This document shows positions 1 through 64,000 of a stretch of 64,000 nucleotides of DNA, piece by piece. The first letter of the stretch is position 1. Each line of letters starts with the position of its first letter. A model generated the notes under the pieces. The model was not told where the DNA came from. It did not search any database and worked only from the letters and a program-made list of their open reading frames with translations. The position numbers were made by a program, and so were the translations under genes. The DNA lies in contig CANGVA010000011.1 of the NCBI GenBank assembly GCA_947457395.1, positions 1-64,000 of the forward strand, in the 5' to 3' direction. The DNA comes from Bacteroidota bacterium (GTDB lineage: Bacteria > Bacteroidota > Bacteroidia > UKL13-3).

Positions 1-150
1 CTTGCATCTGCCTATCTGCTTTTTCAGCCGGTGGAGGTAAACCAAATGAATATGCTTATTTTGTTAGGTACGTTATTTTTACTTTTAACCACTAAAATTC
101 CTTCTCCAATCGTTGTATTATTGTGTATTGTTGCAGGAATATTTTTTTAA
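1..150 (+). CDS. C-terminal end of a probable ChrA-family chromate transporter (partial)
   Basis: Only the 3' end lies in the window: 49 codons are open from the first base to a TAA at 148-150. The peptide is strongly hydrophobic, and the stretch TKIPSPIVVLL near its end resembles the last transmembrane helix of ChrA chromate transporters, where a similar T-K-I-P-x-P stretch precedes the final helix. The stop codon overlaps the ATG of the next gene (TAATG), which suggests translational coupling. The family call rests on about 50 residues and is tentative; another polytopic membrane protein is possible. Confidence 0.5.
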   Translation, partial: LASAYLLFQPVEVNQMNMLILLGTLFLLLTTKIPSPIVVLLCIVAGIFF

Positions 151-782
151 TGAAAAAAGCACTTTTATTAACATTCCTTTTTTGTGCGTTTCTGTTTGCG
201 CCAAATGCAAAGGCGCAGGCGGATGAGGATTTGCTTCAGCTTTCCGGTGTGGTTGTAAGTACAGACAGTTTGCAAGGCCTACCTTTTGTTTCCGTACGAA
301 TCAAAGGCTTGAACAAAGGTACTTTTACAGATGCTGATGGCTTTTTTTCATTTGTTGTAAGAAAGGGTGATACGGTTTTATTTACCTTTATTGGTATGAA
401 GGATGCCATTTATGTTGTGCCTAGAAATTTAACTGCTTCCCGCTATTCTATTGTTCAACCCATGACTGAGGATTCCGTGCTACTGCCAGAGACCGTGATA
501 CATGCCTGGCCAACTCCTGAAGAGTTTAATTATTATTTTGTCAAAGCTAATATCCCGGATACCTATGGTACGCTTGCCCGAAATAACCTGAAAAGAAAAA
601 CACTTACCACTTTTGGCTCTAGTATGATTATGGATGCCAGAGAAAATCAAAGCTATGCTGCTACACAATCAGCTAACAGGTATTATTATAACGGTCAGCT
701 ACCTCCGCAACGGCTGTTTGATCCGTTTGCATGGAGTCAGTTTTTTAATTCATGGAAACGAGGAGATTTTAAGAAGAAGTAG
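150..782 (+). CDS. Secreted carboxypeptidase-like regulatory domain protein
   Basis: The 210-residue protein begins with a signal peptide (MKKALLLTFLFCAFLFAPNAKAQ). Residues about 30-105 have the pattern of the carboxypeptidase D regulatory-like (CarboxypepD_reg) beta-sandwich: 'LSGVVVSTDS...LPFVSVRIKGLNKGTFTDADGFF', then 'F...KGDTVLFTFIGMK'. In Bacteroidota this domain is common in periplasmic and outer-membrane proteins and at the start of TonB receptors; here it stands without a receptor barrel. The C-terminal ~90 residues are not recognised and end very basic (KRGDFKKK). A longer in-frame GTG start at 123 is less likely because it would put nine residues before the signal peptide. The start overlaps the stop of the upstream transporter gene. 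It ends six bases from the convergent ACMSD-like gene. Confidence 0.75.
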   Translation: MKKALLLTFLFCAFLFAPNAKAQADEDLLQLSGVVVSTDSLQGLPFVSVRIKGLNKGTFTDADGFFSFVVRKGDTVLFTFIGMKDAIYVVPRNLTASRYSIVQPMTEDSVLLPETVIHAWPTPEEFNYYFVKANIPDTYGTLARNNLKRKTLTTFGSSMIMDARENQSYAATQSANRYYYNGQLPPQRLFDPFAWSQFFNSWKRGDFKKK

Positions 783-788
783 GCAATA

Positions 789-1790
789 TTAAATACCCAG
801 CCACTCTCGGGCTGTTTTATTTAGTATTTGTTGCTTGGTTTGCTCATCCAGATTTTTAATCAGCTCAATAAATTTACCATGCTCCAGATCTCCCAGCGGA
901 AATGGGAAATCGCTTCCCAATGCAATTCTTTCGGCACCAAATAATTTTAAGTTGTATAAAAAAGCTTCCTCATCATGGACCAGCGAGTCGATATAAAATT
1001 TCTTTACATACGTTCGTGGATCGTCTACTTGATTTATATTGCATAGGTCGGGGCGAGCGTGATATCCGTGGCTGATCCTGCCAATGGTATGTGGAAAGCA
1101 GCCGCCACCATGAGCAAACATGATTCGGAGTTTGGGAAATTTATCAAAAACACCACCAAAAATCATACTGCAAATGGCTCTTGAACTTTCAGCCGGCATC
1201 CCAACTAACCAAGGTAGCCAGTACTTTTTCATTTTATCCTGACCCATCATATCCCATGGGTGCACAAAAATGCACATACCAAGCCTTTCTGCTGCTTCGT
1301 AAAAAGGGAAAAACGATTCGTCATCCAGGTTTTTATCTAAAATATGGGTTGCAATTTCAACTCCGGGTAGATTCAGTTCGTGTTTACAGCGGTTTAATTC
1401 TTCAACTGCACGCGTTATATCCTGCATTGGAAGCGTGCCTATACCAACAAAGCGTTTTGGATGGTTGCTTTGCACCTGAGCCAAGTGGTTGTTTATGTAT
1501 TTGCACCATTCATGTGTATGTTCTGGCTTTGCCCAGTAGTAAAAAAGAACCGGTATGGTAGAGAGAGCCATGAGCTGTACCCCATGATCATCCATGTGGC
1601 TTATGATGGCCTCAGGATCCCAGCATAAGCTATCAATGGCTCTGAAAAAAGTACCATCCGCTTTCATCATATTGGCTCGCCCCGGCTGATAATGGTCCAG
1701 GTAAATAAAGTCATCTCCATAACCATATTTTTCCTTTAAATTAGGAATATGTTCCGGTAAAATATGTGCATGTACATCTATTTTATACAT
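789..1790 (-). CDS. Amidohydrolase, 2-amino-3-carboxymuconate-6-semialdehyde decarboxylase (ACMSD) type
   Basis: This 333-residue protein matches the ACMSD subgroup of the amidohydrolase superfamily along its whole length. ACMSD decarboxylates 2-amino-3-carboxymuconate semialdehyde, an intermediate of tryptophan (kynurenine) and nitrobenzoate breakdown. The metal site is intact: H7 and H9 (HAH), H177 in VHPWD, H227 in AHGGG and D294 in GSDFPFPLGD correspond in spacing to the zinc ligands and catalytic His of the animal enzyme; R50 sits where the substrate-binding Arg is found. Long stretches such as KYWLPWLVGMPAE and GRISHGYHARPDLC are family hallmarks. No other kynurenine-pathway gene is in the window, so a related decarboxylase activity on another substrate is possible. 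It is cytoplasmic, with no signal peptide. Confidence 0.9.
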   Translation of the reverse strand: MYKIDVHAHILPEHIPNLKEKYGYGDDFIYLDHYQPGRANMMKADGTFFRAIDSLCWDPEAIISHMDDHGVQLMALSTIPVLFYYWAKPEHTHEWCKYINNHLAQVQSNHPKRFVGIGTLPMQDITRAVEELNRCKHELNLPGVEIATHILDKNLDDESFFPFYEAAERLGMCIFVHPWDMMGQDKMKKYWLPWLVGMPAESSRAICSMIFGGVFDKFPKLRIMFAHGGGCFPHTIGRISHGYHARPDLCNINQVDDPRTYVKKFYIDSLVHDEEAFLYNLKLFGAERIALGSDFPFPLGDLEHGKFIELIKNLDEQTKQQILNKTAREWLGI

Positions 1791-1893
1791 CGTGTTTATT
1801 TAGGGATTGTTTAGCAAATGTAATAATTGGCTGCTCATGCTACCAATCTTTATGTTGCCTGCTTAATTTTTGTTATAATCGAATAAAAAAAAG

Positions 1894-2349
1894 ATGAAAT
1901 CAGAAGCAAACTCGGTTGAGGAATACCTGGCAACGTTACCTGAAGAAAGAAGAAAGGCGTTAAATGAGTTACGTAAGCTGGCTAAAAAATATCTAGGTAA
2001 AGAAATAAAAGAAGAAATGAGCTATGGAATGATTGGCTGGGTAATACCTCATCGTGTTTTCCCGGCCGGATATCATTGTAACCCGGCCTTGCCATTGCCT
2101 TTTGTGAGTGTGGCTTCGCAAAAGTCCGGCATTTCACTTTATCATATGGGATTATATGCCGATAAGCAGCTGATGAATTGGTTTGTGCAAGAATATCCTA
2201 AACACTGTGCTGCTAAATTAGATTTGGGTAAAAGTTGCATCCGTTTTAAAAAGCCGGAAGAAATTCCTTTTAAATTAATTGGTGCATTATTTGAAAAGAT
2301 GAATACAACTCAATGGATTAAATTGTATACGCAGCAATTACGTAAATAA
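1894..2349 (+). CDS. DUF1801 domain protein
   Basis: The 151-residue protein begins with the typical DUF1801 opening: an N-terminal helix 'VEEYLATLPEERRKALNELRKL', then 'EEMSYGMIGW', a central 'VSVASQKSGISLYHMGLY' strand pair and a C-terminal 'LDLGKSCIRFKKPEEIPFKLI'. The domain is a small SRPBCC-unrelated alpha/beta fold found in many soil and Bacteroidota proteins; its biochemical function is not established. The gene is monocistronic, preceded by ~100 bp with no recognisable promoter and ends four bases before the convergent epimerase gene. Confidence 0.85.
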   Translation: MKSEANSVEEYLATLPEERRKALNELRKLAKKYLGKEIKEEMSYGMIGWVIPHRVFPAGYHCNPALPLPFVSVASQKSGISLYHMGLYADKQLMNWFVQEYPKHCAAKLDLGKSCIRFKKPEEIPFKLIGALFEKMNTTQWIKLYTQQLRK

Positions 2350-2353
2350 TATC

Positions 2354-3343
2354 TCAGCTAAGGCTAAGCTTTCCGTTTTCTTCCTTTACAAGGCCGAAAG
2401 GCTCATCTTTTATGATTAGAAACCCGTCCAGATCAACCACATGAACTCCGCTGCACAGCTGGAGTGCACTGGCAATTCCAAGGGTGGTCTCAACCATGCA
2501 GCCTACCATGGTTTTCATGCCATGCTTTCGGGCTTCATTTAATAAATAAATCCCATTGAGGTATCCACCTGCTTTCATCAGTTTCATGTTTATGCCATCA
2601 AACCTGTGCGTTAATTTTTCAAAATCAGCCTCGGCACAAACGCTTTCATCGGCAAATAAGGGGAAAGGACTGTGTTGTTTTACATGTGTATATGCTGCTT
2701 CCATATCTGCAGGCATAGGTTGTTCAATGATATCAATTGGATATGGTTTGAGTGTTTCCAAAAAACGAATGAGTTCCTCCGGATCTTTCCAACCTTCGTT
2801 GGCATCAATAATCAGCGGTTTATTGCAAATCGCAGTTACCGCTCTTAGCAGGCCATGTGCCTGTTCTGCATTTACTTTGATTTTAATTTTATCAAATCTG
2901 GAAAGGTTATAATTCTTAAAAAAATCAGCAATGGCTTCTGTTTCCATGATGGGCAGGGAAAAGGCAGTTGCCAGCGATGATACTTGCTCAACACCCAGGT
3001 AGGAGTGAAGCGGTTGTTTATTTTTAGCGCATAGAAAATGAATATAGGCCGATTCAATGCCGAACCTCAGAGCATTACAGGGTTTCAACTCGTTTAATAG
3101 CGCTGTTAAATCATTTATGTCTTTTATTTGGGCAGGATGCTTTGCGTTAAACAATTCAAACTCCTGCATGACGCGTTCCGGTGTTTCCTGGTATCTAATA
3201 TTGGGAGCTACCTCACCCTTACCGGTGTATTGACCATCAGTAACCGTTATTATGGTATTGATTTTATAATTGGTGGCATTACGAGATAATTTCCACGTAT
3301 ATTTTAGGTCCAGCCTTATTGGGTTAGCATTCCATTGTAACAT
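2354..3343 (-). CDS. Dipeptide epimerase (enolase superfamily, L-Ala-D/L-Glu epimerase type)
   Basis: The 329-residue protein has the full enolase-superfamily muconate-lactonizing-type layout. A capping domain (1-120) is followed by a TIM barrel with the KxK general base K154/K156 (KIKVN), metal ligands D180 (IDAN), E207 (IEQP) and D232 (ADES), and the opposing lysine at about 254 (NMKLMKAGG). The late DLDG (VVDLDGF) is the DxD motif that binds the dipeptide amino group in Ala-Glu epimerases. It probably epimerises muropeptide-derived dipeptides for peptidoglycan recycling. I chose the ATG at 3343, which follows the upstream stop by one base (TGAaATG), over the longer reading from 3394 that would overlap it. 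It is the last gene of the mnmD - oxidoreductase - epimerase operon. Confidence 0.85.
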   Translation of the reverse strand: MLQWNANPIRLDLKYTWKLSRNATNYKINTIITVTDGQYTGKGEVAPNIRYQETPERVMQEFELFNAKHPAQIKDINDLTALLNELKPCNALRFGIESAYIHFLCAKNKQPLHSYLGVEQVSSLATAFSLPIMETEAIADFFKNYNLSRFDKIKIKVNAEQAHGLLRAVTAICNKPLIIDANEGWKDPEELIRFLETLKPYPIDIIEQPMPADMEAAYTHVKQHSPFPLFADESVCAEADFEKLTHRFDGINMKLMKAGGYLNGIYLLNEARKHGMKTMVGCMVETTLGIASALQLCSGVHVVDLDGFLIIKDEPFGLVKEENGKLSLS

Positions 3344-3344
3344 T

Positions 3345-4385
3345 TCAGATAAATCTTGAAACCCGAATTTCAGATAACAAAGGTTCCTTATCAAATATGT
3401 TTTTCACCAATTTGTGGGCAACCCATGGGCCAACCATTACACCTTTGGTTCCGAGCCCGTTTAGTATATGCATATTTTTATGCTGCGGATGCTCACCAAG
3501 GATGGGTTTACGGTCGCGCGTGGTTGGTCTGATGCCTGCTTCGTGCTTCAGTATGCGAAAGGGTAAATGGGTAATTTGCTTTATTTTATCAATCAATTCT
3601 TCTTTGCCTGCATCCGTTGTCTGGTTATGCAGTTCTTTAGAGTAGTCATATGTTGCTCCTACTTTGTAACAATTATTTCCTAAAGCAACCAGATAGGCTC
3701 CTTTTTTCAGGATGCGGGCTGTTTCCAAGCCTTCGCAGGCTATGGTTAACACCTCACCTTTTGTAGGTGTTTTAGGTATGAAAGCGAAATAAGGATTTTG
3801 GCTCATGTAATATCCTTCACAAAAGACAATATGGTTAAACGTAAGATTGTGATAGTGCCAACAATTACCTTCGGTTAGTAAATCATTATAAACAAAAGGC
3901 TCCTGAATATATGCAGATTCATTGATAAGCATGTGCCTGAACGCTTCAATCAGTTTTGGAATATTTAACCATCCGCTTTGATTTACTTCAAAAGCACCAT
4001 AAGGTTCAATGGTATTTTCTGCAGGCTGCGGTGATGGGTTTAAGTATGCTGCAAATTCCTGCTGGTCGAGGCGTGCACTAAAATCATTTTGTTCTTTAAC
4101 GGATGAAAAAATCTGGTAGACATTCTGTTGTTTGAGCAGCTTGGAGTTTAGCAATTGTTCAAGCCCTTTATACGTTTCTACTGCAAACGGAATCAGTGTT
4201 TCAGCCATCCAACTTTTGGTCATGCGTTTACCGCTAACAGGGGTAAACATACCTGCAGCTACAGTGCTTGCCTTACTTGCCTCCGGATTATCAATAACCC
4301 ATATAGATTTACCGTGTAACCTGCAGAAATGAGCAAGCAATGTGCCTGCAAGTCCCTGGCCAACTATTAAAATATCTCTATGCAT
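3345..4385 (-). CDS. FAD-dependent oxidoreductase (DAO family), possible stand-alone MnmC1 counterpart
   Basis: The 346-residue protein starts with a dinucleotide-binding motif (ILIVGQGLAGTLLA, GxGxxG) and has the DAO-family C-terminal signature GIRPTTRDRKPILG followed by 'ILNGLGTKGVMVGPWVA'. The gene overlaps the stop of mnmD by eight bases. In gamma-proteobacteria the bifunctional MnmC joins an MnmD-like methyltransferase to an FAD oxidoreductase that removes the carboxymethyl group of cmnm5s2U in tRNA. Here the two halves are separate, adjacent and in the same order. That makes a role in wobble-uridine modification plausible, but it is an inference: general glycine/D-amino-acid oxidases share the same fold. 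Confidence 0.75.
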   Translation of the reverse strand: MHRDILIVGQGLAGTLLAHFCRLHGKSIWVIDNPEASKASTVAAGMFTPVSGKRMTKSWMAETLIPFAVETYKGLEQLLNSKLLKQQNVYQIFSSVKEQNDFSARLDQQEFAAYLNPSPQPAENTIEPYGAFEVNQSGWLNIPKLIEAFRHMLINESAYIQEPFVYNDLLTEGNCWHYHNLTFNHIVFCEGYYMSQNPYFAFIPKTPTKGEVLTIACEGLETARILKKGAYLVALGNNCYKVGATYDYSKELHNQTTDAGKEELIDKIKQITHLPFRILKHEAGIRPTTRDRKPILGEHPQHKNMHILNGLGTKGVMVGPWVAHKLVKNIFDKEPLLSEIRVSRFI

Positions 4386-5052
4386 GCGGTTTAATGGCTC
4401 TGAGCATATGTCTTTTCATAGGCGGACCTGGTAATCTTTGCACCTCAAAACCTATTTGTTTCAGGTTTCTTTTAACTTCACCTTTAGCCGCGTAAGTAAC
4501 CCAGATACCACCATTATTGAGACACAAATAAAGTTTAGTGAGGTTAGCAGCCTGCCACATCTCCGGCTGTTTATCAGGTCCAAACGCATCAAAATAAATG
4601 AGGTTATACTTTTTATCTGGAATAAAATCTGCCAGGGTAATTTGATGCTTATGTAATATGAACGAAGGGTAGATTGTATTTTCAGATTCCCATGGTGCCT
4701 CATGAATGGCACTAAATGCTTCTGCAAATTCAGATGGGTATTGCTTTGTATAGTTTAATCCAGTGATAAGCTCATAGGGCAGGGGGTAAGGCTCTAGTGT
4801 GTGATAATGAATATTGAGATTACTGTTTTGTGATGCGATGAGTGTTAGCCAGGCATTGAGGCCTGTGCCAAAACCAATTTCTAGAATATGTAATGTGTTA
4901 GTTGCTTTTGCTGCCTCCTCAAGCCCCATCTGTATATACACATATGTAGATTCCTGTATAGCCCCATTGCGTGAGTGGTAGGTTTCATCCAGTTCAGGAA
5001 CATAGATGGTATGCGAATGGTCGCGGGTTTGTAGTAGTGATAAATTTGCCAT
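4378..5052 (-). CDS. mnmD: tRNA (5-methylaminomethyl-2-thiouridine)-methyltransferase MnmD
   Basis: The 224-residue protein is a stand-alone MnmC methyltransferase domain (DUF752). It methylates nm5s2U to mnm5s2U at tRNA position 34 using S-adenosylmethionine. Visible motifs are the SAM-binding 'HILEIGFGTGLNAWLT', the active-site region 'YFDAFGPDKQPEMW' and the C-terminal 'TYAAKGEVKRNL' with 'RLPGPPMKRHMLRA'. The ATG at 5052 is preferred; an upstream TTG at 5064 falls inside the probable -7 box (5062-5069). It is the first gene of a three-gene operon and is divergent from tRNA-Ser. Confidence 0.88.
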   Translation of the reverse strand: MANLSLLQTRDHSHTIYVPELDETYHSRNGAIQESTYVYIQMGLEEAAKATNTLHILEIGFGTGLNAWLTLIASQNSNLNIHYHTLEPYPLPYELITGLNYTKQYPSEFAEAFSAIHEAPWESENTIYPSFILHKHQITLADFIPDKKYNLIYFDAFGPDKQPEMWQAANLTKLYLCLNNGGIWVTYAAKGEVKRNLKQIGFEVQRLPGPPMKRHMLRAIKPHA

Positions 5053-5061
5053 AAAAGCAGG

Positions 5062-5069
5062 CAAAGGTA
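5062..5069 (-). promoter_or_regulatory. Probable -7 element of the mnmD operon promoter
   Basis: Read on the minus strand this is TACCTTTG, a perfect match to the Bacteroidota -7 consensus TAnnTTTG, nine bases before the mnmD ATG. No TTG lies at the expected -33 distance (only TCA/TTC-like triplets), so the upstream half is weak. Confidence 0.45.
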
Positions 5070-5120
5070 AACTGCAAAGTGTTAGGAATGAAGACCTGAA
5101 AGACAGAAATCAATTTTTTT

Positions 5121-5150
5121 TTGCAGAATCGGTGCAGCAACTTACTTTTG
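5121..5150 (+). promoter_or_regulatory. Promoter of tRNA-Ser
   Basis: TTG at 5121-5123, a 19-base spacer and TACTTTTG at 5143-5150 match the Bacteroidota housekeeping consensus TTG-N19-TAnnTTTG exactly. The mature tRNA begins five bases after the -7 box, so the transcript would start at or very near the tRNA 5' end. Confidence 0.8.
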
Positions 5151-5155
5151 CACCC

Positions 5156-5243
<88 letters not shown>

Positions 5244-5245
5244 AC

Positions 5246-5277
5246 TAAAAGTCGCCCCTAATGGGGCGACTTTTTTA
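5246..5277 (+). terminator. Intrinsic terminator of tRNA-Ser
   Basis: AAAGTCGCCCC and GGGGCGACTTT form an 11-bp stem around the loop TAAT, followed by a T-rich run (TTTTTTATTT). It lies three bases after the CCA end. Confidence 0.9.
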
Positions 5278-5301
5278 TTTGCGCAGCAGTGCAAACTTGT
5301 T

Positions 5302-5939
5302 TGCATTCTGCGGAGCAAATAAAAAAGCGCAGAACGCAGTTCAGCGACTTTTGGTTGCAGCCACCCCAAATGGGATAAACGGAGTTAATCCCCAAATGCA
5401 TTCTGCTTCGGAGCAAATAAAAAAGCACAGAACGTAGTTCAGCGACTTTTGGTTGCAGCCACCCCAAATGGGATCAACGGAGTAAATCCCCAAATGCATT
5501 CTGCGGAGCAAATAAAAAAGCGCAGAACGCAGTTCAGCGACTTTTGGTTGCAGCCACCCCAAATGGGATCAACGGAGTTAATCCCCAAATGCATTCTGCT
5601 TCGGAGCAAATAAAAAAGCACAGAACGTAGTTCAGCGACTTTTGGTTGCAGCCACCCCAAATGGGATCAACGGAGTTAATCCCCAAATGCATTCTGCTTC
5701 GGAGCAAATAAAAAAGCGCAGAACGCAGTTCAGCGTCTTTTGGTTGCAGCCACCCCAAATGGGATCAACGGAGTTAATCCCCAAATGCATTCTGCTTCGG
5801 AGCAAATAAAAAGCGCAGAACGCAGTTCAGCGACTTTTGGTTGCAGCCAACCCCAACGGGATCAACGGAGTTAATCCCCAAATGCATTCTGCTTCGGAGC
5901 AAATAAAAAAGCGCAGAACGCAGTTCAGCGACTTTTGGT
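5302..5939 (-). repeat. Tandem array of seven 95-98-bp units, each with a minus-strand terminator-like hairpin
   Basis: The motif AGAACG recurs at 5331, 5429, 5524, 5622, 5720, 5817 and 5915, giving periods of 98, 95, 98, 98, 97 and 98 bases; the 95-base unit lacks TTC in 'GCTTCGG'. Each complete unit contains two small inverted repeats: GGGATcAAC-GGA-GTTaATCCC, and CGC-GAAC...GTTC-GCG. In minus-strand RNA the second is followed by CTTTTTTATTT, like an intrinsic terminator. Units 2 and 4 carry GCACAGAACGTAG instead of GCGCAGAACGCAG; this keeps pairing (G-U) only in minus-strand RNA. There are no variable spacers. The rest of the 5.24-6.10 kb gap (5940-6104) shows nothing more than AT-rich leader of the next gene. 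Confidence 0.9.
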
Positions 5940-6104
5940 AATTGTATGGCTTCAATTTAATCAAATATTTTGTCAGAATCAGCTGAGGCCAGCAAAATCA
6001 GACGTTGCCTTAAAAAAAACTTAAAATTCTTGTATTTGTAGTTTAAAATATACAACTTGATTATTAATTAACAGATTTATACACATCAAAAATACCCCAC
6101 ACTT

Positions 6105-9100
6105 ATGAAAAATTATCTCTACTTTTTAACTAAACTAGTCTATTACAGAGTTTGGATGTTAAGTTTTATTTTCCTATCAGGCACGACAGCCTACAGTCAA
6201 ACGGCTGTAACAATTCCACCTTTCTATAATACCAATGCCGGTGGTGCTGATAATATTTTTCCGCTTAATAGCACCAATAATACCGTGCAATGGATTTTTC
6301 CACCGGGTACTTTTAATAGTAATGGACCAACAGGAACACCTGCCTCAGCGGGTTTTATTAATAAGATATATTTTTTGTTAGGTGCAACAATAAACAATGC
6401 AAATGTTTATGGGAATTATACATTAAAGATTGGACAAAATGTTGGTACTCAGGTGGCATGGACAGGTGCAACATGGCAAACAGGCCTAACAACTGTTTAC
6501 ACAAATCCAAGTTTTGTTATTACAGGCGCAGCTTCTGGTACGTGGATTATGGTGCCATTACAAACTCCTTTTTATTATAATCCAGCACTATCATTAGTTT
6601 TTGAAATGGGTTCAACTCAAACAGCAGGGGGGAATCAGGTAAGACAAACCGCTCAAGGAAATCAACGCATTTGGGGACCTACAGGGAGCGCAGCACCAAG
6701 TGGAGGCCCTGGAGCAGGTACACTTAACTTTGGAATAGAAGTAGCTCCCGCAGGAAATAATGATGCCGGGGTGGTATCAATAGATTCAATTACTCCATAT
6801 TCTGCAGGTACAAGACCTGTGTATGCCAGAATAAGAAATTGGGGGCTTAATCAAATTAATAATGTTAATGTTAACTGGTCGGTAAACGGTGTTACTCAAA
6901 CCCCTGTGGCATTTACCAGTCTGCTTGATACTGTTGGAGGAGTCGGAAGTGCATTTGCAAACGTTAATTTAGGGAATGTAAATTTTGTTAATAATATAAC
7001 TTACAATATCAGAGCATGGACATCTCAGCCCAATGGGCAAAATGACACGGTTAACGTAAATGATACAGCATCAATTTTCATTCGTTCCCCTTTGAGTGGT
7101 AATTTTACGATTGGAGCAACAGGAGACATTCCAACCATTTCCGCAGCAGCAAATTTATGTTCTTCAGCCGGTGTGAATGGGCCGATAAATTTTACCCTTA
7201 TTGATGATTTATACAACAGAGCAACAGGAGAAAATTTCCCTGCTACTTTCAGTAACATTAATTTCCCGGTTACCATTCGTCCTTCAAGCACTGCAAATCC
7301 TTTAATTATTGATAGTTTAAGCACTGCAATTATTAATATAGATGGTTGCCGTAATTTTAGTATTGATGGCAGAAGAAATGTTAATGATAATGGAAGGAAT
7401 ATAACCATTGAGAACATGAGTATTTCAACCTCGGCAAGTGTGGTACGTTTTTATAATGATGCAATTAGCAGTTTATTAAGGAATGTAGTTGTAAGAGGTG
7501 CTAATAATACTTTAGCCACTACCGCAAACCCTTCGTGGGGTTTGGTGCATATCGGAGGCACCAACAAGGCTGTTCCAATTGGTAATGATAGTATTCTTAT
7601 TTTTAATAACCTCTTTGCTAGATCTCAAGGTCGTCCATATTCACAAGGCTTGGTTTCAGACGGCCAAAGCATCACGGCACAGAATAATAATATAGATATG
7701 GATAGCAATTGGTTTCAGGGTTTTACCATCAATGGTATTCATGTTACCACTACTGCATCAACTTGGGGCAATGGAGGCAATTTCCGAATTAGAGGAAATA
7801 GTTTCTATGATACAATGGTTACCGTTCCGGCTACCACAATGAATTGTATTAATTTTATACCAAACCAATCTTCAGGTTCAAACAATAATTTAATTAGCGG
7901 TAACTATATTGGAGGGCAATCTGCTTTTACAGGAAGCATTGCTGCTACACCTGCGTTGCCACGTTGGGAGTTTGGAGTGGGGGCTACTGCCATATTCAAT
8001 GGTATTGTTGTGAATAGTGGTGCTGGCACAGGAACTACTGTAAGCAATAATGTAATAAGGAATTTTAGGTTTAATAACCCTACCACCACTGCAGGGTTTA
8101 ATATGATTTCACACGGACAGGGTGCTATTCAGGTGTTAAACAATACCATTGGAATGGAAGCTGATACCAATAATATCACCTTTTACGGCAATGCAAATCT
8201 AAACGGTATAACTTGTACATCAACCAACGATCAAACCATAAACGGCAATAGTGTTAGGTCTATAACGGCTAGGATGTCAACCAATGCACCTACTAGTTTA
8301 ATAGTAAGGGGTATACTAACCCAAAGCAGCACAGGCAATGTAAATGTAAACAACAATACTGTTGCAGGCTTTTCTGTTCGTTCAGATGCTACAGGTTCTA
8401 CCACTTCTTGTGCTATTATTGGTATAGCATCTTCCCACACCAGTAGTTCAGTAAATATTAATAACAATACCATTGGCGGTTCAGGGGTAAATGATTCTAT
8501 TGTAAATTATTCTACTATTGCCTCTGCAACAAGGGTAAATGGCATCGTGGTAATTAACTCCGGTATTCATACCATTAATAACAATACCATCAGAAATTTA
8601 TGGAATTTTAATGCAGGCCTGGGAACCTCCATCTCAGCAAATCTGGTGGGTATTAATATGCAAGCAACAGGAAATGGAAATACCCTTTCCGGTAATACCA
8701 TAGATAACTTAAATATGCCAACTAGTGCCACAACTGCTACAATAGGTTTGTTTTCAGGAAGCGGTGCGGCTAGCATTTTAAATAATACCATAAGTAATGT
8801 TTATGTAAACAGTACCAATACAAACACCATTACAAATGCAGCCATTAACGGTATTTGTATAACAGCAAGTTCACTGCACACTATCAATAACAATACCCTT
8901 TTTAATTTTGATAATAGGGCAGTAGCATCTACACAAATCAACGGTATAGTGTTTAGCGGAAATAATTCAACAGTGATTAACAATAATACCATCAGAAACC
9001 TAAGAAACAGAGGCTTTAGTACTTCAACAGGTTTTGCCATAACAGGTATTTTACTTAGTACCTCTTTTGCCAATCAAACTATTAATAACAATACCATACA

Positions 9101-12100
9101 TTCACTTACCTGCTATGATGAGACCAATGCCAACAGTGGCATTATTGGAATTTATTTTTCCGGTTCAAGTTCATTAACTGGTAACGTTAATTCTGTAAGC
9201 AATAATTTCATACATAGTTTTGGTGCCGGTACAATTGGTTTCGCAACGCCAGCAACTAGCTTTAATATGTATGGCATTTCTGTAGTTTCAGGTAATATAA
9301 ACTTGTTTAACAATATGATTAGGCTTGGCAGAGACTCATCCGGTACTCGGTTAACAAGGCCAATAAACTTGCGTGGTATCTTTATTCAAACAGGAGGTAC
9401 GCTGGTCCATAGGATAAGCCATAATACCATTGTTATTGATCAGAATCCAAATACCACAGGATCCCAAACAACTTCAGCATATGAGCATACCAGTAGCTAT
9501 GCTGCTCCCGGATTTTGTGATGTCAGGAACAATATCTTTGTTAACCATACAGTTAGTAATTCGCCTTCAACAGGCACTCATTTTGCTGTTAGATATTCAC
9601 CGTTTACAGCTAATGTCAGGTCAAATCATAATATTTTTAATATTATCCCATCATCATCCTCGTTTATTGGTTTGGCGAATAGTCTAAACAGGTTAACAAT
9701 AGAGAATTTTAAACAGGGTTCATTAACGGATGTAAACTCAACATCCATTAACCCCGGTCTAGTTAATACAACGGGAGACTTTAGTTCAGTAGATTTACAT
9801 CTTTCCGCTGCCAATAATGCCGAGGCTCAAGGCGATAGCACGGTGCTTGCCAATGTTGCAACAGACTTTGATGGCAATAGCAGAACAAGCTGGAATGATG
9901 CTGATATTGGCGCTGATGCATCGGCAGGCACCCTTAGTATTGATAGCATTGCACCGGGTATTAATTTTACCAACCTTATTAATATTGCACCGGTACCAAG
10001 CAGAGTGCTTAATGCTACCATCTATGATCGTTACGGTATGCGAAGTAATATAGACACTCCAAGGGTTTATTACAGGAAAAATGCAGGAGCATGGACATCA
10101 AGTCTTGGCGCGTTAACGAGTGGTGACTTACGAAGTGGTACCTGGCAATTTACCATTGACCATACAGCTTTAGGTGGCGTTGTAGTTAATGATGCTATTC
10201 AATATTTTGTGGTAGCTCAGGACAGTGCTAATAGTAACTTTTCATCAAACCCAATGTATGCGTCAACATCGGTGGCTAATATTGTAACATTTCCCGGTAC
10301 TCCGGCAAGTTATTCAATTACGGATCCAATTCCTACTAATGTAACTGTTGGAACAGGTGGTACCTACACCACCCTTACCGGCACCGGAGGATTGTTTGAT
10401 GCCATTAGTCGCTCAGTCCTACAAGGCAACACCACTGCTGAGATTATTAGTGATATTGCAAATGAGCCGGGCTTGTTTTCTCTTAATGCATGGAATGAAA
10501 TTGGAGCAGGTGGTTACACGCTTACCATTAGGCCGCAAAGCAATACGCAACGCATTATCAGTGGTAATACTTTCAATACTAATGGTTTGATTAGGCTTGA
10601 TAATGGGGTGTCTAGAGTAAGAATATTAGGTTACCCTTCAACCATCATCACACCAATACAGGCTGATACTTTTTTAATTATCCGTTCAAACTCAACGATT
10701 ACTCCGGCATTAGGAATAGCTAATGCCAGTAATACTGATTCCATCATGAATGTGATATTAGAATCACGAACTGCTACTAATGGAATATTATCTATTCTCA
10801 GTTCTTCGGCTATTTATAATACGGGTGTTTATAATATTACCATAGAAAATTGTATTCTGAGGCAAGACTTAACTTCTGTTGCGGCATCTTTACCTGCAAC
10901 AGGTTTTTATGCTATTGGTTCTAGTCCTAGGTTGAACTCCAATATTCGATTTGCAAACAACCAGGTATTGAACTGCACCAATCTAGGCATAAATATCGCA
11001 TCCGGTAACGGTAATTCCTTTAATATTACAGGCAATCAGTTCTATCATAACAACGGAGTCTTAAATATTGGCTTAAGTTACTATATCCTTTTCAATCCGG
11101 GCCAATTCTCAGATAATAACCTTATTTCTGGAAATGTTATGGGAGGAACAACAGCCCAAGCAGGAGGTTTGCCGTTTATAACCACAACCAGTATTCACTA
11201 TGGAATATATGTAAGCAGTGGTTTGGGAAGCGGCACAACTATTCAGAATAATATCCTATCCAACCTAAGGATGACAAGTACTTCTTCTTCATACAATGGT
11301 ATATTCTTAGTTGGTACATCATCTGTTTACAATGTAAATAATAACAGAATCGGAAATATTGATTCTGTTTTCAGCATACATATCGCTTCAACAGGCAGTA
11401 ATCGTTCATATGGTATCTATTCTCAAACAAGCGGAAATATATCTGTTACCAATAATCAGATTTATAATATCAGATACAGTGGTACCGCGGCAACAACCGC
11501 TATGCTTACTGGTATTCAGGTATTTAATGGTTCTTCTAACAATAACATCATAACAGGTAATATTGTGAAGGGGTTGTATATTAATTCTACCAATACAGGA
11601 ACATCTACTGCTGCAGCTATACAAGGTATTTACTGTGGATCGGGTAGTACTGCTATCACAATAGCAAATAATACGGTACAGGAGTTAATTAATATGAATA
11701 ATACTGCCGCACACGCCATGGTAGGTATTTTAAATGCTTCCGGTGTTGCTAGTATTACAGGTAATATCGTTAGAGGTATGGCCTCAAGAAGTACCAACGC
11801 AAGTGCAGCCTCAACTGCAATAGGTATGTGTGGCATTATGAATTCCGCTACTACATCGGGCACTTATAATCTGAATAACAATTTAATTGATAGCATGTGG
11901 TATACAGGTACCTCAGGGTTACAGATGATGGGTATCTATTTTGCCGGTACAACTGCAGCCATTGGTAATATAGTAGGTAATACCGTTAGGAATTTAAATT
12001 CAACATCTACTGCTGTAGGAACGGCCACTGCTGCAAGTATTATTGGTGTTTTTAACAATAGTAGTGCAGTAAATCAGCTAATGAGGTCAAACATAGTGCA

Positions 12101-15100
12101 TACTTTAAAGCATCTTAACACCTCCGGCAGTTCCATTACAGGAATACATTTTACTACAAGTACTTCGCTTACGGGTAATACTTCAATTGTAGACAGAAAC
12201 TTTGTACATAGTATTAGCTCTACTGCAACAAGCGGTTCCCCAATACTTACAGGTATATTACATTCCGGTTTTGCAACCTATACAAATAATATGATAAGAA
12301 TGGGGGTAGACTCTGCCGGTAGCCAATACACTGATTCAAGATTAATCAGAGGAATTCACATTAACTCTACAACACAAGTTTATTTGTATAACAATTCTGT
12401 ATTGGTTGCAGGCTCACCTTCCAGCGGATCGCTTAGCACAGCTGCAATTGAATTCACTTCATCTGTGACTACCGCACAAATATCCGAAATCAGAAACAAT
12501 ATCATTGCAAATATTGCTTCAAACGGAGGAACAGCAACCAGCATACACTATGGCCTGAAGACTATAGATACCGTAAGATTTATTTCTAATTTTAACTTAT
12601 TCTTTACACCGGGAACAGGCGGTATTGTTGTGGGTACCAACATCAGGTCATATCCTTCTTTAAGTGGTGCTGCCGGTTGGAAAGACTGGTCTAGACAAGA
12701 TATGGCCAGTGCATACGGAGATCCTAATTTTAACTCAAATTATTTGGGAACAGCGGATCTAGCGTCTCTTGAATTGAATAGCAGCAATCCTGCTGAGCGC
12801 AGCGGAGATCCTAATTTAACAGCTGTTTTAACTGATTATTTTGGCAACAATCGAAGTGCACTTACGCCTTCTGATATCGGAGCACACGCAGGCAACTTTA
12901 CACAGTCTCCGGATATTTTCCATCCGGTTATATCATTTACACCGCTAACCAATACTGGTACTTTAACAGGCACAAGAACGCTAGCTGATGTAGTAATCAG
13001 AGATAATAATGGCATACCTATGTCTGGTGTCAATAGGCCGGTAATTTGGTACTCAAAAGATGCTAGTAGCTGGTTTAGCGCTTCGGCTATTACGCTGAGT
13101 GGAAGTGCAACCAATGCCACAGCGCAGTTCAGTATAGATTATACACCAATGTTGCCATTATCCAATAGTGATACGATTCGGTATTATGTTTTGGCGCAAG
13201 ACAATGCAGGTAATGTTATTTCATCAGAACCTTATGCTATTGCAACCTCAGTTTCAAACGTTGTTTCTCATCCAGTTAGGCCAAACACCTATAATTTCTT
13301 GCCTGTTATTCCTGCAAACAGTGTATTTCAGGTTGGTGTAGGTCAAACCTATCCTACTCTTACCGGTGTAGGTGGTTTCTTTGAGTTTATTAATTCAAGA
13401 ACATTGGGAGGCAATATAACTGCAGAGATTACTTCAGATATAACTGAGCCGGGAACAATTATTCTTGGTCAGTTTGCAGAAGATGGAGCAGGTGGATATA
13501 ATTTAAACATTAGACCTAGTGCAGGAACGACTTCTCCAAGGATACTTTCAGGGAATACCAACACTGCGCTTATTCGTTTAGATGGTGCCGATAGAGTTAA
13601 AATAAATGGAGTGCCAAGCGGAGGAAATGCAAACGATAGGCTCCTGATGATTCGTAACTCAGGAAATGCAGCCACCATTGAAATGCAGAATGCAACATTA
13701 GGTGTACGTATCAATAATTGTATTATTGAGGGAGCGCCTACATCAACAATCGTTGGAGTAATTAATTTTATTGTTAATGCAGGAACAGTTGGAAATTCTT
13801 TCGATACAATTAATGGCTGTATCATCAGGAATAATACCAGTTTAGCGTCACCATCCGGTGTACCTGCAACCCTAATTTATTCAAATGGCTTACTCAGTCC
13901 TTTGGCACTTAATAATGCGCTGGTTATTACCAATAATGAAATTGCTAACTTTAATAACAATGGTGTTTATTTTAACACATATACTGGAGATAATTGCCAG
14001 ATAACGGGTAATAGCTTTTATAACAATATTATCAATCAGCCACTTGGTAATACCTTCTACCCAATATTTATTAATTCACAGAATTATTGTGGTAACGCCA
14101 ATATAAGCAATAACTTCATAGGTGGCTCTACTACCAATTGCGGAGGTGCAGCTTGGTCCAAATCAAATACTGGTTCTTTTTTTCCGATTTATATAGCATT
14201 AAGGACGGGAGTTGTATCTACAATTACAAATAATACCATCAGAAATATAAACTATAGCAATTCTTCTTCTTTTGCACAGTTTTATGGTGTGTTTCACGTT
14301 AGTGGAGATGCGAATATTAGTAATAACGTAATAGGTAGCAGTACCGGTAACGGAAGTATAATATTTGCAACAAATACAACGCATTACGGTATTTATTCGC
14401 AAACCACCGGAACTATTACCATTAATAATAATCAAATTGGTTCTATAAATATTGGAAACCCCGGTTTAAGTTCAAGTTTCTATGGGATTTTTATAACAGG
14501 AACCAATCCGCTTTCCATAAATAATAATCTCATTGGAAGTAACACAACAGCACAAAGTATTAGATTAAATGGTATTGGCCAGCTCTATGGAATTGCCACC
14601 TCTGTATCGGCCAACCTTGCTCCAATGTATGCCATAACTAATAACACGATTGCCAATATGGATGCTGTTGCAAATTATGCATCCACATTTGTTAGAGGCA
14701 TTCAGATAAATAGTAATACATCAGAGGCTAATGTAACAGGTAATACCGTTCGAGATTTGTACTCAAGTAGTTCCAGTAATAACACAAGCACAAGTGCTTC
14801 AATTATCGGTATTCAGTACAGTAACAGCAGCAATGTTTCAGGAAGTGTTGCTAATAATACGGTGTTTAATATTGCAGCCACAGATGCCGGAAATTCTCCA
14901 ACCTCTGCTTTTGGTATTTTACTCTCTTCAGGTTTTAATATAAGCATGCAATCTAACCGTATTTATAATATCAGTAATTTATCTACTTCAATCAGCACCA
15001 ACCCGGCACCGGTTGCAGCAGGTATCTCTATAGCTGGTGCCAGCACATCTGTTAATTTACTCAATAATCAAATTACACTTGGAAATGCACAAACTACCAA

Positions 15101-18100
15101 TACCCAATTCAATGGAATTTGGCTGCAGTTTAACTCAGGTAATCAGCTTATAGTTAATGCATTTAATAATAGTGTCTTAGTAACTGGTACAGCTACCAGC
15201 GGCAGTCAGCAATCATTCGCATTTGTAAGGGGTAACAACACTGGAACGGAGATGGGTACATTTATGAATTTGCGCAATAATATTTTCGCCAACAACAGAA
15301 GCGGTGGTACAGGAAAACACTATGCTATTGCCAATCAAACCAATGCAGCCACTAATAATACATGGACAGCCAATTCATCAAACCATAATTTATTGGTTGC
15401 TGCAAATTCGTCTTTAATTGGATTGTGGGGCCTTAGTGATCAAACGCTTGCTCAATGGATAATAAATACAGGAGGATCAGATGTGTTTAGTTATGCAGCA
15501 ACATCAACTACCGGAGCAAGCAATGCCTCAAGCATTAATCTTACTAATTTATTTTCCAATATACCTACAGGTAATTTAGGTATCCAGTCATCTAATGTTG
15601 AGGTCTGGTATGTATTTGGGAAGGGGCTAGCAGGTAGTGCTATCAATAACTTAGCAACAGATTTTAACGGCATAGCCAGAAGCACTGCGGCAGGCACCGG
15701 TATTACATTAGGTGCTGTTCAGCTTAACACTGCACCATCAATACTTCCTATTGCAGCATTGGCTTCAGCCAATCCTGCATCCAACACTACTACCACTTAT
15801 ACTTTTGGCGGAAGAAATATTCTTAGTATTAGCTGGGGTGCATCGTCTCCTACAGCCGCAACCGTATTACATTTCACAGGAGTCAATCCTATCGGAACTG
15901 CTCCTGCAGGAAATAATATGAATCAATATACCAGGGTAAATGTTACTGGCGGAACTGCTCCGTATGATTTTGGAGCGACACTTTCATATGACCCTGCTAC
16001 CTTAGGTGTGATTTCTTCAACCAATAACTTAAAGATTTCAACCCAAACTTCAGGAACATTGGTTGCTCCTGTTTGGTCAACATTGCCGATTTCAACTGTT
16101 AATGCTGCTAACAGAACAGTTTCAGCTACGGGAATATCTAGTGGAGGCTTAGGTGCATTGTTCTTTACAGGAACAGAAAATGCAGCCCCGCCTGTTATTT
16201 CTGCTTTCACACCTTCTGCCAGACAAGTTGGTGGTGCGGTTACCATTAGGGGTAGCTTATTTACCGGTGCAAGCGCAATTAATTTCAACGGAGTTAGCCA
16301 GCCAACATTTACTGTGGTAAACGACACAGCCATCAATACTACGGTGCCGGTTGGTGCCACATCCGGTGCGGTTTCAGTTACTAATCCTTATGGCACAGGT
16401 ACAAGTGCTGCATCATTTACGGTAATCCCGGCACCTACTGTAACCTCTATCTCTACCACCTCTGGTACATTTGGTACAGCTGTTACCATTACAGGTACAG
16501 GATTTGTCTGGGCTACTCAGGTTCAGTTTAATATAACCAATGCCGTATTTACCATAGTAAGCAATACATCCATTACCTGCACAGTGCCAAACGGTGCAAC
16601 AACAGGAATAATCACAGTTACTAATCCGGCAGGAAGTGTAGGCAGTGCATCTACATTTACAGTAATTGGTACACCAACCATTTCTTCACTAACACCGGCA
16701 ACCGGAGCTGTAGGAACTAATGTAACCATAGCAGGTACAAATTTTCAGGCTATAACCTCAGTTACTTTCAATAATGTAAGTGCCTCCTATACTGTAAACA
16801 GTTCAACCCAAATTACAGCAACTGTTCCAAATGGAGCGTCAACAGGTTTGGTTCGTGTTACTAATGGTTCAGGTACTGGTGTAAGCACTGGTAATTTTAC
16901 GGTAGTTCAATTGCCAACAATCACTGGGTTTAGTCCATCTTCAGGAAGTTCGGGAACAATCGTTGCTATAAACGGAACCAACTTTTCTTCAGTTGATTCT
17001 GTTGAGTTCTTTGGTGGAGCAAATGCAACTTACACTGTGAATAGCAGCAGCCAAATTACAGTAACTGTGCCTTCTGCTGCATTAACAGGAGCCATCACTG
17101 TTTACACAAGCGTTGGTTCTGCCACAAGTACCGGTTCGTTTACTATTATTCCTGATTTAATCATAAATTCATTGGTTACATCTGTTATTGGTACCTATAA
17201 CAATATTACTGTTACTAGCACTGGTGAGGCAATACTTAGTGGCCCACTTGTTGCTTTAGGTAATGTTGTGGTACAAAGTGGTGGTGCGATTAGATTTGGT
17301 AATAATGTGCTTTCAGGAAATGGAAACTTTACTGCTCAGGTCGGATCAAGGTTATTTATAGGCTCACCTCAAGGTATATCTGCTACAGGTGGTTTAACCG
17401 GGAATGTGCAAGTGGGCGGTGTACGCTCATACAGTAGTGGTGCTATTTATATTTATGATGGCGTTTTTGCGCAAGCAACAGGAACCGGGCTCCCTTCTTC
17501 TGTTGACACATTAGAAATAAATGATACGGCAGGAGTTACACTAACACAACCTTCAAGTGTTAACAGTTTACTTAATTTTATGAATGGCAAGTTAGTTCTA
17601 GGAAACAATAACCTGACTGTTAATGGCAGTATTCAGGGTATTAGCGCCACTTCTTATATTGTCACACCTAATACAATTTCCAGTGGTGGTTCATTAAGAA
17701 GGCCGGTTTCAAATAATAATATTCCTGTTGATTTTCCTATAGGTACCATTTCCACCCAAACGCCTGCACAAATTCAACTATCACTAGGTTCAACGGCAGA
17801 TGTATTCTCTGTGCGTGTTTTCAACGGTGTGTTTCAAAATGCCACATCAGGTCCTGCTTTATCAGCTAATACAGTTAGAAGGACTTGGGTGATTTCTGAG
17901 AATGTTAATGGCGGATCAGTTGCTACTGTTCAGTTAACGTGGGATGATACGCTTGAAAACCCAGGTTTCTTGCGCTCAAGCAGCGGGGTATTCGGTTATT
18001 CAACTGCACAATCAAGTTGGTTATCGCCTTCTACCTTTTCACCTGCAACCGGAGCTGGACCTTTTAGTATTTCAAGGACTAATATCAATTCTTTTGGTGC

Positions 18101-18701
18101 ATTTGCAGTTGGAGACAATACTTCAACTTTACCAGTTGAACTGGTTAGTCTGGTTGCTAATAAATTGGGTAACCATATTGCTGTATCCTGGACCACGGCT
18201 TCAGAGTCTAATAATAGCCATTTTGAGATTGAGCGTTCATATGATGGAGCACGTTTTGAACAAGTAGGAAAAGTTGATGGCATAGGATTTAGCCAATCTG
18301 AGCAACATTATCAGTTTGTTGATACAGAAGCTACACGTAAAGCTAATGTAAACCTTGTGTATTACCGTTTGAAACAGGTTGATTTTGATGGTATGCATAC
18401 GTATTATGGCCCTGCATATGTGCAATTGCAATCTGCTTCTAAACCTGTACTTGCTGTATTCCCTAATCCTTTCAGCCAGGGCTTGCAGGTACAAATGTTT
18501 AATGAGCAAGCGGGTAATGCACACATCATTATTACAGACTTGCAGGGTAGGGTAGTTTATTCCAATACGCTGGACATGGGTTCCGGTTTGCAAACCATTG
18601 CACTACCTAAAATTGATTCATTAAAAGATGGCGTTTACTTTATGCAAACAGAAATAAATGGCCACACAGCCAAAACAAAACTGGTTAAAGCCAGCAATTA
18701 A
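6105..18701 (+). CDS. Giant T9SS-exported protein with three beta-helix modules, four IPT/TIG domains and type A sorting domain
   Basis: This 4198-residue protein has a signal peptide (to about residue 32) and a C-terminal T9SS type A sorting domain (about 4110-4198, 'VFPNPFSQGLQVQ...GVYFMQTEINGHTAKTKLVK'), so it should be exported through the outer membrane and anchored or released. After two N-terminal beta-sandwiches (35-330) come three right-handed beta-helix modules (about 330-1250, 1410-2260 and 2405-3205) built from repeats of the type 'I.NNTI.N'. Each is introduced by 'Y.TLTG.GG.F..I...' plus 'ITSDI.EPG'-like sequence in modules 2 and 3, and they are separated by similar Ig-like linkers (1260-1400, 2265-2400). 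Four IPT/TIG domains follow (about 3364-3685), then a beta-rich segment and an Ig-like domain beginning LPVELVSL. The enzyme-like residues of pectate lyases are not obvious; an adhesive or matrix role is more likely. Its terminator is at 18726. Confidence 0.9.
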   Translation: MKNYLYFLTKLVYYRVWMLSFIFLSGTTAYSQTAVTIPPFYNTNAGGADNIFPLNSTNNTVQWIFPPGTFNSNGPTGTPASAGFINKIYFLLGATINNANVYGNYTLKIGQNVGTQVAWTGATWQTGLTTVYTNPSFVITGAASGTWIMVPLQTPFYYNPALSLVFEMGSTQTAGGNQVRQTAQGNQRIWGPTGSAAPSGGPGAGTLNFGIEVAPAGNNDAGVVSIDSITPYSAGTRPVYARIRNWGLNQINNVNVNWSVNGVTQTPVAFTSLLDTVGGVGSAFANVNLGNVNFVNNITYNIRAWTSQPNGQNDTVNVNDTASIFIRSPLSGNFTIGATGDIPTISAAANLCSSAGVNGPINFTLIDDLYNRATGENFPATFSNINFPVTIRPSSTANPLIIDSLSTAIINIDGCRNFSIDGRRNVNDNGRNITIENMSISTSASVVRFYNDAISSLLRNVVVRGANNTLATTANPSWGLVHIGGTNKAVPIGNDSILIFNNLFARSQGRPYSQGLVSDGQSITAQNNNIDMDSNWFQGFTINGIHVTTTASTWGNGGNFRIRGNSFYDTMVTVPATTMNCINFIPNQSSGSNNNLISGNYIGGQSAFTGSIAATPALPRWEFGVGATAIFNGIVVNSGAGTGTTVSNNVIRNFRFNNPTTTAGFNMISHGQGAIQVLNNTIGMEADTNNITFYGNANLNGITCTSTNDQTINGNSVRSITARMSTNAPTSLIVRGILTQSSTGNVNVNNNTVAGFSVRSDATGSTTSCAIIGIASSHTSSSVNINNNTIGGSGVNDSIVNYSTIASATRVNGIVVINSGIHTINNNTIRNLWNFNAGLGTSISANLVGINMQATGNGNTLSGNTIDNLNMPTSATTATIGLFSGSGAASILNNTISNVYVNSTNTNTITNAAINGICITASSLHTINNNTLFNFDNRAVASTQINGIVFSGNNSTVINNNTIRNLRNRGFSTSTGFAITGILLSTSFANQTINNNTIHSLTCYDETNANSGIIGIYFSGSSSLTGNVNSVSNNFIHSFGAGTIGFATPATSFNMYGISVVSGNINLFNNMIRLGRDSSGTRLTRPINLRGIFIQTGGTLVHRISHNTIVIDQNPNTTGSQTTSAYEHTSSYAAPGFCDVRNNIFVNHTVSNSPSTGTHFAVRYSPFTANVRSNHNIFNIIPSSSSFIGLANSLNRLTIENFKQGSLTDVNSTSINPGLVNTTGDFSSVDLHLSAANNAEAQGDSTVLANVATDFDGNSRTSWNDADIGADASAGTLSIDSIAPGINFTNLINIAPVPSRVLNATIYDRYGMRSNIDTPRVYYRKNAGAWTSSLGALTSGDLRSGTWQFTIDHTALGGVVVNDAIQYFVVAQDSANSNFSSNPMYASTSVANIVTFPGTPASYSITDPIPTNVTVGTGGTYTTLTGTGGLFDAISRSVLQGNTTAEIISDIANEPGLFSLNAWNEIGAGGYTLTIRPQSNTQRIISGNTFNTNGLIRLDNGVSRVRILGYPSTIITPIQADTFLIIRSNSTITPALGIANASNTDSIMNVILESRTATNGILSILSSSAIYNTGVYNITIENCILRQDLTSVAASLPATGFYAIGSSPRLNSNIRFANNQVLNCTNLGINIASGNGNSFNITGNQFYHNNGVLNIGLSYYILFNPGQFSDNNLISGNVMGGTTAQAGGLPFITTTSIHYGIYVSSGLGSGTTIQNNILSNLRMTSTSSSYNGIFLVGTSSVYNVNNNRIGNIDSVFSIHIASTGSNRSYGIYSQTSGNISVTNNQIYNIRYSGTAATTAMLTGIQVFNGSSNNNIITGNIVKGLYINSTNTGTSTAAAIQGIYCGSGSTAITIANNTVQELINMNNTAAHAMVGILNASGVASITGNIVRGMASRSTNASAASTAIGMCGIMNSATTSGTYNLNNNLIDSMWYTGTSGLQMMGIYFAGTTAAIGNIVGNTVRNLNSTSTAVGTATAASIIGVFNNSSAVNQLMRSNIVHTLKHLNTSGSSITGIHFTTSTSLTGNTSIVDRNFVHSISSTATSGSPILTGILHSGFATYTNNMIRMGVDSAGSQYTDSRLIRGIHINSTTQVYLYNNSVLVAGSPSSGSLSTAAIEFTSSVTTAQISEIRNNIIANIASNGGTATSIHYGLKTIDTVRFISNFNLFFTPGTGGIVVGTNIRSYPSLSGAAGWKDWSRQDMASAYGDPNFNSNYLGTADLASLELNSSNPAERSGDPNLTAVLTDYFGNNRSALTPSDIGAHAGNFTQSPDIFHPVISFTPLTNTGTLTGTRTLADVVIRDNNGIPMSGVNRPVIWYSKDASSWFSASAITLSGSATNATAQFSIDYTPMLPLSNSDTIRYYVLAQDNAGNVISSEPYAIATSVSNVVSHPVRPNTYNFLPVIPANSVFQVGVGQTYPTLTGVGGFFEFINSRTLGGNITAEITSDITEPGTIILGQFAEDGAGGYNLNIRPSAGTTSPRILSGNTNTALIRLDGADRVKINGVPSGGNANDRLLMIRNSGNAATIEMQNATLGVRINNCIIEGAPTSTIVGVINFIVNAGTVGNSFDTINGCIIRNNTSLASPSGVPATLIYSNGLLSPLALNNALVITNNEIANFNNNGVYFNTYTGDNCQITGNSFYNNIINQPLGNTFYPIFINSQNYCGNANISNNFIGGSTTNCGGAAWSKSNTGSFFPIYIALRTGVVSTITNNTIRNINYSNSSSFAQFYGVFHVSGDANISNNVIGSSTGNGSIIFATNTTHYGIYSQTTGTITINNNQIGSINIGNPGLSSSFYGIFITGTNPLSINNNLIGSNTTAQSIRLNGIGQLYGIATSVSANLAPMYAITNNTIANMDAVANYASTFVRGIQINSNTSEANVTGNTVRDLYSSSSSNNTSTSASIIGIQYSNSSNVSGSVANNTVFNIAATDAGNSPTSAFGILLSSGFNISMQSNRIYNISNLSTSISTNPAPVAAGISIAGASTSVNLLNNQITLGNAQTTNTQFNGIWLQFNSGNQLIVNAFNNSVLVTGTATSGSQQSFAFVRGNNTGTEMGTFMNLRNNIFANNRSGGTGKHYAIANQTNAATNNTWTANSSNHNLLVAANSSLIGLWGLSDQTLAQWIINTGGSDVFSYAATSTTGASNASSINLTNLFSNIPTGNLGIQSSNVEVWYVFGKGLAGSAINNLATDFNGIARSTAAGTGITLGAVQLNTAPSILPIAALASANPASNTTTTYTFGGRNILSISWGASSPTAATVLHFTGVNPIGTAPAGNNMNQYTRVNVTGGTAPYDFGATLSYDPATLGVISSTNNLKISTQTSGTLVAPVWSTLPISTVNAANRTVSATGISSGGLGALFFTGTENAAPPVISAFTPSARQVGGAVTIRGSLFTGASAINFNGVSQPTFTVVNDTAINTTVPVGATSGAVSVTNPYGTGTSAASFTVIPAPTVTSISTTSGTFGTAVTITGTGFVWATQVQFNITNAVFTIVSNTSITCTVPNGATTGIITVTNPAGSVGSASTFTVIGTPTISSLTPATGAVGTNVTIAGTNFQAITSVTFNNVSASYTVNSSTQITATVPNGASTGLVRVTNGSGTGVSTGNFTVVQLPTITGFSPSSGSSGTIVAINGTNFSSVDSVEFFGGANATYTVNSSSQITVTVPSAALTGAITVYTSVGSATSTGSFTIIPDLIINSLVTSVIGTYNNITVTSTGEAILSGPLVALGNVVVQSGGAIRFGNNVLSGNGNFTAQVGSRLFIGSPQGISATGGLTGNVQVGGVRSYSSGAIYIYDGVFAQATGTGLPSSVDTLEINDTAGVTLTQPSSVNSLLNFMNGKLVLGNNNLTVNGSIQGISATSYIVTPNTISSGGSLRRPVSNNNIPVDFPIGTISTQTPAQIQLSLGSTADVFSVRVFNGVFQNATSGPALSANTVRRTWVISENVNGGSVATVQLTWDDTLENPGFLRSSSGVFGYSTAQSSWLSPSTFSPATGAGPFSISRTNINSFGAFAVGDNTSTLPVELVSLVANKLGNHIAVSWTTASESNNSHFEIERSYDGARFEQVGKVDGIGFSQSEQHYQFVDTEATRKANVNLVYYRLKQVDFDGMHTYYGPAYVQLQSASKPVLAVFPNPFSQGLQVQMFNEQAGNAHIIITDLQGRVVYSNTLDMGSGLQTIALPKIDSLKDGVYFMQTEINGHTAKTKLVKASN

Positions 18702-18725
18702 TTTCATACCACACCATGAAGCAGA

Positions 18726-18757
18726 AAGGTTGCCTGTGAAAACAGGCAGCCTTTTTT
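18726..18757 (+). terminator. Intrinsic terminator after the giant gene
   Basis: AAGGTTGCCTG and CAGGCAGCCTT pair around TGAAAA and are followed by six Ts. It lies 25 bases after the stop codon. Confidence 0.85.
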
Positions 18758-18947
18758 GTTTGATAGGAGTGACCCATGTTTGGAAGGGGATATGTAAGTT
18801 GTTTTAAATAGATTTTGGGTAAATGGACGAATAATCATCACTACTGCATCCTGAGATTAAAGCTTGTCTCAGTGGATGAAAACCTATGCTGCATACGCAG
18901 CGGTTTTTATATTTTGCAAATCATAAGCAAGTTTTTATTTGCGCCAT

Positions 18948-18980
18948 AAAAAAACCTCACCCTATGGGCAAGGTTTTTTT
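18948..18980 (-). terminator. Terminator that probably belonged to tRNA-Lys before island insertion
   Basis: AAAAAAACCT...AGGTTTTTTT with an inner CCC-TAT-GGG is a strong hairpin with T-runs on both strands. It lies only four bases outside the left copy of the tRNA-Lys 3' end (18984). In the uninterrupted chromosome it would therefore sit immediately downstream of tRNA-Lys on the minus strand. The bases between the giant gene's terminator and this hairpin (18758-18947) show no gene. Confidence 0.7.
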
Positions 18981-18983
18981 GGG

Positions 18984-19000
18984 TGTGATTCCGCTGGGAT
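18984..19000. repeat. Left attachment repeat (attL)
   Basis: TGTGATTCCGCTGGGAT is identical to 23088-23104 in tRNA-Lys; identity stops one base on either side. It is the orphan 3' tip of the tRNA (last 15 bases plus two flanking bases). Confidence 0.9.
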
Positions 19001-19057
19001 AACTATGTGTTTTGTAAATTGCACATAATGAGGTAAATATTATACACTATTTTATGC

Positions 19058-19081
19058 TTGGCGAACATTTGGCGAACATTT
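19058..19081 (+). repeat. Two overlapping copies of TTGGCGAACATTT (left arm-type sites)
   Basis: Copies at 19058-19070 and 19069-19081 are arranged with an 11-bp period, 58 bases inside attL. The same motif recurs only at 21563, 22949 and 22969, all in this island and all in the same orientation. Position near both ends and beside the integrase suggests arm-type recombinase sites. Confidence 0.7.
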
Positions 19082-19159
19082 AATAAATTTCATAAATACA
19101 TTCATAAATAATTTATAAGCTAATTATCAAGTAACCTTTATTTCCATATTTTTGATTTT

Positions 19160-19549
19160 ATGATATATAAGCCTGAAGACATAATAGATTTTGGCAAAAA
19201 CAAGGGATACACACTTGCACAAATATGGAAGTATGAGCCTACATATATTTCTTGGCTTATACTTAATCATGATTCTTTTTGTATTGATGTTATCAAATTT
19301 AAACATTTACCTAAACCAACACCAGGGCTTAAACCTGGTGCTGTGAGTGGTTCTAAAGAACGTTCAGAAATAATTGATACTAACATGTCTCTTTTAAGAA
19401 GGCTTAGTCTCATTGATTCTGACAGAAGTTGTGTGCAAGATGCAATTAATTATGAAGCAAGTGGCTATAATTTAAATGAATATGATTATTGGTTTAGTGA
19501 CGAAGTCATAGAAAGAAACTCTGCTAAAATTATGTTTTTTAGTGTTTAG
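19160..19549 (+). CDS. Unrecognised island protein with FGKxxG module
   Basis: The 129-residue protein starts with a module (residues 7-46) of the form 'IIDFGKNKGYTLAQI...EPTYISWLILNHDSFC'. A closely related module ends the next protein. The pattern 'FGKxKGxTL..I...PxYI.W' is reminiscent of the small domain found at the C-terminus of ExoX-like exonucleases and in DUF3820-type proteins, but no nuclease catalytic residues are present. The rest (60-129) is not recognised. A TATTTTTG box at 19147-19154, five bases before the ATG, could be a -7 element and would give a nearly leaderless mRNA; no clear -33 TTG is seen. The gene is first in a plus-strand group and very AT-rich. Confidence 0.65.
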   Translation: MIYKPEDIIDFGKNKGYTLAQIWKYEPTYISWLILNHDSFCIDVIKFKHLPKPTPGLKPGAVSGSKERSEIIDTNMSLLRRLSLIDSDRSCVQDAINYEASGYNLNEYDYWFSDEVIERNSAKIMFFSV

Positions 19550-19590
19550 ATATTTCTATATCTCCTTATTTATGTTAAATCATCTAAATC

Positions 19591-20463
19591 ATGACAAATA
19601 AAGAACTGTTTGAAAGAGCAAAAAATCTCACAATGAATGGACAAAACTCTTTAGCTGATGATATTTATGAACAATTACTTTTTTCAGAACCAAATAATGA
19701 TGAATACCTGTTTTCGAAAGCGGTTAACATTGGTTACAGTAATCCTGAATTAGCCATTCTTCTATTTAAAAAAGTAATTGAAGTAAACCCACAAGTGGAA
19801 AATGCTTATCGTAATATAATTGTAGCGGCAAACGTAGTAGGAAAATTTACCCTAGCCCTTGATGTATTTAACGATCTCATTGTCAAATATCCTAAAAAAA
19901 TCAAAATACTTTATTATAGAGCAGCTTGTTTTAAAGAGAGTGGCGATTATCTTAAAGCTCTTCTTGAATTTTATAAAGTCATTGAACGATCAGCTATGAA
20001 AAATAATCCAAAGTTATTTCGTGATCATCAGATTTTTGATGATATATTGTCTTGTAAAATTGAATTAAGAAATCAAACTAATTCAAAACCTTCTCCATAT
20101 ATTGCCAATAAAGAGCAATTTGAAGGTGTAAAAATGAAGGTTTATCAATATCATCTACCTATGAAAGTATTCGGTAATGAAAATTTCTTAATTGAATTTG
20201 GAAAAATGATGGGGATGACAATAAAAGAAATTCTTGAAGTACAGCCTGATTATATCCCTTGGTGTATTCTAAACCTAAACAACTTCTGTGTGAGTGAAGA
20301 TGTAATTGAATTAATAAAACATCATGGTGTAGTCATGTCTAATTATGAAGAAGTAAATCTTTTCAAACTTCAGCAGCTGGAAGACCTTATACCCTACATG
20401 GAGCTTGAGGAGGGTTCATATTCTTATGATGAATCGACTGGAATACTAAAACTTACTAAATAA
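19591..20463 (+). CDS. Island protein: TPR-like N-terminus and second FGKxxG module
   Basis: The 290-residue protein has an N-terminal helical half (1-135) with tetratricopeptide-like periodicity ('LADDIYEQLLFSEPNNDEYL', 'AILLFKKVIEVNPQVENAYR', 'YRAACFKESGDYLKALLEF'). Its C-terminal region (199-243, 'FGKMMGMTIKEIL...PDYIPWCILNLNNFC') matches the module in the preceding gene: shared residues include FGK, G-x-T, P-x-Y-I-x-W-x-I-L-N and FC. TPR regions usually bind partner proteins, so this could be the adaptor of a small complex. It starts 41 bases after the previous gene, and its stop overlaps the next ATG (TAATG). Confidence 0.7.
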   Translation: MTNKELFERAKNLTMNGQNSLADDIYEQLLFSEPNNDEYLFSKAVNIGYSNPELAILLFKKVIEVNPQVENAYRNIIVAANVVGKFTLALDVFNDLIVKYPKKIKILYYRAACFKESGDYLKALLEFYKVIERSAMKNNPKLFRDHQIFDDILSCKIELRNQTNSKPSPYIANKEQFEGVKMKVYQYHLPMKVFGNENFLIEFGKMMGMTIKEILEVQPDYIPWCILNLNNFCVSEDVIELIKHHGVVMSNYEEVNLFKLQQLEDLIPYMELEEGSYSYDESTGILKLTK

Positions 20464-21098
20464 TGGAGTCACCTACATATGATAGACAAAGTATTGTTGA
20501 ACTATATAGAAAGTGGTTTTTAGTTTCAAAGAAAGATCCAAATGCTTACTTCGATCATGAACAGGTAGATGATTTAGCAATCCTAATTAAAAATCGAATA
20601 GACCTAGGTTCTTTAATTGATGCTGGGCCTGTATATCGAAGCGAAATACCTATTCCTTACATCCGTTTTCAAAAAATACATGAGTTAATGGTTGAGATTT
20701 TTGTTATTCAAAATAATATTAGTTGCATAAATATTCCAGGGTGTATTGTTGAGGGTGAAAACAGAAAAATTTCTTTTAACACCCTTATTAATGCTATCAT
20801 AGAGTGCATTGATGCAAGAATTAAAAATGGATTTGACATTTTTAACCGTGTTTACCCAATGGAGATTTATACAAAAACTGAACCAATTAGTAGCGAAAAT
20901 CTAATTAAGAAGCTAAATGGAGAAGGATGGTCAATCCAATATCATGGGCCATATCATACTGTATTACTAAAAAAAGGAAGTAAAGTAACATATACAATTG
21001 CTAATAATACAGAAATAAGTAGTTCACTTCATTATTCATATAATCGTTTGCGATTTCTATTGGGGAAAAATCAATATAGGAGACTTTATAATCAATGA
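20463..21098 (+). CDS. Unrecognised island protein
   Basis: The 211-residue protein has no signal peptide, no transmembrane segment and no motif I recognise. The N-terminal part is mainly helical and acidic-basic mixed; the C-terminal part ('LIKKLNGEGWSIQYHGPYHTVLLKKG...YTIANNTE') looks like a small beta-rich domain. Start and stop are both overlapped by neighbours (TAATG at 20461-20465, ATGA at 21095-21098), so it is translated as the middle member of a tightly coupled trio and probably acts with them. Confidence 0.6.
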   Translation: MESPTYDRQSIVELYRKWFLVSKKDPNAYFDHEQVDDLAILIKNRIDLGSLIDAGPVYRSEIPIPYIRFQKIHELMVEIFVIQNNISCINIPGCIVEGENRKISFNTLINAIIECIDARIKNGFDIFNRVYPMEIYTKTEPISSENLIKKLNGEGWSIQYHGPYHTVLLKKGSKVTYTIANNTEISSSLHYSYNRLRFLLGKNQYRRLYNQ

Positions 21099-21466
21099 AG
21101 TTACTCTCTAGCTTAAAATATGAAATGCCAGAGTATCGTACTTACAAATGCACAAGCTGCTCATACTCTGCGGATGTTGTTGGCTTTAAACAAACAGATT
21201 TTAACGGTAGTTATGAAACTGTAAATTGTAAAAAATGTAAAATATTAATCGATTGTTTGACCGAAGAACCCATTGCCATTGATGAATTTGAAGGTATATA
21301 TTTACTTTCACCTATTCTGCCGGTATGTCTAGTCTGCAATGAATCAGACAATGAGATTTGGGATGTACAAACCTCAAAATGCCCTAAATGTAACTCTAAG
21401 ATGGAATTGACACGCTTAATTATTAAACCGAATGACTTTGGAATGGATGAAATTAAGATTATTTGA
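21095..21466 (+). CDS. Island double zinc-ribbon protein
   Basis: The 123-residue protein carries four CxxC knuckles: C19/C22, C45/C48, C78/C81 and C96/C99. The first and last two pairs should form two zinc ribbons separated by about 30 residues. Between and after the ribbons the sequence is unlike known transposase or polymerase-subunit ribbons, so the ligand (nucleic acid or protein) is unknown. The ATG overlaps the upstream stop by four bases (ATGA); an internal ATG at residue 11 is a less likely start. Confidence 0.65.
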   Translation: MKLLSSLKYEMPEYRTYKCTSCSYSADVVGFKQTDFNGSYETVNCKKCKILIDCLTEEPIAIDEFEGIYLLSPILPVCLVCNESDNEIWDVQTSKCPKCNSKMELTRLIIKPNDFGMDEIKII

Positions 21467-21530
21467 AACAAAATAATTTTATTAAGTATCAAATCCTTTT
21501 ATGATTTTTTGGTTTATTTTAACTTGCACA

Positions 21531-21758
21531 TTATGAGTATTTAACTAAATACTTTTTTACGTTTGGCGAACATTTTATTAGTGCGATTTTTTTTGGGCCT
21601 TCTTTATCTAATAAGTCACATACAGAATATAATATCTTAAAGATGCTACCAGATCCAAATTTTAGAAAACTGATAATATCCTCACTTTTTAATTCTGTGT
21701 GTTTAGATATAACTTGAAGTTGGCTTTCTTGTATACCATAAGGAATTATTTGTTTCAT
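21531..21758 (-). CDS. Small protein directly downstream of the integrase
   Basis: The 75-residue protein follows the integrase with a one-base gap (TAAcATG), so the two are co-transcribed. A helical N-terminus ('IQESQLQVISKHTELKSEDIISFLKF') could be a short DNA-binding helix pair, which would suit a directionality factor (excisionase), but no family is recognised. Its 3' end contains the third copy of the island's 13-bp motif (21563-21575), read as K-C-S-P-N. Convergent with the cargo genes; the 64 bases between them hold no clear terminator. Confidence 0.5.
   Translation of the reverse strand: MKQIIPYGIQESQLQVISKHTELKSEDIISFLKFGSGSIFKILYSVCDLLDKEGPKKIALIKCSPNVKKYLVKYS
21563..21575 (+). repeat. 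Middle copy of TTGGCGAACATTT
   Basis: An exact copy of the motif present near both island ends; it falls in the 3' part of the small gene behind the integrase. Confidence 0.75.
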
Positions 21759-21759
21759 G

Positions 21760-22947
21760 TTAATTAGTATTATTTATTTTAGCAAAAGCAGAAAGAATTT
21801 GATTTGAAATTGTGGTAGTGGTAATTTTAGCATATATCTGTGTTGTGCGAATATTTTTATGCCCAAGCATTTTTTGAACAATCTCCAATTGCACTCCATT
21901 ATTTAATAAGAATGTGGCGAATGTATGTCTTGCATTATGATGGGTAAGTTTCTTGTCAATCCCACTTAATTCAGCTACATTTTTAAGGTAACTATTTAGT
22001 TTTTGATTACTTCTTTTAGGCAATAGGTTCCCTGTAATCATACGCTCATTATTATCATATTTTCTTATAATTTCAATAGCTGTAGGGGCTAGGGGTATAT
22101 GAACAACCTCACTTGTTTTATTTTGCGTCCTGTAGATATAATTTCCTTTTTCAGATAATTGTAAATCCTTAGTTGTAAGGTTTTGTGCATCGGAAAAACG
22201 TAAGCCGGTGTAACAACTAAACACAAATAGGTCTCTAACTTTCTCAAGACTTCTATTTGAGCTAAAGTCTGCGTTTTGAATTTGGTTTAGTTCCTGCTCG
22301 GTTAGAAATCCTCTTAATGTGGGTATTTGTGTTAGTTTAAAATGATTGTATGGATTTTTATCTATTCTATTCTCAAGTATTGCAGCATTAAGGGTTGTTT
22401 TGAGTTTCTTATGGTAGTTATTGTTAATACTATTTCGACTTAAATTTTTATCTAATAAAAAGGCATCAAATGATTCGATAAATTTTAAGTCAACAAAATC
22501 TATTGGAACATCCTTTTTCTTGTATATTATCGTAATAAATTCACCTAACCTGGTATGGCAGGATTTGTAATGTTTATACGTTCCATGAGCAATAACCTTA
22601 CGTTTTTTTTCCATCTCCATTCTATCTAAGAAAAAATGAAGCAAATCGTCTGAATGCTGTCTCTTATTTAAAAGTTGATCGGCTACCTGAGCCGGAGACA
22701 TTTGAACAGGATTTTTTTGGAGTTCATACTGAAGGTTGTTAAATGCGGTTTTTATCTCCTGAATTTTCGCATTAACGGCAATATTCTTTTTTGCTTCTTC
22801 TTTAGCCGGGTTCCACTCATTAAGGGGTAATTCATACCCAATAGCTCTCTGGGTATTCTTCCTGTCAACTGTTATTTGCAAGTAGACAGGAGAATTTGCA
22901 TCAGCTTTTTGTGTTTTTCGGAGGGTGAATTTGATTGTAATTTTCAT
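21760..22947 (-). CDS. Tyrosine recombinase (site-specific integrase, Bacteroidota type)
   Basis: The 395-residue protein has the three-part layout of Bacteroidota integrases: an N-terminal arm-binding domain ('KITIKFTLRK...PVYLQITVDRK'), a core-binding SAM-like domain (about 95-200) and a catalytic domain. Catalytic residues are all present: R250 (TGLRFSD), K277 (QNKTSE), H337/R340 (HNAR), H363 (LGHKN) and Y372 (QIYAKI). It should integrate and excise the element at tRNA-Lys. I chose the ATG at 22947 (MKITIKF); an ATG at 22959 would add MFAK but lies inside a copy of the 13-bp repeat. If the repeat is bound by the integrase, binding would block its own promoter region. Confidence 0.95.
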   Translation of the reverse strand: MKITIKFTLRKTQKADANSPVYLQITVDRKNTQRAIGYELPLNEWNPAKEEAKKNIAVNAKIQEIKTAFNNLQYELQKNPVQMSPAQVADQLLNKRQHSDDLLHFFLDRMEMEKKRKVIAHGTYKHYKSCHTRLGEFITIIYKKKDVPIDFVDLKFIESFDAFLLDKNLSRNSINNNYHKKLKTTLNAAILENRIDKNPYNHFKLTQIPTLRGFLTEQELNQIQNADFSSNRSLEKVRDLFVFSCYTGLRFSDAQNLTTKDLQLSEKGNYIYRTQNKTSEVVHIPLAPTAIEIIRKYDNNERMITGNLLPKRSNQKLNSYLKNVAELSGIDKKLTHHNARHTFATFLLNNGVQLEIVQKMLGHKNIRTTQIYAKITTTTISNQILSAFAKINNTN

Positions 22948-22948
22948 T

Positions 22949-22981
22949 TTGGCGAACATTTTTTTGGTTTGGCGAACATTT
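22949..22981 (+). repeat. Two copies of TTGGCGAACATTT (right arm-type sites)
   Basis: Copies at 22949-22961 and 22969-22981 are 20 bp apart and followed by the degenerate TTTGGCTAACA. They sit just upstream of the integrase ATG and about 107 bases inside attR. Confidence 0.75.
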
Positions 22982-23028
22982 GGCTAACAAATACTGTGCT
23001 AAACCGAAAAAAAACGAACCAATTAGAA

Positions 23029-23065
23029 ACAAAAAATCCTTCAAGCACTTGAACTTGAAGGATTT
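23029..23065 (-). terminator. Element-borne terminator for tRNA-Lys
   Basis: On the minus strand AAATCCTTCAAG and CTTGAAGGATTT form a perfect 12-bp stem around TTCAAGTG, followed by TTTG. It is 24 bases past the tRNA 3' end, inside the island, and replaces the displaced chromosomal terminator at 18948. Confidence 0.85.
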
Positions 23066-23087
23066 AGATTTTTAGTGAAACTTACTT

Positions 23088-23104
23088 TGTGATTCCGCTG
23101 GGAT
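23088..23104. repeat. Right attachment repeat (attR), within tRNA-Lys
   Basis: The same 17 bases as 18984-19000; they include the last 15 bases of the tRNA gene. Confidence 0.9.
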
Positions 23105-23162
23105 TCGAACCCAGGACCCCTACATTAAAAGTGTAATGCTCTACCAGCTGAGCTACGGAATC
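23090..23162 (-). tRNA. tRNA-Lys(UUU)
   Basis: On the minus strand the 73 bases fold as a standard tRNA: acceptor GATTCCG/CGGAATC, D-arm GCTCAGCTGGTAGAGC, anticodon loop CTTTTAA with anticodon TTT, T-arm CTGGGTTCGAATCCCAG and discriminator A. CCA is not encoded. It is the integration target of the neighbouring island. Confidence 0.96.
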
Positions 23163-23210
23163 ATGTTTTTATGTCCAACTTCACAATGCTATTCAAATTT
23201 CTTTTGCTCT

Positions 23211-23300
23211 ACTCCCGAAACAAACAAAATCTTCGATTTTGGCTTTGTTTCGAGGACTCTCGAAAAATGGGCAAATCAAAGATTTGCAATTTTTCGGAGC
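23211..23300. repeat. Twin long hairpins upstream of tRNA-Lys
   Basis: Hairpin A (23211-23256) pairs ACTCCCGAAACAAACAAAATC with GATTTTGGCTTTGTTTCGAG across a TTC loop. Hairpin B (23256-23300) pairs CTCTCGAAAAATGGGCAAATC with GATTTGCAATTTTTCGGAG across AAA. Both begin ACTC-x-CGAAA, so they look like diverged copies of one element. No protein is supported here; a 65-codon plus-strand reading frame crosses the hairpins and is not convincing. Confidence 0.75.
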
Positions 23301-23318
23301 AGCTGAGCTACGGAATCA
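23300..23318 (-). repeat. Duplicated 5' end of tRNA-Lys
   Basis: CAGCTGAGCTACGGAATCA is identical to 23145-23163, the first 18 bases of tRNA-Lys plus one flanking base. The two copies are 155 bp apart and flank the twin hairpins. It looks like a target-site duplication or a partial tandem duplication. Confidence 0.85.
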
Positions 23319-23342
23319 ATCTTTTTTTTCTTAACGAGGCTG

Positions 23343-23372
23343 CAAAAATAAGGCGATATTCGAATTAGACAA
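23343..23372 (-). promoter_or_regulatory. Probable promoter of tRNA-Lys
   Basis: On the minus strand TTG (23372-23370), a 19-base spacer and TATTTTTG (23350-23343) match the Bacteroidota consensus with the same spacing as the tRNA-Ser promoter. It lies upstream of the duplicated tRNA fragment, about 180 bases from the intact tRNA; no such promoter is seen between the hairpins and the tRNA. Confidence 0.65.
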
Positions 23373-23444
23373 ACACAGCTATTATTTTTTTTAAAAAATT
23401 ATTCACACCCTATCTTTTTCAGCGAAGGAGTTATCAGTTGTTTC

Positions 23445-25001
23445 TTACTTTGTTTCCAGAACCACAAAGGGTACAATCATTTCTTCCAGTGAAATGCCGC
23501 CATGCTGAAAGGAGTTGTTGTATAGGTTTACATGGTAGTTGTAATTGTTCGGATATGCCATAAAATGATCTTCAGTAGCAAATACAAATCTGGAACTTAC
23601 GTGCAGCTTAGGCAATAAGGCTTCTTCAGGGTTTTTTATGGTAAATAATTCATTTTCATCATAACTCAGGTTTTTACCTTGTTTGTACCTTAAGTTGGTG
23701 CTGGTGGTGCGATCGCCAACAATTTTTACAGGGCTGCCCACGCGTATAGAACCATGATCTGTGGTGATAATGAGTTTTGCTTTCTTTTGAGCCAGTCTTT
23801 TTAGTGCCTCATACAATGGAGAGTGCTCAAACCAGGATTGTGTAATGCTTCTGTATGCAGCCTCATCTTCGGCCAGCTCTTTCATTACATTCATTTCCGT
23901 GCGCGCATGGCTTAGCATATCAACAAAATTGTATACAATTACATTGAGTTTGTTGTTATACATATTTGGTATCTGATCAACCAGATCCTTGCCAGCATGC
24001 AAGTTGGTTACCTTTGTGTAGCTAAATTTATCTTTAAAACCAAGGCGTCCTAATTGCGATGCCAGCAACTCTTCCTCATGTTTGTTTTTTCCTTCATCCT
24101 CTTCCTCGTCAACCCATAAATTAGGGTAGCGCTTGCTAATTTCTGAAGGCATCATTCCGGCAAAAAAAGCATTTCTGGCATAATGGGTTGTGGTTGGCAA
24201 AATAGTCAGGTAAACATCATCTAGCTCTGTTCGGAACAGCTCATTTAATATGGGCTGAATAACTTTCCACTGGTCATAACGAAAATTATCGAGTAACAAC
24301 AAAAAGGCAGGTTCAGCCGACTCACTTACAACGGGCATAAGTTTTTGTTTTACCACGGTATGGCTCATTGCCGGGGTTTGGGCATCCGGCTTTTTAATAA
24401 AATTGATGTAGTTATTTTTGATAAATTTGGTCCACTCCCGGTTGGCTTCACTTTTCTGCATTACAAACACTTCACTCATGCCTGAGTCTTTGCTCGAAGC
24501 TAACTCAAGCTCCCAAAAAACAAGCTTTCTATAAAGTGCAGCCCAACTATCAAAGTGGTTTGTATCCATCAGCTCCATGCCAATTTGCCTGAATTCCTGC
24601 TGGTAACTTTGGGCAGTTTTCTCACTAATTAGTCGTTTATTATCCAGAATTTTTTTTACAGATAGCAAAATTTGGTTGGAGTTAACCGGTTTTATCAGAT
24701 AGTCGGCAATTTTACTGCCAATGGCATCTTCCATGATGTGCTCTTCCTCACTCTTGGTTATCATCACCACGGGTACGTCCGGCTGGTTAGATTTTATCTG
24801 GGAAAGTGCTTCTAAACCGGAAATGCCTGGCATGTTTTCATCAAGAAAAATAATATCATAGTGCTTATTCTTGCTTGCTTCAATGGCATCAATACCACTG
24901 GTTACCGTATCAATTTCATATCCCTTGTTTGTAAGAAAAATAATATGAGGTTTGAGTAAGGCAATTTCATCATCGGCCCAAAGTATATGTGCATTTGGCA
25001 T
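23445..25001 (-). CDS. porX: PorX, T9SS response regulator with PglZ-type phosphatase domain
   Basis: The 518-residue protein joins a receiver domain (1-120: acidic D10/D11, phosphoacceptor D54 in FLDENMPG, conserved Lys in LIKPV) to a PglZ/alkaline-phosphatase-like domain (about 215-515: 'LLLLDNFRYDQW', 'LPTTTHYARNAFFAGMMP', 'LIITTDHGSIRV', 'SFQHGGISLEEM'). This fusion is the signature of PorX, which with the kinase PorY controls type IX secretion genes; in studied species the effector domain is a zinc enzyme acting on nucleotide-like phosphodiesters. PorY is not in the window, but at least five T9SS cargo genes are. It is transcribed divergently from the HD hydrolase gene, 57 bases apart. 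A Brex-type PglZ is excluded by the receiver domain and length. Confidence 0.93.
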   Translation of the reverse strand: MPNAHILWADDEIALLKPHIIFLTNKGYEIDTVTSGIDAIEASKNKHYDIIFLDENMPGISGLEALSQIKSNQPDVPVVMITKSEEEHIMEDAIGSKIADYLIKPVNSNQILLSVKKILDNKRLISEKTAQSYQQEFRQIGMELMDTNHFDSWAALYRKLVFWELELASSKDSGMSEVFVMQKSEANREWTKFIKNNYINFIKKPDAQTPAMSHTVVKQKLMPVVSESAEPAFLLLLDNFRYDQWKVIQPILNELFRTELDDVYLTILPTTTHYARNAFFAGMMPSEISKRYPNLWVDEEEDEGKNKHEEELLASQLGRLGFKDKFSYTKVTNLHAGKDLVDQIPNMYNNKLNVIVYNFVDMLSHARTEMNVMKELAEDEAAYRSITQSWFEHSPLYEALKRLAQKKAKLIITTDHGSIRVGSPVKIVGDRTTSTNLRYKQGKNLSYDENELFTIKNPEEALLPKLHVSSRFVFATEDHFMAYPNNYNYHVNLYNNSFQHGGISLEEMIVPFVVLETK

Positions 25002-25058
25002 ATAAAAAGTCTATTTTTGTTGGTATATAAACCGATACGAATTTAAATTACTTTTATT

Positions 25059-26294
25059 GTGCAGCAAGGTTTTAATAAGAAGAAAATAATTAACGACCCG
25101 GTATATGGGTTTGTTAGCATACCAACAGAACTCATTTATGATTTGATTGAACACAGGTATTTTCAGCGCCTTCGTAGAATTAGGCAATTGGGTTTATCAA
25201 ATATGGTTTATCCGGGAGCACAGCATACCCGTTTTCAGCATGTTATAGGGGCTATGAGCCTCACCATGCAGGCGATTGATATATTGAGAAGTAAGGGTAT
25301 TAATATAAGTGCTGAGGAATGTGATGCCGTTTGTGCTGCAGTTTTACTGCATGATATGGGACACGGACCATTTTCACATACATTGGAAGAAGTTATTATT
25401 AAAGGGGTTCATCATGAAGATATATCATTAGCATACATGCAGCGCCTTAATGCAGAAATGCAGGGAAGGCTAACTATGGCCATTGAGATATTTAAAAACA
25501 CTTACCCTAAAAGGTTTCTGCATCAGCTCGTATCCAGTCAGGTAGATATGGACAGACTCGATTACCTGCGCAGAGATAGTTTTTATACGGGTGTGCAGGA
25601 AGGTGTTATTGGGCATGACCGCATCATTCACATGATGAATGTGGTTGATGATGAAATTGTGATAGAGGAAAAAGGGATTTATGCAATTGAGAAGTTTCTG
25701 ATTGCACGCAGGCTAATGTATTGGCAGGTGTATTTGCATAAAACAGTAATTGCCGCAGAAGAGCTGCTAGTTAGAATACTGCAGCGTGCCAAATATTTGG
25801 CTAGTGCGGGTGTTGAGTTGTTTGCCTCACCGGCTTTTCATCATTTTTTATACCATACACCGGGCAAAGAGGATTTTTTCAATAATCCACAACATCTGGA
25901 TTTGTATAGTGAGTTGGACGATAGCGATATTTTTGGAGCGCTCAAGGTGTGGTGCTCACATACAGATGCCGTTTTATCTGCTTTATGTAAGCAATTGCGC
26001 GACAGAAATTTACCTAAGATAAGTATACAGCATGCACCATTTGATGCAGATGGGGTGGAGCAGCTTAAAATAAAGGTTGCCGCAAAAATGAATATCCCCG
26101 TAGCAGATGCATCATTTTTTGTTTTCAGCGACCGTGTAATGAATACAGCGTACTCTCCTGAAGGTTTCAATATCAAGATTTTATATCGTAACGGGCATGT
26201 GCAGGATATTGCTGAAGCATCAGATCAATATAATATTTCAGCCTTGGCCAAGCCTGTTACTAAATACTTTTTATGTTATCCTAAAAATATATAA
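25059..26294 (+). CDS. HD-domain phosphohydrolase (dGTPase-like)
   Basis: The 411-residue protein has the HD metal site: H61 (RFQHVIGAM), H98-D99 (LLHDMGHGPFSHTLE) and the later aspartate in QVDMDRLDYLRRDSFYTGV. This is the arrangement of the HD hydrolases related to dNTP triphosphohydrolases and SAMHD1; the exact substrate in Bacteroidota is not settled. The start appears to be GTG at 25059: an in-frame stop lies just upstream and the first ATG would remove the conserved N-terminus (VYGFVSIP). It heads the lpxD-lpxC/fabZ-lpxA operon, 32 bases ahead of lpxD. A TATTTTTG at 25012 could be its -7 box but the TTG spacing is poor. Confidence 0.88.
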   Translation: MQQGFNKKKIINDPVYGFVSIPTELIYDLIEHRYFQRLRRIRQLGLSNMVYPGAQHTRFQHVIGAMSLTMQAIDILRSKGINISAEECDAVCAAVLLHDMGHGPFSHTLEEVIIKGVHHEDISLAYMQRLNAEMQGRLTMAIEIFKNTYPKRFLHQLVSSQVDMDRLDYLRRDSFYTGVQEGVIGHDRIIHMMNVVDDEIVIEEKGIYAIEKFLIARRLMYWQVYLHKTVIAAEELLVRILQRAKYLASAGVELFASPAFHHFLYHTPGKEDFFNNPQHLDLYSELDDSDIFGALKVWCSHTDAVLSALCKQLRDRNLPKISIQHAPFDADGVEQLKIKVAAKMNIPVADASFFVFSDRVMNTAYSPEGFNIKILYRNGHVQDIAEASDQYNISALAKPVTKYFLCYPKNI

Positions 26295-26326
26295 CTTGCC
26301 CCGTTAATATAACCTGTTAATATTCA

Positions 26327-27373
26327 ATGCAAATTACAGTAGAAGAGATTGCAAAACTGCTCAAAGGAGACGTAGAGGGAGAAACAGGGGCTTTGCTTTC
26401 TAAAGTAGCAAAAATAGAGGAGGGTGAGCCGGGTGCTTTATCTTTTCTGGCCAACAGCAAGTATGAGCCTTTTCTTTATGAGACAGCATCTACAGCTGTG
26501 CTCGTTAATCGTGATTTTGTGGCATCGGCACCTGTAAAAGCTACATTAATCAGAGTTGATGATGCATATACCGCTTTCACTTTTTTGTTGGAAAAATTTG
26601 GTAACAGAACAGCCGCCAAAAAGGGTATTGAAAATGGAGCTTATGTAAGCCCCAAAGCCAGCGTGGGGGCAAATGTTTATGTTGGTAGTACTGCCTATAT
26701 TGATGAAAACGCAATCATTGCTGAGGGCTGTAAAATATTCCCGCAGGTTTATATTGGAGAAAATGTAAAACTTGGTAAGAACTGCATTCTCTATCCCGGT
26801 GTTAAAATCTACCATGATTGTGTTATTGGCGATAACTGTATTTTTCACGCAGGTGCAGTTATAGGAAGCGATGGTTTTGGTTTTGCACCTTTGGCCGACA
26901 GGAGTTATAAGAAAATACCGCAAACCGGTAATGTGATTATTGAAGATAACGTAGAGATTGGTGCCAACGCTACCATTGACCGTGCGACTATGGGCAGCAC
27001 CATCATCAGAAAAGGTGTAAAACTGGATAACCTGGTTCAAATTGCCCACAATGTTGAAATTGGCGAGCATACCGTAATGGCATCTCAGTCGGGCGTTGCA
27101 GGAAGTACCAAAATTGGTAAATATTGCGTAGTTGCAGGTCAGGTGGGTTTTGCAGGGCATATTACCATAGCCGATGGTTCAACTTTTGGCGCACAAAGCG
27201 GAGTGCCGGGCAATATTAAAAAAGAAAACGAAAAATGGTTTGGCTATCCGGCCATTGAATACAGCAAATCCATCAGAGCATATGCCATGATTAAAAATTT
27301 GCCTGATCTGGATAAGCGCCTCTTTGCATTAGAAAAATTAGTACAGCAATTAACAAAGGATAAACAAGAGTGA
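26327..27373 (+). CDS. lpxD: UDP-3-O-acylglucosamine N-acyltransferase LpxD
   Basis: The 348-residue protein adds the N-linked hydroxyacyl chain to UDP-3-O-acyl-glucosamine in lipid A synthesis. The N-terminal uridine-binding domain (1-100, '[28 protein letters not shown]') precedes a left-handed beta helix of hexapeptide repeats (105-320). The catalytic His is in '[12 protein letters not shown]', and the 'GSDGFGFAP' loop is characteristic. The gene overlaps lpxC/fabZ by four bases (GTGA), in the usual Bacteroidota order. Confidence 0.97.
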
Positions 27374-28755
27374 AACAAACAACAATCATGAAACCGGTCA
27401 CCCTAAGTGGGGTAGGCCTCCATACGGGTAAAGAAGTAACCCTTACTTTTTTACCGGCACCGGAACATCATGGAATTAAATTTCAGCGAGTAGATTTAGC
27501 GGGTAAGCCAATAATCGATGCAGACGTAGATAACGTAGTTGATATATCGAGAGGAACTACAATCGAACAGCATGGTGCACGCGTTGCAACTGTGGAGCAT
27601 GTGATGGCTTCACTTGCAGGTTTGGAAATAGACAATTGTTTGGTTGAAATTAGTGCAGAGGAGACTCCTATAATGGATGGCAGTGCGCGCTATTTCATGA
27701 AAGCAATTAAAGAGGCAGGTGTGCAGGAACAAGAAGCAGAAAGAGAATACTTTACCCTGCCACAAAATATTTATTACCATGAGAATGATCGCCAGGTTGA
27801 AATGATTGCCATGCCTTTAGATGATTATCGCCTGACAGTGATGGTTGATTATAATTCGCCAGTATTGGGCAGTCAGCATGCATCCATTACCAGTTTAAAA
27901 GAATTTGAAAAGGACATTGCTTCATGTAGAACATTTTGTTTTTTGCATGAGCTAGAAATGCTCTACAATAATAACCTTATCAGAGGAGGTGATTTAAATA
28001 ATGCGATTGTGATTGTTGACCGTGTGATAGAAGACCACGAACTGGATCATTTGGCAAAAATGTTTAACAAACCAAAAGTTGAGGTAAAAAAAGAGGGTAT
28101 TTTAAATAATGTTGAATTGCGTTTTCATAATGAGCCTGCACGTCATAAACTACTTGATTTAATAGGTGATCTTGCCTTAATTGGTATGCCTATTAAGGCA
28201 CAGATTATGGCAGCACGGCCGGGCCATGCAGCCAATGTAGCTTTTGGTAAGAAGATTAAGGCGCTTATTAAGAAGTCAAGACAAAATGTAAATGTGCCAA
28301 AGTACGATGCAAACAAAGAGCCTGTTTACAATATACAACAAATTTCAAAGTTGCTTCCGCATAAGCACCCATTTCTACTTGTAGATAAGGTTACCCAGGT
28401 TGGTAAGAACCATGTGATAGCAGTAAAAAATGTTACATTTAATGAGCCATTTTTTGCAGGTCACTTCCCTGATAATCCGGTTATGCCGGGAGTGCTTATC
28501 ATTGAAGCCATGGCTCAGGCGGGTGGGGTTTTAATTCTTTCGCAAGTTGAAGATCCTGAAAACTACAATACCTATTTTATGAAGATTGACAATGCTAAAT
28601 TTAAAGAAAAGGTATTGCCCGGAGATACACTTGTTTTTAGACTAGATCTGATTTCTCCTATACGCAGAGGTGTTTGTGTGATGAAAGGTTCTGCATTTGT
28701 TGGTGATAAAGTGGTGTGCGAGGCAGAATTAATGGCCCAAATTGCAAAAAAATAA
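27370..28755 (+). CDS. lpxC/fabZ: Fused LpxC deacetylase - FabZ dehydratase
   Basis: The 461-residue protein joins UDP-3-O-acyl-GlcNAc deacetylase (1-305) to 3-hydroxyacyl-ACP dehydratase (320-461), a fusion usual in Bacteroidota. LpxC zinc ligands H77 (VEHVMASL), H259 and D263 (HKLLDLIGD) and the catalytic H286 (GHAAN) are present. FabZ has H333 (HKHPFLLVD) and E379 ([12 protein letters not shown]). The GTG at 27370 overlaps the lpxD stop; it keeps the conserved 'KQTTI' N-terminus, which the ATG at 27388 would remove. The fusion couples the committed step of lipid A synthesis to supply of hydroxyacyl chains. Confidence 0.97.
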
Positions 28756-28786
28756 TTAAATAGCTCATTCAACAGAAATTCCGTTC

Positions 28787-29566
28787 ATGACACAATCATT
28801 GGTCTACATACACCCCGAGGCAAAAGTGGGAGCAAACGTTGTAATCGAACCTTTTACCAGCATCCATCAGGATGTTGTGATAGGTGAGGGCACATGGATT
28901 GGTTCCAATGTCACTATTTTCCCGGGTGCACGCATTGGTAAAAATTGCAAAATTTTTCCTGGTGCTGTTATCAGTGCCGTTCCACAGGATCTAAAATTTA
29001 ATGGTGAGCAAACCATTGTGGAAATTGGTGACAATACCACCATAAGGGAGTGTGTAACAATAAATCGCGGTACTGCCGATAAACATATAACCAAAGTGGG
29101 CAGCAATTGTCTTATCATGGCTTATGTGCACTTGGCTCATGATGTGATTGTAGGAAACCAGGTGATTATTGCCAACGGGGTGCAGGTTGCAGGCCACGTA
29201 AACATAGCAGATAATGCTAGAATTGGTGGCCTTTCTGCGGTGCATCAGTTTGTAAATATTGGCAGGCATGTAATGATAGAAGGTGGCTCTATGGTAAGTA
29301 AGGATGTACCACCATTTGTTAAAGCAGGTCGTTATCCGCTTTCTTATGAAGGGGTAAATTCTGTAGGACTTAGAAGAAATGGTTTTAGCTCAGATAAAAT
29401 TAATGAGATTCAAGACATATACCGTTTGCTATTTGTTCATAATAGCAATGTGGGTAAAGCACTAAAGGTAGTTGAAGCTGAAATGAACGTAACTCCCGAA
29501 AGAGATGAGATTATTCAATTCATTAGTGGCTCGGAAAGAGGCGTGATGAAAGGTTTTCAGCGTTAA
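28787..29566 (+). CDS. lpxA: Acyl-ACP--UDP-N-acetylglucosamine O-acyltransferase LpxA
   Basis: The 259-residue protein catalyses the first step of lipid A synthesis. It consists of hexapeptide repeats forming a left-handed beta helix (1-190) and a helical C-terminus ('GLRRNGFSSDKINEIQDIYRLLF'). The catalytic His lies in 'AYVHLAHDVIVGN', and 'GGLSAVHQFVNIG' with 'RYPLSYEGVNSVGL' are family hallmarks. The length is normal (E. coli 262). It starts 31 bases after lpxC/fabZ. Confidence 0.97.
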   Translation: MTQSLVYIHPEAKVGANVVIEPFTSIHQDVVIGEGTWIGSNVTIFPGARIGKNCKIFPGAVISAVPQDLKFNGEQTIVEIGDNTTIRECVTINRGTADKHITKVGSNCLIMAYVHLAHDVIVGNQVIIANGVQVAGHVNIADNARIGGLSAVHQFVNIGRHVMIEGGSMVSKDVPPFVKAGRYPLSYEGVNSVGLRRNGFSSDKINEIQDIYRLLFVHNSNVGKALKVVEAEMNVTPERDEIIQFISGSERGVMKGFQR

Positions 29567-29578
29567 GCAACTTCAAGC

Positions 29579-30211
29579 ATGCAGGTTCAACTGCTTCATA
29601 TCGGTAAAAAATTTAACAGGCAATGGTTATACAAAGACATGTCGGTCAACCTTGCATCTGGCTCTGCAACAGCAATTATTGGCAATAACGGTAGTGGCAA
29701 ATCCACGCTATTGCAAATGATTTACGGTTGGCAGGTGCCAACAACAGGGAGCATCAATATCAGTAATCAATCACTTGAATGCAAACCGGAAGATGTGCAC
29801 CGCTTTGCTTCTTTTGCAGCGCCATATCTTGAATTGCCAGAAGAACTAACTTTGGTAGAGTTATTGCATTTTCATTTTAAGTTTAAGCAATTGCAGGGAG
29901 TACTAACGATTACAGACCTTATTTCAATAAGTGGTTTAAGTGGTAATGAAAATAAGCCTGTACGCTACTTTTCGTCAGGTATGAAGCAGCGGGCAAAACT
30001 TGCATTGGCTTTATTTAGTAAACATGATTTGCTTTTGCTGGATGAGCCTTGCAGCAATCTGGATGAACAGGGTATAAGCTGGTATCGATCAATTATGATG
30101 GAGCGCGTTTCGCCTGCAACTACCATCATAGCATCGAATCAGTTGTTTGAATATGATTTCTGCACAACAAAAATCAGTATAGCGGATTTCATGCTTCCGG
30201 ATCCACAATAA
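29579..30211 (+). CDS. ABC transporter ATP-binding protein
   Basis: The 210-residue ATPase has Walker A (GNNGSGKST, about 35-43), the signature FSSGMKQR and Walker B LLLLDEP, followed by an H-loop replaced by Asn ('IIASNQLFEYDF'). It has no membrane part and no permease gene is adjacent, so the partner is unknown. Position 12 bases after lpxA suggests an envelope-related role, but this is only context. The H-loop His-to-Asn change is unusual and could slow hydrolysis. Its 3' end overlaps the convergent lpxB by 23 bases. Confidence 0.9.
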   Translation: MQVQLLHIGKKFNRQWLYKDMSVNLASGSATAIIGNNGSGKSTLLQMIYGWQVPTTGSINISNQSLECKPEDVHRFASFAAPYLELPEELTLVELLHFHFKFKQLQGVLTITDLISISGLSGNENKPVRYFSSGMKQRAKLALALFSKHDLLLLDEPCSNLDEQGISWYRSIMMERVSPATTIIASNQLFEYDFCTTKISIADFMLPDPQ

Positions 30212-31292
30212 CTTCAGCAGCTCTCTTGCTGGCACCCGGTCCACCAATTTTTTCTTGCAATGCTTCATAATTCTCCATCAGCTTCCTGTTTTCTGAACCA
30301 CCCGGCATTACCTTGTCCAATTCGCTTTTTATTTTATTAGCCGTTACATCAAACTGTATCAACTCCTTAATAACCGGCATATTCATACATAGATTTACTA
30401 ATGATATATACTTAACTTTTACCAGTTGCTTGGCAATAAAGTAAGATAAAGGATGACCAGCATACCCGCATACCTGGGGTACACCAAGTAAGGCAGCTTC
30501 AAGTGTTGCAGTGCCGCTGCATACAATTGCACCATCACTGTTTTTAAGTAAATCATATGTTTGGTCAAAAACCAGGTGTAATCTATCGTTTAACCAAGGC
30601 TTGTAAAAGTCTGCAGATATACCAGGTGCTCCTGCAATAACCAATTGGTGCGTGTGATGATCTTTTGTTGCCTCTATCATTACTGGTAACATGCGCTTAA
30701 TCTCCTGTTTGCGGCTCCCCGGAAGCAGTGCAATTATAGGTCTACCATCAATATTGTTGTTTTCCCTAAACCGGCTATTAAATTTATAGTGTTCTATTTC
30801 ATCACACAGCGGGTTGCCAACAAAATGGGTTTTTACATCCCATTTTTTAAAATAATCAACCTCAAACGGAAAAATAATTAATAAATCATCTACAAACTTT
30901 TCTAGTTTTTTAGCCCTGTTTTCCTTCCATGCCCACACTTTTGGAGCAATGTAATATACTACCCTAATACCTTTTGACTTGCAGTACTCAGCAATTCGTA
31001 AATTAAATCCGGGGTAGTCTATCAATATAACCACATCAGGTCTAAATGTATCAATCTGATATTTACATTGGCGAAGATTGCTGAATATTTTGTTCAGGTT
31101 CAGTAATACTTCTACAAACCCCATTATCGTAACATCCTTATAATGGGTAAGCAATCCTGGTGCCTGCGCCTGCATGCGGTCACCTCCCCAGAAATTAAAT
31201 ACTGCGGCTGGATCCTTTTGTTTGATGGCGGCAATCAAATTGGCTCCGTGCAGGTCGCCTGATGCTTCACCGGCTATAAGAAAATATTTCAT
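30189..31292 (-). CDS. lpxB: Lipid-A-disaccharide synthase LpxB
   Basis: The 367-residue glycosyltransferase (GT19) joins UDP-diacylglucosamine and lipid X. Hallmarks are the N-terminal 'FLIAGEASGDLHGANLI', 'VILIDYPGFNLRIAEY', 'APKVWAWKENRAKKLEKFVD' and 'LPGSRKQEIKRMLPVM', and 'SGTATLEAALLGVPQV' near the C-terminus. It is a peripheral inner-membrane enzyme. It is convergent with, not part of, the lpxD-lpxC/fabZ-lpxA operon. Confidence 0.96.
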   Translation of the reverse strand: MKYFLIAGEASGDLHGANLIAAIKQKDPAAVFNFWGGDRMQAQAPGLLTHYKDVTIMGFVEVLLNLNKIFSNLRQCKYQIDTFRPDVVILIDYPGFNLRIAEYCKSKGIRVVYYIAPKVWAWKENRAKKLEKFVDDLLIIFPFEVDYFKKWDVKTHFVGNPLCDEIEHYKFNSRFRENNNIDGRPIIALLPGSRKQEIKRMLPVMIEATKDHHTHQLVIAGAPGISADFYKPWLNDRLHLVFDQTYDLLKNSDGAIVCSGTATLEAALLGVPQVCGYAGHPLSYFIAKQLVKVKYISLVNLCMNMPVIKELIQFDVTANKIKSELDKVMPGGSENRKLMENYEALQEKIGGPGASKRAAEVIVDPEA

Positions 31293-31372
31293 GGTGGCTT
31301 GGGTGTGTGTACAAATCTAATTATTTGAATGGTTAAGATTTACTACATTTGATTAATCAATTAACAATTGCT

Positions 31373-32269
31373 ATGGAAAACAACAAATCAAACCGTACAG
31401 GCTCCTACCTCTTGCTCTTGTTACTACTGGGCTCAGTGGCAGTTAACGTGTATCAATGGAAATCACATAATACCACTGTTGTGGTTCATGAAAATGTGGT
31501 TGATAGCATGATTAGTATTAGGGTGGAACTGGAAAAGGAACTGGCTACAACCGGTGTTGAACTGGAGAAATACCGCGGAATGTCGGCACAATTAGACAGT
31601 TTGCTAAACGATGCTAATAATCAAATAGCAAAACAGGAAATCAAAATAAGAAAACTATTAGCTTCAGAAACAAATGCCAAGACTTTAGGTAAGAAACTTG
31701 AAAAGGAACTGGCTGCATTACGCAAGCTCAGAGATGAATACTTGGAGCAGATCGATCAGTTGATTACCGAAAATAAGGAACTAAAAGCTAAGAATGAGGA
31801 ACTAAATACCACCGTTACGAATCTTTCCGATGAGAAGAAAAGTTTGCAAAAGACAGTGGCTACCGCATCGCAACTTAAAGCAGAATATGTAAAGGTTAGT
31901 TCATTTAAAAAGCGCAGTTCAGGTAAATATGTGGAGTCATCTATTGCAAAGCGTACCAATAAAATTGATGTATGCTTTACAGTAATGGATAATAAGGTAG
32001 CACCTGCCGGTGAACGTATGCTACATTTGGTGATTAAAGAGCCAACAGGCAAAATTTTGGCAGGTTACTCGAAAGCGGTGTTTTATGAAGCTGAAACCGG
32101 TACTGAACTTTCTGCAACTGCTTCCATGAAAATTAGCTATAATGGAGAAAAGCAGGATGCCTGTTTGCGTTATGAAAGTGATGAGCGCATTCTTACTTCC
32201 GGCAATTACAATATTGAGGTGTATATTGATGGAACCTTGGTTGCTACGTCCTCTTATTTTCTTAAATAA
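31373..32269 (+). CDS. Membrane-anchored coiled-coil protein
   Basis: The 298-residue protein has one N-terminal transmembrane helix (SYLLLLLLLGSVAVNVYQW), then a long coiled coil (about 45-165, heptads rich in Leu, Glu and Lys) and a C-terminal beta-rich domain ('KIDVCFTVMDNKVAPAGERMLHLVIKEP...GNYNIEVYIDGTL'). The topology implies a periplasmic C-terminus. No function is recognised; similar architecture is common in Bacteroidota envelope proteins. The ATG at 31373 is preferred to an upstream TTG at 31349. It has its own terminator at 32294. Confidence 0.8.
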   Translation: MENNKSNRTGSYLLLLLLLGSVAVNVYQWKSHNTTVVVHENVVDSMISIRVELEKELATTGVELEKYRGMSAQLDSLLNDANNQIAKQEIKIRKLLASETNAKTLGKKLEKELAALRKLRDEYLEQIDQLITENKELKAKNEELNTTVTNLSDEKKSLQKTVATASQLKAEYVKVSSFKKRSSGKYVESSIAKRTNKIDVCFTVMDNKVAPAGERMLHLVIKEPTGKILAGYSKAVFYEAETGTELSATASMKISYNGEKQDACLRYESDERILTSGNYNIEVYIDGTLVATSSYFLK

Positions 32270-32293
32270 CCATTTTAACAAGCATATTGAGAT

Positions 32294-32323
32294 AAAGCTG
32301 CCTGTGTCAAGGCAGCTTTTTTT
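32294..32323 (+). terminator. Intrinsic terminator after the coiled-coil gene
   Basis: AAAGCTGCCT and AGGCAGCTTT pair around GTGTCA, followed by a run of Ts. Confidence 0.88.
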
Positions 32324-32402
32324 GTTTAAGCCTCAGGAAATAAGTTTTTTAAATACCTGATATTGATTAATATTGATGAAACATTCGCTTAATGTAACAA
32401 CT

Positions 32403-34016
32403 ATGAATAAAGTATTCTTGCTCTTTATGCTTTGCACGGCTCTTGCAAATGCTCAAATAACTGTTAACAATACAGATATGCCGGTGCGCGGAGATACTGT
32501 GCGTTATAGCGTGGCTTCAACTGTTGATGTAGCATCCAGACTTTCTCAGGTAGGTACTAACCAAACATGGAATTTCAATGATCTTCGCCCGGCAAGCCAG
32601 AATATTTCAAGTTTTAAGCGTGCATCAGATATTAACGCTGCTTACAGTTTTACCTTTTCAGGTTCTTCCTACGGTACCGAAGCAGCCAACACTTCATTTG
32701 GTGCATTGTTGCAAGCTTCAGATGTGTTTGTGTTCTTCAGCAACGCTGCAAATTCATATGCTTGTGATGGCCGCGGTTTTGAGGTGAGTGGTTCACCCTT
32801 ACCTTTAACGCAAACATATTCAGGCAAAGATGTGGTGTATAAATTCCCGCTGAACTTTGGGAATAAGGATAGCAATACCTATATCAGCAACTCAGTTAAC
32901 GCGCTTATTGTAACTCTCAATGGTGGCGGTAAACGTGTGAATACCGTTGATGCATGGGGTAGTCTTACAACCCCGTTTGGCACTTTTGATTGCTTAAGGG
33001 TAAAAAGCCAGATTATTACCTACGATACAGTGCGCAGCAGCCTTCTGCCGATACCTTTTCCTATTACCCAAAATGTTACTGAGTATAAATGGATAGCCAA
33101 AGGCCAAAAAATCCCTTTGCTTGAAATCAGAGTCCCATCAGGAGGCGGAGGTCAAACTACCATTAATTACAGAGATCGCTACAGGCCGGAAGCTTATGAA
33201 AACAAAGCGCGGTTTACCATTAGGGGAAATAAGCTTACCTATGCTGTGAGCAATAATACCGATACGTGCGTGCTTACCAGCAGCAGTTTAAATAATCCTA
33301 ATTCAGTGCAGTGGAGCATCACCCCTAATACCTATACCTTCACTGGCGGTACAAATGCCACGTCCAATACCGTTAAAATATTTTTTACCGATACTGGTAA
33401 ATACACCATCAAACTCAGGGCTAATTACAATGGAGGGTTTGATGATACCACACGTGTAAATCTGATTACTGTTGCACGTGGTCCTGTTGCTAAGTTTGGT
33501 GCTGATAGGAATGCTACCAATACGACTGCTATTGTTCAACTAATTGATTCCAGTGAAGGCAATCCAACTAGCTGGAAATGGACCATTACGCCAAATACGG
33601 TTTCATATGTTGGTGGCACCAGAGATACCAGCCAAAATCCAAAAGTTATTTTTGATTTGCCCGGCTCTTACACGGTGAGCCTGCGCATTACCAACGCCAT
33701 TACCACGGCTACATTAACCAAAAATAATTTCATTAACAGCTACAATACTGCTGTAAAGGAGGTTACTGCCAAATCAACCGGATGGCAATTATCTCCTAAC
33801 CCCGTTAGTGATAAGCTTTGGATTAGATCTACCGGAACAAAAATTAAGGATATTGAGTTATTTGATATAACAGGGAAAATGGTGCAGGCAGCGGTGCTTT
33901 CTGCTTTACCATCCGAATGGGAAATGGATTGCAGTTCTATGAAGCCCGGTATTTACTTTGTTAAATTGATGAATACCCAGGGTGAAATAGAAACCAGGCG
34001 CATCTCTGTTAAATAA
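32403..34016 (+). CDS. T9SS-exported protein with two PKD-like domains
   Basis: The 537-residue protein (from the ATG at 32403) has a signal peptide (MNKVFLLFMLCTALANAQ), an unrecognised beta-rich N-terminal domain (20-270), two PKD-like domains (about 275-365 and 370-450, ending 'TGKYTIKLRANY' and 'PGSYTVSLRITN') and a C-terminal type A sorting domain ('GWQLSPNPVSDKLWIRS...KPGIYFVKLMNTQGE'). It should be exported by T9SS. An ATG ten codons upstream would lengthen the region before the signal peptide and is less likely. Ligand or enzyme activity cannot be told. Confidence 0.88.
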   Translation: MNKVFLLFMLCTALANAQITVNNTDMPVRGDTVRYSVASTVDVASRLSQVGTNQTWNFNDLRPASQNISSFKRASDINAAYSFTFSGSSYGTEAANTSFGALLQASDVFVFFSNAANSYACDGRGFEVSGSPLPLTQTYSGKDVVYKFPLNFGNKDSNTYISNSVNALIVTLNGGGKRVNTVDAWGSLTTPFGTFDCLRVKSQIITYDTVRSSLLPIPFPITQNVTEYKWIAKGQKIPLLEIRVPSGGGGQTTINYRDRYRPEAYENKARFTIRGNKLTYAVSNNTDTCVLTSSSLNNPNSVQWSITPNTYTFTGGTNATSNTVKIFFTDTGKYTIKLRANYNGGFDDTTRVNLITVARGPVAKFGADRNATNTTAIVQLIDSSEGNPTSWKWTITPNTVSYVGGTRDTSQNPKVIFDLPGSYTVSLRITNAITTATLTKNNFINSYNTAVKEVTAKSTGWQLSPNPVSDKLWIRSTGTKIKDIELFDITGKMVQAAVLSALPSEWEMDCSSMKPGIYFVKLMNTQGEIETRRISVK

Positions 34017-34114
34017 GACTTCAACAACGTTTGTACGTATTAGGTAAATGTTAATTATTCCTTCATAAATTGTGGGGTGATGTATTATTTTTGCCCTCTA
34101 ACCAAATAACTGCT

Positions 34115-35371
34115 ATGGATATTTTTGAAAAACTGAATAAAAAGGCCGGTCCGCTTGGTCAGCATGCTGATGATGCCTACGGATATTATATGTTTCCCCG
34201 CTTAGAAGGTGAAATTGGTCCACGTATGAAGTTTAAGGGTCAAATGATGCTTAACTGGAGCCTCAATAATTATCTTGGTTTAGCCAATCATCCTGAAGTT
34301 AGAAAAGTTGATGCGGAGGCCACTCAGGAATATGGTCTGGCTTATCCAATGGGGGCCCGCATGATGAGCGGAAATTCTGTTTATCATGAACAGCTTGACA
34401 GGGAACTGGCTGCATTTGTAGGTAAAGAAGATGCAGTGCTGCTAAACTATGGTTACCAAGGTATGGTTAGTGCCATTGATGCATTGGTTGACAGGCATGA
34501 TGTTATTGTTTATGATGCCGAGAGTCACGCATGTATTGTTGATGGGGTGCGTTTGCATATGGGTAAGCGATTTGTATTTGCACATAATGATATCGATAAT
34601 TTGGAAGTACAATTGCAGCGTGCAGCCAAACTGGTAGAAGGCACACCCGGTGGTATTCTGGTTATTACCGAAGGGGTATTTGGGATGACAGGTGCACAAG
34701 GTAAAATCAAAGAAATTACTGAGCTAAAGAAAAAATATAACTTCCGCTTATTCGTAGATGATGCACATGGTTTTGGTACAATGGGCAAAACCGGAGGTGG
34801 AATTGGCTTTGAGCAATCTTGCAATGATGGTATTGATGTGTACTTCGGAACATTCGCAAAGTCTATGGCATTGATTGGTGGTTTTATTGCTGCTAAAAAA
34901 GAAGTAGTTAAATATTTGCGCTACAATTTGCGTTCGCAGATTTATGCCAAGTCATTGCCTATGCCTATCGTAAAGGGAGCACTAAAAAGACTGGAATTAA
35001 TACGCAACCATCCTGAGTATATTGAGAAACTTTGGACTATTGTTATTGCATTGCAGAAAGGTTTGCGTGAGCAGGGTTTTGATATCGGTAAAACCAATAC
35101 TTGTGTTACACCTGTAATGATGAAAGGCACTGTTGGCGAGGCTACAGCTGTTGTGCATGACCTGAGAGAGAATTATAAAATATTTTGCTCAGTAGTTGTA
35201 TATCCTGTTATTCCTAAAGGAATGATTTTGCTGCGCTTAATTCCTACTGCAGTTCATACATTGGATGATGTAACTGAAACGATTAAGGCATTTGCCTCAG
35301 TAAGGGAAAAACTGGCTCAGGGTAAATATCAGGTAGAAAAAGGAATTGTAGCGATGGGTGAAACGCAATAA
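34115..35371 (+). CDS. Alpha-oxoamine synthase, serine palmitoyltransferase-like
   Basis: The 418-residue PLP enzyme belongs to the family that includes serine palmitoyltransferase, 2-amino-3-ketobutyrate CoA ligase and BioF. PLP-site residues are H138 (ESHAC), D215-D216-A-H218 (FVDDAHGFG) and K249 (GTFAKSMALIGG). The N-terminus ('YYMFPRLEGEIGPRM') and 'YPMGARMMSGNSVYHEQLD' are typical of the Bacteroidota enzymes thought to start sphingolipid synthesis by joining serine and an acyl-CoA. Substrate choice is inferred, not seen. The ATG at 34115 is preferred to an upstream TTG at 34070. Its terminator follows at 35397. Confidence 0.8.
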   Translation: MDIFEKLNKKAGPLGQHADDAYGYYMFPRLEGEIGPRMKFKGQMMLNWSLNNYLGLANHPEVRKVDAEATQEYGLAYPMGARMMSGNSVYHEQLDRELAAFVGKEDAVLLNYGYQGMVSAIDALVDRHDVIVYDAESHACIVDGVRLHMGKRFVFAHNDIDNLEVQLQRAAKLVEGTPGGILVITEGVFGMTGAQGKIKEITELKKKYNFRLFVDDAHGFGTMGKTGGGIGFEQSCNDGIDVYFGTFAKSMALIGGFIAAKKEVVKYLRYNLRSQIYAKSLPMPIVKGALKRLELIRNHPEYIEKLWTIVIALQKGLREQGFDIGKTNTCVTPVMMKGTVGEATAVVHDLRENYKIFCSVVVYPVIPKGMILLRLIPTAVHTLDDVTETIKAFASVREKLAQGKYQVEKGIVAMGETQ

Positions 35372-35396
35372 GTCAAATCACATTTTCTAGATGATA

Positions 35397-35430
35397 GGGG
35401 AGGTTGCTGAAAATTGCAGCCTCCTTTTTT
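35397..35430 (+). terminator. Intrinsic terminator after the PLP synthase gene
   Basis: GGAGGTTGC and GCAGCCTCC pair (one G-U) around TGAAAATT, followed by six Ts. Confidence 0.85.
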
Positions 35431-35436
35431 ATTGAC

Positions 35437-36135
35437 TTATTTGTGCAAGTCAAAATAAAGGCCTGTTTGAAAAAAGTCGCGACCTGTTTCATCGTTAATT
35501 CTATAGTCGAACTGATGTACATACCCAATCTGAACGCTAACGATGTCTGATAGTTTACGACCTAGGGCTACCAATATTCTGTTACGTTCAAAATAGGGTT
35601 CTCTATCTGTAAAGAAAAGTTCATTGCTAGCTTGTAATACGTATGGCCTTATTTCATTATCAGGTTTTCCAAAAGGATAAGATAATCCAAGCCGGTAGCG
35701 AAACCTATTTCGGTAGCCGTTGCTGGTAAATCTTAACTCTGCCCGATAGCGCTGTTCAATTTTCAATCTGCCAATGTTCTGAGTTAACATAAGCTGAGGC
35801 CATATCCTAAACTCATCATTGTTTTTAGGTCTTACAAAATCACCTCCCTCCGCAAAGGTTTGATAGCTGCCTGCACCAAGTGTTGCGCTTAGGTTATTAT
35901 ACAGCCTATAGGTAAAGCCGCCTTTATATTCATAATAATGAAAATGATCATAAAATTTAAGGGAGCGTAGCTGGGCTTCAAAAAATGTATAGAAGTTTTT
36001 ACTTGTTTTATATTTTACCTGCAAAATGTTCCAGCTTCCGGTAGCCACCTGTTGGGCAATTGCACTTAAGCCGATTATCATAAATACGGCCATGAGCAGT
36101 AAACCTTTCCAGATATTTATTGGTTTGTGTAGCAT
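35437..36135 (-). CDS. DUF2490 outer-membrane protein
   Basis: The 232-residue protein has a signal peptide ending near AIAQQ and alternating beta strands rich in aromatic residues ('NFYTFFEAQLRS', 'IEQRYRAELRFTSNGYRNRFRYRLGLSYPF', 'YFERNRILVALGRKL', 'VQIGYVHQFDYRIN'), the pattern of the DUF2490 family of small outer-membrane beta barrels. Function is unknown. It begins just downstream, 19 bases, of the next gene on the same strand and may be read from its transcript. Confidence 0.82.
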   Translation of the reverse strand: MLHKPINIWKGLLLMAVFMIIGLSAIAQQVATGSWNILQVKYKTSKNFYTFFEAQLRSLKFYDHFHYYEYKGGFTYRLYNNLSATLGAGSYQTFAEGGDFVRPKNNDEFRIWPQLMLTQNIGRLKIEQRYRAELRFTSNGYRNRFRYRLGLSYPFGKPDNEIRPYVLQASNELFFTDREPYFERNRILVALGRKLSDIVSVQIGYVHQFDYRINDETGRDFFQTGLYFDLHK

Positions 36136-36154
36136 GTATTTTAAACACGTTATT

Positions 36155-38392
36155 TCATAAAGGTTGTTTAATCAACTTAAAGACCTTTTTTTCTTGAGTA
36201 TAAATGTAATATATACCCGGCTTTATATGAGCGATATCAAAACTGATTGTATTTGAATCTTCCCAGATTATCTTTAGTGGTATTTCCTCTCCTAGGATAT
36301 TAAACAGTTCAAGTGAACCATTCACTTTTTTAGAAGTAATCACATTCGTTGCAGGGTTTGGATAAATATTCGTTTCGATTTGTTCCTCTATTTCTTTAAT
36401 CTTGGTAGGTAAAGCTTTAGCTACCACACTTGTGTTTGTAGTGTTGGTCACAATATCACCATATGGAAAACGCTCAATCAAGGCATAGTTTGTTATAGCA
36501 TCATTAATTTTCAGTGTTGAGTCAGGTAAAATAGAGAAGTGGAGGTAAAACGTTCCTGCTATTAAATCGGATGCAGCGGATCTAATCGTATCAATTGACC
36601 CAATCTGATAATAATTCCCTGAAGAAAAATAAGCGAAGGAATGGCTGCAGCTAACCATTTTAAACGTTACATGTTGAAGTGTTTGCTCCAATGATTCTGC
36701 TATTGCAATATACCCTATTGCAGTGGGCTGCCAGTGTGAGTATCGTACAACATAGTTTAATTTTTGCTTAGTTTTTAAGAAATCAGGCGTAATGGTTTCC
36801 TGTGGTATTACCCATTTTACTGCTTCTGTGATAGCAGAATCAGCTATTTGGTAAAATGTTATCCTGTTGTTGAATGTATCAGCATCATTAATTTTGGGTG
36901 TTATTTCTGCAGAGATATTCAATGTATCTCCAATATTACTGCCTGGTCTTAAAGATGCATAAATGATGAATTTTTGTCTTTCAAAAGGCCCTAAACTCCT
37001 TTGTAGTGTTAGATTATTACTATTTATTGTAGCATTGCTAATGGAAGTGCTGTCTATTTTTTGTTTGCTACCCAAAGCAATGCTAACGGTTGAATTGGTT
37101 GTGATGGTACCTTCATTAAATATCTCTACATTGTAAAGCGTTTGTTTACCGGGTGCAGGTTCATTTAGAGGAACTACTGAAATACCGCTATTGCCAATGA
37201 GGGAGTCTGCCACCATTGGAAACCAAACCTTATTGTAGGCAAAGTTTGCCGGCTCCCTGCCTTTAGCCGATTTAAGGTAACTAAATGAAGATTCTACCGA
37301 CATGGTATCCATCAACCAATTATAGGTGTATTGGTACTTGCCAAAATTGTTGCTGTAGAATGTTAATGATTTTTTACTGTTGATTTTTTGGCCTTGCACA
37401 GGGCTTTCATTTGTATCCCAAATACCATTTTTATTGGCATCAAAAAAAACACTGGCCTCAATAATTCTTTTCACGTATTGAGATTTATTCACCCGGTATA
37501 ATCCTTTATCTGTTGTAACATATACATGCGCACTATCAGCGGTTAATTGCCAGGCACTGGTATTTGGAGGTAAACCATTTGCCAATAGATTGTAGTTGAT
37601 ACCTTTATTGGTTGAAACCTGCGGTTCTCTGTTTGCTACCGTTGCATAAACCAAACCTTCATCATAAAACAGAAAATTAATACTGTTATTGTTAAGCATG
37701 TCAAATTTTTGACTCCATGTTATACCATTATCTGTTGATTGATAAATTTTGCCTACTACCGATCCTATTAAATTACCTTCAATACTTAGCATATTGTAAA
37801 AATTTAGGGTTGTTGGATACTGGATTGCAGTGAGGCTATCAAGGTGAATACTTCTTAAACCATTCTTATGCACTAAAAAAAGTCTATTGTTATGAACTGC
37901 TAACGGTTTGGCCGGGGTATTTGATGAGCTGGCTTCGCCATACATGAAGCTAAAGGTATATCCAAAATCTTTTGAATAGAAGATACCATTGCTTACCCCC
38001 ACAAAGAAATAATTCTGATAGGCTAGGAGATAATCTGAGGTGCCTGTTACCTGATTGATTTTGGTCCAGCTATTACCGTTGTTATGCGATATAAACAATG
38101 AATCGTTGGTACTATACATCAGGTGTTGGCCTGAATTAACCAAACCAATGCTTCCATTGGTGCTAAACAGGCTGCCATTGTTTTTTCTAAGTATCCGTAC
38201 TTGATTATTATAAAGATTAAATCGAAGGAAGGAACTATCTGACTTGAGATTGCTTACAAACAGGAAGCTGTCGTTTCGTGCTATACCATTAATAACCTTA
38301 CCGGTTGTGATTGGGTTAAACGGTAGCCAGTTTACCGCATAAATAATGTTTACATATAGCAATTGCAGTAGGAGGTAACTATGTTTTTTCAT
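36155..38392 (-). CDS. T9SS-exported protein with BNR-like propeller and DUF7619-like C-terminal domains
   Basis: The 745-residue protein starts with a signal-peptide-like stretch (MKKHSYLLLQLLYVNIIYA). The first ~300 residues carry BNR-like repeats ('SHNNGNSWTKI', 'YSKDFGYTFSF', 'STDNGITWSQKF', 'STNKGINY'), predicting a beta propeller. A SdrD/B-like 'VFFDANKNGIWDTNE' segment follows, then a DUF11/DUF7619-like region (about 390-660) and a type A sorting domain ('NIYPNPATNVITSKK...KPGIYYIYTQEKKVF'). Export by T9SS is expected. The ATG at 38392 is preferred to a TTG three codons earlier. Confidence 0.85.
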   Translation of the reverse strand: MKKHSYLLLQLLYVNIIYAVNWLPFNPITTGKVINGIARNDSFLFVSNLKSDSSFLRFNLYNNQVRILRKNNGSLFSTNGSIGLVNSGQHLMYSTNDSLFISHNNGNSWTKINQVTGTSDYLLAYQNYFFVGVSNGIFYSKDFGYTFSFMYGEASSSNTPAKPLAVHNNRLFLVHKNGLRSIHLDSLTAIQYPTTLNFYNMLSIEGNLIGSVVGKIYQSTDNGITWSQKFDMLNNNSINFLFYDEGLVYATVANREPQVSTNKGINYNLLANGLPPNTSAWQLTADSAHVYVTTDKGLYRVNKSQYVKRIIEASVFFDANKNGIWDTNESPVQGQKINSKKSLTFYSNNFGKYQYTYNWLMDTMSVESSFSYLKSAKGREPANFAYNKVWFPMVADSLIGNSGISVVPLNEPAPGKQTLYNVEIFNEGTITTNSTVSIALGSKQKIDSTSISNATINSNNLTLQRSLGPFERQKFIIYASLRPGSNIGDTLNISAEITPKINDADTFNNRITFYQIADSAITEAVKWVIPQETITPDFLKTKQKLNYVVRYSHWQPTAIGYIAIAESLEQTLQHVTFKMVSCSHSFAYFSSGNYYQIGSIDTIRSAASDLIAGTFYLHFSILPDSTLKINDAITNYALIERFPYGDIVTNTTNTSVVAKALPTKIKEIEEQIETNIYPNPATNVITSKKVNGSLELFNILGEEIPLKIIWEDSNTISFDIAHIKPGIYYIYTQEKKVFKLIKQPL

Positions 38393-38433
38393 TTGGTGCA
38401 ATAATAATCGTTCTTATCGTTCATTAAAAATGA

Positions 38434-40146
38434 TTAAGAAATGGTTGGTTTATTTTTACATTTTCCAACCGCAGCCTGAATGATGAGTGATGCAGCCACT
38501 ACCATCAGACAGCCAATTACATTTAACCATAGGAACGAAACTATTTCGGCTATATAAATAACAATCACTGCTATTTCTGCTGCAATTGCTGCATAAAAAA
38601 CAGCAACTGATTGTACTTTTTTTAGATAAAAGGCAACTACAAATATGCCTAACATAGTGCCGTAAAATAAGCTGCCTAATATATTTACAGCCTCGATTAA
38701 ACTCCCCAGTTTTGTAGCAAACATGGCTGTTACGATACAAAATACCCCCCAAAAGAGTGTTATCCATTTTGATACACGGTAATAGTGCGTATCTGATTGT
38801 GTGGTAACCCACATTCTCTTGTATAAATCTATAACGGTTGAAGAACTGAGTGAGTTGAGTGCTGCTGCAATACTTCCCCATGCCGACAGGAAGATAACTG
38901 CTATGAGCAAACCAACCAGCCCTTTTGGCAAATGATGTAACACAAAGTACAAAAATATGTAATTGGTGTCGTTGGTATCGGCAGTAAGGTCAGAAACCTT
39001 CACTAAACTTTTGGCTTCTTTACGCAATTCCTCTTTTGCATAAACTACCTTTTTTAGGTTTAATTCTGCTTTTGCAACCTTTTCTGGTGCATCTACTTTT
39101 ACAGCGTTGCTTAATTGTAATGCATACGCTTTTGTAGCTGCGTTAAGTGAATCTTGTCGCCTGTTTAAGTCCTGTAAAACCGATGAACTGAGTTTGCTAT
39201 TGAGCTTTTCATTAAACAGCACCGGTGAGGAATAAAACAGATAAAATGCGAACACCAACGCACCTACCAGTAGTATCAAATATTGCATAGGAACTTTTAC
39301 CAGGCCATTCATCAGCAGTCCCATGCGGCTTTCCTTTATATCTTTTGCAGTCAAGTATCGTCCAACCTGACTTTGATCTGTTCCAAAATAGGAAAGGGCC
39401 AGAAAGAAGCCACCGATTAGTCCACTCCACAGGTTGTATTTATCCTTCCACCAGGTGCTGTCGGTTAAATCAATGTGGGTAACAATTGTATTCATTTTCC
39501 CCATTCGTGCAGCTACATCTATGGCCTCAGTAAATCCAATCCCTTCAGGCATTAGTTTTACAACCATATAGCCTGCCAGAAACATGCCTGTGAATACTAT
39601 AAAAAGTTGTTGCATTTGCGTATAGGCAACAGCCTTTGCCCCACCTGTAATGGTGTAAATAATGAGTAAGCCTCCCATGATTAGATTGGTGAGGTAAATA
39701 TTCCAGCCCAGCAAAGAGGAAAGGATGATAGATGGAGCGTAGATACTGATGCCGGTTGAGAGTCCTCGTGAAACAAGGAAAAGAATGGAGGTGAGTGCAC
39801 GTGTGCGTAAATCAAAGCGGTGTTCAAGAAACTCGTAGGCGGTGTAAACTTTTAGTTTATGGAAAATGGGGACGAATGTGATGCAAAGCACAATCATGGC
39901 AAATGGCAATCCGAAGTAGTACTGTACAAACCGCATACCATCGGTATAAGCTTGGCCGGGTGCTGATAAGAAGGTAATGGCACTGGCTTGCGTACCCATA
40001 ATGGAAAGTAGAATCAGAAACCAACTCATGGAGTTGTTGCTTTTAAAATAACTGTCGAGGTTTTTTTCGTGCGTACTTTTATAAATGCCGTAAGCTATTA
40101 CGGCAATTAGTGTAACAATCAGTACAAACCAGTCTATATAGCTCAT
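38434..40146 (-). CDS. Sodium:solute symporter (SSS family)
   Basis: The 570-residue protein has about 13-14 transmembrane helices and SSS-family features: 'GTQASAITFLSAPGQAYTDG' in TM1-2, 'YEFLEHRFDLRTRALTSILFLVSRG' and 'SYFGTDQSQVGRYLTAKD'. A hydrophilic, charged insertion of about 90 residues (roughly 320-410) between helices is typical of Bacteroidota members. It imports an organic solute with Na+; sugar, sialic acid or amino acid cannot be distinguished. It lies between a T9SS protein and the Y1 transposase; no catabolic partner is adjacent. Confidence 0.92.
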   Translation of the reverse strand: MSYIDWFVLIVTLIAVIAYGIYKSTHEKNLDSYFKSNNSMSWFLILLSIMGTQASAITFLSAPGQAYTDGMRFVQYYFGLPFAMIVLCITFVPIFHKLKVYTAYEFLEHRFDLRTRALTSILFLVSRGLSTGISIYAPSIILSSLLGWNIYLTNLIMGGLLIIYTITGGAKAVAYTQMQQLFIVFTGMFLAGYMVVKLMPEGIGFTEAIDVAARMGKMNTIVTHIDLTDSTWWKDKYNLWSGLIGGFFLALSYFGTDQSQVGRYLTAKDIKESRMGLLMNGLVKVPMQYLILLVGALVFAFYLFYSSPVLFNEKLNSKLSSSVLQDLNRRQDSLNAATKAYALQLSNAVKVDAPEKVAKAELNLKKVVYAKEELRKEAKSLVKVSDLTADTNDTNYIFLYFVLHHLPKGLVGLLIAVIFLSAWGSIAAALNSLSSSTVIDLYKRMWVTTQSDTHYYRVSKWITLFWGVFCIVTAMFATKLGSLIEAVNILGSLFYGTMLGIFVVAFYLKKVQSVAVFYAAIAAEIAVIVIYIAEIVSFLWLNVIGCLMVVAASLIIQAAVGKCKNKPTIS

Positions 40147-40193
40147 CTATTAAAGTTGTGTCATTTGTTTTTTATAAGTGAAATGAAGGTTCA

Positions 40194-40631
40194 TTAATTA
40201 GTGTTATCTAAGCCAGATACTTTAATAAACTCATCATATTCCTGCTGAAATGTTTTATTAGCATGATGTTGTTTTTGGTTATGGATGTAGTGATATACTT
40301 TTTCAACTATCGATTCAGAAACAGAATAAGCTGCATAGCCGGTTTGCCAGGCAAATTTGACAGAAAGTTCCTCTTTTTGATTTATATAATGTGAACTGGT
40401 GCCTTTTATTTGCTTAATGACTTCAGCAATTGATTTTTGAGGATTTAATAAAAATAAGCAATGAATGTGATCCGGCATACCATTTATGATTCTTACCGGG
40501 CATCCTAGTTCTCGTAATTCTTCAGCAATGTATGCATATACATTTCTTTCAATAGTTTGGTCAATTAATGGAACTCTTTCTTTTGTTGCCCAAATAGCGT
40601 GTATCCAAATTTTGTTAAATGAATGTGGCAT
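40194..40631 (-). CDS. Y1 (HUH) transposase, IS200/RAYT-like
   Basis: The 145-residue protein has the HUH motif H55-I-H57 in 'GMPDHIHCLFLL' and a single catalytic tyrosine, probably Y115, in 'YHYIHNQKQHH'. These are the features of IS200/IS605 TnpA and of REP-associated tyrosine transposases (RAYTs), single-strand DNA endonucleases. There is no TnpB and no second subterminal palindrome typical of IS200; instead a perfect palindrome lies 52 bp upstream of the start (40684-40719), which fits the RAYT-REP arrangement. All catalytic residues are present, so the gene looks intact. Confidence 0.92.
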   Translation of the reverse strand: MPHSFNKIWIHAIWATKERVPLIDQTIERNVYAYIAEELRELGCPVRIINGMPDHIHCLFLLNPQKSIAEVIKQIKGTSSHYINQKEELSVKFAWQTGYAAYSVSESIVEKVYHYIHNQKQHHANKTFQQEYDEFIKVSGLDNTN

Positions 40632-40683
40632 AAATCGTTATTTAATCATCAATACATTTTAATGGGTTATTTCCAAAATATAC

Positions 40684-40719
40684 CATCATAGCCCACGGTT
40701 TAAACCGTGGGCTATGATG
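40684..40719. repeat. Perfect 36-bp palindrome (REP-like) beside the Y1 transposase
   Basis: The half-site CATCATAGCCCACGGTTT is followed at once by its exact reverse complement, with no loop. It lies 52 bp before the transposase start. I see no second copy in the window. Confidence 0.92.
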
Positions 40720-40801
40720 ATAATTAAATGTTAGGTAATGGTTTAAACATATTCAATTTGTTTTTCCTGCTTAAATTATATTTATCATCATATCTTATTT
40801 G

Positions 40802-43369
40802 TCAGTTTTTATCCAACTCAATTAAATTCACCAGCAAGCGATAAGCGCCCGGAACTCCGGACGGCAATTGACGAAAGAATACCAAACCGGTGTACACAAA
40901 ATTTCCTTCACCATGTTTTGCAATAATCAATGCACCATTATCGGGTTTACCTTTAGGTGATACGCCACCAACGGTCATTTCATATGGATCGGTCATGCTG
41001 ATAGGGGCCACATAATTGCTATCCCATTCGCCTGCGTGGTAAATGCTGCGCTCCTGCAACCAACCCTCAAAATCTTTCTCGGTAATTTTGTTTGGTGTGT
41101 TAAACACCGGATGATTTGGTAGCAAGAAATTCACTTTTGCTTCTTCATCGGTAATACGGTTGCGGGTAATTTTAAACTTATACGGACCAATATCACTGCT
41201 CAATGGACCCGCCCAACTGTTGGTATTGTATTGCACAATTAAGTTGCCTCCGGCAGCTACATAATCCATTAGTTTTTGTTTGAATGATGGAAGTTTTTCG
41301 TTGGTGTTATAAGCACGCACTCCGGTTATAATAGCATCATACAAACTTAAACTTTCACTTGCCAATTTATCATCGGTTAAGGTAGTTACTTCATAACCAA
41401 GCTGACTTAAACACGCTTGTACTTGATCGCCCGCACCAGGAATATAACCAATACGTTTGCTCTTTTTTACCACATCTAACCTCACCAATTTCACTTCTGC
41501 TTCAGGGAATAAAGTTTGAACAGGAATATGATCATACTTAATTTCTTTGATGCCTTTGGTGAATGTTTGGCCATCAACTTCTGCTTCAATTTTTAATAAG
41601 CCATTCACAGCATCCGCTGACGGTATAAGTTGAATAAAGATTGATTTTGTTTCCTTTTTCTGGGTGATGTTAAATGGAATCGAAACTTCAGCTATCTCAG
41701 CATTTAATTGGCTTTTTAAATTTTCGAGATTGTAACTGTAAGCTAATTTCCAACCTTTTGGTATTTTGAGTTTGAGCATACCATTAATTAGATCTTTATC
41801 TGCCAAAAAAGTAATTGTTAGATTTTGAGAAGTGTTGGTGTTACATATCAATATATCCTCACTTGGATTAATCATCACCGGTGGCGTAATCACCACCGGG
41901 CGGTACAATTCACCTTTTTCAGGGTCTACCCATTTGTATTGTATGTTCCGTTCGCTAAAATGTGTATTCAACTTGTTTTTTGATTGTTGGAAAATAATGG
42001 CGTTAATTCTCGGATAGTCAAACAACTCCGGATAGCCAATAAGTTGAGGGTGAATAGTAAACAGGTTGTTTGTTATTGGTTTGTTTAGCCAGTAGGTCCC
42101 ATTAAATCTTGAATTATCATCCATAAAACCAACACGTGTTTTAAACGAATAAAGAGAATCATACTTTAATTCTGATGAGGCAATTGTTGTCTTACCATGA
42201 AGTCCTTTGGAGAGTGCTACAGATGTTTTAAGTTGAGACCGTTGGATAATATTGATTTTAATATTTGCTGAATCGTTGGTTGAATAATTGGCTTTATCAG
42301 CAATGAACTCAACAAAAATACCGTTCATGTTTTCAATTAGTTTGATATATTCATTTGATTTATGTGAGATATGCTTGTTGTTAGAATTTAAAATAGCTAA
42401 TTGAATGTCGTATAGCATACTATTGGTGAGAGATGGGTTTTTGACATCAAATTTTCCAATTATCTCGTCAACTAATTTTCCAATCTGCTCTCCACCTTTC
42501 ACGCGTTTCCAGCTGAAATCAATCCCTTCAAAAATGTCTTTCAAGTTGGCAGTGTCGCCTTTAATGGGTTTAAAGTATTCAAAATACTCGCCACGTTGTT
42601 TGGCACTGCCAAAGCCTTGGCTTTTGTGCATGCTGCGACTTTCGGCTGCAATTTCGCCATAACTTTTTCCCAACAAGGGGTTGTAACCACCCACATCCAA
42701 TTTTAGGTAAGGACTCATATCTGCATTCGGGTTTTGAAATCGGGTGCTTACATTCCAAAATAATCTGCGTGGTTTCCAAACGTCCACATATTGCAATTGC
42801 TCAGGGAATCGGGTAGGGTCGCCTGCGGCTTCAAAAGCTTCTTCGGCTAAAATAGCCGATGAAGTATGGTGTCCGTGTCCACCACTTCCATCGGTGGCAA
42901 AACGGGTAATGATAATATCCGGGCGGAAATTGCGAATTACCCAAACCATATCACTTAAAATAGAATCCTTGTTCCATTTTTGTAAGGTTTCTTCAGGCGA
43001 TTTGCTGAACCCAAAATCATAGGCACGGGTAAAAAATTGTTCGCCACCATCAATTCTTCGGGCCGCTAATAGTTCTTGTGTGCGTATTACTCCCAACTCC
43101 ACACCTTGTTCGGGGCCAATCAGATTCTGTCCGCCATCACCACGTGTTAAACTCAAATAACCGGTACGCAAACATTTTTCATTGGCCAAGTAGGCTATTA
43201 GTCGGGTGTTTTCATCATCGGGGTGAGCCGCAATGTAAAGCACAGAGCCAACTGTATTCAACTTTTTAAGCTGCAATAAAATTTCGCTAGAGGTGTAGGA
43301 GCGGGGAGCTTGTGCTATGAGTGCAAATGCAGAGAAGAGTAAAAGAAGGAGAGATGCTGAATTTTTCAT
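40802..43369 (-). CDS. Secreted PIG-L family deacetylase with C-terminal GATase-like domain
   Basis: The 855-residue protein has a signal peptide (to about residue 20) and an N-terminal PIG-L/LmbE domain (25-290). The zinc site is AHPDDE (H49, D51, D52) with a later histidine cluster GGHGHHTS. PIG-L enzymes remove acetyl groups from N-acetylglucosamine-type sugars. A middle beta-rich region (330-600) is followed by a domain (about 640-855) with 'RIGYIPGAGDQVQACLSQLGYEV' and 'YDAIITGVRAYNTNEKL...YVAAGGNLIVQYNT', resembling class I glutamine-amidotransferase-like/ThuA folds without a clear catalytic triad. It is likely periplasmic or surface-linked; the sugar substrate is unknown. Confidence 0.9.
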   Translation of the reverse strand: MKNSASLLLLLFSAFALIAQAPRSYTSSEILLQLKKLNTVGSVLYIAAHPDDENTRLIAYLANEKCLRTGYLSLTRGDGGQNLIGPEQGVELGVIRTQELLAARRIDGGEQFFTRAYDFGFSKSPEETLQKWNKDSILSDMVWVIRNFRPDIIITRFATDGSGGHGHHTSSAILAEEAFEAAGDPTRFPEQLQYVDVWKPRRLFWNVSTRFQNPNADMSPYLKLDVGGYNPLLGKSYGEIAAESRSMHKSQGFGSAKQRGEYFEYFKPIKGDTANLKDIFEGIDFSWKRVKGGEQIGKLVDEIIGKFDVKNPSLTNSMLYDIQLAILNSNNKHISHKSNEYIKLIENMNGIFVEFIADKANYSTNDSANIKINIIQRSQLKTSVALSKGLHGKTTIASSELKYDSLYSFKTRVGFMDDNSRFNGTYWLNKPITNNLFTIHPQLIGYPELFDYPRINAIIFQQSKNKLNTHFSERNIQYKWVDPEKGELYRPVVITPPVMINPSEDILICNTNTSQNLTITFLADKDLINGMLKLKIPKGWKLAYSYNLENLKSQLNAEIAEVSIPFNITQKKETKSIFIQLIPSADAVNGLLKIEAEVDGQTFTKGIKEIKYDHIPVQTLFPEAEVKLVRLDVVKKSKRIGYIPGAGDQVQACLSQLGYEVTTLTDDKLASESLSLYDAIITGVRAYNTNEKLPSFKQKLMDYVAAGGNLIVQYNTNSWAGPLSSDIGPYKFKITRNRITDEEAKVNFLLPNHPVFNTPNKITEKDFEGWLQERSIYHAGEWDSNYVAPISMTDPYEMTVGGVSPKGKPDNGALIIAKHGEGNFVYTGLVFFRQLPSGVPGAYRLLVNLIELDKN

Positions 43370-43444
43370 GATATTGTAATCTAATCTTCAAAGCGCTAAA
43401 TAAGCAAATTTATTTTACTAAGTTCGTGTAACATACTTATCGAT

Positions 43445-44872
43445 ATGATAATACGAAGTTTTTCGTTTGTATTACTTTTAACTTTTAAATGTTTACAGGC
43501 ACAGAATCTTCCGCCTATTGGCGCACATTGGTGCTATTGGCAAGAGGATGGTTCAGGAAATCCTTATCTTGCTTCTAGCGCTAAATTGGTGGCCGTTTCT
43601 GATACGTTTATTGATAATTCTACTTACCGGAAAATAAATCGTTATGCAGTCAATAAAATTGGCGAAGAGATTATTCAAGACTTTTACCTACTAACCGATA
43701 GTAATGGCTACGTTTATTATCTACGCAATGGTGCCAAAGGCTTGTTGTTTAATTTTAATGCACAAGTGAATGATTCTATAGAAGTTGATGTGTTCTTAGA
43801 TGACCAATATCCTTTATCTAAGAAAGTTGTATTAGTTACAGATATAGTAACGGATTCAAATGGCATTAAAACATTTGTGCTTAACGGTAATGCACAAATT
43901 AAACAACGAATTATAAATCGATGGTTTTTTCAACATTTTATTACACTTGATGTTTTTCCTGCTATACCTGAAGGTTGGGCATCTCTGCGCACATATACTG
44001 ATTCAGCTGTGAGCTATGGAGATACAAGTCAGCCCTGTGTTGTTTCGCCTTATATTTCATTTTTGGGAAGTAATGCTCAATGGTATTATTCGTTGTGGCG
44101 GGAAAACGAACAATCAGGTGGCTATTTCTACAGGGTACGTACCATGCAAGACACTACAATTACTAATAAACTATGTAAGGTCGTTCAGGTATACGACAGT
44201 TATGCATTGCCCATCGCGAATGCACGCTATTATTTGCTAGAAGAAGATAAAAAAGTTTTTGTTTGGCAGGGCAATCATTTTAAGTTGTTATACGATTTTG
44301 GTGCCCAGGTTGGGGATACGGTTACTTCAGCAGTGGTGTATCATCCTCGGCTTCGAGTTTTTGAAACACACAATCAACCAACGATGACTGAAGTGAGATA
44401 CGTCATTAATAACATCAGGGTAGTGGGTGGGCGCAAGTTTTGGGATGTAACCTACCTCGATAGTGGCTGGCAGTTTTCAGATGCCATCATGGAAGGAATT
44501 GGTTCTTGGTTGGGATTTTTTGGCGGCCCATACGCTACTTCACAAAGCGGCATTGCCGGCAGTTTACGCTGCTATTTTAACGGTACACATGGTTTGAATT
44601 ATGGAAACTCATCTCAATGTGATAAAATTTTATCAGTATTGGAACATGCTGCCAAACTGCCATTAAAAATGTACCCAAATCCTGTAACAGATATAATATA
44701 TGTGCCTACTCATTTAGCAAACAAGCAGTACATGATTTATTCAGCAATTGGCCAACTCATTCAAGAGGGATTCATTGCAAAAGACGGCATCATAAACATA
44801 CAATTTATATCTAAAGGAATGTATACGCTTCGCATTGTAGAAACAAATCAAACCAGCAAGTTTTTGAAATAG
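43445..44872 (+). CDS. T9SS-exported protein with internally duplicated domain
   Basis: The 475-residue protein has a signal peptide (to about residue 20) and a C-terminal type A sorting domain ('KMYPNPVTDIIYVPTH...SKGMYTLRIVETNQTSKF'). The region between is made of two similar halves, about 22-190 and 200-385. Each starts with a W-Y/C-Y-W-like motif ('GAHWCYWQEDGSG' and 'NAQWYYSLWRENEQSG') and contains a '(Y/V)YYLR/LLEED..V' strand and '(F)NFNAQVNDSIEV' / 'YDFGAQVGDTVTS'. No enzyme motif is visible. It is divergent from the PIG-L gene. Confidence 0.83.
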   Translation: MIIRSFSFVLLLTFKCLQAQNLPPIGAHWCYWQEDGSGNPYLASSAKLVAVSDTFIDNSTYRKINRYAVNKIGEEIIQDFYLLTDSNGYVYYLRNGAKGLLFNFNAQVNDSIEVDVFLDDQYPLSKKVVLVTDIVTDSNGIKTFVLNGNAQIKQRIINRWFFQHFITLDVFPAIPEGWASLRTYTDSAVSYGDTSQPCVVSPYISFLGSNAQWYYSLWRENEQSGGYFYRVRTMQDTTITNKLCKVVQVYDSYALPIANARYYLLEEDKKVFVWQGNHFKLLYDFGAQVGDTVTSAVVYHPRLRVFETHNQPTMTEVRYVINNIRVVGGRKFWDVTYLDSGWQFSDAIMEGIGSWLGFFGGPYATSQSGIAGSLRCYFNGTHGLNYGNSSQCDKILSVLEHAAKLPLKMYPNPVTDIIYVPTHLANKQYMIYSAIGQLIQEGFIAKDGIINIQFISKGMYTLRIVETNQTSKFLK

Positions 44873-44942
44873 TCATAACTTAGCAGGCAAGTATGAGGTT
44901 TAAGACGTCCCTTTCAGTATTTGCTAACTTCCATTTGCTATA

Positions 44943-45419
44943 TTAGTATGATTTATAAAAGAACTCACCCAGTGCTATCTTCAGTGCTTGCCCTTTATAC
45001 CTCAAATAAATCCATGCAGGTTCAAAGTTCTTATCATCTATAATCGGGTCTTTTATAGAAATGGTGGTTTGGTTTAAATTTTTACGGTAATCGCCATCTA
45101 TAATCAATGGATTACTGCTTCTAATAATAAAGGGAATATTCTTGCCATTCACAATCAAAGAATCAATTTCAGGAAACGGAGATTGCAGGGAGTCACGGTA
45201 TATTTCTACGGAAAGGTTTATTCCGGTAGCAGGCCCGGCTTCGGTATTAAATATGCTATATGTGCAATGGGTGCGAAAGCTGCTAAGAAATTCCTGCATA
45301 TAATTCGGCTGCATATTGCCTGCTACCGGTTTTTTTTCATGACTTCTGCAACTCAATACAAGGCCTAAGAGAGCCATTGTAATGAGCCTGAAATGATATT
45401 TGTGTGGTTTAATAGACAT
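44943..45419 (-). CDS. Putative lipoprotein
   Basis: The 158-residue protein has an N-terminal hydrophobic segment ending LLGLVLSC, a plausible lipobox with C24 as lipidation site. The rest is a short beta-rich domain ('FRTHCTYSIFNTEAGPATGINLSVEIYRDSL...IYLRYKGQALKIALGEFF') that I do not recognise. The ATG at 45419 places the lipobox at a normal distance; an upstream start at 45440 is possible. The 70 bases before 44943 hold nothing recognisable. Confidence 0.6.
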   Translation of the reverse strand: MSIKPHKYHFRLITMALLGLVLSCRSHEKKPVAGNMQPNYMQEFLSSFRTHCTYSIFNTEAGPATGINLSVEIYRDSLQSPFPEIDSLIVNGKNIPFIIRSSNPLIIDGDYRKNLNQTTISIKDPIIDDKNFEPAWIYLRYKGQALKIALGEFFYKSY

Positions 45420-45517
45420 TTGTATTAAATGTTGTTTCACAAAATCGAAAAATTATTGTGAAGGTGCAAGTTTTTTTCTTTCTTTGTTATTGTTAAAACT
45501 ACTTAAACTAAAAAAAC

Positions 45518-46255
45518 ATGAAAAAACTATTACTGATTGCTACAGCGCTTGTTTCGTTTTCTGCTTTTGCTCAAAGAAATATTGATTGGGCAACTACTGC
45601 TATTATCAAGCCTGACAGTATGCGCACAACATCAACAGGAACTACAATTCAATTGTCTTTTGAAATGAAAAATCTCGGGCCTGATACAGTGAAACCTGGT
45701 GACACCATTCTATGGCAATTTTCAACCACTAACACCAATCCCCGTATCTACTACCCTGGTCAAAATTCATTAAGCATCATCATACCAAGTAGGTCTTATG
45801 CACCAATGGATACCATGCTGGTTAATACATCGCTTTCAACAACTGTAGGTGTTTCTCAATCATTTAATGTAACTATTCAAGTGTTATCACTGGTTTTAAA
45901 TACAGGTTCCATTACACCTGAGCCAACTGCAAACACCCTTAATAATTCAAAAACAAAATCAGTAGTATGGTATAATCAACAAGGCTGGAACGTGGGTTTA
46001 TCTGAAGAAATTAGCAAAGCAATCACTTCTGTTTACCCTAATCCTGTATCAGATAAGTTATATTTTGAAACCACTTATGAGAAGGCAAAAAATATTACAG
46101 TAGTTGATCTGGCAGGTAAGGTTGTTGCTAATATTAATACCGCTGAAATGAATACGGAGCTGGATGTTACCTCGTTTGCAAAAGGGCTTTATTTCTATGA
46201 AATAAAAACTGAAGAAGGAGCTACCATTAAATCCGGTAAATTTAATGTTCAGTAA
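45518..46255 (+). CDS. Small T9SS-exported protein
   Basis: The 245-residue protein has a signal peptide (MKKLLLIATALVSFSAFAQ), one beta-sandwich domain of the CARDB/Ig type (20-150, 'TTIQLSFEMKNLGPDTVKPGDTILW') and a C-terminal type A sorting domain ('SVYPNPVSDKLYFETT...AKGLYFYEIKTEEGATIKSGKFNVQ'). It is one of the smallest T9SS cargo architectures: one domain plus sorting signal. Terminator at 46274. Confidence 0.87.
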   Translation: MKKLLLIATALVSFSAFAQRNIDWATTAIIKPDSMRTTSTGTTIQLSFEMKNLGPDTVKPGDTILWQFSTTNTNPRIYYPGQNSLSIIIPSRSYAPMDTMLVNTSLSTTVGVSQSFNVTIQVLSLVLNTGSITPEPTANTLNNSKTKSVVWYNQQGWNVGLSEEISKAITSVYPNPVSDKLYFETTYEKAKNITVVDLAGKVVANINTAEMNTELDVTSFAKGLYFYEIKTEEGATIKSGKFNVQ

Positions 46256-46273
46256 TTCGTTATTGATGTTTAG

Positions 46274-46303
46274 AAAGGCGATTCTACTGGAGTCGCCTTT
46301 TTT
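46274..46303 (+). terminator. Intrinsic terminator after the small T9SS gene
   Basis: AAAGGCGA and TCGCCTTT pair around TTCTACTGGAG, followed by a T-run. Confidence 0.85.
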
Positions 46304-46374
46304 ATGTTCCAATTTCTATACAATGCAAGGGTTTTCTGTGCATTGCTTTACGCTGATATCAACTATCATTGCAT

Positions 46375-46701
46375 ATGCTTCAGTTAAAAAAATGGCTGGT
46401 AAACAAATATATTCTTGCCATGGCTTTGTTCATTGCCATGCTTTTCTTTTCTGATAAGAACAGCGTAATGGATCAGGTTAAATTGTACAGCCAATATAAT
46501 AAGGTGAAGGCTGAACATATATACTATACCTCAGAAATTGATAGGGCAAAAACTGCCTATAATGAGCTATTTTCAAATGATAAAAACCTTGAAAAGTTTG
46601 CGCGTGAAAAATACCTGATGAAACGTGATGATGAAGATGTATACGTAATTATTGAAGATAAAAAGCCGATTGCTGACGAACAGCAGCAACCGGCTGAATA
46701 A
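46375..46701 (+). CDS. FtsB/DivIC-type septum formation initiator
   Basis: The 108-residue protein has a short cytoplasmic start, one transmembrane helix (ILAMALFIAMLFF), a coiled-coil region (40-75) and the conserved 'NLEKFAREKYLMKRDDEDVYVI' C-terminal segment of FtsB/DivIC proteins. These form a complex with FtsL and FtsQ in the divisome. The ATG at 46375 is preferred to a TTG two codons upstream. It converges with the condensin operon (12-base gap). Confidence 0.88.
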   Translation: MLQLKKWLVNKYILAMALFIAMLFFSDKNSVMDQVKLYSQYNKVKAEHIYYTSEIDRAKTAYNELFSNDKNLEKFAREKYLMKRDDEDVYVIIEDKKPIADEQQQPAE

Positions 46702-46713
46702 ACAATAAAGATT

Positions 46714-47253
46714 TTAAGCTTCTTCTTCTATCGAATTCTGCTGCAATCTACCTTTGGCAAAGTTTTTAGCAAATTCCATAAACTCACGGTATGCGGGGGT
46801 AAAAGTAAATTTCTTATCACTGTTTCGGTCAATAATGTTTCTACGATTCAGTGTGCCTAAAAACTGCTTTCTGTTATCACTATTTTTTAGTTGGTTGTTG
46901 TTTTGAATTAAGTCTGTATAAGACGAGTTGTCAAACAAATTATCGATGATTTCAAGGTCAAATTCGGCATATTGGATTTCGTCAAGGAAGTTTTTCCCTT
47001 CTTTATCTAATTCATAGCATAACACACCCAGAAAAATGCAAATATCTCGGCTGAGTGTTTCCATTGTTTCTTCACTAATAATAAATGCATACTCGGTTTT
47101 TATCACCAAGTAGTAATCAAAACTTTCTTTAAAGAATTTGCCATAAAAATCTGCGTTGTTTTTTAGTTCAACAAATTTGGCATCTGTTGCCAGAACAAAT
47201 TTGCCATCCAGCAAATCGCTCACAATATCTCGGTGGTATCTAGGATAGTCCAT
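46714..47253 (-). CDS. MksE-like condensin subunit
   Basis: The 179-residue protein is predominantly helical with winged-helix-like parts and an acidic centre; it is the smallest and last gene of the SMC-like operon. Size, position and overlap with the preceding gene (14 bases) correspond to MukE/MksE (JetB in Wadjet systems), the dimeric accessory subunit that binds the kleisin. Sequence motifs alone would not be enough; the call depends on context. Confidence 0.65.
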   Translation of the reverse strand: MDYPRYHRDIVSDLLDGKFVLATDAKFVELKNNADFYGKFFKESFDYYLVIKTEYAFIISEETMETLSRDICIFLGVLCYELDKEGKNFLDEIQYAEFDLEIIDNLFDNSSYTDLIQNNNQLKNSDNRKQFLGTLNRRNIIDRNSDKKFTFTPAYREFMEFAKNFAKGRLQQNSIEEEA

Positions 47254-48436
47254 GTCTTTTTACTTTTATTTTAGGTACTCTTAAATTCATTTCTGTGGTT
47301 CTTATTACCTGCCTGTCAGTCTTTGTATCGAACTCCAGCTCGATATCATCTTCAAATAGCAGGGTAGTTAAAGAGAAAAACTTTTCAGTTTCTACGGATT
47401 TGTACTCAGTGCGCAAGGTTTTTCCTGCCCATTCAAAGAAGTTAGGCTCAGGCAAGTCTTTCTTTAATTTATCTAAATAGAAATCTTTATTGAAAATCCA
47501 TTTTTCACTCATGGCATCTTCACTCTCATTTAGATAAACCTCATTGCTCTGCAGGAACTGCTCCACATACTCCAGCGCATTATGATAAGGGTTATTGCTT
47601 TGCGGTGATTTACGGTACGTTTTGGTAATAAACGGTAATTCAGATTTATCAGGATTTTTCAGAAACTCTATCCAGCCCGTTAAAATGAGTGATTCGCTGC
47701 GAATGCGCTCAATTAGCGGAAGCAATTCATTGGTCAGAATTTTTGATTGCCTTAGCAGATCATCATTGGTTTGAACAAGGAACGTATACAGCTTTTCAAA
47801 CTGTTGACGTGCCATTTCATCATCAAAGTTTAATCGCCTAATATTGATGTATTGTGAAATATCCAGTAATCGGTTAGTTATCGATTGAGAATGGCTAACA
47901 TCCAGAATGGTGTTCAATGGTTTGATATAGTAATCAATCCAAAAACTTGCTTTACGCACCTTCTCGCGATAGTCAATCTTGTCAACGTTGGATTTAAGTT
48001 CCTTTGTTTCACTAATAAGCCTAATGGTGTTTTTCTCAACGGCATCCGTAAAATCGCGTACCTCATTGTTTAAATCAGTGATGCGCTGCAACAATATATT
48101 GCGATCTTTGCTAATACCTTCTTTTATCTTCTTAAACAGCGCGGTTATTGAGTGCTCATACTTCTCAATGGTTTCGGGTAATAGTGGCTTAAATTCACTA
48201 AGTATAAATTCTAGGAACTTAAAATACACCGGACGAATTTCATAATCATCCGAAATCTTTTTTAGGAATTTGTATTCAATTAATTTATTTTCAATATCAC
48301 TCTCATAGTGGGTCAGAATTTGTTTGAGCTCCTCTGTTTTAATAAGCCCATCCTTCATCTGTATATCAAATAAATCTTTAACTACATCAAAGTAGTTCGA
48401 CAGGAAGTTTATTATGGTTCTTGGTTCCGTTCTCAT
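47240..48436 (-). CDS. MksF-like kleisin subunit
   Basis: The 398-residue protein begins with a winged-helix-like segment ('IKTEELKQILTHYESDIENKLIEYKFLKKISDDYEIRPVYFKFLEFIL'), followed by helices and coiled coil (about 95-260) and a C-terminal beta-rich tail ('KFFSLTTLLFEDDIELEFDTK'). This fits the MukF/MksF (JetA) kleisin layout: N-terminal winged helix, helical middle and C-terminal winged domain contacting the ATPase head. It starts 22 bases after the SMC-like gene and overlaps the MksE-like gene. Confidence 0.65.
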   Translation of the reverse strand: MRTEPRTIINFLSNYFDVVKDLFDIQMKDGLIKTEELKQILTHYESDIENKLIEYKFLKKISDDYEIRPVYFKFLEFILSEFKPLLPETIEKYEHSITALFKKIKEGISKDRNILLQRITDLNNEVRDFTDAVEKNTIRLISETKELKSNVDKIDYREKVRKASFWIDYYIKPLNTILDVSHSQSITNRLLDISQYINIRRLNFDDEMARQQFEKLYTFLVQTNDDLLRQSKILTNELLPLIERIRSESLILTGWIEFLKNPDKSELPFITKTYRKSPQSNNPYHNALEYVEQFLQSNEVYLNESEDAMSEKWIFNKDFYLDKLKKDLPEPNFFEWAGKTLRTEYKSVETEKFFSLTTLLFEDDIELEFDTKTDRQVIRTTEMNLRVPKIKVKRHGLS

Positions 48437-48458
48437 ATTTTATTCTGCTTAAGGATGT

Positions 48459-51119
48459 TTAAACTTCTAGCTTTAAATTTTTATCAAGAACTTCCCCATA
48501 GGCTGCATTTGTTTTCTCATTGATATTAATTTTTCCTGAACTGCGGAAGATGAAGTAGTACTTGCCAAAGCCCGGTACTGCATCCGGTGCAGCAAAAATC
48601 GGAATAAAGAAGTGGTCTTTACAGAAACGCACCAGTTCAGGTCTGTTTTGCTTATCAATGGTTGCCACCTCATCAATAAATAATGCTATCCTGTTTTCAT
48701 GATCAGCCAGTGCCAGCCTGTTAATGATGTTCATTACAATCACCAAACGAATCATCTTATCGGTTCCGTCACTTTCAATCTGCTGGCTCAAATCAACCTG
48801 CTTAGTACTTCCTTTACGCGATAAATGCAGTGTGATGTCAAATAAATCATCAAATTCTATTTGTGTTCCACTTTCAAGGTAGTGATCAAGTACCTTCAAG
48901 CTATCACTGTTATCAAATTCAAACATGAGTTGCCCTGTTACCTGCTGTATCTGGCTTATTTTCTTTACTTCATCAACCAGTCGCTTATTGTCTATCAATT
49001 CTATGGTAAGGGCCTCTATATCCGAAATTCTGGTTTGGGTTAGTTTGCTGTTAAATTTATTATAAATAAATTCTTTAAACTCCTCATAACGCTTCAGTAA
49101 TGTATAAGCAGGATTAGCGAATTGAGTAGAGATACTTTCAAGTAACGACTGGATACTTCTTTCTTTATCTTCAATCAGCGCTACTTCTTCTTCTACATAC
49201 TTAATAAAATCATTCTCATCTGCAAAGGTGCTTTGTAGTTTATCGCGCAGTTTTTCAAATAAGTGATCCTTGTTAGATTTTAAAGTAATGCGGTCCTGCC
49301 AGTTTAGCTTTACTTTATTATATAATTGATCCAGGCTTTCGTTGGTTTCAAATTCTTCGCCTGCCAGCCCCAGTTCATCAATTTCATGCTTCATCTCAAT
49401 AAGCCTATTGATGCGTTCCTGACGTTTTTGTTTTTCATCCAAAAAATCGCGTAGCTCATTGCTTTTGCGCGCAATGGTTTTAGCAATTTGTTTCTGTTCG
49501 GCTTCAAATTTCTCTTTATCGGCCATCAGTTCATTAATCTCAGCTTTATGCTTTTCCAGCGATTTAACAAGCGTAGGTTTAAGTTTTATGCGGGCCAGTT
49601 TGTGTTTAATTACTTCAATTTGTTCCTCTATCTTGCCTAATTGCTCTTGCGAGGCCTCCAGATCTTTCACCACTTTTAGCAATGCTTCCTGCTGCACCTT
49701 TTCTTCCTTCAGGGCCGCTAGTTCCTCTTTCAGCTGATCAACATTTTTAAAATCTTTTATTTCAATATTTTTTGAAATATCTATCTGACCATCAAAAATG
49801 TTTAGTGTCTGACTTATTTTATGTATTTGTTTTAATACCTGATCTCCCGGAAGGCTGCTTACCTGATCGCTGAGTATGGAATTAAGTAGTTTGCGGTTCT
49901 CAACTGATCCTGAAATTTTATTGATGAGCAGGTTGCTGTAATTTTTTACCTGCATGTTCACGCGTGTCATCTGTTCATCAATACGCACAATCTTATTTTC
50001 AATTTGCTGGCTATTTAGCTTTTGCATTTCGGCAATGGTAATGCGGCTTTCAATAGTTTTGCGCTCTTTATCAAGATTGGCTAATTGCTCATTCAGTATT
50101 TTAACCGGTTCATAGGCATCAATAATTTTAATCTCATTTTCTTTTTCATGAAGCAGCTGCGTGCGTGCGTTGATCTCGGCCTCCTTACCACCAATTTTTC
50201 TGTCTAAATCTGCTTTTTGCGGAATCAGCTCTTCATTCATTTCTGTATTCAGGCGCCCAATGGCTTTGTCTTTTTCATGAAGCTGTACCTGCAGCTCAGG
50301 CATGGTGTGTGCGTAATTTTTATTAAAGCCAAAATACAGCTCACTTAAGATGTGAGATTTGGCATTGTATTGACTAACCAGCTCCCTGAATTCATCAAAC
50401 TCATTCTTAACGGATTTGAGGTTTCTAATTTCGTTATTAATGCGCTTCAGGTCATTGATATCTTTCTTGTTTTTCTGCGAAAAGTTTAAGGTTTCATTTT
50501 CTCTGTTATCTGCTACAATCAGCGCTTCTTTCAGGTTTTTATTGGTGATAAGTTTGGTGTTGATGAGGTAGCGATAAATACGTGAGAAATTGTTGCTGAT
50601 GCCTTCGCTGCGAACACTGTCATCCAACCAAACCACCGCATTGTTGCGTTTGCCACGTTGATATACAAATTGAAATACATCACGCTTGTCTTTAAACTGC
50701 TCAAGCTTAAGATCTGCTGCGGCCAAACGCTCTTTTACTTCCTCAAACTTAAGCAGGCGCTTGTCCTCATCAACAAAGTAATCTTCTTTATACTCACTAT
50801 CAAATTTGTAGTATTCCAGGTTGCTCTCACTATCACGCTTAACAATAATGGAGTAATAAGATTTTTTAAATACTTCAAATACAATAAAACTTTGGTTGTG
50901 ATTGGGGAAGTAGTGGTGAATGGTTTCTTTATCGCCTTTGCGGTTACCGCTAAAGCTCATTTTCTGACCATCAATAATGAATAAAAAGTTTAGTGCATAA
51001 ATAAGGGTACTTTTTCCAATATTGTTAGGCCCAACCAGTTGTAAACTGTCACAATCATCTAATCTGATTTCAGCTTTTCCATACACTTTGGAATTCAGTA
51101 CAATAACGCGTGTTAACAT
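48459..51119 (-). CDS. MukB/MksB-like SMC ATPase
   Basis: The 886-residue protein has Walker A at 30-38 (GPNNIGKST), two long coiled-coil arms (about 220-440 and 450-690) and a C-terminal head with an ABC signature-like 'SDGTDKMIRLVIVMNII' and Walker B 'RIALFIDEVATID'. The head-arm-arm-head order is that of SMC/MukB proteins, but the arms are shorter than in MukB (~1480) or typical JetC (~1100). With the two downstream genes it forms a three-subunit condensin-like complex that would fold or load on DNA. No JetD/TOPRIM-like nuclease gene is adjacent, so chromosome organisation is more likely than Wadjet plasmid defence. Confidence 0.8.
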   Translation of the reverse strand: MLTRVIVLNSKVYGKAEIRLDDCDSLQLVGPNNIGKSTLIYALNFLFIIDGQKMSFSGNRKGDKETIHHYFPNHNQSFIVFEVFKKSYYSIIVKRDSESNLEYYKFDSEYKEDYFVDEDKRLLKFEEVKERLAAADLKLEQFKDKRDVFQFVYQRGKRNNAVVWLDDSVRSEGISNNFSRIYRYLINTKLITNKNLKEALIVADNRENETLNFSQKNKKDINDLKRINNEIRNLKSVKNEFDEFRELVSQYNAKSHILSELYFGFNKNYAHTMPELQVQLHEKDKAIGRLNTEMNEELIPQKADLDRKIGGKEAEINARTQLLHEKENEIKIIDAYEPVKILNEQLANLDKERKTIESRITIAEMQKLNSQQIENKIVRIDEQMTRVNMQVKNYSNLLINKISGSVENRKLLNSILSDQVSSLPGDQVLKQIHKISQTLNIFDGQIDISKNIEIKDFKNVDQLKEELAALKEEKVQQEALLKVVKDLEASQEQLGKIEEQIEVIKHKLARIKLKPTLVKSLEKHKAEINELMADKEKFEAEQKQIAKTIARKSNELRDFLDEKQKRQERINRLIEMKHEIDELGLAGEEFETNESLDQLYNKVKLNWQDRITLKSNKDHLFEKLRDKLQSTFADENDFIKYVEEEVALIEDKERSIQSLLESISTQFANPAYTLLKRYEEFKEFIYNKFNSKLTQTRISDIEALTIELIDNKRLVDEVKKISQIQQVTGQLMFEFDNSDSLKVLDHYLESGTQIEFDDLFDITLHLSRKGSTKQVDLSQQIESDGTDKMIRLVIVMNIINRLALADHENRIALFIDEVATIDKQNRPELVRFCKDHFFIPIFAAPDAVPGFGKYYFIFRSSGKININEKTNAAYGEVLDKNLKLEV

Positions 51120-51296
51120 AAAGTTTTTTCAAATTTCTTGGAGCAATTTAGGTGAAGCCTTTTAGCAGTTATGCTCACTTTATGCACAACGGATAGCCTT
51201 ATTTTACAGCTGTTTCAGCTAACTTAGCTGATAATTGCTAAAATCGGGCTTTGTTAATTTTAGCAGGTAAAGGTTTGTTTGGTTAGCCTGAAAATG

Positions 51297-51321
51297 AAAA
51301 AAGCCACACAAGGTGGCTTTT
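51297..51321 (-). terminator. Intrinsic terminator after the ferredoxin gene
   Basis: On the minus strand AAAAGCCAC and GTGGCTTTT pair around CTTGT, followed by further Ts. It lies 20 bases past the ferredoxin stop. The remaining gap (51120-51296) shows no gene. Confidence 0.85.
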
Positions 51322-51340
51322 CTTTATTTGAATAACTATT

Positions 51341-51685
51341 TTAAATATGCATTCTGGTTTTTTTGGCAAGCAGCACATCCTGGCTCTCAACATTCTCAGG
51401 GTCAGGTACGCAGCAGTCTACAGGGCATACAGCAGCACATTGCGGCTCTTCATGGAAACCAACACACTCCGTACATTTCCCGGTAACAATATAATACGTA
51501 TCGTCTGATTTCGGTGCAAAACGCTTGCTTACGTCAATTTGCTCTCCATTTATTTCAATGGTACCACTCAGGGTATTCCCGTCTGACCATGCCCATTCGG
51601 CACCGGCTTCATAAATTGCGTTATTCGGACATTCAGGTTCGCATGCACCGCAGTTGATGCATTCGTCAGTAATCATTATTGCCAT
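51341..51685 (-). CDS. 2[4Fe-4S] ferredoxin
   Basis: The 114-residue protein carries two cluster motifs: C9-x2-C12-x2-C15-x3-C19 and C71-x2-C74-x8-C83-x3-C87. The longer second motif and the inserted central region are typical of the Allochromatium-type (Fdx) low-potential ferredoxins. It is an electron carrier; its partner is unknown. It is divergent from an acyl-CoA reductase gene with an inverted repeat between, an arrangement that may point to joint regulation. Confidence 0.94.
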
Positions 51686-51715
51686 ATCTAAAGAATTATT
51701 GTTTTAATGTTTAAC

Positions 51716-51747
51716 AGATGCAAAATAAGTTTTGTTGATTTGCATCT
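51716..51747. promoter_or_regulatory. Inverted repeat between ferredoxin and acyl-CoA reductase genes
   Basis: AGATGCAAA (51716-51724) and TTTGCATCT (51739-51747) are perfect 9-bp arms separated by 14 bases, placed in the middle of an 88-base divergent intergenic region. This is a plausible operator for a dimeric regulator. No regulator gene is adjacent. Confidence 0.5.
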
Positions 51748-51773
51748 CAAAATTTAATGATTCTAAATAGAAG

Positions 51774-52775
51774 ATGAATTTTCAACAACGTGTGGACGCA
51801 TTGGTGCATTTTGCGCCTAAACTAGGCGAATTGGCAGACAAAGAAGCTATTTTGATGCAAGCCTCAAGCCAAAACGCTTGGTTTACAAAAGAGGAGGTTA
51901 AACGCTCACTAAACGCTTGGAAGGGCCAATTAACAAGAGAAAACATACTTCAGTGGCTTACGCCTTATGCTATACCGGATAAACAAATGGATAGCCGAAC
52001 AGCTATTATCATGGCTGGTAATATACCGCTGGTGGGCTTGCATGATTTGCTGTGTGTGCTGGTTTGTGGCGGGCATGCACTGGTTAAATTATCATCTGAA
52101 GATGCGGTATTGATGAAAAAAGCCATTGAACTGCTTATTGATTCAGGTTTTATGGGGCAAATAAGTATTAGTGAGGAGCGTATGCCAAAGGATTTTACCA
52201 AAGTAATTGCTACAGGCAGCAATAATACCAACAGGTATTTTGAATATTATTTCAAAGACAAACCTTCCTTATTGCGCAGAAACCGGAACAGTGTGGCTGT
52301 ATTATCCGGTAAGGAAAGTCCTGAAGATTACTTGCTTCTGGGTTCAGAAATTTTCGCTTATTTCGGATTGGGATGCCGAAGTGTATCTAAATTATATGTG
52401 CCGGAAGGCTTTGATTTTGTGCCATTTTTTGAAGGAATTGAGGCTTATAATCCTATTTTTCATCATCATAAATATGCCAATAACTACACCTATCACAAGG
52501 CAATTTTTTTGTTGAATCTTACAAAGCACTATGATAATGGATTTTTGCTGGTAAAGCAGGATGAGCGCATGGCTTCTCCTCTGGGATGTCTTTTCTATCA
52601 GCACTATGAGAATATTAACGGGGTTGAAATTGATTTAAAAAACAGGGCAGAGGAGGTGCAATGTGTGGTGAGCAGCATACAAAAAGAGGGTTGGCTGCCT
52701 TTGGGTGCAGCTCAGCAGCCGGAACTGTGGGATTATGCCGATGGGGTGGATACCCTTACGTTTTTACTAAGTTAA
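51774..52775 (+). CDS. LuxC-type acyl-CoA reductase
   Basis: The 333-residue protein shows the LuxC family layout: nucleotide-binding part with 'IIMAGNIPLVGLHDLLCVLVCGGHALVKLS', and the catalytic cysteine C201 in 'YFGLGCRSVSKLYVPEGFD'. Such enzymes reduce acyl-CoA or acyl-ACP to aldehyde with NADPH. It is shorter than LuxC itself (~480), as is usual in Bacteroidota. Its 3' end overlaps the convergent arginase gene by four bases. Confidence 0.88.
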   Translation: MNFQQRVDALVHFAPKLGELADKEAILMQASSQNAWFTKEEVKRSLNAWKGQLTRENILQWLTPYAIPDKQMDSRTAIIMAGNIPLVGLHDLLCVLVCGGHALVKLSSEDAVLMKKAIELLIDSGFMGQISISEERMPKDFTKVIATGSNNTNRYFEYYFKDKPSLLRRNRNSVAVLSGKESPEDYLLLGSEIFAYFGLGCRSVSKLYVPEGFDFVPFFEGIEAYNPIFHHHKYANNYTYHKAIFLLNLTKHYDNGFLLVKQDERMASPLGCLFYQHYENINGVEIDLKNRAEEVQCVVSSIQKEGWLPLGAAQQPELWDYADGVDTLTFLLS

Positions 52776-53710
52776 CCAAAAACCTTTCCGAGTAATGCGG
52801 ATATGACCTCGTGCATGGGTTTGGTTTCATCTAATATGGGGTTTATTTCGGTTATCTCCATACCCAGTAATCGCTCTTCCGAACCAAACGTGCGTAGCAG
52901 ATAAGCGGCCTGCTCTAAATTAAGCCCATTTGGTTCTGGTGTTCCGGTGCCTTCAGATATGGCTGAGTCAAGGCTATCAACATCAAACGATACATAAATG
53001 CAATCGCAATTGCGCAAATGATGCAACGTTTGCTGTGCTACCTGCTCAATGCCAAGGCTAACAATATCCTGAGGTCTGAAGGTTTTAATTTCTTCCTTTG
53101 TGATGATGCGCTCCTCTTCTGTTTCAGTGCTTCGCAGTGCAATAAATACAATGTCTCTGCCCTGAATTTTTGGAGAGATGCGTCTTCTACCTAGTTTTTT
53201 AAGTACCTCCCACAATTGCTTGGTAATTTCCTTTGGTTCATTTTTACCCATTTCTTTGTGGTCCTGCCCCATCAAAGCAGCAATTGGCATGCCGTGTACA
53301 TTGCCCGAAGGAGTAGTGAAGGGACTGTGTAAATCGGCATGGGCATCAATCCATATTACTCCTACGCGGCTATTGGCATGGTAATCTTTAATGCCGGATA
53401 TCAGTGCATTGGCACTGCTGTGATCACCTGAAATGATAAAAGGGACCTTTTCTAATTTAAGGATATCTTGTATGTGAAGTACAATCTTCTCCTGGAAATT
53501 TTTGATGTTTTCTATATTCTTTCCAAAAGGTGTATCGGTGGTTGCAGTTAATTCTTGAGGCACCAACCGGATATAGTTGAATACATCAAAAGCCCTGAAC
53601 CCTGATTTTTGCAGACTGCTTAAGAGTGCCTGCGGCCCTAAAGCTGCACCTTTTTTACCTGCGCCAAAATCACTTTCAACTGTTATTACTTTAAATCGCT
53701 CACCGCGCAT
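52772..53710 (-). CDS. Arginase family ureohydrolase
   Basis: The 312-residue protein has the complete binuclear manganese site: H97 (GDHSS), D122, H124 and D126 (DAHADLH), and D243 and D245 (SFDVDSLD). 'GNVHGMPIAALMG' and 'EGTGTPEPNGL' suit arginase, which cleaves arginine to ornithine and urea, better than agmatinase or formimidoylglutamase. The following 'GMEITEINPILD' is a family signature. Two other arginine-related enzymes lie 2-4 kb away, so an arginine-handling neighbourhood is likely. Confidence 0.9.
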   Translation of the reverse strand: MRGERFKVITVESDFGAGKKGAALGPQALLSSLQKSGFRAFDVFNYIRLVPQELTATTDTPFGKNIENIKNFQEKIVLHIQDILKLEKVPFIISGDHSSANALISGIKDYHANSRVGVIWIDAHADLHSPFTTPSGNVHGMPIAALMGQDHKEMGKNEPKEITKQLWEVLKKLGRRRISPKIQGRDIVFIALRSTETEEERIITKEEIKTFRPQDIVSLGIEQVAQQTLHHLRNCDCIYVSFDVDSLDSAISEGTGTPEPNGLNLEQAAYLLRTFGSEERLLGMEITEINPILDETKPMHEVISALLGKVFG

Positions 53711-53916
53711 AAAATCATGAATGGTTCAGGTGCAAATCTAATCAAAAGCGGCAAATAGACCTTTTTTAGGTTATTGAGTTGTACGGATGTCTGATGACAA
53801 ATTGGCTAATACTTTATAAATCATAAATTTTATATTTGAATGTTATCCTAATATGGAATAAAATATCAACATGCTGAAGTTATCACAGCTACGTAGTTTA
53901 GTCTATTTTTTAAAAA

Positions 53917-55377
53917 ATGACAATTAAAACTTTCCGAAATACAAGGAGGCGCCTAAAATTAAGTATTGGGCTTGTGCTAGTACTTTCCTTTTTTACTGAG
54001 GTTAAAGGGCAGGAATACTTATTTCTATTAAATCCCGGTGATTGTTTTAAATCTGATTTACAATTTTCACAGGTACAGCATTTTGTCAACAACAATCAGA
54101 TCAAGGTTACAATTCTAACTCCTTTTACAGATGAGGTTAATGCTAAAATGTTAATGGATAAGTTTAGCCTAAATCTGACTCAAGCTAAACTTGACATTAA
54201 CGTTAACAGGTATAAAAAGTATAATCATGAAGACTTGAACTCCAAGTTAATTGTTGAATTTAAGAACAAAATTATTTACAATGAGATTATTGCAACGATA
54301 GATACCGGCACAATTCCTATCCTCGAATTTCAAAGGCCCAAGATTAGAGCTACCTTTCAGGTGAAAGGTAATAGTGCACCATATTATGCCAACGATGGGG
54401 TGATATTCAAGAACCGTATTGTTTTAAAAAATATCATTTATCAGAGATTGTTTATTCAATCTGATTCTGGTTTTAATGAGTTCAAAGTTCATGACTCAAT
54501 TTATGATTTAATCATCAATAAAAAATTTTCTAAGGATACTTCTTTAATTAGTAAAAATGAAAATTTCATGTCAGCCAATAATGTTTCTAAGATAAAACAT
54601 TTAGCATTATTCAGTGGTAATTATTTATATACTATCATAGAAATTCCTGTTCTGAGTTATGATGGAAATACAAATATCCCATCATACCATCTAGTTAAAT
54701 TTGATAGCAGTTTTAATATCCAATCAATAAATGAAATTCAAGATGAGTTTAATATGAGTGGTAATCTCTTTTGGTGTGCATTTATTTTTGATTTTGCCGT
54801 TGACGAGATTCAAAACCGTTTGCTACTATTCATAACAAGAGGCCATGATAATAAGAAATTAAGTAAGCAGGACTCATGTTTATATCTGTTGGCATCTTAC
54901 AAACTTGAAGGTGACATTTATAAATTTGACGAATTGTTTAATAATCGATTGCCAAGATATTATACTGAAAATGAACATTTCTACAGAAATTTATGGCCTA
55001 AGATAGGGCTGAGTGAAAACCTTGGTGGGTTAATAGGTTTCCAATATTTAAATGAGTTAAAAGTAATCAATGGTGAGACTATATTTCTAGAAGGAATTAA
55101 AGCAGATAAACTAATTCTACCATACAATCCTGGTGGAAAATCAAATAAACCTTTTGAAATGATAACATTTACCTTTAAAAGAAATCTCATTTATACACTG
55201 CTGTGGGAGAAAAATAAAATATGGCTTTACGTGCATACTATTCAAGGAAGGCTTGTAACTAAGAACAAGATTATGAATTCATTTGTTAAACCAGCTGCTG
55301 TTTTAAGAGATAATCAACTAATTTTAATTACAGCAACCTTAAAGGGTCAATTAACCTATTCGCATTATTCGTTTTAG
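53917..55377 (+). CDS. Secreted protein of unknown function
   Basis: The 486-residue protein has a basic N-terminus and signal peptide ('RRRLKLSIGLVLVLSFFTEVKG'). The body is rich in beta strands and repeated hydrophobic/aromatic segments ('LFSGNYLYTIIEIPVLSYDG', 'RNLIYTLLWEKNKIWLYVHTIQG'), compatible with a beta propeller, but I see no family signature and no T9SS sorting domain. It is more AT-rich than its neighbours and sits between arginase and CtlX genes, so it may be an inserted gene. Nothing is recognised in the preceding 206 bases. Confidence 0.65.
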   Translation: MTIKTFRNTRRRLKLSIGLVLVLSFFTEVKGQEYLFLLNPGDCFKSDLQFSQVQHFVNNNQIKVTILTPFTDEVNAKMLMDKFSLNLTQAKLDINVNRYKKYNHEDLNSKLIVEFKNKIIYNEIIATIDTGTIPILEFQRPKIRATFQVKGNSAPYYANDGVIFKNRIVLKNIIYQRLFIQSDSGFNEFKVHDSIYDLIINKKFSKDTSLISKNENFMSANNVSKIKHLALFSGNYLYTIIEIPVLSYDGNTNIPSYHLVKFDSSFNIQSINEIQDEFNMSGNLFWCAFIFDFAVDEIQNRLLLFITRGHDNKKLSKQDSCLYLLASYKLEGDIYKFDELFNNRLPRYYTENEHFYRNLWPKIGLSENLGGLIGFQYLNELKVINGETIFLEGIKADKLILPYNPGGKSNKPFEMITFTFKRNLIYTLLWEKNKIWLYVHTIQGRLVTKNKIMNSFVKPAAVLRDNQLILITATLKGQLTYSHYSF

Positions 55378-55448
55378 ATTTAACCTTTACTTAATTTGAC
55401 TAATCAATTAGGTAACTGCGGCTTTGTTTTTAACTTGCGGCAGAATTT

Positions 55449-56357
55449 ATGGAAAAACAGCATACCTCACATATCCTCATGATTGCTCCGGTTCAGTTTG
55501 GATTCAATGTGCAAACAGCCGAGAGCAATACTTTTCAGAAAGCCACAGAACAACATACGGTTCAGAATCAGGCTTTAATGGAGTTTACAGCACTGGTAGA
55601 TTTGTTGAGAGCCAATGGTGTGCAGGTATGGGTAGTGCAGGACACAGCTGAACCGCATACACCTGATTCTATTTTCCCTAATAACTGGTTTTCTACGCAT
55701 GGCAACGCTAAGGTAGCTGTTTATCCGATGCAGGCAGAAAACCGCAGACAAGAAAGAAGGGCTGATATCATATCTAACCTGGCTGATGTATTTTCCATCA
55801 TTGATATTGCCGATTATACATTGGCAGAGCGTGAAGGGAGATACCTGGAAGGAACAGGCAGTATGGTGCTTGACAGGGAAAATAACATTTGCTATGCCTG
55901 CATTTCTCCCAGAACGGATGCCGCATTGGTGAAACAGTTTTGCAGTGATTTTGGCTACCAACCTGTATTGTTCGATGCAATTGACCGCACAGGTAAGCCT
56001 ATTTATCATACCAACGTAGTGATGAGTGTAGGAGGTGGTTTTATGGTTATTTGTCTGGATTGTATTCCCAATCCTATGCACCAAAGCGCAATCAAAGATT
56101 CAACAGATAAAGAAATCGTAGAAATTACCCTGGATCAATTGGAAGCTTTTGCCGGTAATATGCTGGAAGTGCAGGGTGAAGATGGCAGGCCCTTGCTTAT
56201 TATGAGTAGCAGGGCTCATGCAAGTTTAAGACCTGAGCAGATAGCAAAATTAAGCTGCCACGCCACTTTGCTTCATACTCCGCTTACCACCATAGAAAAT
56301 AATGGTGGCGGCAGTGCCCGCTGCATGATGGCTGAAATTTTTCTCCCCAAAAAATAG
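55449..56357 (+). CDS. CtlX-type amidinohydrolase (guanidino-group modifying enzyme family)
   Basis: The 302-residue protein belongs to the arginine deiminase/dimethylargininase superfamily, closest to the citrulline-utilisation hydrolase CtlX. Motifs are 'PDSIFPNNWFSTH', 'LEGTGSMVLDRENNICYACISPRTD', the catalytic-His region 'YHTNVVMSVGGGF' and the nucleophile C292 in 'NNGGGSARCMMAEIF'. It should hydrolyse a guanidino or ureido compound such as citrulline or a methylarginine; which one cannot be said. It precedes arginine decarboxylase by 126 bases. Confidence 0.88.
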   Translation: MEKQHTSHILMIAPVQFGFNVQTAESNTFQKATEQHTVQNQALMEFTALVDLLRANGVQVWVVQDTAEPHTPDSIFPNNWFSTHGNAKVAVYPMQAENRRQERRADIISNLADVFSIIDIADYTLAEREGRYLEGTGSMVLDRENNICYACISPRTDAALVKQFCSDFGYQPVLFDAIDRTGKPIYHTNVVMSVGGGFMVICLDCIPNPMHQSAIKDSTDKEIVEITLDQLEAFAGNMLEVQGEDGRPLLIMSSRAHASLRPEQIAKLSCHATLLHTPLTTIENNGGGSARCMMAEIFLPKK

Positions 56358-56483
56358 TTGTTTTCAGGTTCTGAAAAATCCAACCAAAATCACAAAAAAA
56401 ATTCATCATTTGTTCATACCTATTTTCTATCATTGCATCTGTTTTTCTATTACCCATTCTTTATATAAAAAGCAAAACAAACA

Positions 56484-57887
56484 TTGGCAGCTTTACCCGT
56501 TAAAAACAAGTACATTGATCTGATTAATCAGACTTTCTATTTCCCACGTCATGGCTTTGAGGTGCGCAACAATAACCTCTTTTTTCACGACATCAATCTG
56601 ATGGATGTGATTAAGGAATATGGCACGCCACTTAAGTTTACGTATTTACCAAAAATCGGGTCTCAGATAAATAAAGCCAGAACCTTGTTTAATCAGGCTA
56701 TTGATAAGTATGATTATAAAGGCCGCTATAACTATTGTTATTGCACCAAAAGCTCTCACTTTAGTTTTGTGCTGAATGAAGTGCTTAAAAATAATGCTGA
56801 TATCGAAACATCCTCGGCATTTGATTTGGACTTAATCAGAAACCTGCATGAGCAGGGAAAGTTTGGTAAAGACAAATATATTATCTGTAATGGATACAAA
56901 ACAGAGCAGTATGCCAAGAATATGGCTGCCTTTGTAGCTAACGGATTTGATAACCTGATATGTGTTATGGACAATCCAGAGGAGCTGGATGTGATAGAAA
57001 AGCATACCAAAGGGCCTGTTAAGCTGGGTATGCGGATTGCTACGGAGGAAGAACCGGGATTTCTGGTTTACACATCACGATTGGGTATGAGCTATAAGGG
57101 TGTGGTTGATTTGTATAATCAGCGTATTAAAAATAACCCTGCTTTTAGCCTTAAAATGATGCACTTCTTTGTAAACTCCGGCATAAAAGATACGACCTAT
57201 TACTGGAGTGAATTAACCAGGTTGGTTAATGTTTATTGTGATTTAAAGGAAGTGTGTGCTGAGCTGGATACAATTGATATTGGAGGTGGGATGCCTATTT
57301 ATACATCTTTGGGTGTGGAGCATGATTATCCGTATATGATTGATCAGATTGTGTACTACATTAAAACCATCTGTGAGTCTAGAGGAGTGCCTGAGCCAAA
57401 TATTGTAACCGAGTTTGGTTCATTTACCGTAGGGGAGAGTGGGGGTATTCTGTATTCAATTATTGGCCAGAAGCAACAAAACGATAAGGAATTGTGGTAT
57501 ATGATAGACAGCTCCTTCATTACCACTTTACCTGATACATGGGGTATAGGCCAAAAATTTATTTTGCTAGCCATTAATAACTGGGATAAAGAGTTTCAGC
57601 GCATTAACTTAGGTGGCCTAACCTGCGATAGTCAGGATTTTTATAATAGCGATACGCACACCAACCAGGTATTTTTGCCAAAACTCAATGGGGAGCCTTT
57701 GTATATGGGATTTTTTCATACAGGGGCATATCAGGAGTCATTAGGCGGTTACGGAGGCATCCAGCATTGTCTGGTACCTGCCCCCAAGCACGTTATAATA
57801 GATAAAAAAGAGGATGGAAGCCTTACATATCAGGTATTTGCGCAAGAGCAAGGCTCAGATACAATGATGAAAATTTTAGGATATTGA
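56484..57887 (+). CDS. PLP-dependent arginine decarboxylase (fold III, Bacteroidota type)
   Basis: The 467-residue protein is a group IV (alanine-racemase fold) decarboxylase. The PLP lysine is K89 (YNYCYCTKSSHFSF); 'DIGGGMPIYTSLG' and 'EFGSFTVGESGGILYSI' bind the cofactor phosphate; the C-terminal 'FFHTGAYQESLGGYGG' contains the tyrosine of the active site. Homologues in Bacteroidota make agmatine for polyamine synthesis. The apparent start is TTG at 56484: an in-frame stop lies at 56466 and the first in-frame ATG would cut off conserved residues. Start-codon use therefore looks unusual. Confidence 0.88.
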   Translation: MAALPVKNKYIDLINQTFYFPRHGFEVRNNNLFFHDINLMDVIKEYGTPLKFTYLPKIGSQINKARTLFNQAIDKYDYKGRYNYCYCTKSSHFSFVLNEVLKNNADIETSSAFDLDLIRNLHEQGKFGKDKYIICNGYKTEQYAKNMAAFVANGFDNLICVMDNPEELDVIEKHTKGPVKLGMRIATEEEPGFLVYTSRLGMSYKGVVDLYNQRIKNNPAFSLKMMHFFVNSGIKDTTYYWSELTRLVNVYCDLKEVCAELDTIDIGGGMPIYTSLGVEHDYPYMIDQIVYYIKTICESRGVPEPNIVTEFGSFTVGESGGILYSIIGQKQQNDKELWYMIDSSFITTLPDTWGIGQKFILLAINNWDKEFQRINLGGLTCDSQDFYNSDTHTNQVFLPKLNGEPLYMGFFHTGAYQESLGGYGGIQHCLVPAPKHVIIDKKEDGSLTYQVFAQEQGSDTMMKILGY

Positions 57888-57897
57888 GGCTAAATAC

Positions 57898-57928
57898 TTG
57901 CCAATTTAAAAAAATGGTTTTACCTTCG
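57898..57928 (+). promoter_or_regulatory. Promoter of the small basic-protein gene
   Basis: TTG at 57898-57900, a 20-base spacer and TACCTTCG at 57921-57928 match the Bacteroidota consensus with one change. The predicted start is about 15 bases before the ATG at 57951. Confidence 0.6.
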
Positions 57929-57950
57929 CCACCCATTAAATAAGACACCT

Positions 57951-58088
57951 ATGTTTACCCGATACAAAAGAAAAGACAGGTTAAATAAAACCGTTTCTCG
58001 TCAGCGCAAACAATTACTTAAGAAGAACAGCAAATTGGTTAATTCCAAATCACCTAATGCTGATAAGGTAGTTATTGTTGAAGACTAA
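57951..58088 (+). CDS. 45-residue basic protein
   Basis: The reading frame encodes a 45-residue protein starting MFTRYKRKDRLNKTVSRQRK. The first ~28 residues are about half Lys/Arg; the end is acidic (VIVED). A good promoter (57898-57928) and a terminator (58116-58142) frame it, which strongly suggests a real transcript. It resembles small nucleic-acid- or ribosome-associated proteins in composition, but no family is recognised. A noncoding RNA overlapping this frame is the alternative. Confidence 0.65.
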   Translation: MFTRYKRKDRLNKTVSRQRKQLLKKNSKLVNSKSPNADKVVIVED

Positions 58089-58115
58089 GGTTTACTTCAA
58101 AACTATAAGAAATGC

Positions 58116-58142
58116 AAAAGGAGCCCCAAAGCTCCTTTTTTT
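58116..58142. terminator. Bidirectional intrinsic terminator
   Basis: AAAGGAGC and GCTCCTTT pair around CCCAAA, with seven Ts on the plus strand and four on the minus strand. It can serve both the small basic-protein gene and the convergent thioredoxin gene. Confidence 0.85.
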
Positions 58143-58168
58143 ATGCATATACATTTGTTTTCCTTTGG

Positions 58169-58669
58169 CTATTTACCTGCCAACTCTTTTAATTTTTCCT
58201 GAAGTTTAAATTCATCGCCTTCTATGTAACCGTTATGCGACCAAACAACTTTCCCGGTTTTATCCAATATAATGGTATAGGGTACATTCTGGCCATTCAA
58301 AGCACGCAACAAGTCTCTGTTTACATCCAGTAAAACTTCATATTCCCATCCTTGGCCTGCTACATAGGGTTTTACCTTCAACACATTTCTGGAATCATCT
58401 ATAGATATGGCAACCAACTCTACATTGTATTCATTTTTCCAGGTCTCATAGAGGGTTTCATGAATGTTGTTCAACTCTTTTTTACAAGGAGTGCACCAGG
58501 TGGCCCAAAAATTAATAATAACAATTTTGCCTGCTTTGGAATATTCAGCTACATTTTTATTCTTTCCATTCAGGTCTTTAAGAACTATTTCGGGCATGGT
58601 TTGGCCATTTTGGGCAGCAGCTCCAAAAGCTAAACTAAACAAGATAAGTGTGGTCGTTATTCTATTCAT
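58169..58669 (-). CDS. Periplasmic TlpA-like thioredoxin
   Basis: The 166-residue protein has a signal peptide (MNRITTTLILFSLAFGAAAQ) and a thioredoxin fold of the TlpA/ResA type with the CxxC active site C59-T-P-C62 (INFWATWCTPCKKEL). The cis-Pro loop is 'NVPYTIILDKTGKV'. It probably reduces disulfides in periplasmic or cytochrome-maturation substrates. The motif WCTPC is common in this subgroup. Confidence 0.93.
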   Translation of the reverse strand: MNRITTTLILFSLAFGAAAQNGQTMPEIVLKDLNGKNKNVAEYSKAGKIVIINFWATWCTPCKKELNNIHETLYETWKNEYNVELVAISIDDSRNVLKVKPYVAGQGWEYEVLLDVNRDLLRALNGQNVPYTIILDKTGKVVWSHNGYIEGDEFKLQEKLKELAGK

Positions 58670-58782
58670 AATACATTGTTTTCAGGGGTGAATATAGGAA
58701 ATCTTATTTGTTAATTCACTGATTAATGGCAGAGATTATGCCAAACCAGAGATAATTCCATTTGAACCGACATAAAAAGCAG

Positions 58783-61095
58783 TTAAGCCGTAATCGCTTC
58801 ATGTTTACGCACTTTTAAAACTACAAATTTGCTTGTAGGTGTGTTGCTCTTATCTGCTACACTATTAATGGGTACCAAAACATTTGTTTCAGGAAAATAA
58901 GTAGCAGTGCATTGTTCAGGGATATTAAATTCAACTACGATGAACTTATGCGCTACCCGCTCAATGCCATCATGATAATTGTATAAGTCTACCACCTCGC
59001 CTGCTTTTAGGCCATGTTTTGCAATATCTTTAGGATTCATAAAAATAACCCTTCGCTCATTAAAAACGCCTCGATAGCGGTCATTTAATCCATAAATAGT
59101 GGTATTAAACTGATCATGGCTGCGCACAGTCATCATCATTAACTCCTCTGCATCCAGTTTAAAGGGTGTTATATCTGCAACATTAAGCATTGCTTTGCCT
59201 GTAAATGTATTAAAGCGACCATTACGCGCTGCGTTAGGTAAGTAAAAACCTCCGGGTTCCATAACTCGTTTGTTATAGTCTTCAAATCCGGGTATGGTGC
59301 GTTCAATATCTTCACGGATATAGTAATAATGTTGCATATATTTATCCCAATTAACTTTGCTTTTTTTATGTAGCGTTGCTTTTGCAAGGTTGCAAACGAT
59401 TAGGCATTCACTCATCAGTTCATTGCTTACAGGTTTTAAATTACCCTTGCTCATTTGTATAACACCCATAGAATTTTCGCAACTGATGAATTGTTCCTGC
59501 CCATTGAGTATATCTTTGTCGCTTCGACCATAAGTTGGCAATATCAGTGCTTCTTCACCTGTTATTAGGTGGCTTCGGTTTAATTTGGTGCTTACCTGCA
59601 CAGTTAGTTTGCAACGCTGCAGTGCTTCAGCTGTATAGGTTGTATCTGGAGTGGCTGAAAGGAAATTACCGCCCATGGCAAAAAACACTTTTGCTTTGCC
59701 TGCATGCATGGCCTTGATGCAATCCACCACATCATACCCATGTTGTTGCGGGGGCTTAAAGCCAAAAACCCGCTCTATGCTATCAAGAAAAGATTGTGAA
59801 GGTTTTTCATAAATACCCATCGTTCTATCGCCCTGCACATTGCTGTGCCCGCGCACGGGGCATGTTCCTGCACCTGGCTTACCAATGCTACCTTTAATTA
59901 ATAATAAATTTACTACCTCTTTAATGGTATCAACTGCATTTTTGTGTTGGGTTAGACCCATGGCCCAGCATGCAATTATCTTCTTTTTATGCATGATAGC
60001 CTCAGCAGTTATTCGTATCTGATCTGTTGTAATGCCACAGTATTCGCTCAATTCATTTAGGCTATATTGATCGAGATTAGCAACCAGTGCTTCATAACCC
60101 ATGGTGTGGTCTCGAATAAAATCATGGTCGAGCACTATGCCCGGATTTTTTCGGTCAGCTTCCAGCAGCAGTTTCATAATGGCTTTTAGTAAAGCCATGT
60201 CTCCGTTAATTTTTACCTGAAGAAAAATATCGGTTAACCGCGCTTTAATGCCCAAGGCTCCTTTTACTGTTTGCGGATTGCTGAAGGCAACAAGGCCGGT
60301 TTCAGGCAATGGGTTTACAGAAATAATGGTACAGCCATTTTCTTTTGCTTTTTGCAGGGCACTAAGCATGCGTGGATGATTGGTACCTGGGTTTTGCCCA
60401 AGAATGATGATGACTTCTGCTTCATAGAAGTCTTCAAGTGTTACAGAACCCTTACCTATACCTACAGTTTCATTTAATGCCACACCGCTGCTTTCATGAC
60501 ACATATTGGAGCAATCGGGCAGGTTATTCGTGCCATACTCACGCACAAAAAGCTGGTATAAAAATGCGGCTTCGTTGCTTGTTCGGCCAGATGTGTAAAA
60601 AACGGCTTCATCCGGAGAAGACAGTTCATTCAGGTGTTTGGCAATTAGTGCAAAGGCATCATTCCAGCTAATGGGCGCATAGTGTGTGGCACCTTTGGGT
60701 AAATACATGGGTTGGGCCACCCGGCCTTTTTTCCCGATGCGGTAATCATCTAATTCAGATAAATCGGCAATGCTGTTTTCCTTAAAAAATGCTGGCCAAA
60801 GGGCTTTGGTTGTTGCTTCTTCTGCAATGGCTTTAGCTCCATTCTCGCAATATTCGGCAATAGCCGAGCGCTCATCATCCGGATCGGGCCACGCACAGCC
60901 TGGGCAATCAAAACCATCTTTTTGGTTAAGTTTTAGCAGGGCTTTTATTCCGCGCACAGGGTCCATCTCACTAAACACGTGCTTTGCCGATGAAATAACA
61001 GCAGGTATGCCTGCAGCAACCTCTTTTGGCTTGGTAAGTTTTAAGTCTTCGAACTTTTCCGGATTTTCCGGGTTGGGCTTCCTTGCTTTTGCCAT
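58783..61095 (-). CDS. FdhF/YdeP-family molybdopterin oxidoreductase
   Basis: The 770-residue protein belongs to the DMSO-reductase superfamily, YdeP branch. The N-terminal 'GFDCPGCAWPDPDDERS' has C64 and C67, and 'VFYTSGRTSNEAAFLYQLFVREYGTNNLPDCSNMCHESSG' binds the molybdenum cofactor. 'GQNPGTNHPRMLSALQKAKENG' and a C-terminal aspartate-decarboxylase-like beta barrel ('LMMMTVRSHDQFNTTIYGLNDRYRG') complete the fold. In relatives the family is linked to acid or formate metabolism, but the substrate is not established. The N-terminus lacks the four-Cys cluster motif of true formate dehydrogenases. No twin-arginine signal: cytoplasmic. Confidence 0.92.
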   Translation of the reverse strand: MAKARKPNPENPEKFEDLKLTKPKEVAAGIPAVISSAKHVFSEMDPVRGIKALLKLNQKDGFDCPGCAWPDPDDERSAIAEYCENGAKAIAEEATTKALWPAFFKENSIADLSELDDYRIGKKGRVAQPMYLPKGATHYAPISWNDAFALIAKHLNELSSPDEAVFYTSGRTSNEAAFLYQLFVREYGTNNLPDCSNMCHESSGVALNETVGIGKGSVTLEDFYEAEVIIILGQNPGTNHPRMLSALQKAKENGCTIISVNPLPETGLVAFSNPQTVKGALGIKARLTDIFLQVKINGDMALLKAIMKLLLEADRKNPGIVLDHDFIRDHTMGYEALVANLDQYSLNELSEYCGITTDQIRITAEAIMHKKKIIACWAMGLTQHKNAVDTIKEVVNLLLIKGSIGKPGAGTCPVRGHSNVQGDRTMGIYEKPSQSFLDSIERVFGFKPPQQHGYDVVDCIKAMHAGKAKVFFAMGGNFLSATPDTTYTAEALQRCKLTVQVSTKLNRSHLITGEEALILPTYGRSDKDILNGQEQFISCENSMGVIQMSKGNLKPVSNELMSECLIVCNLAKATLHKKSKVNWDKYMQHYYYIREDIERTIPGFEDYNKRVMEPGGFYLPNAARNGRFNTFTGKAMLNVADITPFKLDAEELMMMTVRSHDQFNTTIYGLNDRYRGVFNERRVIFMNPKDIAKHGLKAGEVVDLYNYHDGIERVAHKFIVVEFNIPEQCTATYFPETNVLVPINSVADKSNTPTSKFVVLKVRKHEAITA

Positions 61096-61136
61096 TATTC
61101 GAATATAAAGATTTTGTTTAAATCATCGGGTATTGG

Positions 61137-63446
61137 TTACCATTTATAGCTTGTTTGTACCACAAACATTCTAGGTGGTCTCATATCTGCCGGCCTTGTC
61201 ATTTGCTCATGGTTGGTTATGTTATTTACAACTAAGTTAAAATGCCAGTTTGTATTCAATTTATAAGCAATCCTGATATCTGTAATCCAATCGCCATCCG
61301 GATTTAATTGCCTTCCTCTTCTTATACCTGGCACTGCTTGCTCTAACAAGGGTTCTAAAAAAATCCGATCAATGTTTTGCATATAGCTGTTATACCTAAC
61401 ACTAACTCCAATCGATATCTTTTTATATTCTAATTCCACATCGGCTTTAGCCAGGTGGTTGTAGCGATATTTCAAGGTATTGTTAGTAGAGTCTTCATTG
61501 TAAAATTTATAAGGGAATGCAACCGATCCGTCAAAACTTGTTGCGATGATTTTATCAAAATCAACGGCCACAGGATTGTTGTAGGTATATCCTGCTAGTA
61601 CCTTTAACTCCCAACTATCTGTTAGCCTACCCTGGCCTGCTAGCGTGATATCCCAACCTGTAATGCGGGTTTTGCCAATATTAAGTGATTTAAAACCGAG
61701 CGATGCAAGCGGGTTGTTAATGTCCGGTTCTTTCCACTGACCGAAAATAAATTCAATCATGTTATCATACTCGGTATGGAAATAGGCAATATCTGCATAC
61801 CCCTGCCAGTTACCCATTTTAAATCCTTGTTTAATGCCAACTTCTCCATTCCATCCGCTTTCGGGTTTTAGTGCCGGATTAGAGAATACGTTGAGTATAC
61901 CCACAGAGGTTGTTACGTATCTTTCTGCAATGGACGGAAAGCGAAAGCCTTCACCATAGCTTATACGCAGGAATGTATAGCGTGAAGCCTCAATGTTGAG
62001 TCCTGCGCGTTTAATGGTTTGACTCTGCTTAAATTCATTAATTGTAAACTGCTCATGACGCATACCTGCTGAGAAACTAATTCGTTTATAGCGATAATCC
62101 AGCTGTGCAAAGGGAGCATAATTAGCAGCAGTATTAGTGCCGTTGTATAGAGGGGAATTGCTGTATGTGTAACTGCCTGCTAAACCCGCGCTGAACATAA
62201 ACTTGTTTTTGAAGAAAGGCAGTTGACTCTGATACTCACCATACCAAAGATTAAAGGAGTTATCCTGATTATTGGAGTCGCCCTGAATATTGGTAATATC
62301 GTTGTTGGTATGCATCATTCTGCCACGTACTTTGTGCTTTAAACTGCCTGTATAAAAATCTAGATGAGGGTCTATGGATACGTTTAATACCCTGGCATCT
62401 GTTGAGGCTGAATCAAGTGAAATATAAGATTGCGGATAGCTTTCCCAAAGCAGGAAACTCGCGCTTTTTTGGGTGTTAACACTGCCATTAAGCCCATAAC
62501 TAAGACCGGCTATTTTTTTGTTTCGGTAGTTGGTTCTCCAATTTATTCTAAGTCGTTCATCATTTTCACCTAATCTGTATCCTTCATCTTTCAGGTAGTT
62601 AATTGATGTGCTAAGATCAAGTTGTTTTATCTTGCGATTATGATAAGCGTTGAAGCCATATTGCCAGCGGGTACGTTTACTCCACCGTGCGCTGTCGCGA
62701 TCAGGCTGATCAAAAAAGCCTGAAAATAGCGTAAAACCACTTTGGGGCTTATCCTTGGGTGTGGCGGTTCTGATATGGATGGTTCCATTTAAAGCAGATG
62801 AGCCGTATAAAACAGAAGAGGCACCTTTAATCACCTCCATTTGCTCAATATTTTCAGTGGGTATAAATTTCCATTGCACCTGTCCTGCATCGCCACTCAG
62901 GTAGGGCATATCATCCAAAAGCACCATTACCCTGGATCCTGCACCATAAGACCAACCGCTACCGCTTCTGATGTTTACTTGTCCGTCTATCACATTCACT
63001 GATGGTAGCTGATTCATTATGTGTTCCATGTTTACAACCACCTTATTTTCTATCAGGTATGGCTTAATAATATCTGTTGAAACGCTAACTCGTTTTATCT
63101 CCTGTTCAAAGCGGCCGGCCGAAACAACCACCTGGTTTAGTTCTCCGTGGTTGGGTTTTAATTGCAGGTTCATGCGTGTTTCGCCACTAATAAAGACTTT
63201 TCTTTTTTCAGTTTCATAACCTACATAGCTAAAGCTTATTTCATAAGTACCTGCTTCATTCAATTTTAATTGATAGCTTCCAGAGGCATTGGAGGTGGTT
63301 CCAATGGCAGAACTTACAAAGATGCTTACACCGGCCAGCGGTTCCTTTTTTTCGTCAGTAATAATACCTGTGAGCATATGCTGTGCATAGCCTATGGAAA
63401 ATTTACAGATGCAAAATGCAAGAATAAATTGGAGTTTCAGGCGCAT
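61137..63446 (-). CDS. TonB-dependent receptor
   Basis: The 769-residue outer-membrane receptor starts with a signal peptide (to ~21) and a carboxypeptidase-like domain (22-95, 'LTGIITDEKKEPLAGVSIFV'). The TonB plug (100-220) contains 'VMVLLDDMPYLSGDAGQVQWKFIPTENIEQMEVIKGASSVLYGSSALNGTIHIRTA', and a 22-strand barrel follows, ending 'PRMFVVQTSYKW' with the terminal aromatic. It should import a siderophore, vitamin or sugar with TonB energy. It has no SusD neighbour, so a polysaccharide-utilisation locus is unlikely. Confidence 0.94.
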   Translation of the reverse strand: MRLKLQFILAFCICKFSIGYAQHMLTGIITDEKKEPLAGVSIFVSSAIGTTSNASGSYQLKLNEAGTYEISFSYVGYETEKRKVFISGETRMNLQLKPNHGELNQVVVSAGRFEQEIKRVSVSTDIIKPYLIENKVVVNMEHIMNQLPSVNVIDGQVNIRSGSGWSYGAGSRVMVLLDDMPYLSGDAGQVQWKFIPTENIEQMEVIKGASSVLYGSSALNGTIHIRTATPKDKPQSGFTLFSGFFDQPDRDSARWSKRTRWQYGFNAYHNRKIKQLDLSTSINYLKDEGYRLGENDERLRINWRTNYRNKKIAGLSYGLNGSVNTQKSASFLLWESYPQSYISLDSASTDARVLNVSIDPHLDFYTGSLKHKVRGRMMHTNNDITNIQGDSNNQDNSFNLWYGEYQSQLPFFKNKFMFSAGLAGSYTYSNSPLYNGTNTAANYAPFAQLDYRYKRISFSAGMRHEQFTINEFKQSQTIKRAGLNIEASRYTFLRISYGEGFRFPSIAERYVTTSVGILNVFSNPALKPESGWNGEVGIKQGFKMGNWQGYADIAYFHTEYDNMIEFIFGQWKEPDINNPLASLGFKSLNIGKTRITGWDITLAGQGRLTDSWELKVLAGYTYNNPVAVDFDKIIATSFDGSVAFPYKFYNEDSTNNTLKYRYNHLAKADVELEYKKISIGVSVRYNSYMQNIDRIFLEPLLEQAVPGIRRGRQLNPDGDWITDIRIAYKLNTNWHFNLVVNNITNHEQMTRPADMRPPRMFVVQTSYKW

Positions 63447-63479
63447 TCGTTAAATTGCTGAATCAAATGTAAGATAACT

Positions 63480-64000
63480 ATGAAAAAGTTTACCAACATA
63501 CTCTTTTTGTTTGTTTTAATAACTGCAGCAAAGGTTAGTCAGTCTCAACCTTGTAAACCTGATACGGCTTTCCCGGGTACGCAGGGGATTTTGCCGGCTG
63601 AGCTTGAAAAAACCATTGTTAATGTACCTTATACCGCTATTATTCAATATAAGGCTCCTGCTGATACAAATGCAACAGTTGCCGGTGCTGTAGTAAAAGT
63701 AACGGTAGATTCACTGCGCATTACAGAGGTAATCGGACTACCTGCAAATTTTAGCTATGCTTGCCACAATGCCAACTGCATGATTCTGGGCGGAACAGTG
63801 GGCTGTGCTAAAATAAGTGGAACTGCCACACCTGCTCAGGTTGGTACTTATCCGCTCAAGGTTGTGGTAAAATTAAGGGGACGTTTCCCTTTCTTTGGAT
63901 TACCTATTCAAATTCCGGAATCCTTGCAATACGATACCAACACCAGATACGCGATTGTGATTGGCTACAATACCGGCTTGCGAAAATTGCAGGCGTCTTC
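63480..64000 (+). CDS. Secreted protein, 5' part only
   Basis: A reading frame opens at the ATG at 63480 and stays open to the window end (173 codons). It begins with a signal peptide (MKKFTNILFLFVLITAAKVSQSQ), followed by an Ig-like beta domain ('TAIIQYKAPADTNATVAGAVVKVTV...GLPANFSYACHNANCMILGGTVGCAKISGTATPAQVGTYPLKVVVKL'). Four cysteines in the visible part suggest disulfides. Its neighbours and composition suggest a T9SS cargo protein whose sorting domain lies beyond the window; this is inference. It is divergent from the TonB receptor gene. Confidence 0.8.
   Translation, partial: MKKFTNILFLFVLITAAKVSQSQPCKPDTAFPGTQGILPAELEKTIVNVPYTAIIQYKAPADTNATVAGAVVKVTVDSLRITEVIGLPANFSYACHNANCMILGGTVGCAKISGTATPAQVGTYPLKVVVKLRGRFPFFGLPIQIPESLQYDTNTRYAIVIGYNTGLRKLQAS

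Follow-up and report, generated by a model that had tools for sequence, protein, structure and literature searches.

What is a seven-fold tandem array of hairpins doing directly behind a tRNA gene, and is it complete in itself? The question is raised by positions 5302-5939 of the window, by which we mean the whole stretch of 64,000 nucleotides analysed here from one contig of a Bacteroidota genome (G000). An earlier note on this DNA had described seven repeated hairpins next to tRNA-Ser, and this description was borne out. The array contains seven copies of a unit of 95-98 bp, starts 58 nt past tRNA-Ser(TGA), and was reported by Tandem Repeats Finder with a period of 98 at 5311-5939 and as a 193-bp double unit at 5302-5939. 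The A-tract stretch which precedes each hairpin (b′ below) starts at 5313, 5411, 5506, 5604, 5702, 5800 and 5897, with spacings of 98, 95, 98, 98, 98 and 97. At the corresponding syntenic position three units are present in the sister species (G001), and the array is therefore not an assembly artefact. A search of the genome for other unit sites, a check proposed in the earlier note, found the array confined to one place, by which a dispersed repeat within the genome was ruled out; a coding repeat was rejected as well, the stop-to-stop frames across the array being at most about 76 aa and running with the repeat. The unit is, however, half of a larger element, which was missed in the earlier note.

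The anatomy of this element was read from the tRNA gene onwards. The tRNA-Ser gene (anticodon TGA, CCA encoded) lies at 5156-5243 on the plus strand and is preceded by a promoter-like site, TTTG-N19-TACTTTTG (5120-5150, plus strand), an exact match to the Bacteroidota-type promoter pattern; the exact matches in the window, which are not above chance frequency, are this one, another ahead of tRNA-Lys and a third at 58.1 kb. On the plus strand the parts follow in the order tRNA, a, P2, T-tract b, inner arms, b′, P4, a′, a linker AAGCCYCCCC and P5. Arm a (CAACTAAAAGTCGC, 5242-5255, plus strand), the 5′ arm of P1, comprises 14 nt from C75 of the tRNA-Ser CCA end, and it is complementary to a′ (GCGACTTTTGGTTG) in every unit. 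The first a′ lies at 5344-5357 on the plus strand and pairs with one G-U; the others begin at 5442, 5537, 5635, 5733 (with one mismatch), 5830 and 5928 (cut short). P2 (5247-5274, plus strand) is the predicted intrinsic terminator of the tRNA, a 12-bp stem followed by a T-tract, and this T-tract is also b (CTTTTTTATTTGC, 5270-5282, plus strand), the 5′ arm of P3. Arm b is complementary to the A-tract b′ before each hairpin, exactly so for the first copy (GCAAATAAAAAAG, 5315-5327, plus strand), while the six later starts given above carry GAGCAAATAAAA. P4 is the hairpin called terminator-like in the earlier note, and occurs at 5328-5346, 5426-5444, 5521-5539, 5619-5637, 5717-5735, 5814-5832 and 5912-5930. 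A hairpin with a T-tract was recognised on the minus strand by the terminator scan exactly seven times, once per unit, at the first position of each of these, as had been claimed; a GC-rich hairpin followed by a T-tract was found on the plus strand at 5247-5274. P5, a hairpin of the form GGGAT(C/A)AACGGAGT(T/A)AATCCC, has its first copy at 5372-5392 (plus strand) and others from 5470, 5565, 5663, 5761 and 5858, and is conserved at other loci. The array is thus made of seven b′-P4-a′ copies, six of which also have the linker and P5.

The minimum-free-energy fold of 5241-5400 on the plus strand is a four-way junction of P1 (a with a′), P2 (the tRNA terminator), P3 (b with b′ plus the inner arms) and P4, followed by P5 GGGATCAACGGAGTTAATCCC (GGGATCA..TAATCCC). 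For the longer stretch 5241-5500 the fold switches to local hairpins. Since the junction predicted from this single sequence is not unique, the weight is carried by the comparison of loci, most of which have the same junction as their minimum-free-energy fold. The element is a quasi-palindromic four-way junction attached to the 3′ end of tRNA-Ser, and the array is an amplification of its 3′ half, the stretch between the P3 apex and P5 being repeated seven-fold in the window. The arms are complementary to the trailer of the tRNA they follow, with which they are predicted to pair, and the two change together between loci.

The loci compared were the tRNA-Ser loci of the same family and those from a pattern search of GTDB genomes. 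In the window genome and its sister species the same layout was found with different sequences, a′ in every case being the complement of the trailer at that locus, at tRNA-Ser(GGA) (a/a′ CAACCCAATCCCG/CGGGATTGGGTTG), tRNA-Pro(TGG) (CAAGCAAAGCCTG/CAGGCTTTGCTTG), tRNA-Pro(GGG) (CAATCAAAGCCTG/CAGGCTTTGATTG) and tRNA-Arg(TCT) (GATCAAAACAA/TTGTTTTGATC); the a arms of the two proline loci are one base apart and the change is compensated in a′. The same anatomy stands after tRNA-Ser, and sometimes after tRNA-Pro or tRNA-Arg, in many Bacteroidota with unrelated sequences, and the same order recurs in many further loci, including those of Pedobacter antarcticus (L175), Sphingobacterium alkalisoli (L179) and several Bacteroidota metagenome genomes. 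Across 20 non-redundant loci, some of them selected on P1 score and the pattern-selected ones not, Watson-Crick pairs make up 209 of the 220 in P1, where 2000 shuffles of the partners gave 108 on average and never more than 138; all four pair types occur at most of the 11 positions. P1 is clear in most of the pattern-chosen loci; L225 and L234 were poorly parsed by the script, yet L234 has a strong P1 in a separate scoring.

The distribution of the element follows the tRNA genes. When only helices starting at the tRNA end were counted, 18 of 79 tRNA-Ser, 5 of 13 tRNA-Pro and 1 of 10 tRNA-Arg loci passed, against 2 in the reversed control, and the only other tRNAs passing were two tRNA-His loci, where the copies further downstream repeat the terminator in direct orientation. 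The linker/P5 pattern had 17 matches in 58 family genomes (about 175 Mb), where its reversed control had zero; 16 of the 17 come after a tRNA-Ser 3′ end, among them a tRNA-Ser 3′ fragment (L392) and a tRNA cut by a contig end (L391), and the remaining one (L401) lies inside protein-coding sequence. Every GTDB pattern match less than 400 nt past a tRNA stands behind tRNA-Ser and has the common layout; across all genomes the first exact pattern was not selective enough, most of its 120 stretches being chance. When 210 kb of the window and related loci was scanned for the four-way junction, under criteria strict enough to miss the window's own copy, five cases emerged, all beside tRNA-Ser, on which ground a generic terminator design was rejected. 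The element has a scattered distribution: within the family, and even within one genus, many tRNA-Ser genes are without it, and it is therefore dispensable. No other convincing case came from 392 sampled Bacteroidota genomes, searched with an exact pattern which will miss variants; the three further matches obtained there belong to one family and resemble the coding match L401 in sequence. This phylum sample shows the element to be rare outside some groups. A phage-borne element was also rejected, as only one of 100 pattern-matching stretches of IMG/VR has an upstream tRNA within 1.5 kb (1244 nt away, tRNA-Met). A different type of tRNA-Ser trailer, in which the complement reaches into the tRNA itself (CGCCGTCGCTCACCGAA / TTCGGTGAGCTATGGCG), was seen at L353, L365 and L366.

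Which strand folds was judged from the pairs and the loops. The earlier note had argued for selection on minus-strand RNA from the GCACAGAACGTAG variant, which is present in two units (5420 and 5613). This variant does keep the stem better in minus RNA (-8.1 kcal/mol) than in plus RNA (-4.6 kcal/mol), the consensus having -10.0 on both strands, but the argument rests on two units and the stem changes in the sister species are neutral or plus-favouring (plus/minus -8.5/-8.5 and -8.1/-6.3). Over 33 loci the plus-strand counts of G-U to A-C are 9:8 in P1, 17:3 in P2, 34:18 in P3 and 6:3 in P4, to be taken as indications and not as probabilities because related loci are not independent; the test scored G-U and A-C alike, and P5 is dominated by a conserved C-A mismatch. 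By these indications P2 would behave like a plus-strand RNA stem and P3 would lean to the plus strand, whereas the Watson-Crick arms of P1 are unbiased and show no strand, so that P1 gives no support for RNA-level selection on either strand. The loop motifs GNA, GNRA and CTTG were read 44 times on the plus strand and 6 times on the minus strand, again among loci which are partly related, and this polarity indicates the plus strand as the putative folded molecule, either as RNA or as single-stranded DNA. A minus-strand terminator was recognised at 19 of 33 element loci and at 34 of 122 other tRNA loci; such predicted terminators are commoner at element loci without defining them, whereas nearly every element locus has the predicted pairing with the trailer of its tRNA.

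The repeats themselves hold traces of how they may have arisen. In the window and in L198, L109, L224, L082 and L403 the repeated unit, as read by eye, begins at or next to the P3 apex and extends over P4, a′, the linker and P5. A direct second copy of the tRNA-Ser 3′ end (CTCTCTCCGCCA) is absent from the window units and present past P5 in several other loci (L102, L179 and L195), and three loci of one genome (L392, L402 and L406) share arms in mosaic form, one of them on a tRNA fragment. The unit starts, the tRNA 3′-end copies and the mosaics fit replication slippage and template switching at the hairpin, together with recombination among tRNA-Ser loci. Perfect stems are known to be created and maintained by template switching, and the rare, strand-unbiased G-U pairs of P1 are as it predicts (PMC8794818); the 34:18 lean of P3 to the plus strand is less in keeping with it. 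Contigs C1, C8, C14 and C28 of the window genome break 130-261 nt past a tRNA, as is expected if longer tRNA-linked repeats cannot be assembled.

We favour, without quite calling it probable, the reading that the element is a module of the tRNA 3′ end. Its anatomy and covariation are observed as given above, and its functional steps, we infer, would be as follows. P2 would end the tRNA transcript, and on polymerase read-through P1, P3 and P4 would fold the trailer into a clamp beside the CCA end, which may bar exonucleases or present a long duplex to RNase III. The mirror half could also terminate antisense transcription in many loci, this array included. Template switching at the palindrome, as the DNA is replicated, would renew the near-perfect Watson-Crick arms and would also produce the tandem copies, whose start at the P3 apex fits this; selection would keep the plus-strand fold. 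Because P2 is a strong terminator by sequence, a′ may be rarely transcribed, and P1 and P3 perhaps never form in RNA. Against the module also speak the unbiased pairs of P1, the tRNA-Ser genes without the element, its rarity in the phylum sample and the selection of some loci on P1 score.

Four other explanations were weighed against this module. An unlikely one is a DNA-level element, that is, a small non-autonomous insertion or an attachment-site-like repeat in the T-loop or 3′ end of tRNA genes, with P5 being half element and half tRNA T-arm, spread between tRNA-Ser loci by recombination or by a transposase acting on hairpin DNA. It would account for the tRNA-Ser 3′ ends repeated past P5 at L102, L179 and L195, and for L392, L402 and L406, which share a in one genome, with mosaics and one on a tRNA fragment; the predominance of GNA triloops also speaks for it, such loops being very stable in DNA. 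A Y1 (REP-type) transposase gene is present in the window (40275-40616, minus strand), with no match in the sister species. As G001 and G017 both carry the element and have no Y1 match, this transposase was excluded as maintaining factor; the differing a/a′ arms within one genome argue against any single recognising transposase, and no copy was found off tRNA-Ser 3′ ends with the linker/P5 pattern in the 58 genomes, apart from the one coding match.

It is quite unlikely that the palindromes by the tRNA genes are purely mutational, being made and renewed by template switching and having no function. The constant start at C75, the conserved linker and P5, the occurrence at tRNA-Ser and only a small number of other tRNAs, and the bias of the P2 terminator are unexpected from mutation alone, even though the Watson-Crick pairs, the near equality of G-U and A-C in P1, the presence or absence of the element within a genus and the tandem units beginning by eye at the P3 apex all agree with such an origin. 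We consider improbable a regulated structured RNA, in which read-through of the tRNA is controlled and the folded trailer, together with its conserved linker and P5, works as an RNA in its own right: the plus-strand loop polarity, CTTG and GNRA loops included, and the sequence conservation of P5 and the linker would suit it, but a strong terminator stands upstream of most of the element, P1 has few G-U pairs and there is no Rfam match. Very improbable is the model of the earlier note, a minus-strand terminator array blocking antisense transcription into tRNA-Ser and mnmD or serving as template of a small repeated RNA, for although the seven units are good minus-strand terminators by sequence, such terminators are commoner at element loci (19/33 vs 34/122) and a block here is possible, they are not general among element loci, the strand argument is reversed in the sister species, and the repeated RNA is unsupported, the window scan for the Bacteroidota-type promoter having no minus-strand match near the array.

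The closest known case to the tRNA 3′-end module is that of the tyrT repeats and rtT RNA of E. coli, which are reportedly tandem repeats right after a tRNA gene, tied to its 3′ end and terminator, and are said to be direct copies of the tRNA 3′ sequence. The place is the same, but the units described here are complementary to the tRNA trailer and build the predicted four-way junction. An Rfam scan of the window at a lax threshold gave no match to the rtT family model, and in 14 related loci only the tRNA was matched, the element reaching no family gathering score; a known RNA family was rejected on these scans. The element resembles intrinsic (bidirectional) terminators in P2 on the plus strand and, in many loci, in P4 with its T-tract on the minus strand, but ordinary terminators are without an outer P1 helix from the tRNA CCA end, a long P3 between and a conserved P5. 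REP elements, as portrayed with their Y1 transposases in PMC3733652 and PMC6006769, are likewise short intergenic palindromes, sometimes clustered; the present element differs from that portrayal in having no conserved tag-plus-hairpin sequence, in its locus-specific arms and in being bound to tRNA-Ser. Template-switched quasi-palindromes (PMC8794818) are alike in arms kept perfectly complementary and in multi-base compensatory change, but concern stems of RNA genes, whereas here an intergenic element is fixed to tRNA genes.

No published description was located in the open-access literature, where absence is weak evidence. It is possible, though doubtful, that the element represents an undescribed class, a tRNA-anchored four-way junction with arms rewritten per locus to match their own tRNA-Ser trailer, which would act on tRNA 3′-end formation or as a single-stranded DNA structure. 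It offers a natural case in which arm sequence is free and complementarity to the tRNA trailer is kept across genera, and with it one can test whether long perfect stems persist through RNA selection or through template switching in replication. It also points to an unstudied layer around Bacteroidota tRNA-Ser genes and implies that a tRNA 3′ flank can belong to a larger fold which is left unannotated by gene finders and Rfam.

Other repeats and genes were observed beside tRNA genes. In the window genome (L050, L060, L063, L065 and L071) and in the sister species (L075, L088 and L090), the genes of tRNAs Phe, Met, His, Glu and Leu-GAG have behind them direct tandem repeats of either their 3′ end or the entire gene, with the terminator included; in several of these copies a palindrome, for example CCCGAGCACTCGGG or TCCCGAT..ATCGGGA, occupies the T-loop or D-loop. 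Upstream of tRNA-Gly (L048 and L074) and tRNA-Pro (L057), the 5′ half of the tRNA recurs in copies carrying a D-loop palindrome. Small GIY-YIG nuclease genes are present in the window genome at C13:33896-34108, C13:35500-35718, C8:9-218, C28:3-89 and C5:37-195, and all of them directly follow tRNA-Asp, tRNA-Ala, tRNA-Leu(CAA) or tRNA-Val or sit at a contig end (C5); a GIY-YIG protein of 609 aa in the same genome, outside this small set, is probably UvrC. Beyond the array, positions 6105-18701 of the window form a single open reading frame of 4198 aa, the C-terminal residues of which resemble a type IX secretion sorting domain.

Follow-up and report, generated by a model that had tools for sequence, protein, structure and literature searches.

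tRNA genes are classic entry points for genomic islands and phages, at their 3′ ends. Fungal mitochondria carry double-hairpin elements, short twin hairpins which insert in or near tRNA genes. Two other described systems involve an endonuclease gene. The GIY-YIG nuclease SegB of phages T4/T6 cuts inside tRNA genes, where its reported motif RAWTSGAAC is in our reading the T-loop, and causes a unit that contains tRNA to be amplified in tandem (PMC13096335). In the mobile ORFs (mORFs) of fungal mitochondria, of the Allomyces atp6 type, an endonuclease ORF that has entered a gene is accompanied by a copy of that gene's end, giving an intact or hybrid gene while the native end is displaced (PMC3630166).

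The locus described here lies in a window, by which we mean the whole stretch of 64,000 nucleotides that was analysed, on contig C11 of the 2.54-Mb genome (G000) of an uncultured Bacteroidota bacterium. The tRNA-Lys(UUU) gene of the window is the sole tRNA-Lys among the 35 tRNA genes of G000 and has porX (23445–25001) upstream and a tyrosine integrase gene (21760–22959) downstream. An insertion of 155 bp, which contains no ORF, sets it apart from its promoter. In the tRNA sense the order is promoter, tRNA nt 1–18, twin hairpin, tRNA nt 19–26, spacer and intact tRNA (Table 1). We consider it likely that this feature belongs, as a non-autonomous member without a nuclease, to a family of GIY-YIG/hairpin elements which invade tRNA genes, its putative link to a nuclease being by family and by genome only.

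Table 1. Features of the tRNA-Lys locus, with positions in the window
Feature	Position	Strand	Basis
Intact tRNA-Lys(UUU)	23089–23162	minus	ARAGORN, genome-wide tRNA list and census
Spacer, the inner leader of intact tRNA-Lys, 42 bp	23163–23204	minus	sequence, promoter motif scan
Copy of tRNA-Lys nt 19–26 (GTAGAGCA in tRNA sense; TGCTCTAC)	23205–23212	minus	8-nt right-hand match
Hairpin 1, TCCCGAAAC ... GTTTCGAGGA on the plus strand	23213–23256	minus	fold, family pattern match
Hairpin 2, CTCTCGAAAAA ... TTTTTCGGAG on the plus strand	23257–23299	minus	fold
Outer copy of tRNA-Lys nt 1–18 and one flanking base, displaced original 5′ part	23300–23318	minus	repeat search
Bacteroidota-type native tRNA-Lys promoter, TTTG-N-TATTTTTG	23343–23373	minus	motif scan, leaders of relatives

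An earlier note on this DNA had reported a 19-bp repeat, two hairpins between its copies and a tRNA hit at both ends. The repeat, CAGCTGAGCTACGGAATCA, indeed occurs exactly twice in the window (23145–23163 and 23300–23318), where shuffled sequences lead to an expectation of 0.01. The hairpins were recovered on folding: the insert forms two adjacent hairpins at −28 kcal/mol, against −12.2 for shuffled sequences (z = −6.1; 0 of 200 shuffles equal it), the hairpin pair proper occupying 23213–23299. The note had placed the insertion point at the 5′ end of the tRNA and the extent of the tRNA duplication at 19 bp. The duplication itself stands but the duplicated tRNA stretch is longer, nt 1–26, and the point of insertion must be moved into the D-loop: because TGCTCTAC, beside the hairpin, equals tRNA nt 19–26, the outer copy is a partial tRNA of nt 1–26 whose D-loop is split by the hairpin after nt 18. 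As to the other end, the tyrosine recombinase gene does adjoin the tRNA-Lys 3′ end, suggesting an integrated element on that side, but the window has no second tRNA 3′ end; the 3′ end of tRNA-Lys is single-copy in the window, and an island attachment repeat was rejected on this ground. Elsewhere in the window, at 6105–18701, there is a repetitive ORF of 4198 aa which resembles a secreted surface protein.

A scan for sigma-70-type promoters gave no site, as expected for Bacteroidota, and a Bacteroidota motif was then used. Within 23089–23450 this motif scan located a single promoter-like site, TTG-N19-TAnnTTTG at 23372–23343, which lies beyond the outer copy as the earlier note had held, and found none in the inner spacer. 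The tRNA-Lys promoter is now ~180 bp from the intact tRNA. Two relatives (L019 and L031) have a TAnnTTTG-type motif shortly upstream of an uninterrupted tRNA, and the L019 leader resembles the outer leader of the window, not the inner one. Transcription of the sole tRNA-Lys is predicted to start at its old promoter and to run across the tRNA fragment and the two hairpins, giving a leader of ~175 nt that would then be trimmed. In the predicted fold of such a transcript the intact copy is largely tRNA-like, but there is additional pairing between the 3′ acceptor strand of this copy and the leader.

Comparison with relatives revealed that the arrangement is not uniform. Same-family genomes which keep porX beside tRNA-Lys (L019 in G020, L031 in G015 and others) have no insertion at this site; as judged by sequence comparison, the tRNA-Lys feature is an insertion. 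It is present in the same-genus genome G001, where the hairpin is identical to that of the window and the PorX protein 90% identical. G001 has a second twin-hairpin copy, at tRNA-Phe, which is 91% identical to the tRNA-Lys copy over the hairpins and flanks. At this gene 107 bp of G001 are missing from G000, and the 21-bp direct repeat which flanks them in G001 is single in G000. The insert holds the hairpins and tRNA-Phe nt 19–37; hairpin and duplication therefore arrive in one presence/absence difference. Such a same-genus pair of empty and occupied sites renders the insertion event testable and, together with the empty tRNA-Lys sites of relatives, supports the earlier proposal that the tRNA was restored by a duplication when a small palindromic element inserted. 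Further copies of the twin hairpin, for which the note had advised a search, are present both in the same genome and in relatives: a diverged copy occurs at tRNA-Asn in both G000 and G001, and another at tRNA-Arg(cct) in G000. The sequence result which the note had named as refuting its reading, a lone hairpin pair together with one arrangement in all relatives, was thus not obtained.

The twin hairpins have the feet TCCCGAA ... TTCGGGA and, over 85 elements, the layout TCCCGAA-hairpin-TTCGAGGA / TCCTCGAA-hairpin-TTCGGGA. A scan of 84,980 species genomes, most of them draft MAGs, with one strict pattern identified at least 115 stretches; these are overwhelmingly from Bacteroidota, with a few from Chlorobiota and Patescibacteria. 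The same pattern gave 0 matches in 2.9 million viral contigs, and viral carriage of the twin hairpin was rejected. Among the matches listed, 52 of 121 non-redundant copies have flanks which, once joined, match an intact tRNA right through the junction, with 47 of these junctions at nt 10–22 (D-arm) and five at nt 54–66. Random positions gave such a match once in 120, and this lone hit scores so high that a real tRNA was probably struck. At 36 D-type loci the direct repeat to the left of the hairpin, next to an intact tRNA, measures 10–69 bp (median 20), and the tRNA sequence runs on for 2–34 nt (median about 10) past the hairpin. The tRNA species invaded include Lys, Phe, Asn, Arg, Leu, Pro, Val, Ala, Gly, Met, Glu, Asp and Thr. 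A mirror arrangement, in which the split copy is downstream and the hairpin is in the T-loop, is found at tRNA-Ala in G000 and G001. Four loci of Patescibacteria (L075, L093, L130 and L161) show the same D-loop arrangement of the twin hairpin. More than half of the twin hairpins, those at L088, L064, L055 and L071 among them, have no recognisable tRNA sequence around them, and many of these belong to short intergenic repeats; here the hairpin may move by another route. When compared with a DDE-type MITE, the elements do have 7-bp inverted ends but their repeats of 10–69 bp differ from a fixed short target duplication, and transposition with a fixed stagger was rejected since the direct repeat is too variable.

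Some loci include a gene. An ORF of 80–100 aa is located between the hairpin and the intact tRNA at four D-type loci (L070, L110, L093 and L130) and at tRNA-Ala of G000 (L209, T type). Of the proteins encoded at such tRNA loci three were tested, and all match the GIY-YIG domain PF01541, with E values of 1e-14 to 1e-17; for the protein of the G000 tRNA-Ala locus the Pfam match to PF01541 has E = 1.8e-14. We surveyed an even draw of 89 Bacteroidia genomes, of which the 76 best-scoring short GIY-YIG ORFs were retained. Eighteen of the 76 have a tRNA within 500 bp and 16 of these 18 a partial tRNA copy, in contrast to UvrC-type controls, with 0 of 12. Many of the tRNA-adjacent genes have the partial tRNA on their far side, and in it a small GC-rich palindrome splits or replaces the D-, anticodon- or T-arm. 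GIY-YIG/tRNA loci seldom have the strict-pattern hairpin, and most have smaller, unrelated-looking hairpins.

In a tree of the GIY-YIG proteins, limited by small alignments, a single clade of 36 rows (support 100/97) contains all 31 tRNA-adjacent proteins, and two of the five other members of the clade also adjoin tRNA-Val fragments. The tRNA-adjacency labels require 3 changes on the tree, against 26.6 when shuffled. Residues Y6, Y17, G19, R27, H31, N32, E63 and K67, putatively catalytic or structural, are invariant in 31 of 31. As in homing elements, the fuller members encode a GIY-YIG domain with conserved residues, which the window copy does not, and the elements are placed at their target gene; empty alleles were seen for the nuclease-less tRNA-Lys and tRNA-Phe copies. 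At tRNA-Asp of G000 (L196, on contig C13) a second GIY-YIG ORF is accompanied by a 16-bp palindrome in the T-loop copy and then by the start of a partial tandem copy of the ORF. GIY-YIG ORFs of other clades occur away from tRNAs at six loci, flanked by other repeats such as CCTGAAACAAGTTCAGGGTGACG. There are hints in these sequences that small GIY-YIG nucleases and dispersed palindromes may be linked more widely.

The host genome is heavily marked. A census in which at least 14 nt of a tRNA's own sequence had to be repeated within 700 bp, outside other tRNAs, found adjacent partial copies at 13 of the 35 tRNA genes of G000 versus 1 of 36 in a second genome, G138 (single GIY-YIG match). One of the 13, at tRNA-Thr, may be due to chance; when GIY-YIG ORFs are counted too, 15 of the 35 genes are affected. 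Tandem units with TCCCGA...TCGGGA or similar hairpins occur twice at tRNA-Gly and three times at tRNA-Phe, and both tRNA-His and tRNA-Leu(gag) have hairpin-split copies on both sides. Contigs C1, C8, C14, C28, C29 and C32 of G000 have an end no more than a few hundred bases from a tRNA, which is what one would expect if the assembly breaks at tandem repeats of tRNA ends.

These palindromes might be explained without a nuclease. The twin hairpin could be a REPIN, an inverted doublet of REP-like palindromes moved by a RAYT (TnpA_REP, Y1), with tRNA D-loops as favoured sites. It is REPIN-like in that the 85 elements are pairs of inverted imperfect palindromes, and a RAYT-type Y1_Tnp gene is present in the window itself (40275–40616, minus strand). 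However, the hairpin was seen at none of 21 Y1_Tnp loci in a search of ten element-bearing genomes, four of which, including that of the same-genus G001, have no Y1_Tnp match, and the constant GTAG/CGTC tag is absent from the hairpin foot, where the flanking bases vary instead with the tRNA target. To our knowledge partial-tRNA duplication is not among the known insertion products of IS200/RAYT. The RAYT/REPIN explanation is thus not supported and we regard it as highly improbable. The palindrome near the Y1 gene of the window is a different one (GCCCACGGTTTAAACCGTGGGC), not the TCCCGAA hairpin.

Alternatively, any mobility may be past and the split tRNA copies may now serve the host, either as leader or trailer RNA tuning tRNA expression or as decoys for tRNA-cutting nucleases. 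The tRNA-Lys hairpin, unchanged between G000 and G001 in spite of the divergence of PorX, and the tandem arrays at several tRNAs would fit such a role, which nevertheless appears unlikely: presence differs within the genus and among relatives, Rfam 15 returned only tRNA matches on the 8 loci submitted, and a decoy role leaves the GIY-YIG ORFs in the same interval unexplained. The Rfam result also led us to set aside known structured RNAs such as a group I intron. Moreover, folding in the tRNA sense is no better than in the antisense: the two differ by +0.36 kcal/mol on average, and the sense RNA is the more stable one in 17 of 46. This equal fold of the two strands gives no sign of RNA-structure selection on the hairpin, and selection at the RNA level was rejected. 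It is also conceivable that nothing couples hairpin and duplication, ordinary tandem duplications of tRNA ends having later been broken by unrelated palindromes dispersed over the genome. We find this passive history very improbable given that the D- or T-loop positions of the hairpins recur across many tRNA species and phyla, that the tRNA-Phe difference comprises hairpin and duplication together, and that a single GIY-YIG clade is tied to tRNA loci, even though similar palindromes are found outside tRNA genes and the repeat lengths vary.

The reading which we prefer remains that of a GIY-YIG/hairpin element. In this reading, insertion splits a tRNA gene either in the D-loop, as in the 5′ type seen here with its junction between nt 18 and 19, or in the T-loop, as in the 3′ type, and is coupled to duplication of the tRNA end with some flank, such that an intact tRNA is rebuilt beside the split one. 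Fuller members carry a single-domain GIY-YIG ORF of ~80–100 codons between the split fragment and the intact tRNA. A nuclease provided in trans, with the tRNA-Ala and tRNA-Asp loci of G000 as possible sources, might break the tRNA gene, and repair of the break might then capture the hairpin and duplicate the tRNA end; the copy in the window would be a derivative that lacks the nuclease and was moved in trans. As for the hairpin, it may itself be what moves, a block to recombination between the direct repeats or a shield of the split copy from cutting. Across the loci an intact tRNA is always retained, the native outer flank stays with the split copy, and the nuclease gene, if there is one, lies between the two. 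We favour nuclease-triggered repair because this layout matches mitochondrial mobile ORFs and resembles phage SegB. The variable direct repeat counts against the model, being unlike the product of a fixed staggered cut, as do the lack of an ORF in the window copy, the many twin hairpins away from tRNA sequence and the scarcity of the strict-pattern hairpin at GIY-YIG/tRNA loci. In the usual logic of homing, the occupied allele is immune to cutting. In the occupied alleles observed here the hairpin interrupts the displaced copy, yet an intact tRNA with an altered flank remains, and homing immunity would need a recognition site which spans tRNA and flank.

The element family is widespread and, it appears, undescribed. 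A search of the open literature, with subscription papers and preprints outside its scope, yielded SegB and the fungal mORFs and no description of such a bacterial system. On balance we lean towards viewing these elements as an undescribed minimal class of mobile DNA, characterized by a GIY-YIG nuclease of 80–100 aa with palindromic junctions, entry at the D- or T-loop, duplication of the tRNA end, nuclease-less twin-hairpin parasites, and traces flanking more than one third of the tRNAs of at least one Bacteroidota genome. A tiny element of this kind inserts within tRNA genes that are essential and often single-copy, yet these remain functional; if the link to the nuclease is true, it would count among the smallest bacterial elements that mobilize themselves. 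With this family one could test directly how mobility is driven by single-domain GIY-YIG nucleases. It would also be a source for many of the dispersed palindromes of Bacteroidota and a possible reason for assembly breaks at tRNA loci.

Among known systems, the fungal mitochondrial double-hairpin elements are alike in form, going by their general description, but belong to a different compartment. REPINs share the dispersed pair of inverted imperfect palindromes; they differ in the RAYT and the GTAG/CGTC tag, both missing from the hairpins studied here, and in the D-loop placement with duplication which is particular to these hairpins. In SegB and other free-standing GIY-YIG homing endonucleases, as here, a small GIY-YIG gene lies beside tRNA genes (PMC13096335). 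Unlike SegB, the present elements are chromosomal, in Bacteroidota and Patescibacteria, their ORF measures 80–100 aa and cleavage is putative; their junction is marked by a hairpin-split tRNA end, and nuclease-less twin-hairpin derivatives are common. The layout of mORFs, with the ORF between the displaced native end and the rebuilt gene, recurs at six loci (L070, L110, L130, L209, L196 and L193). Whereas mORFs target protein genes, the targets here are tRNA genes, both 5′ and 3′ types exist, and the displaced piece contains palindromes.
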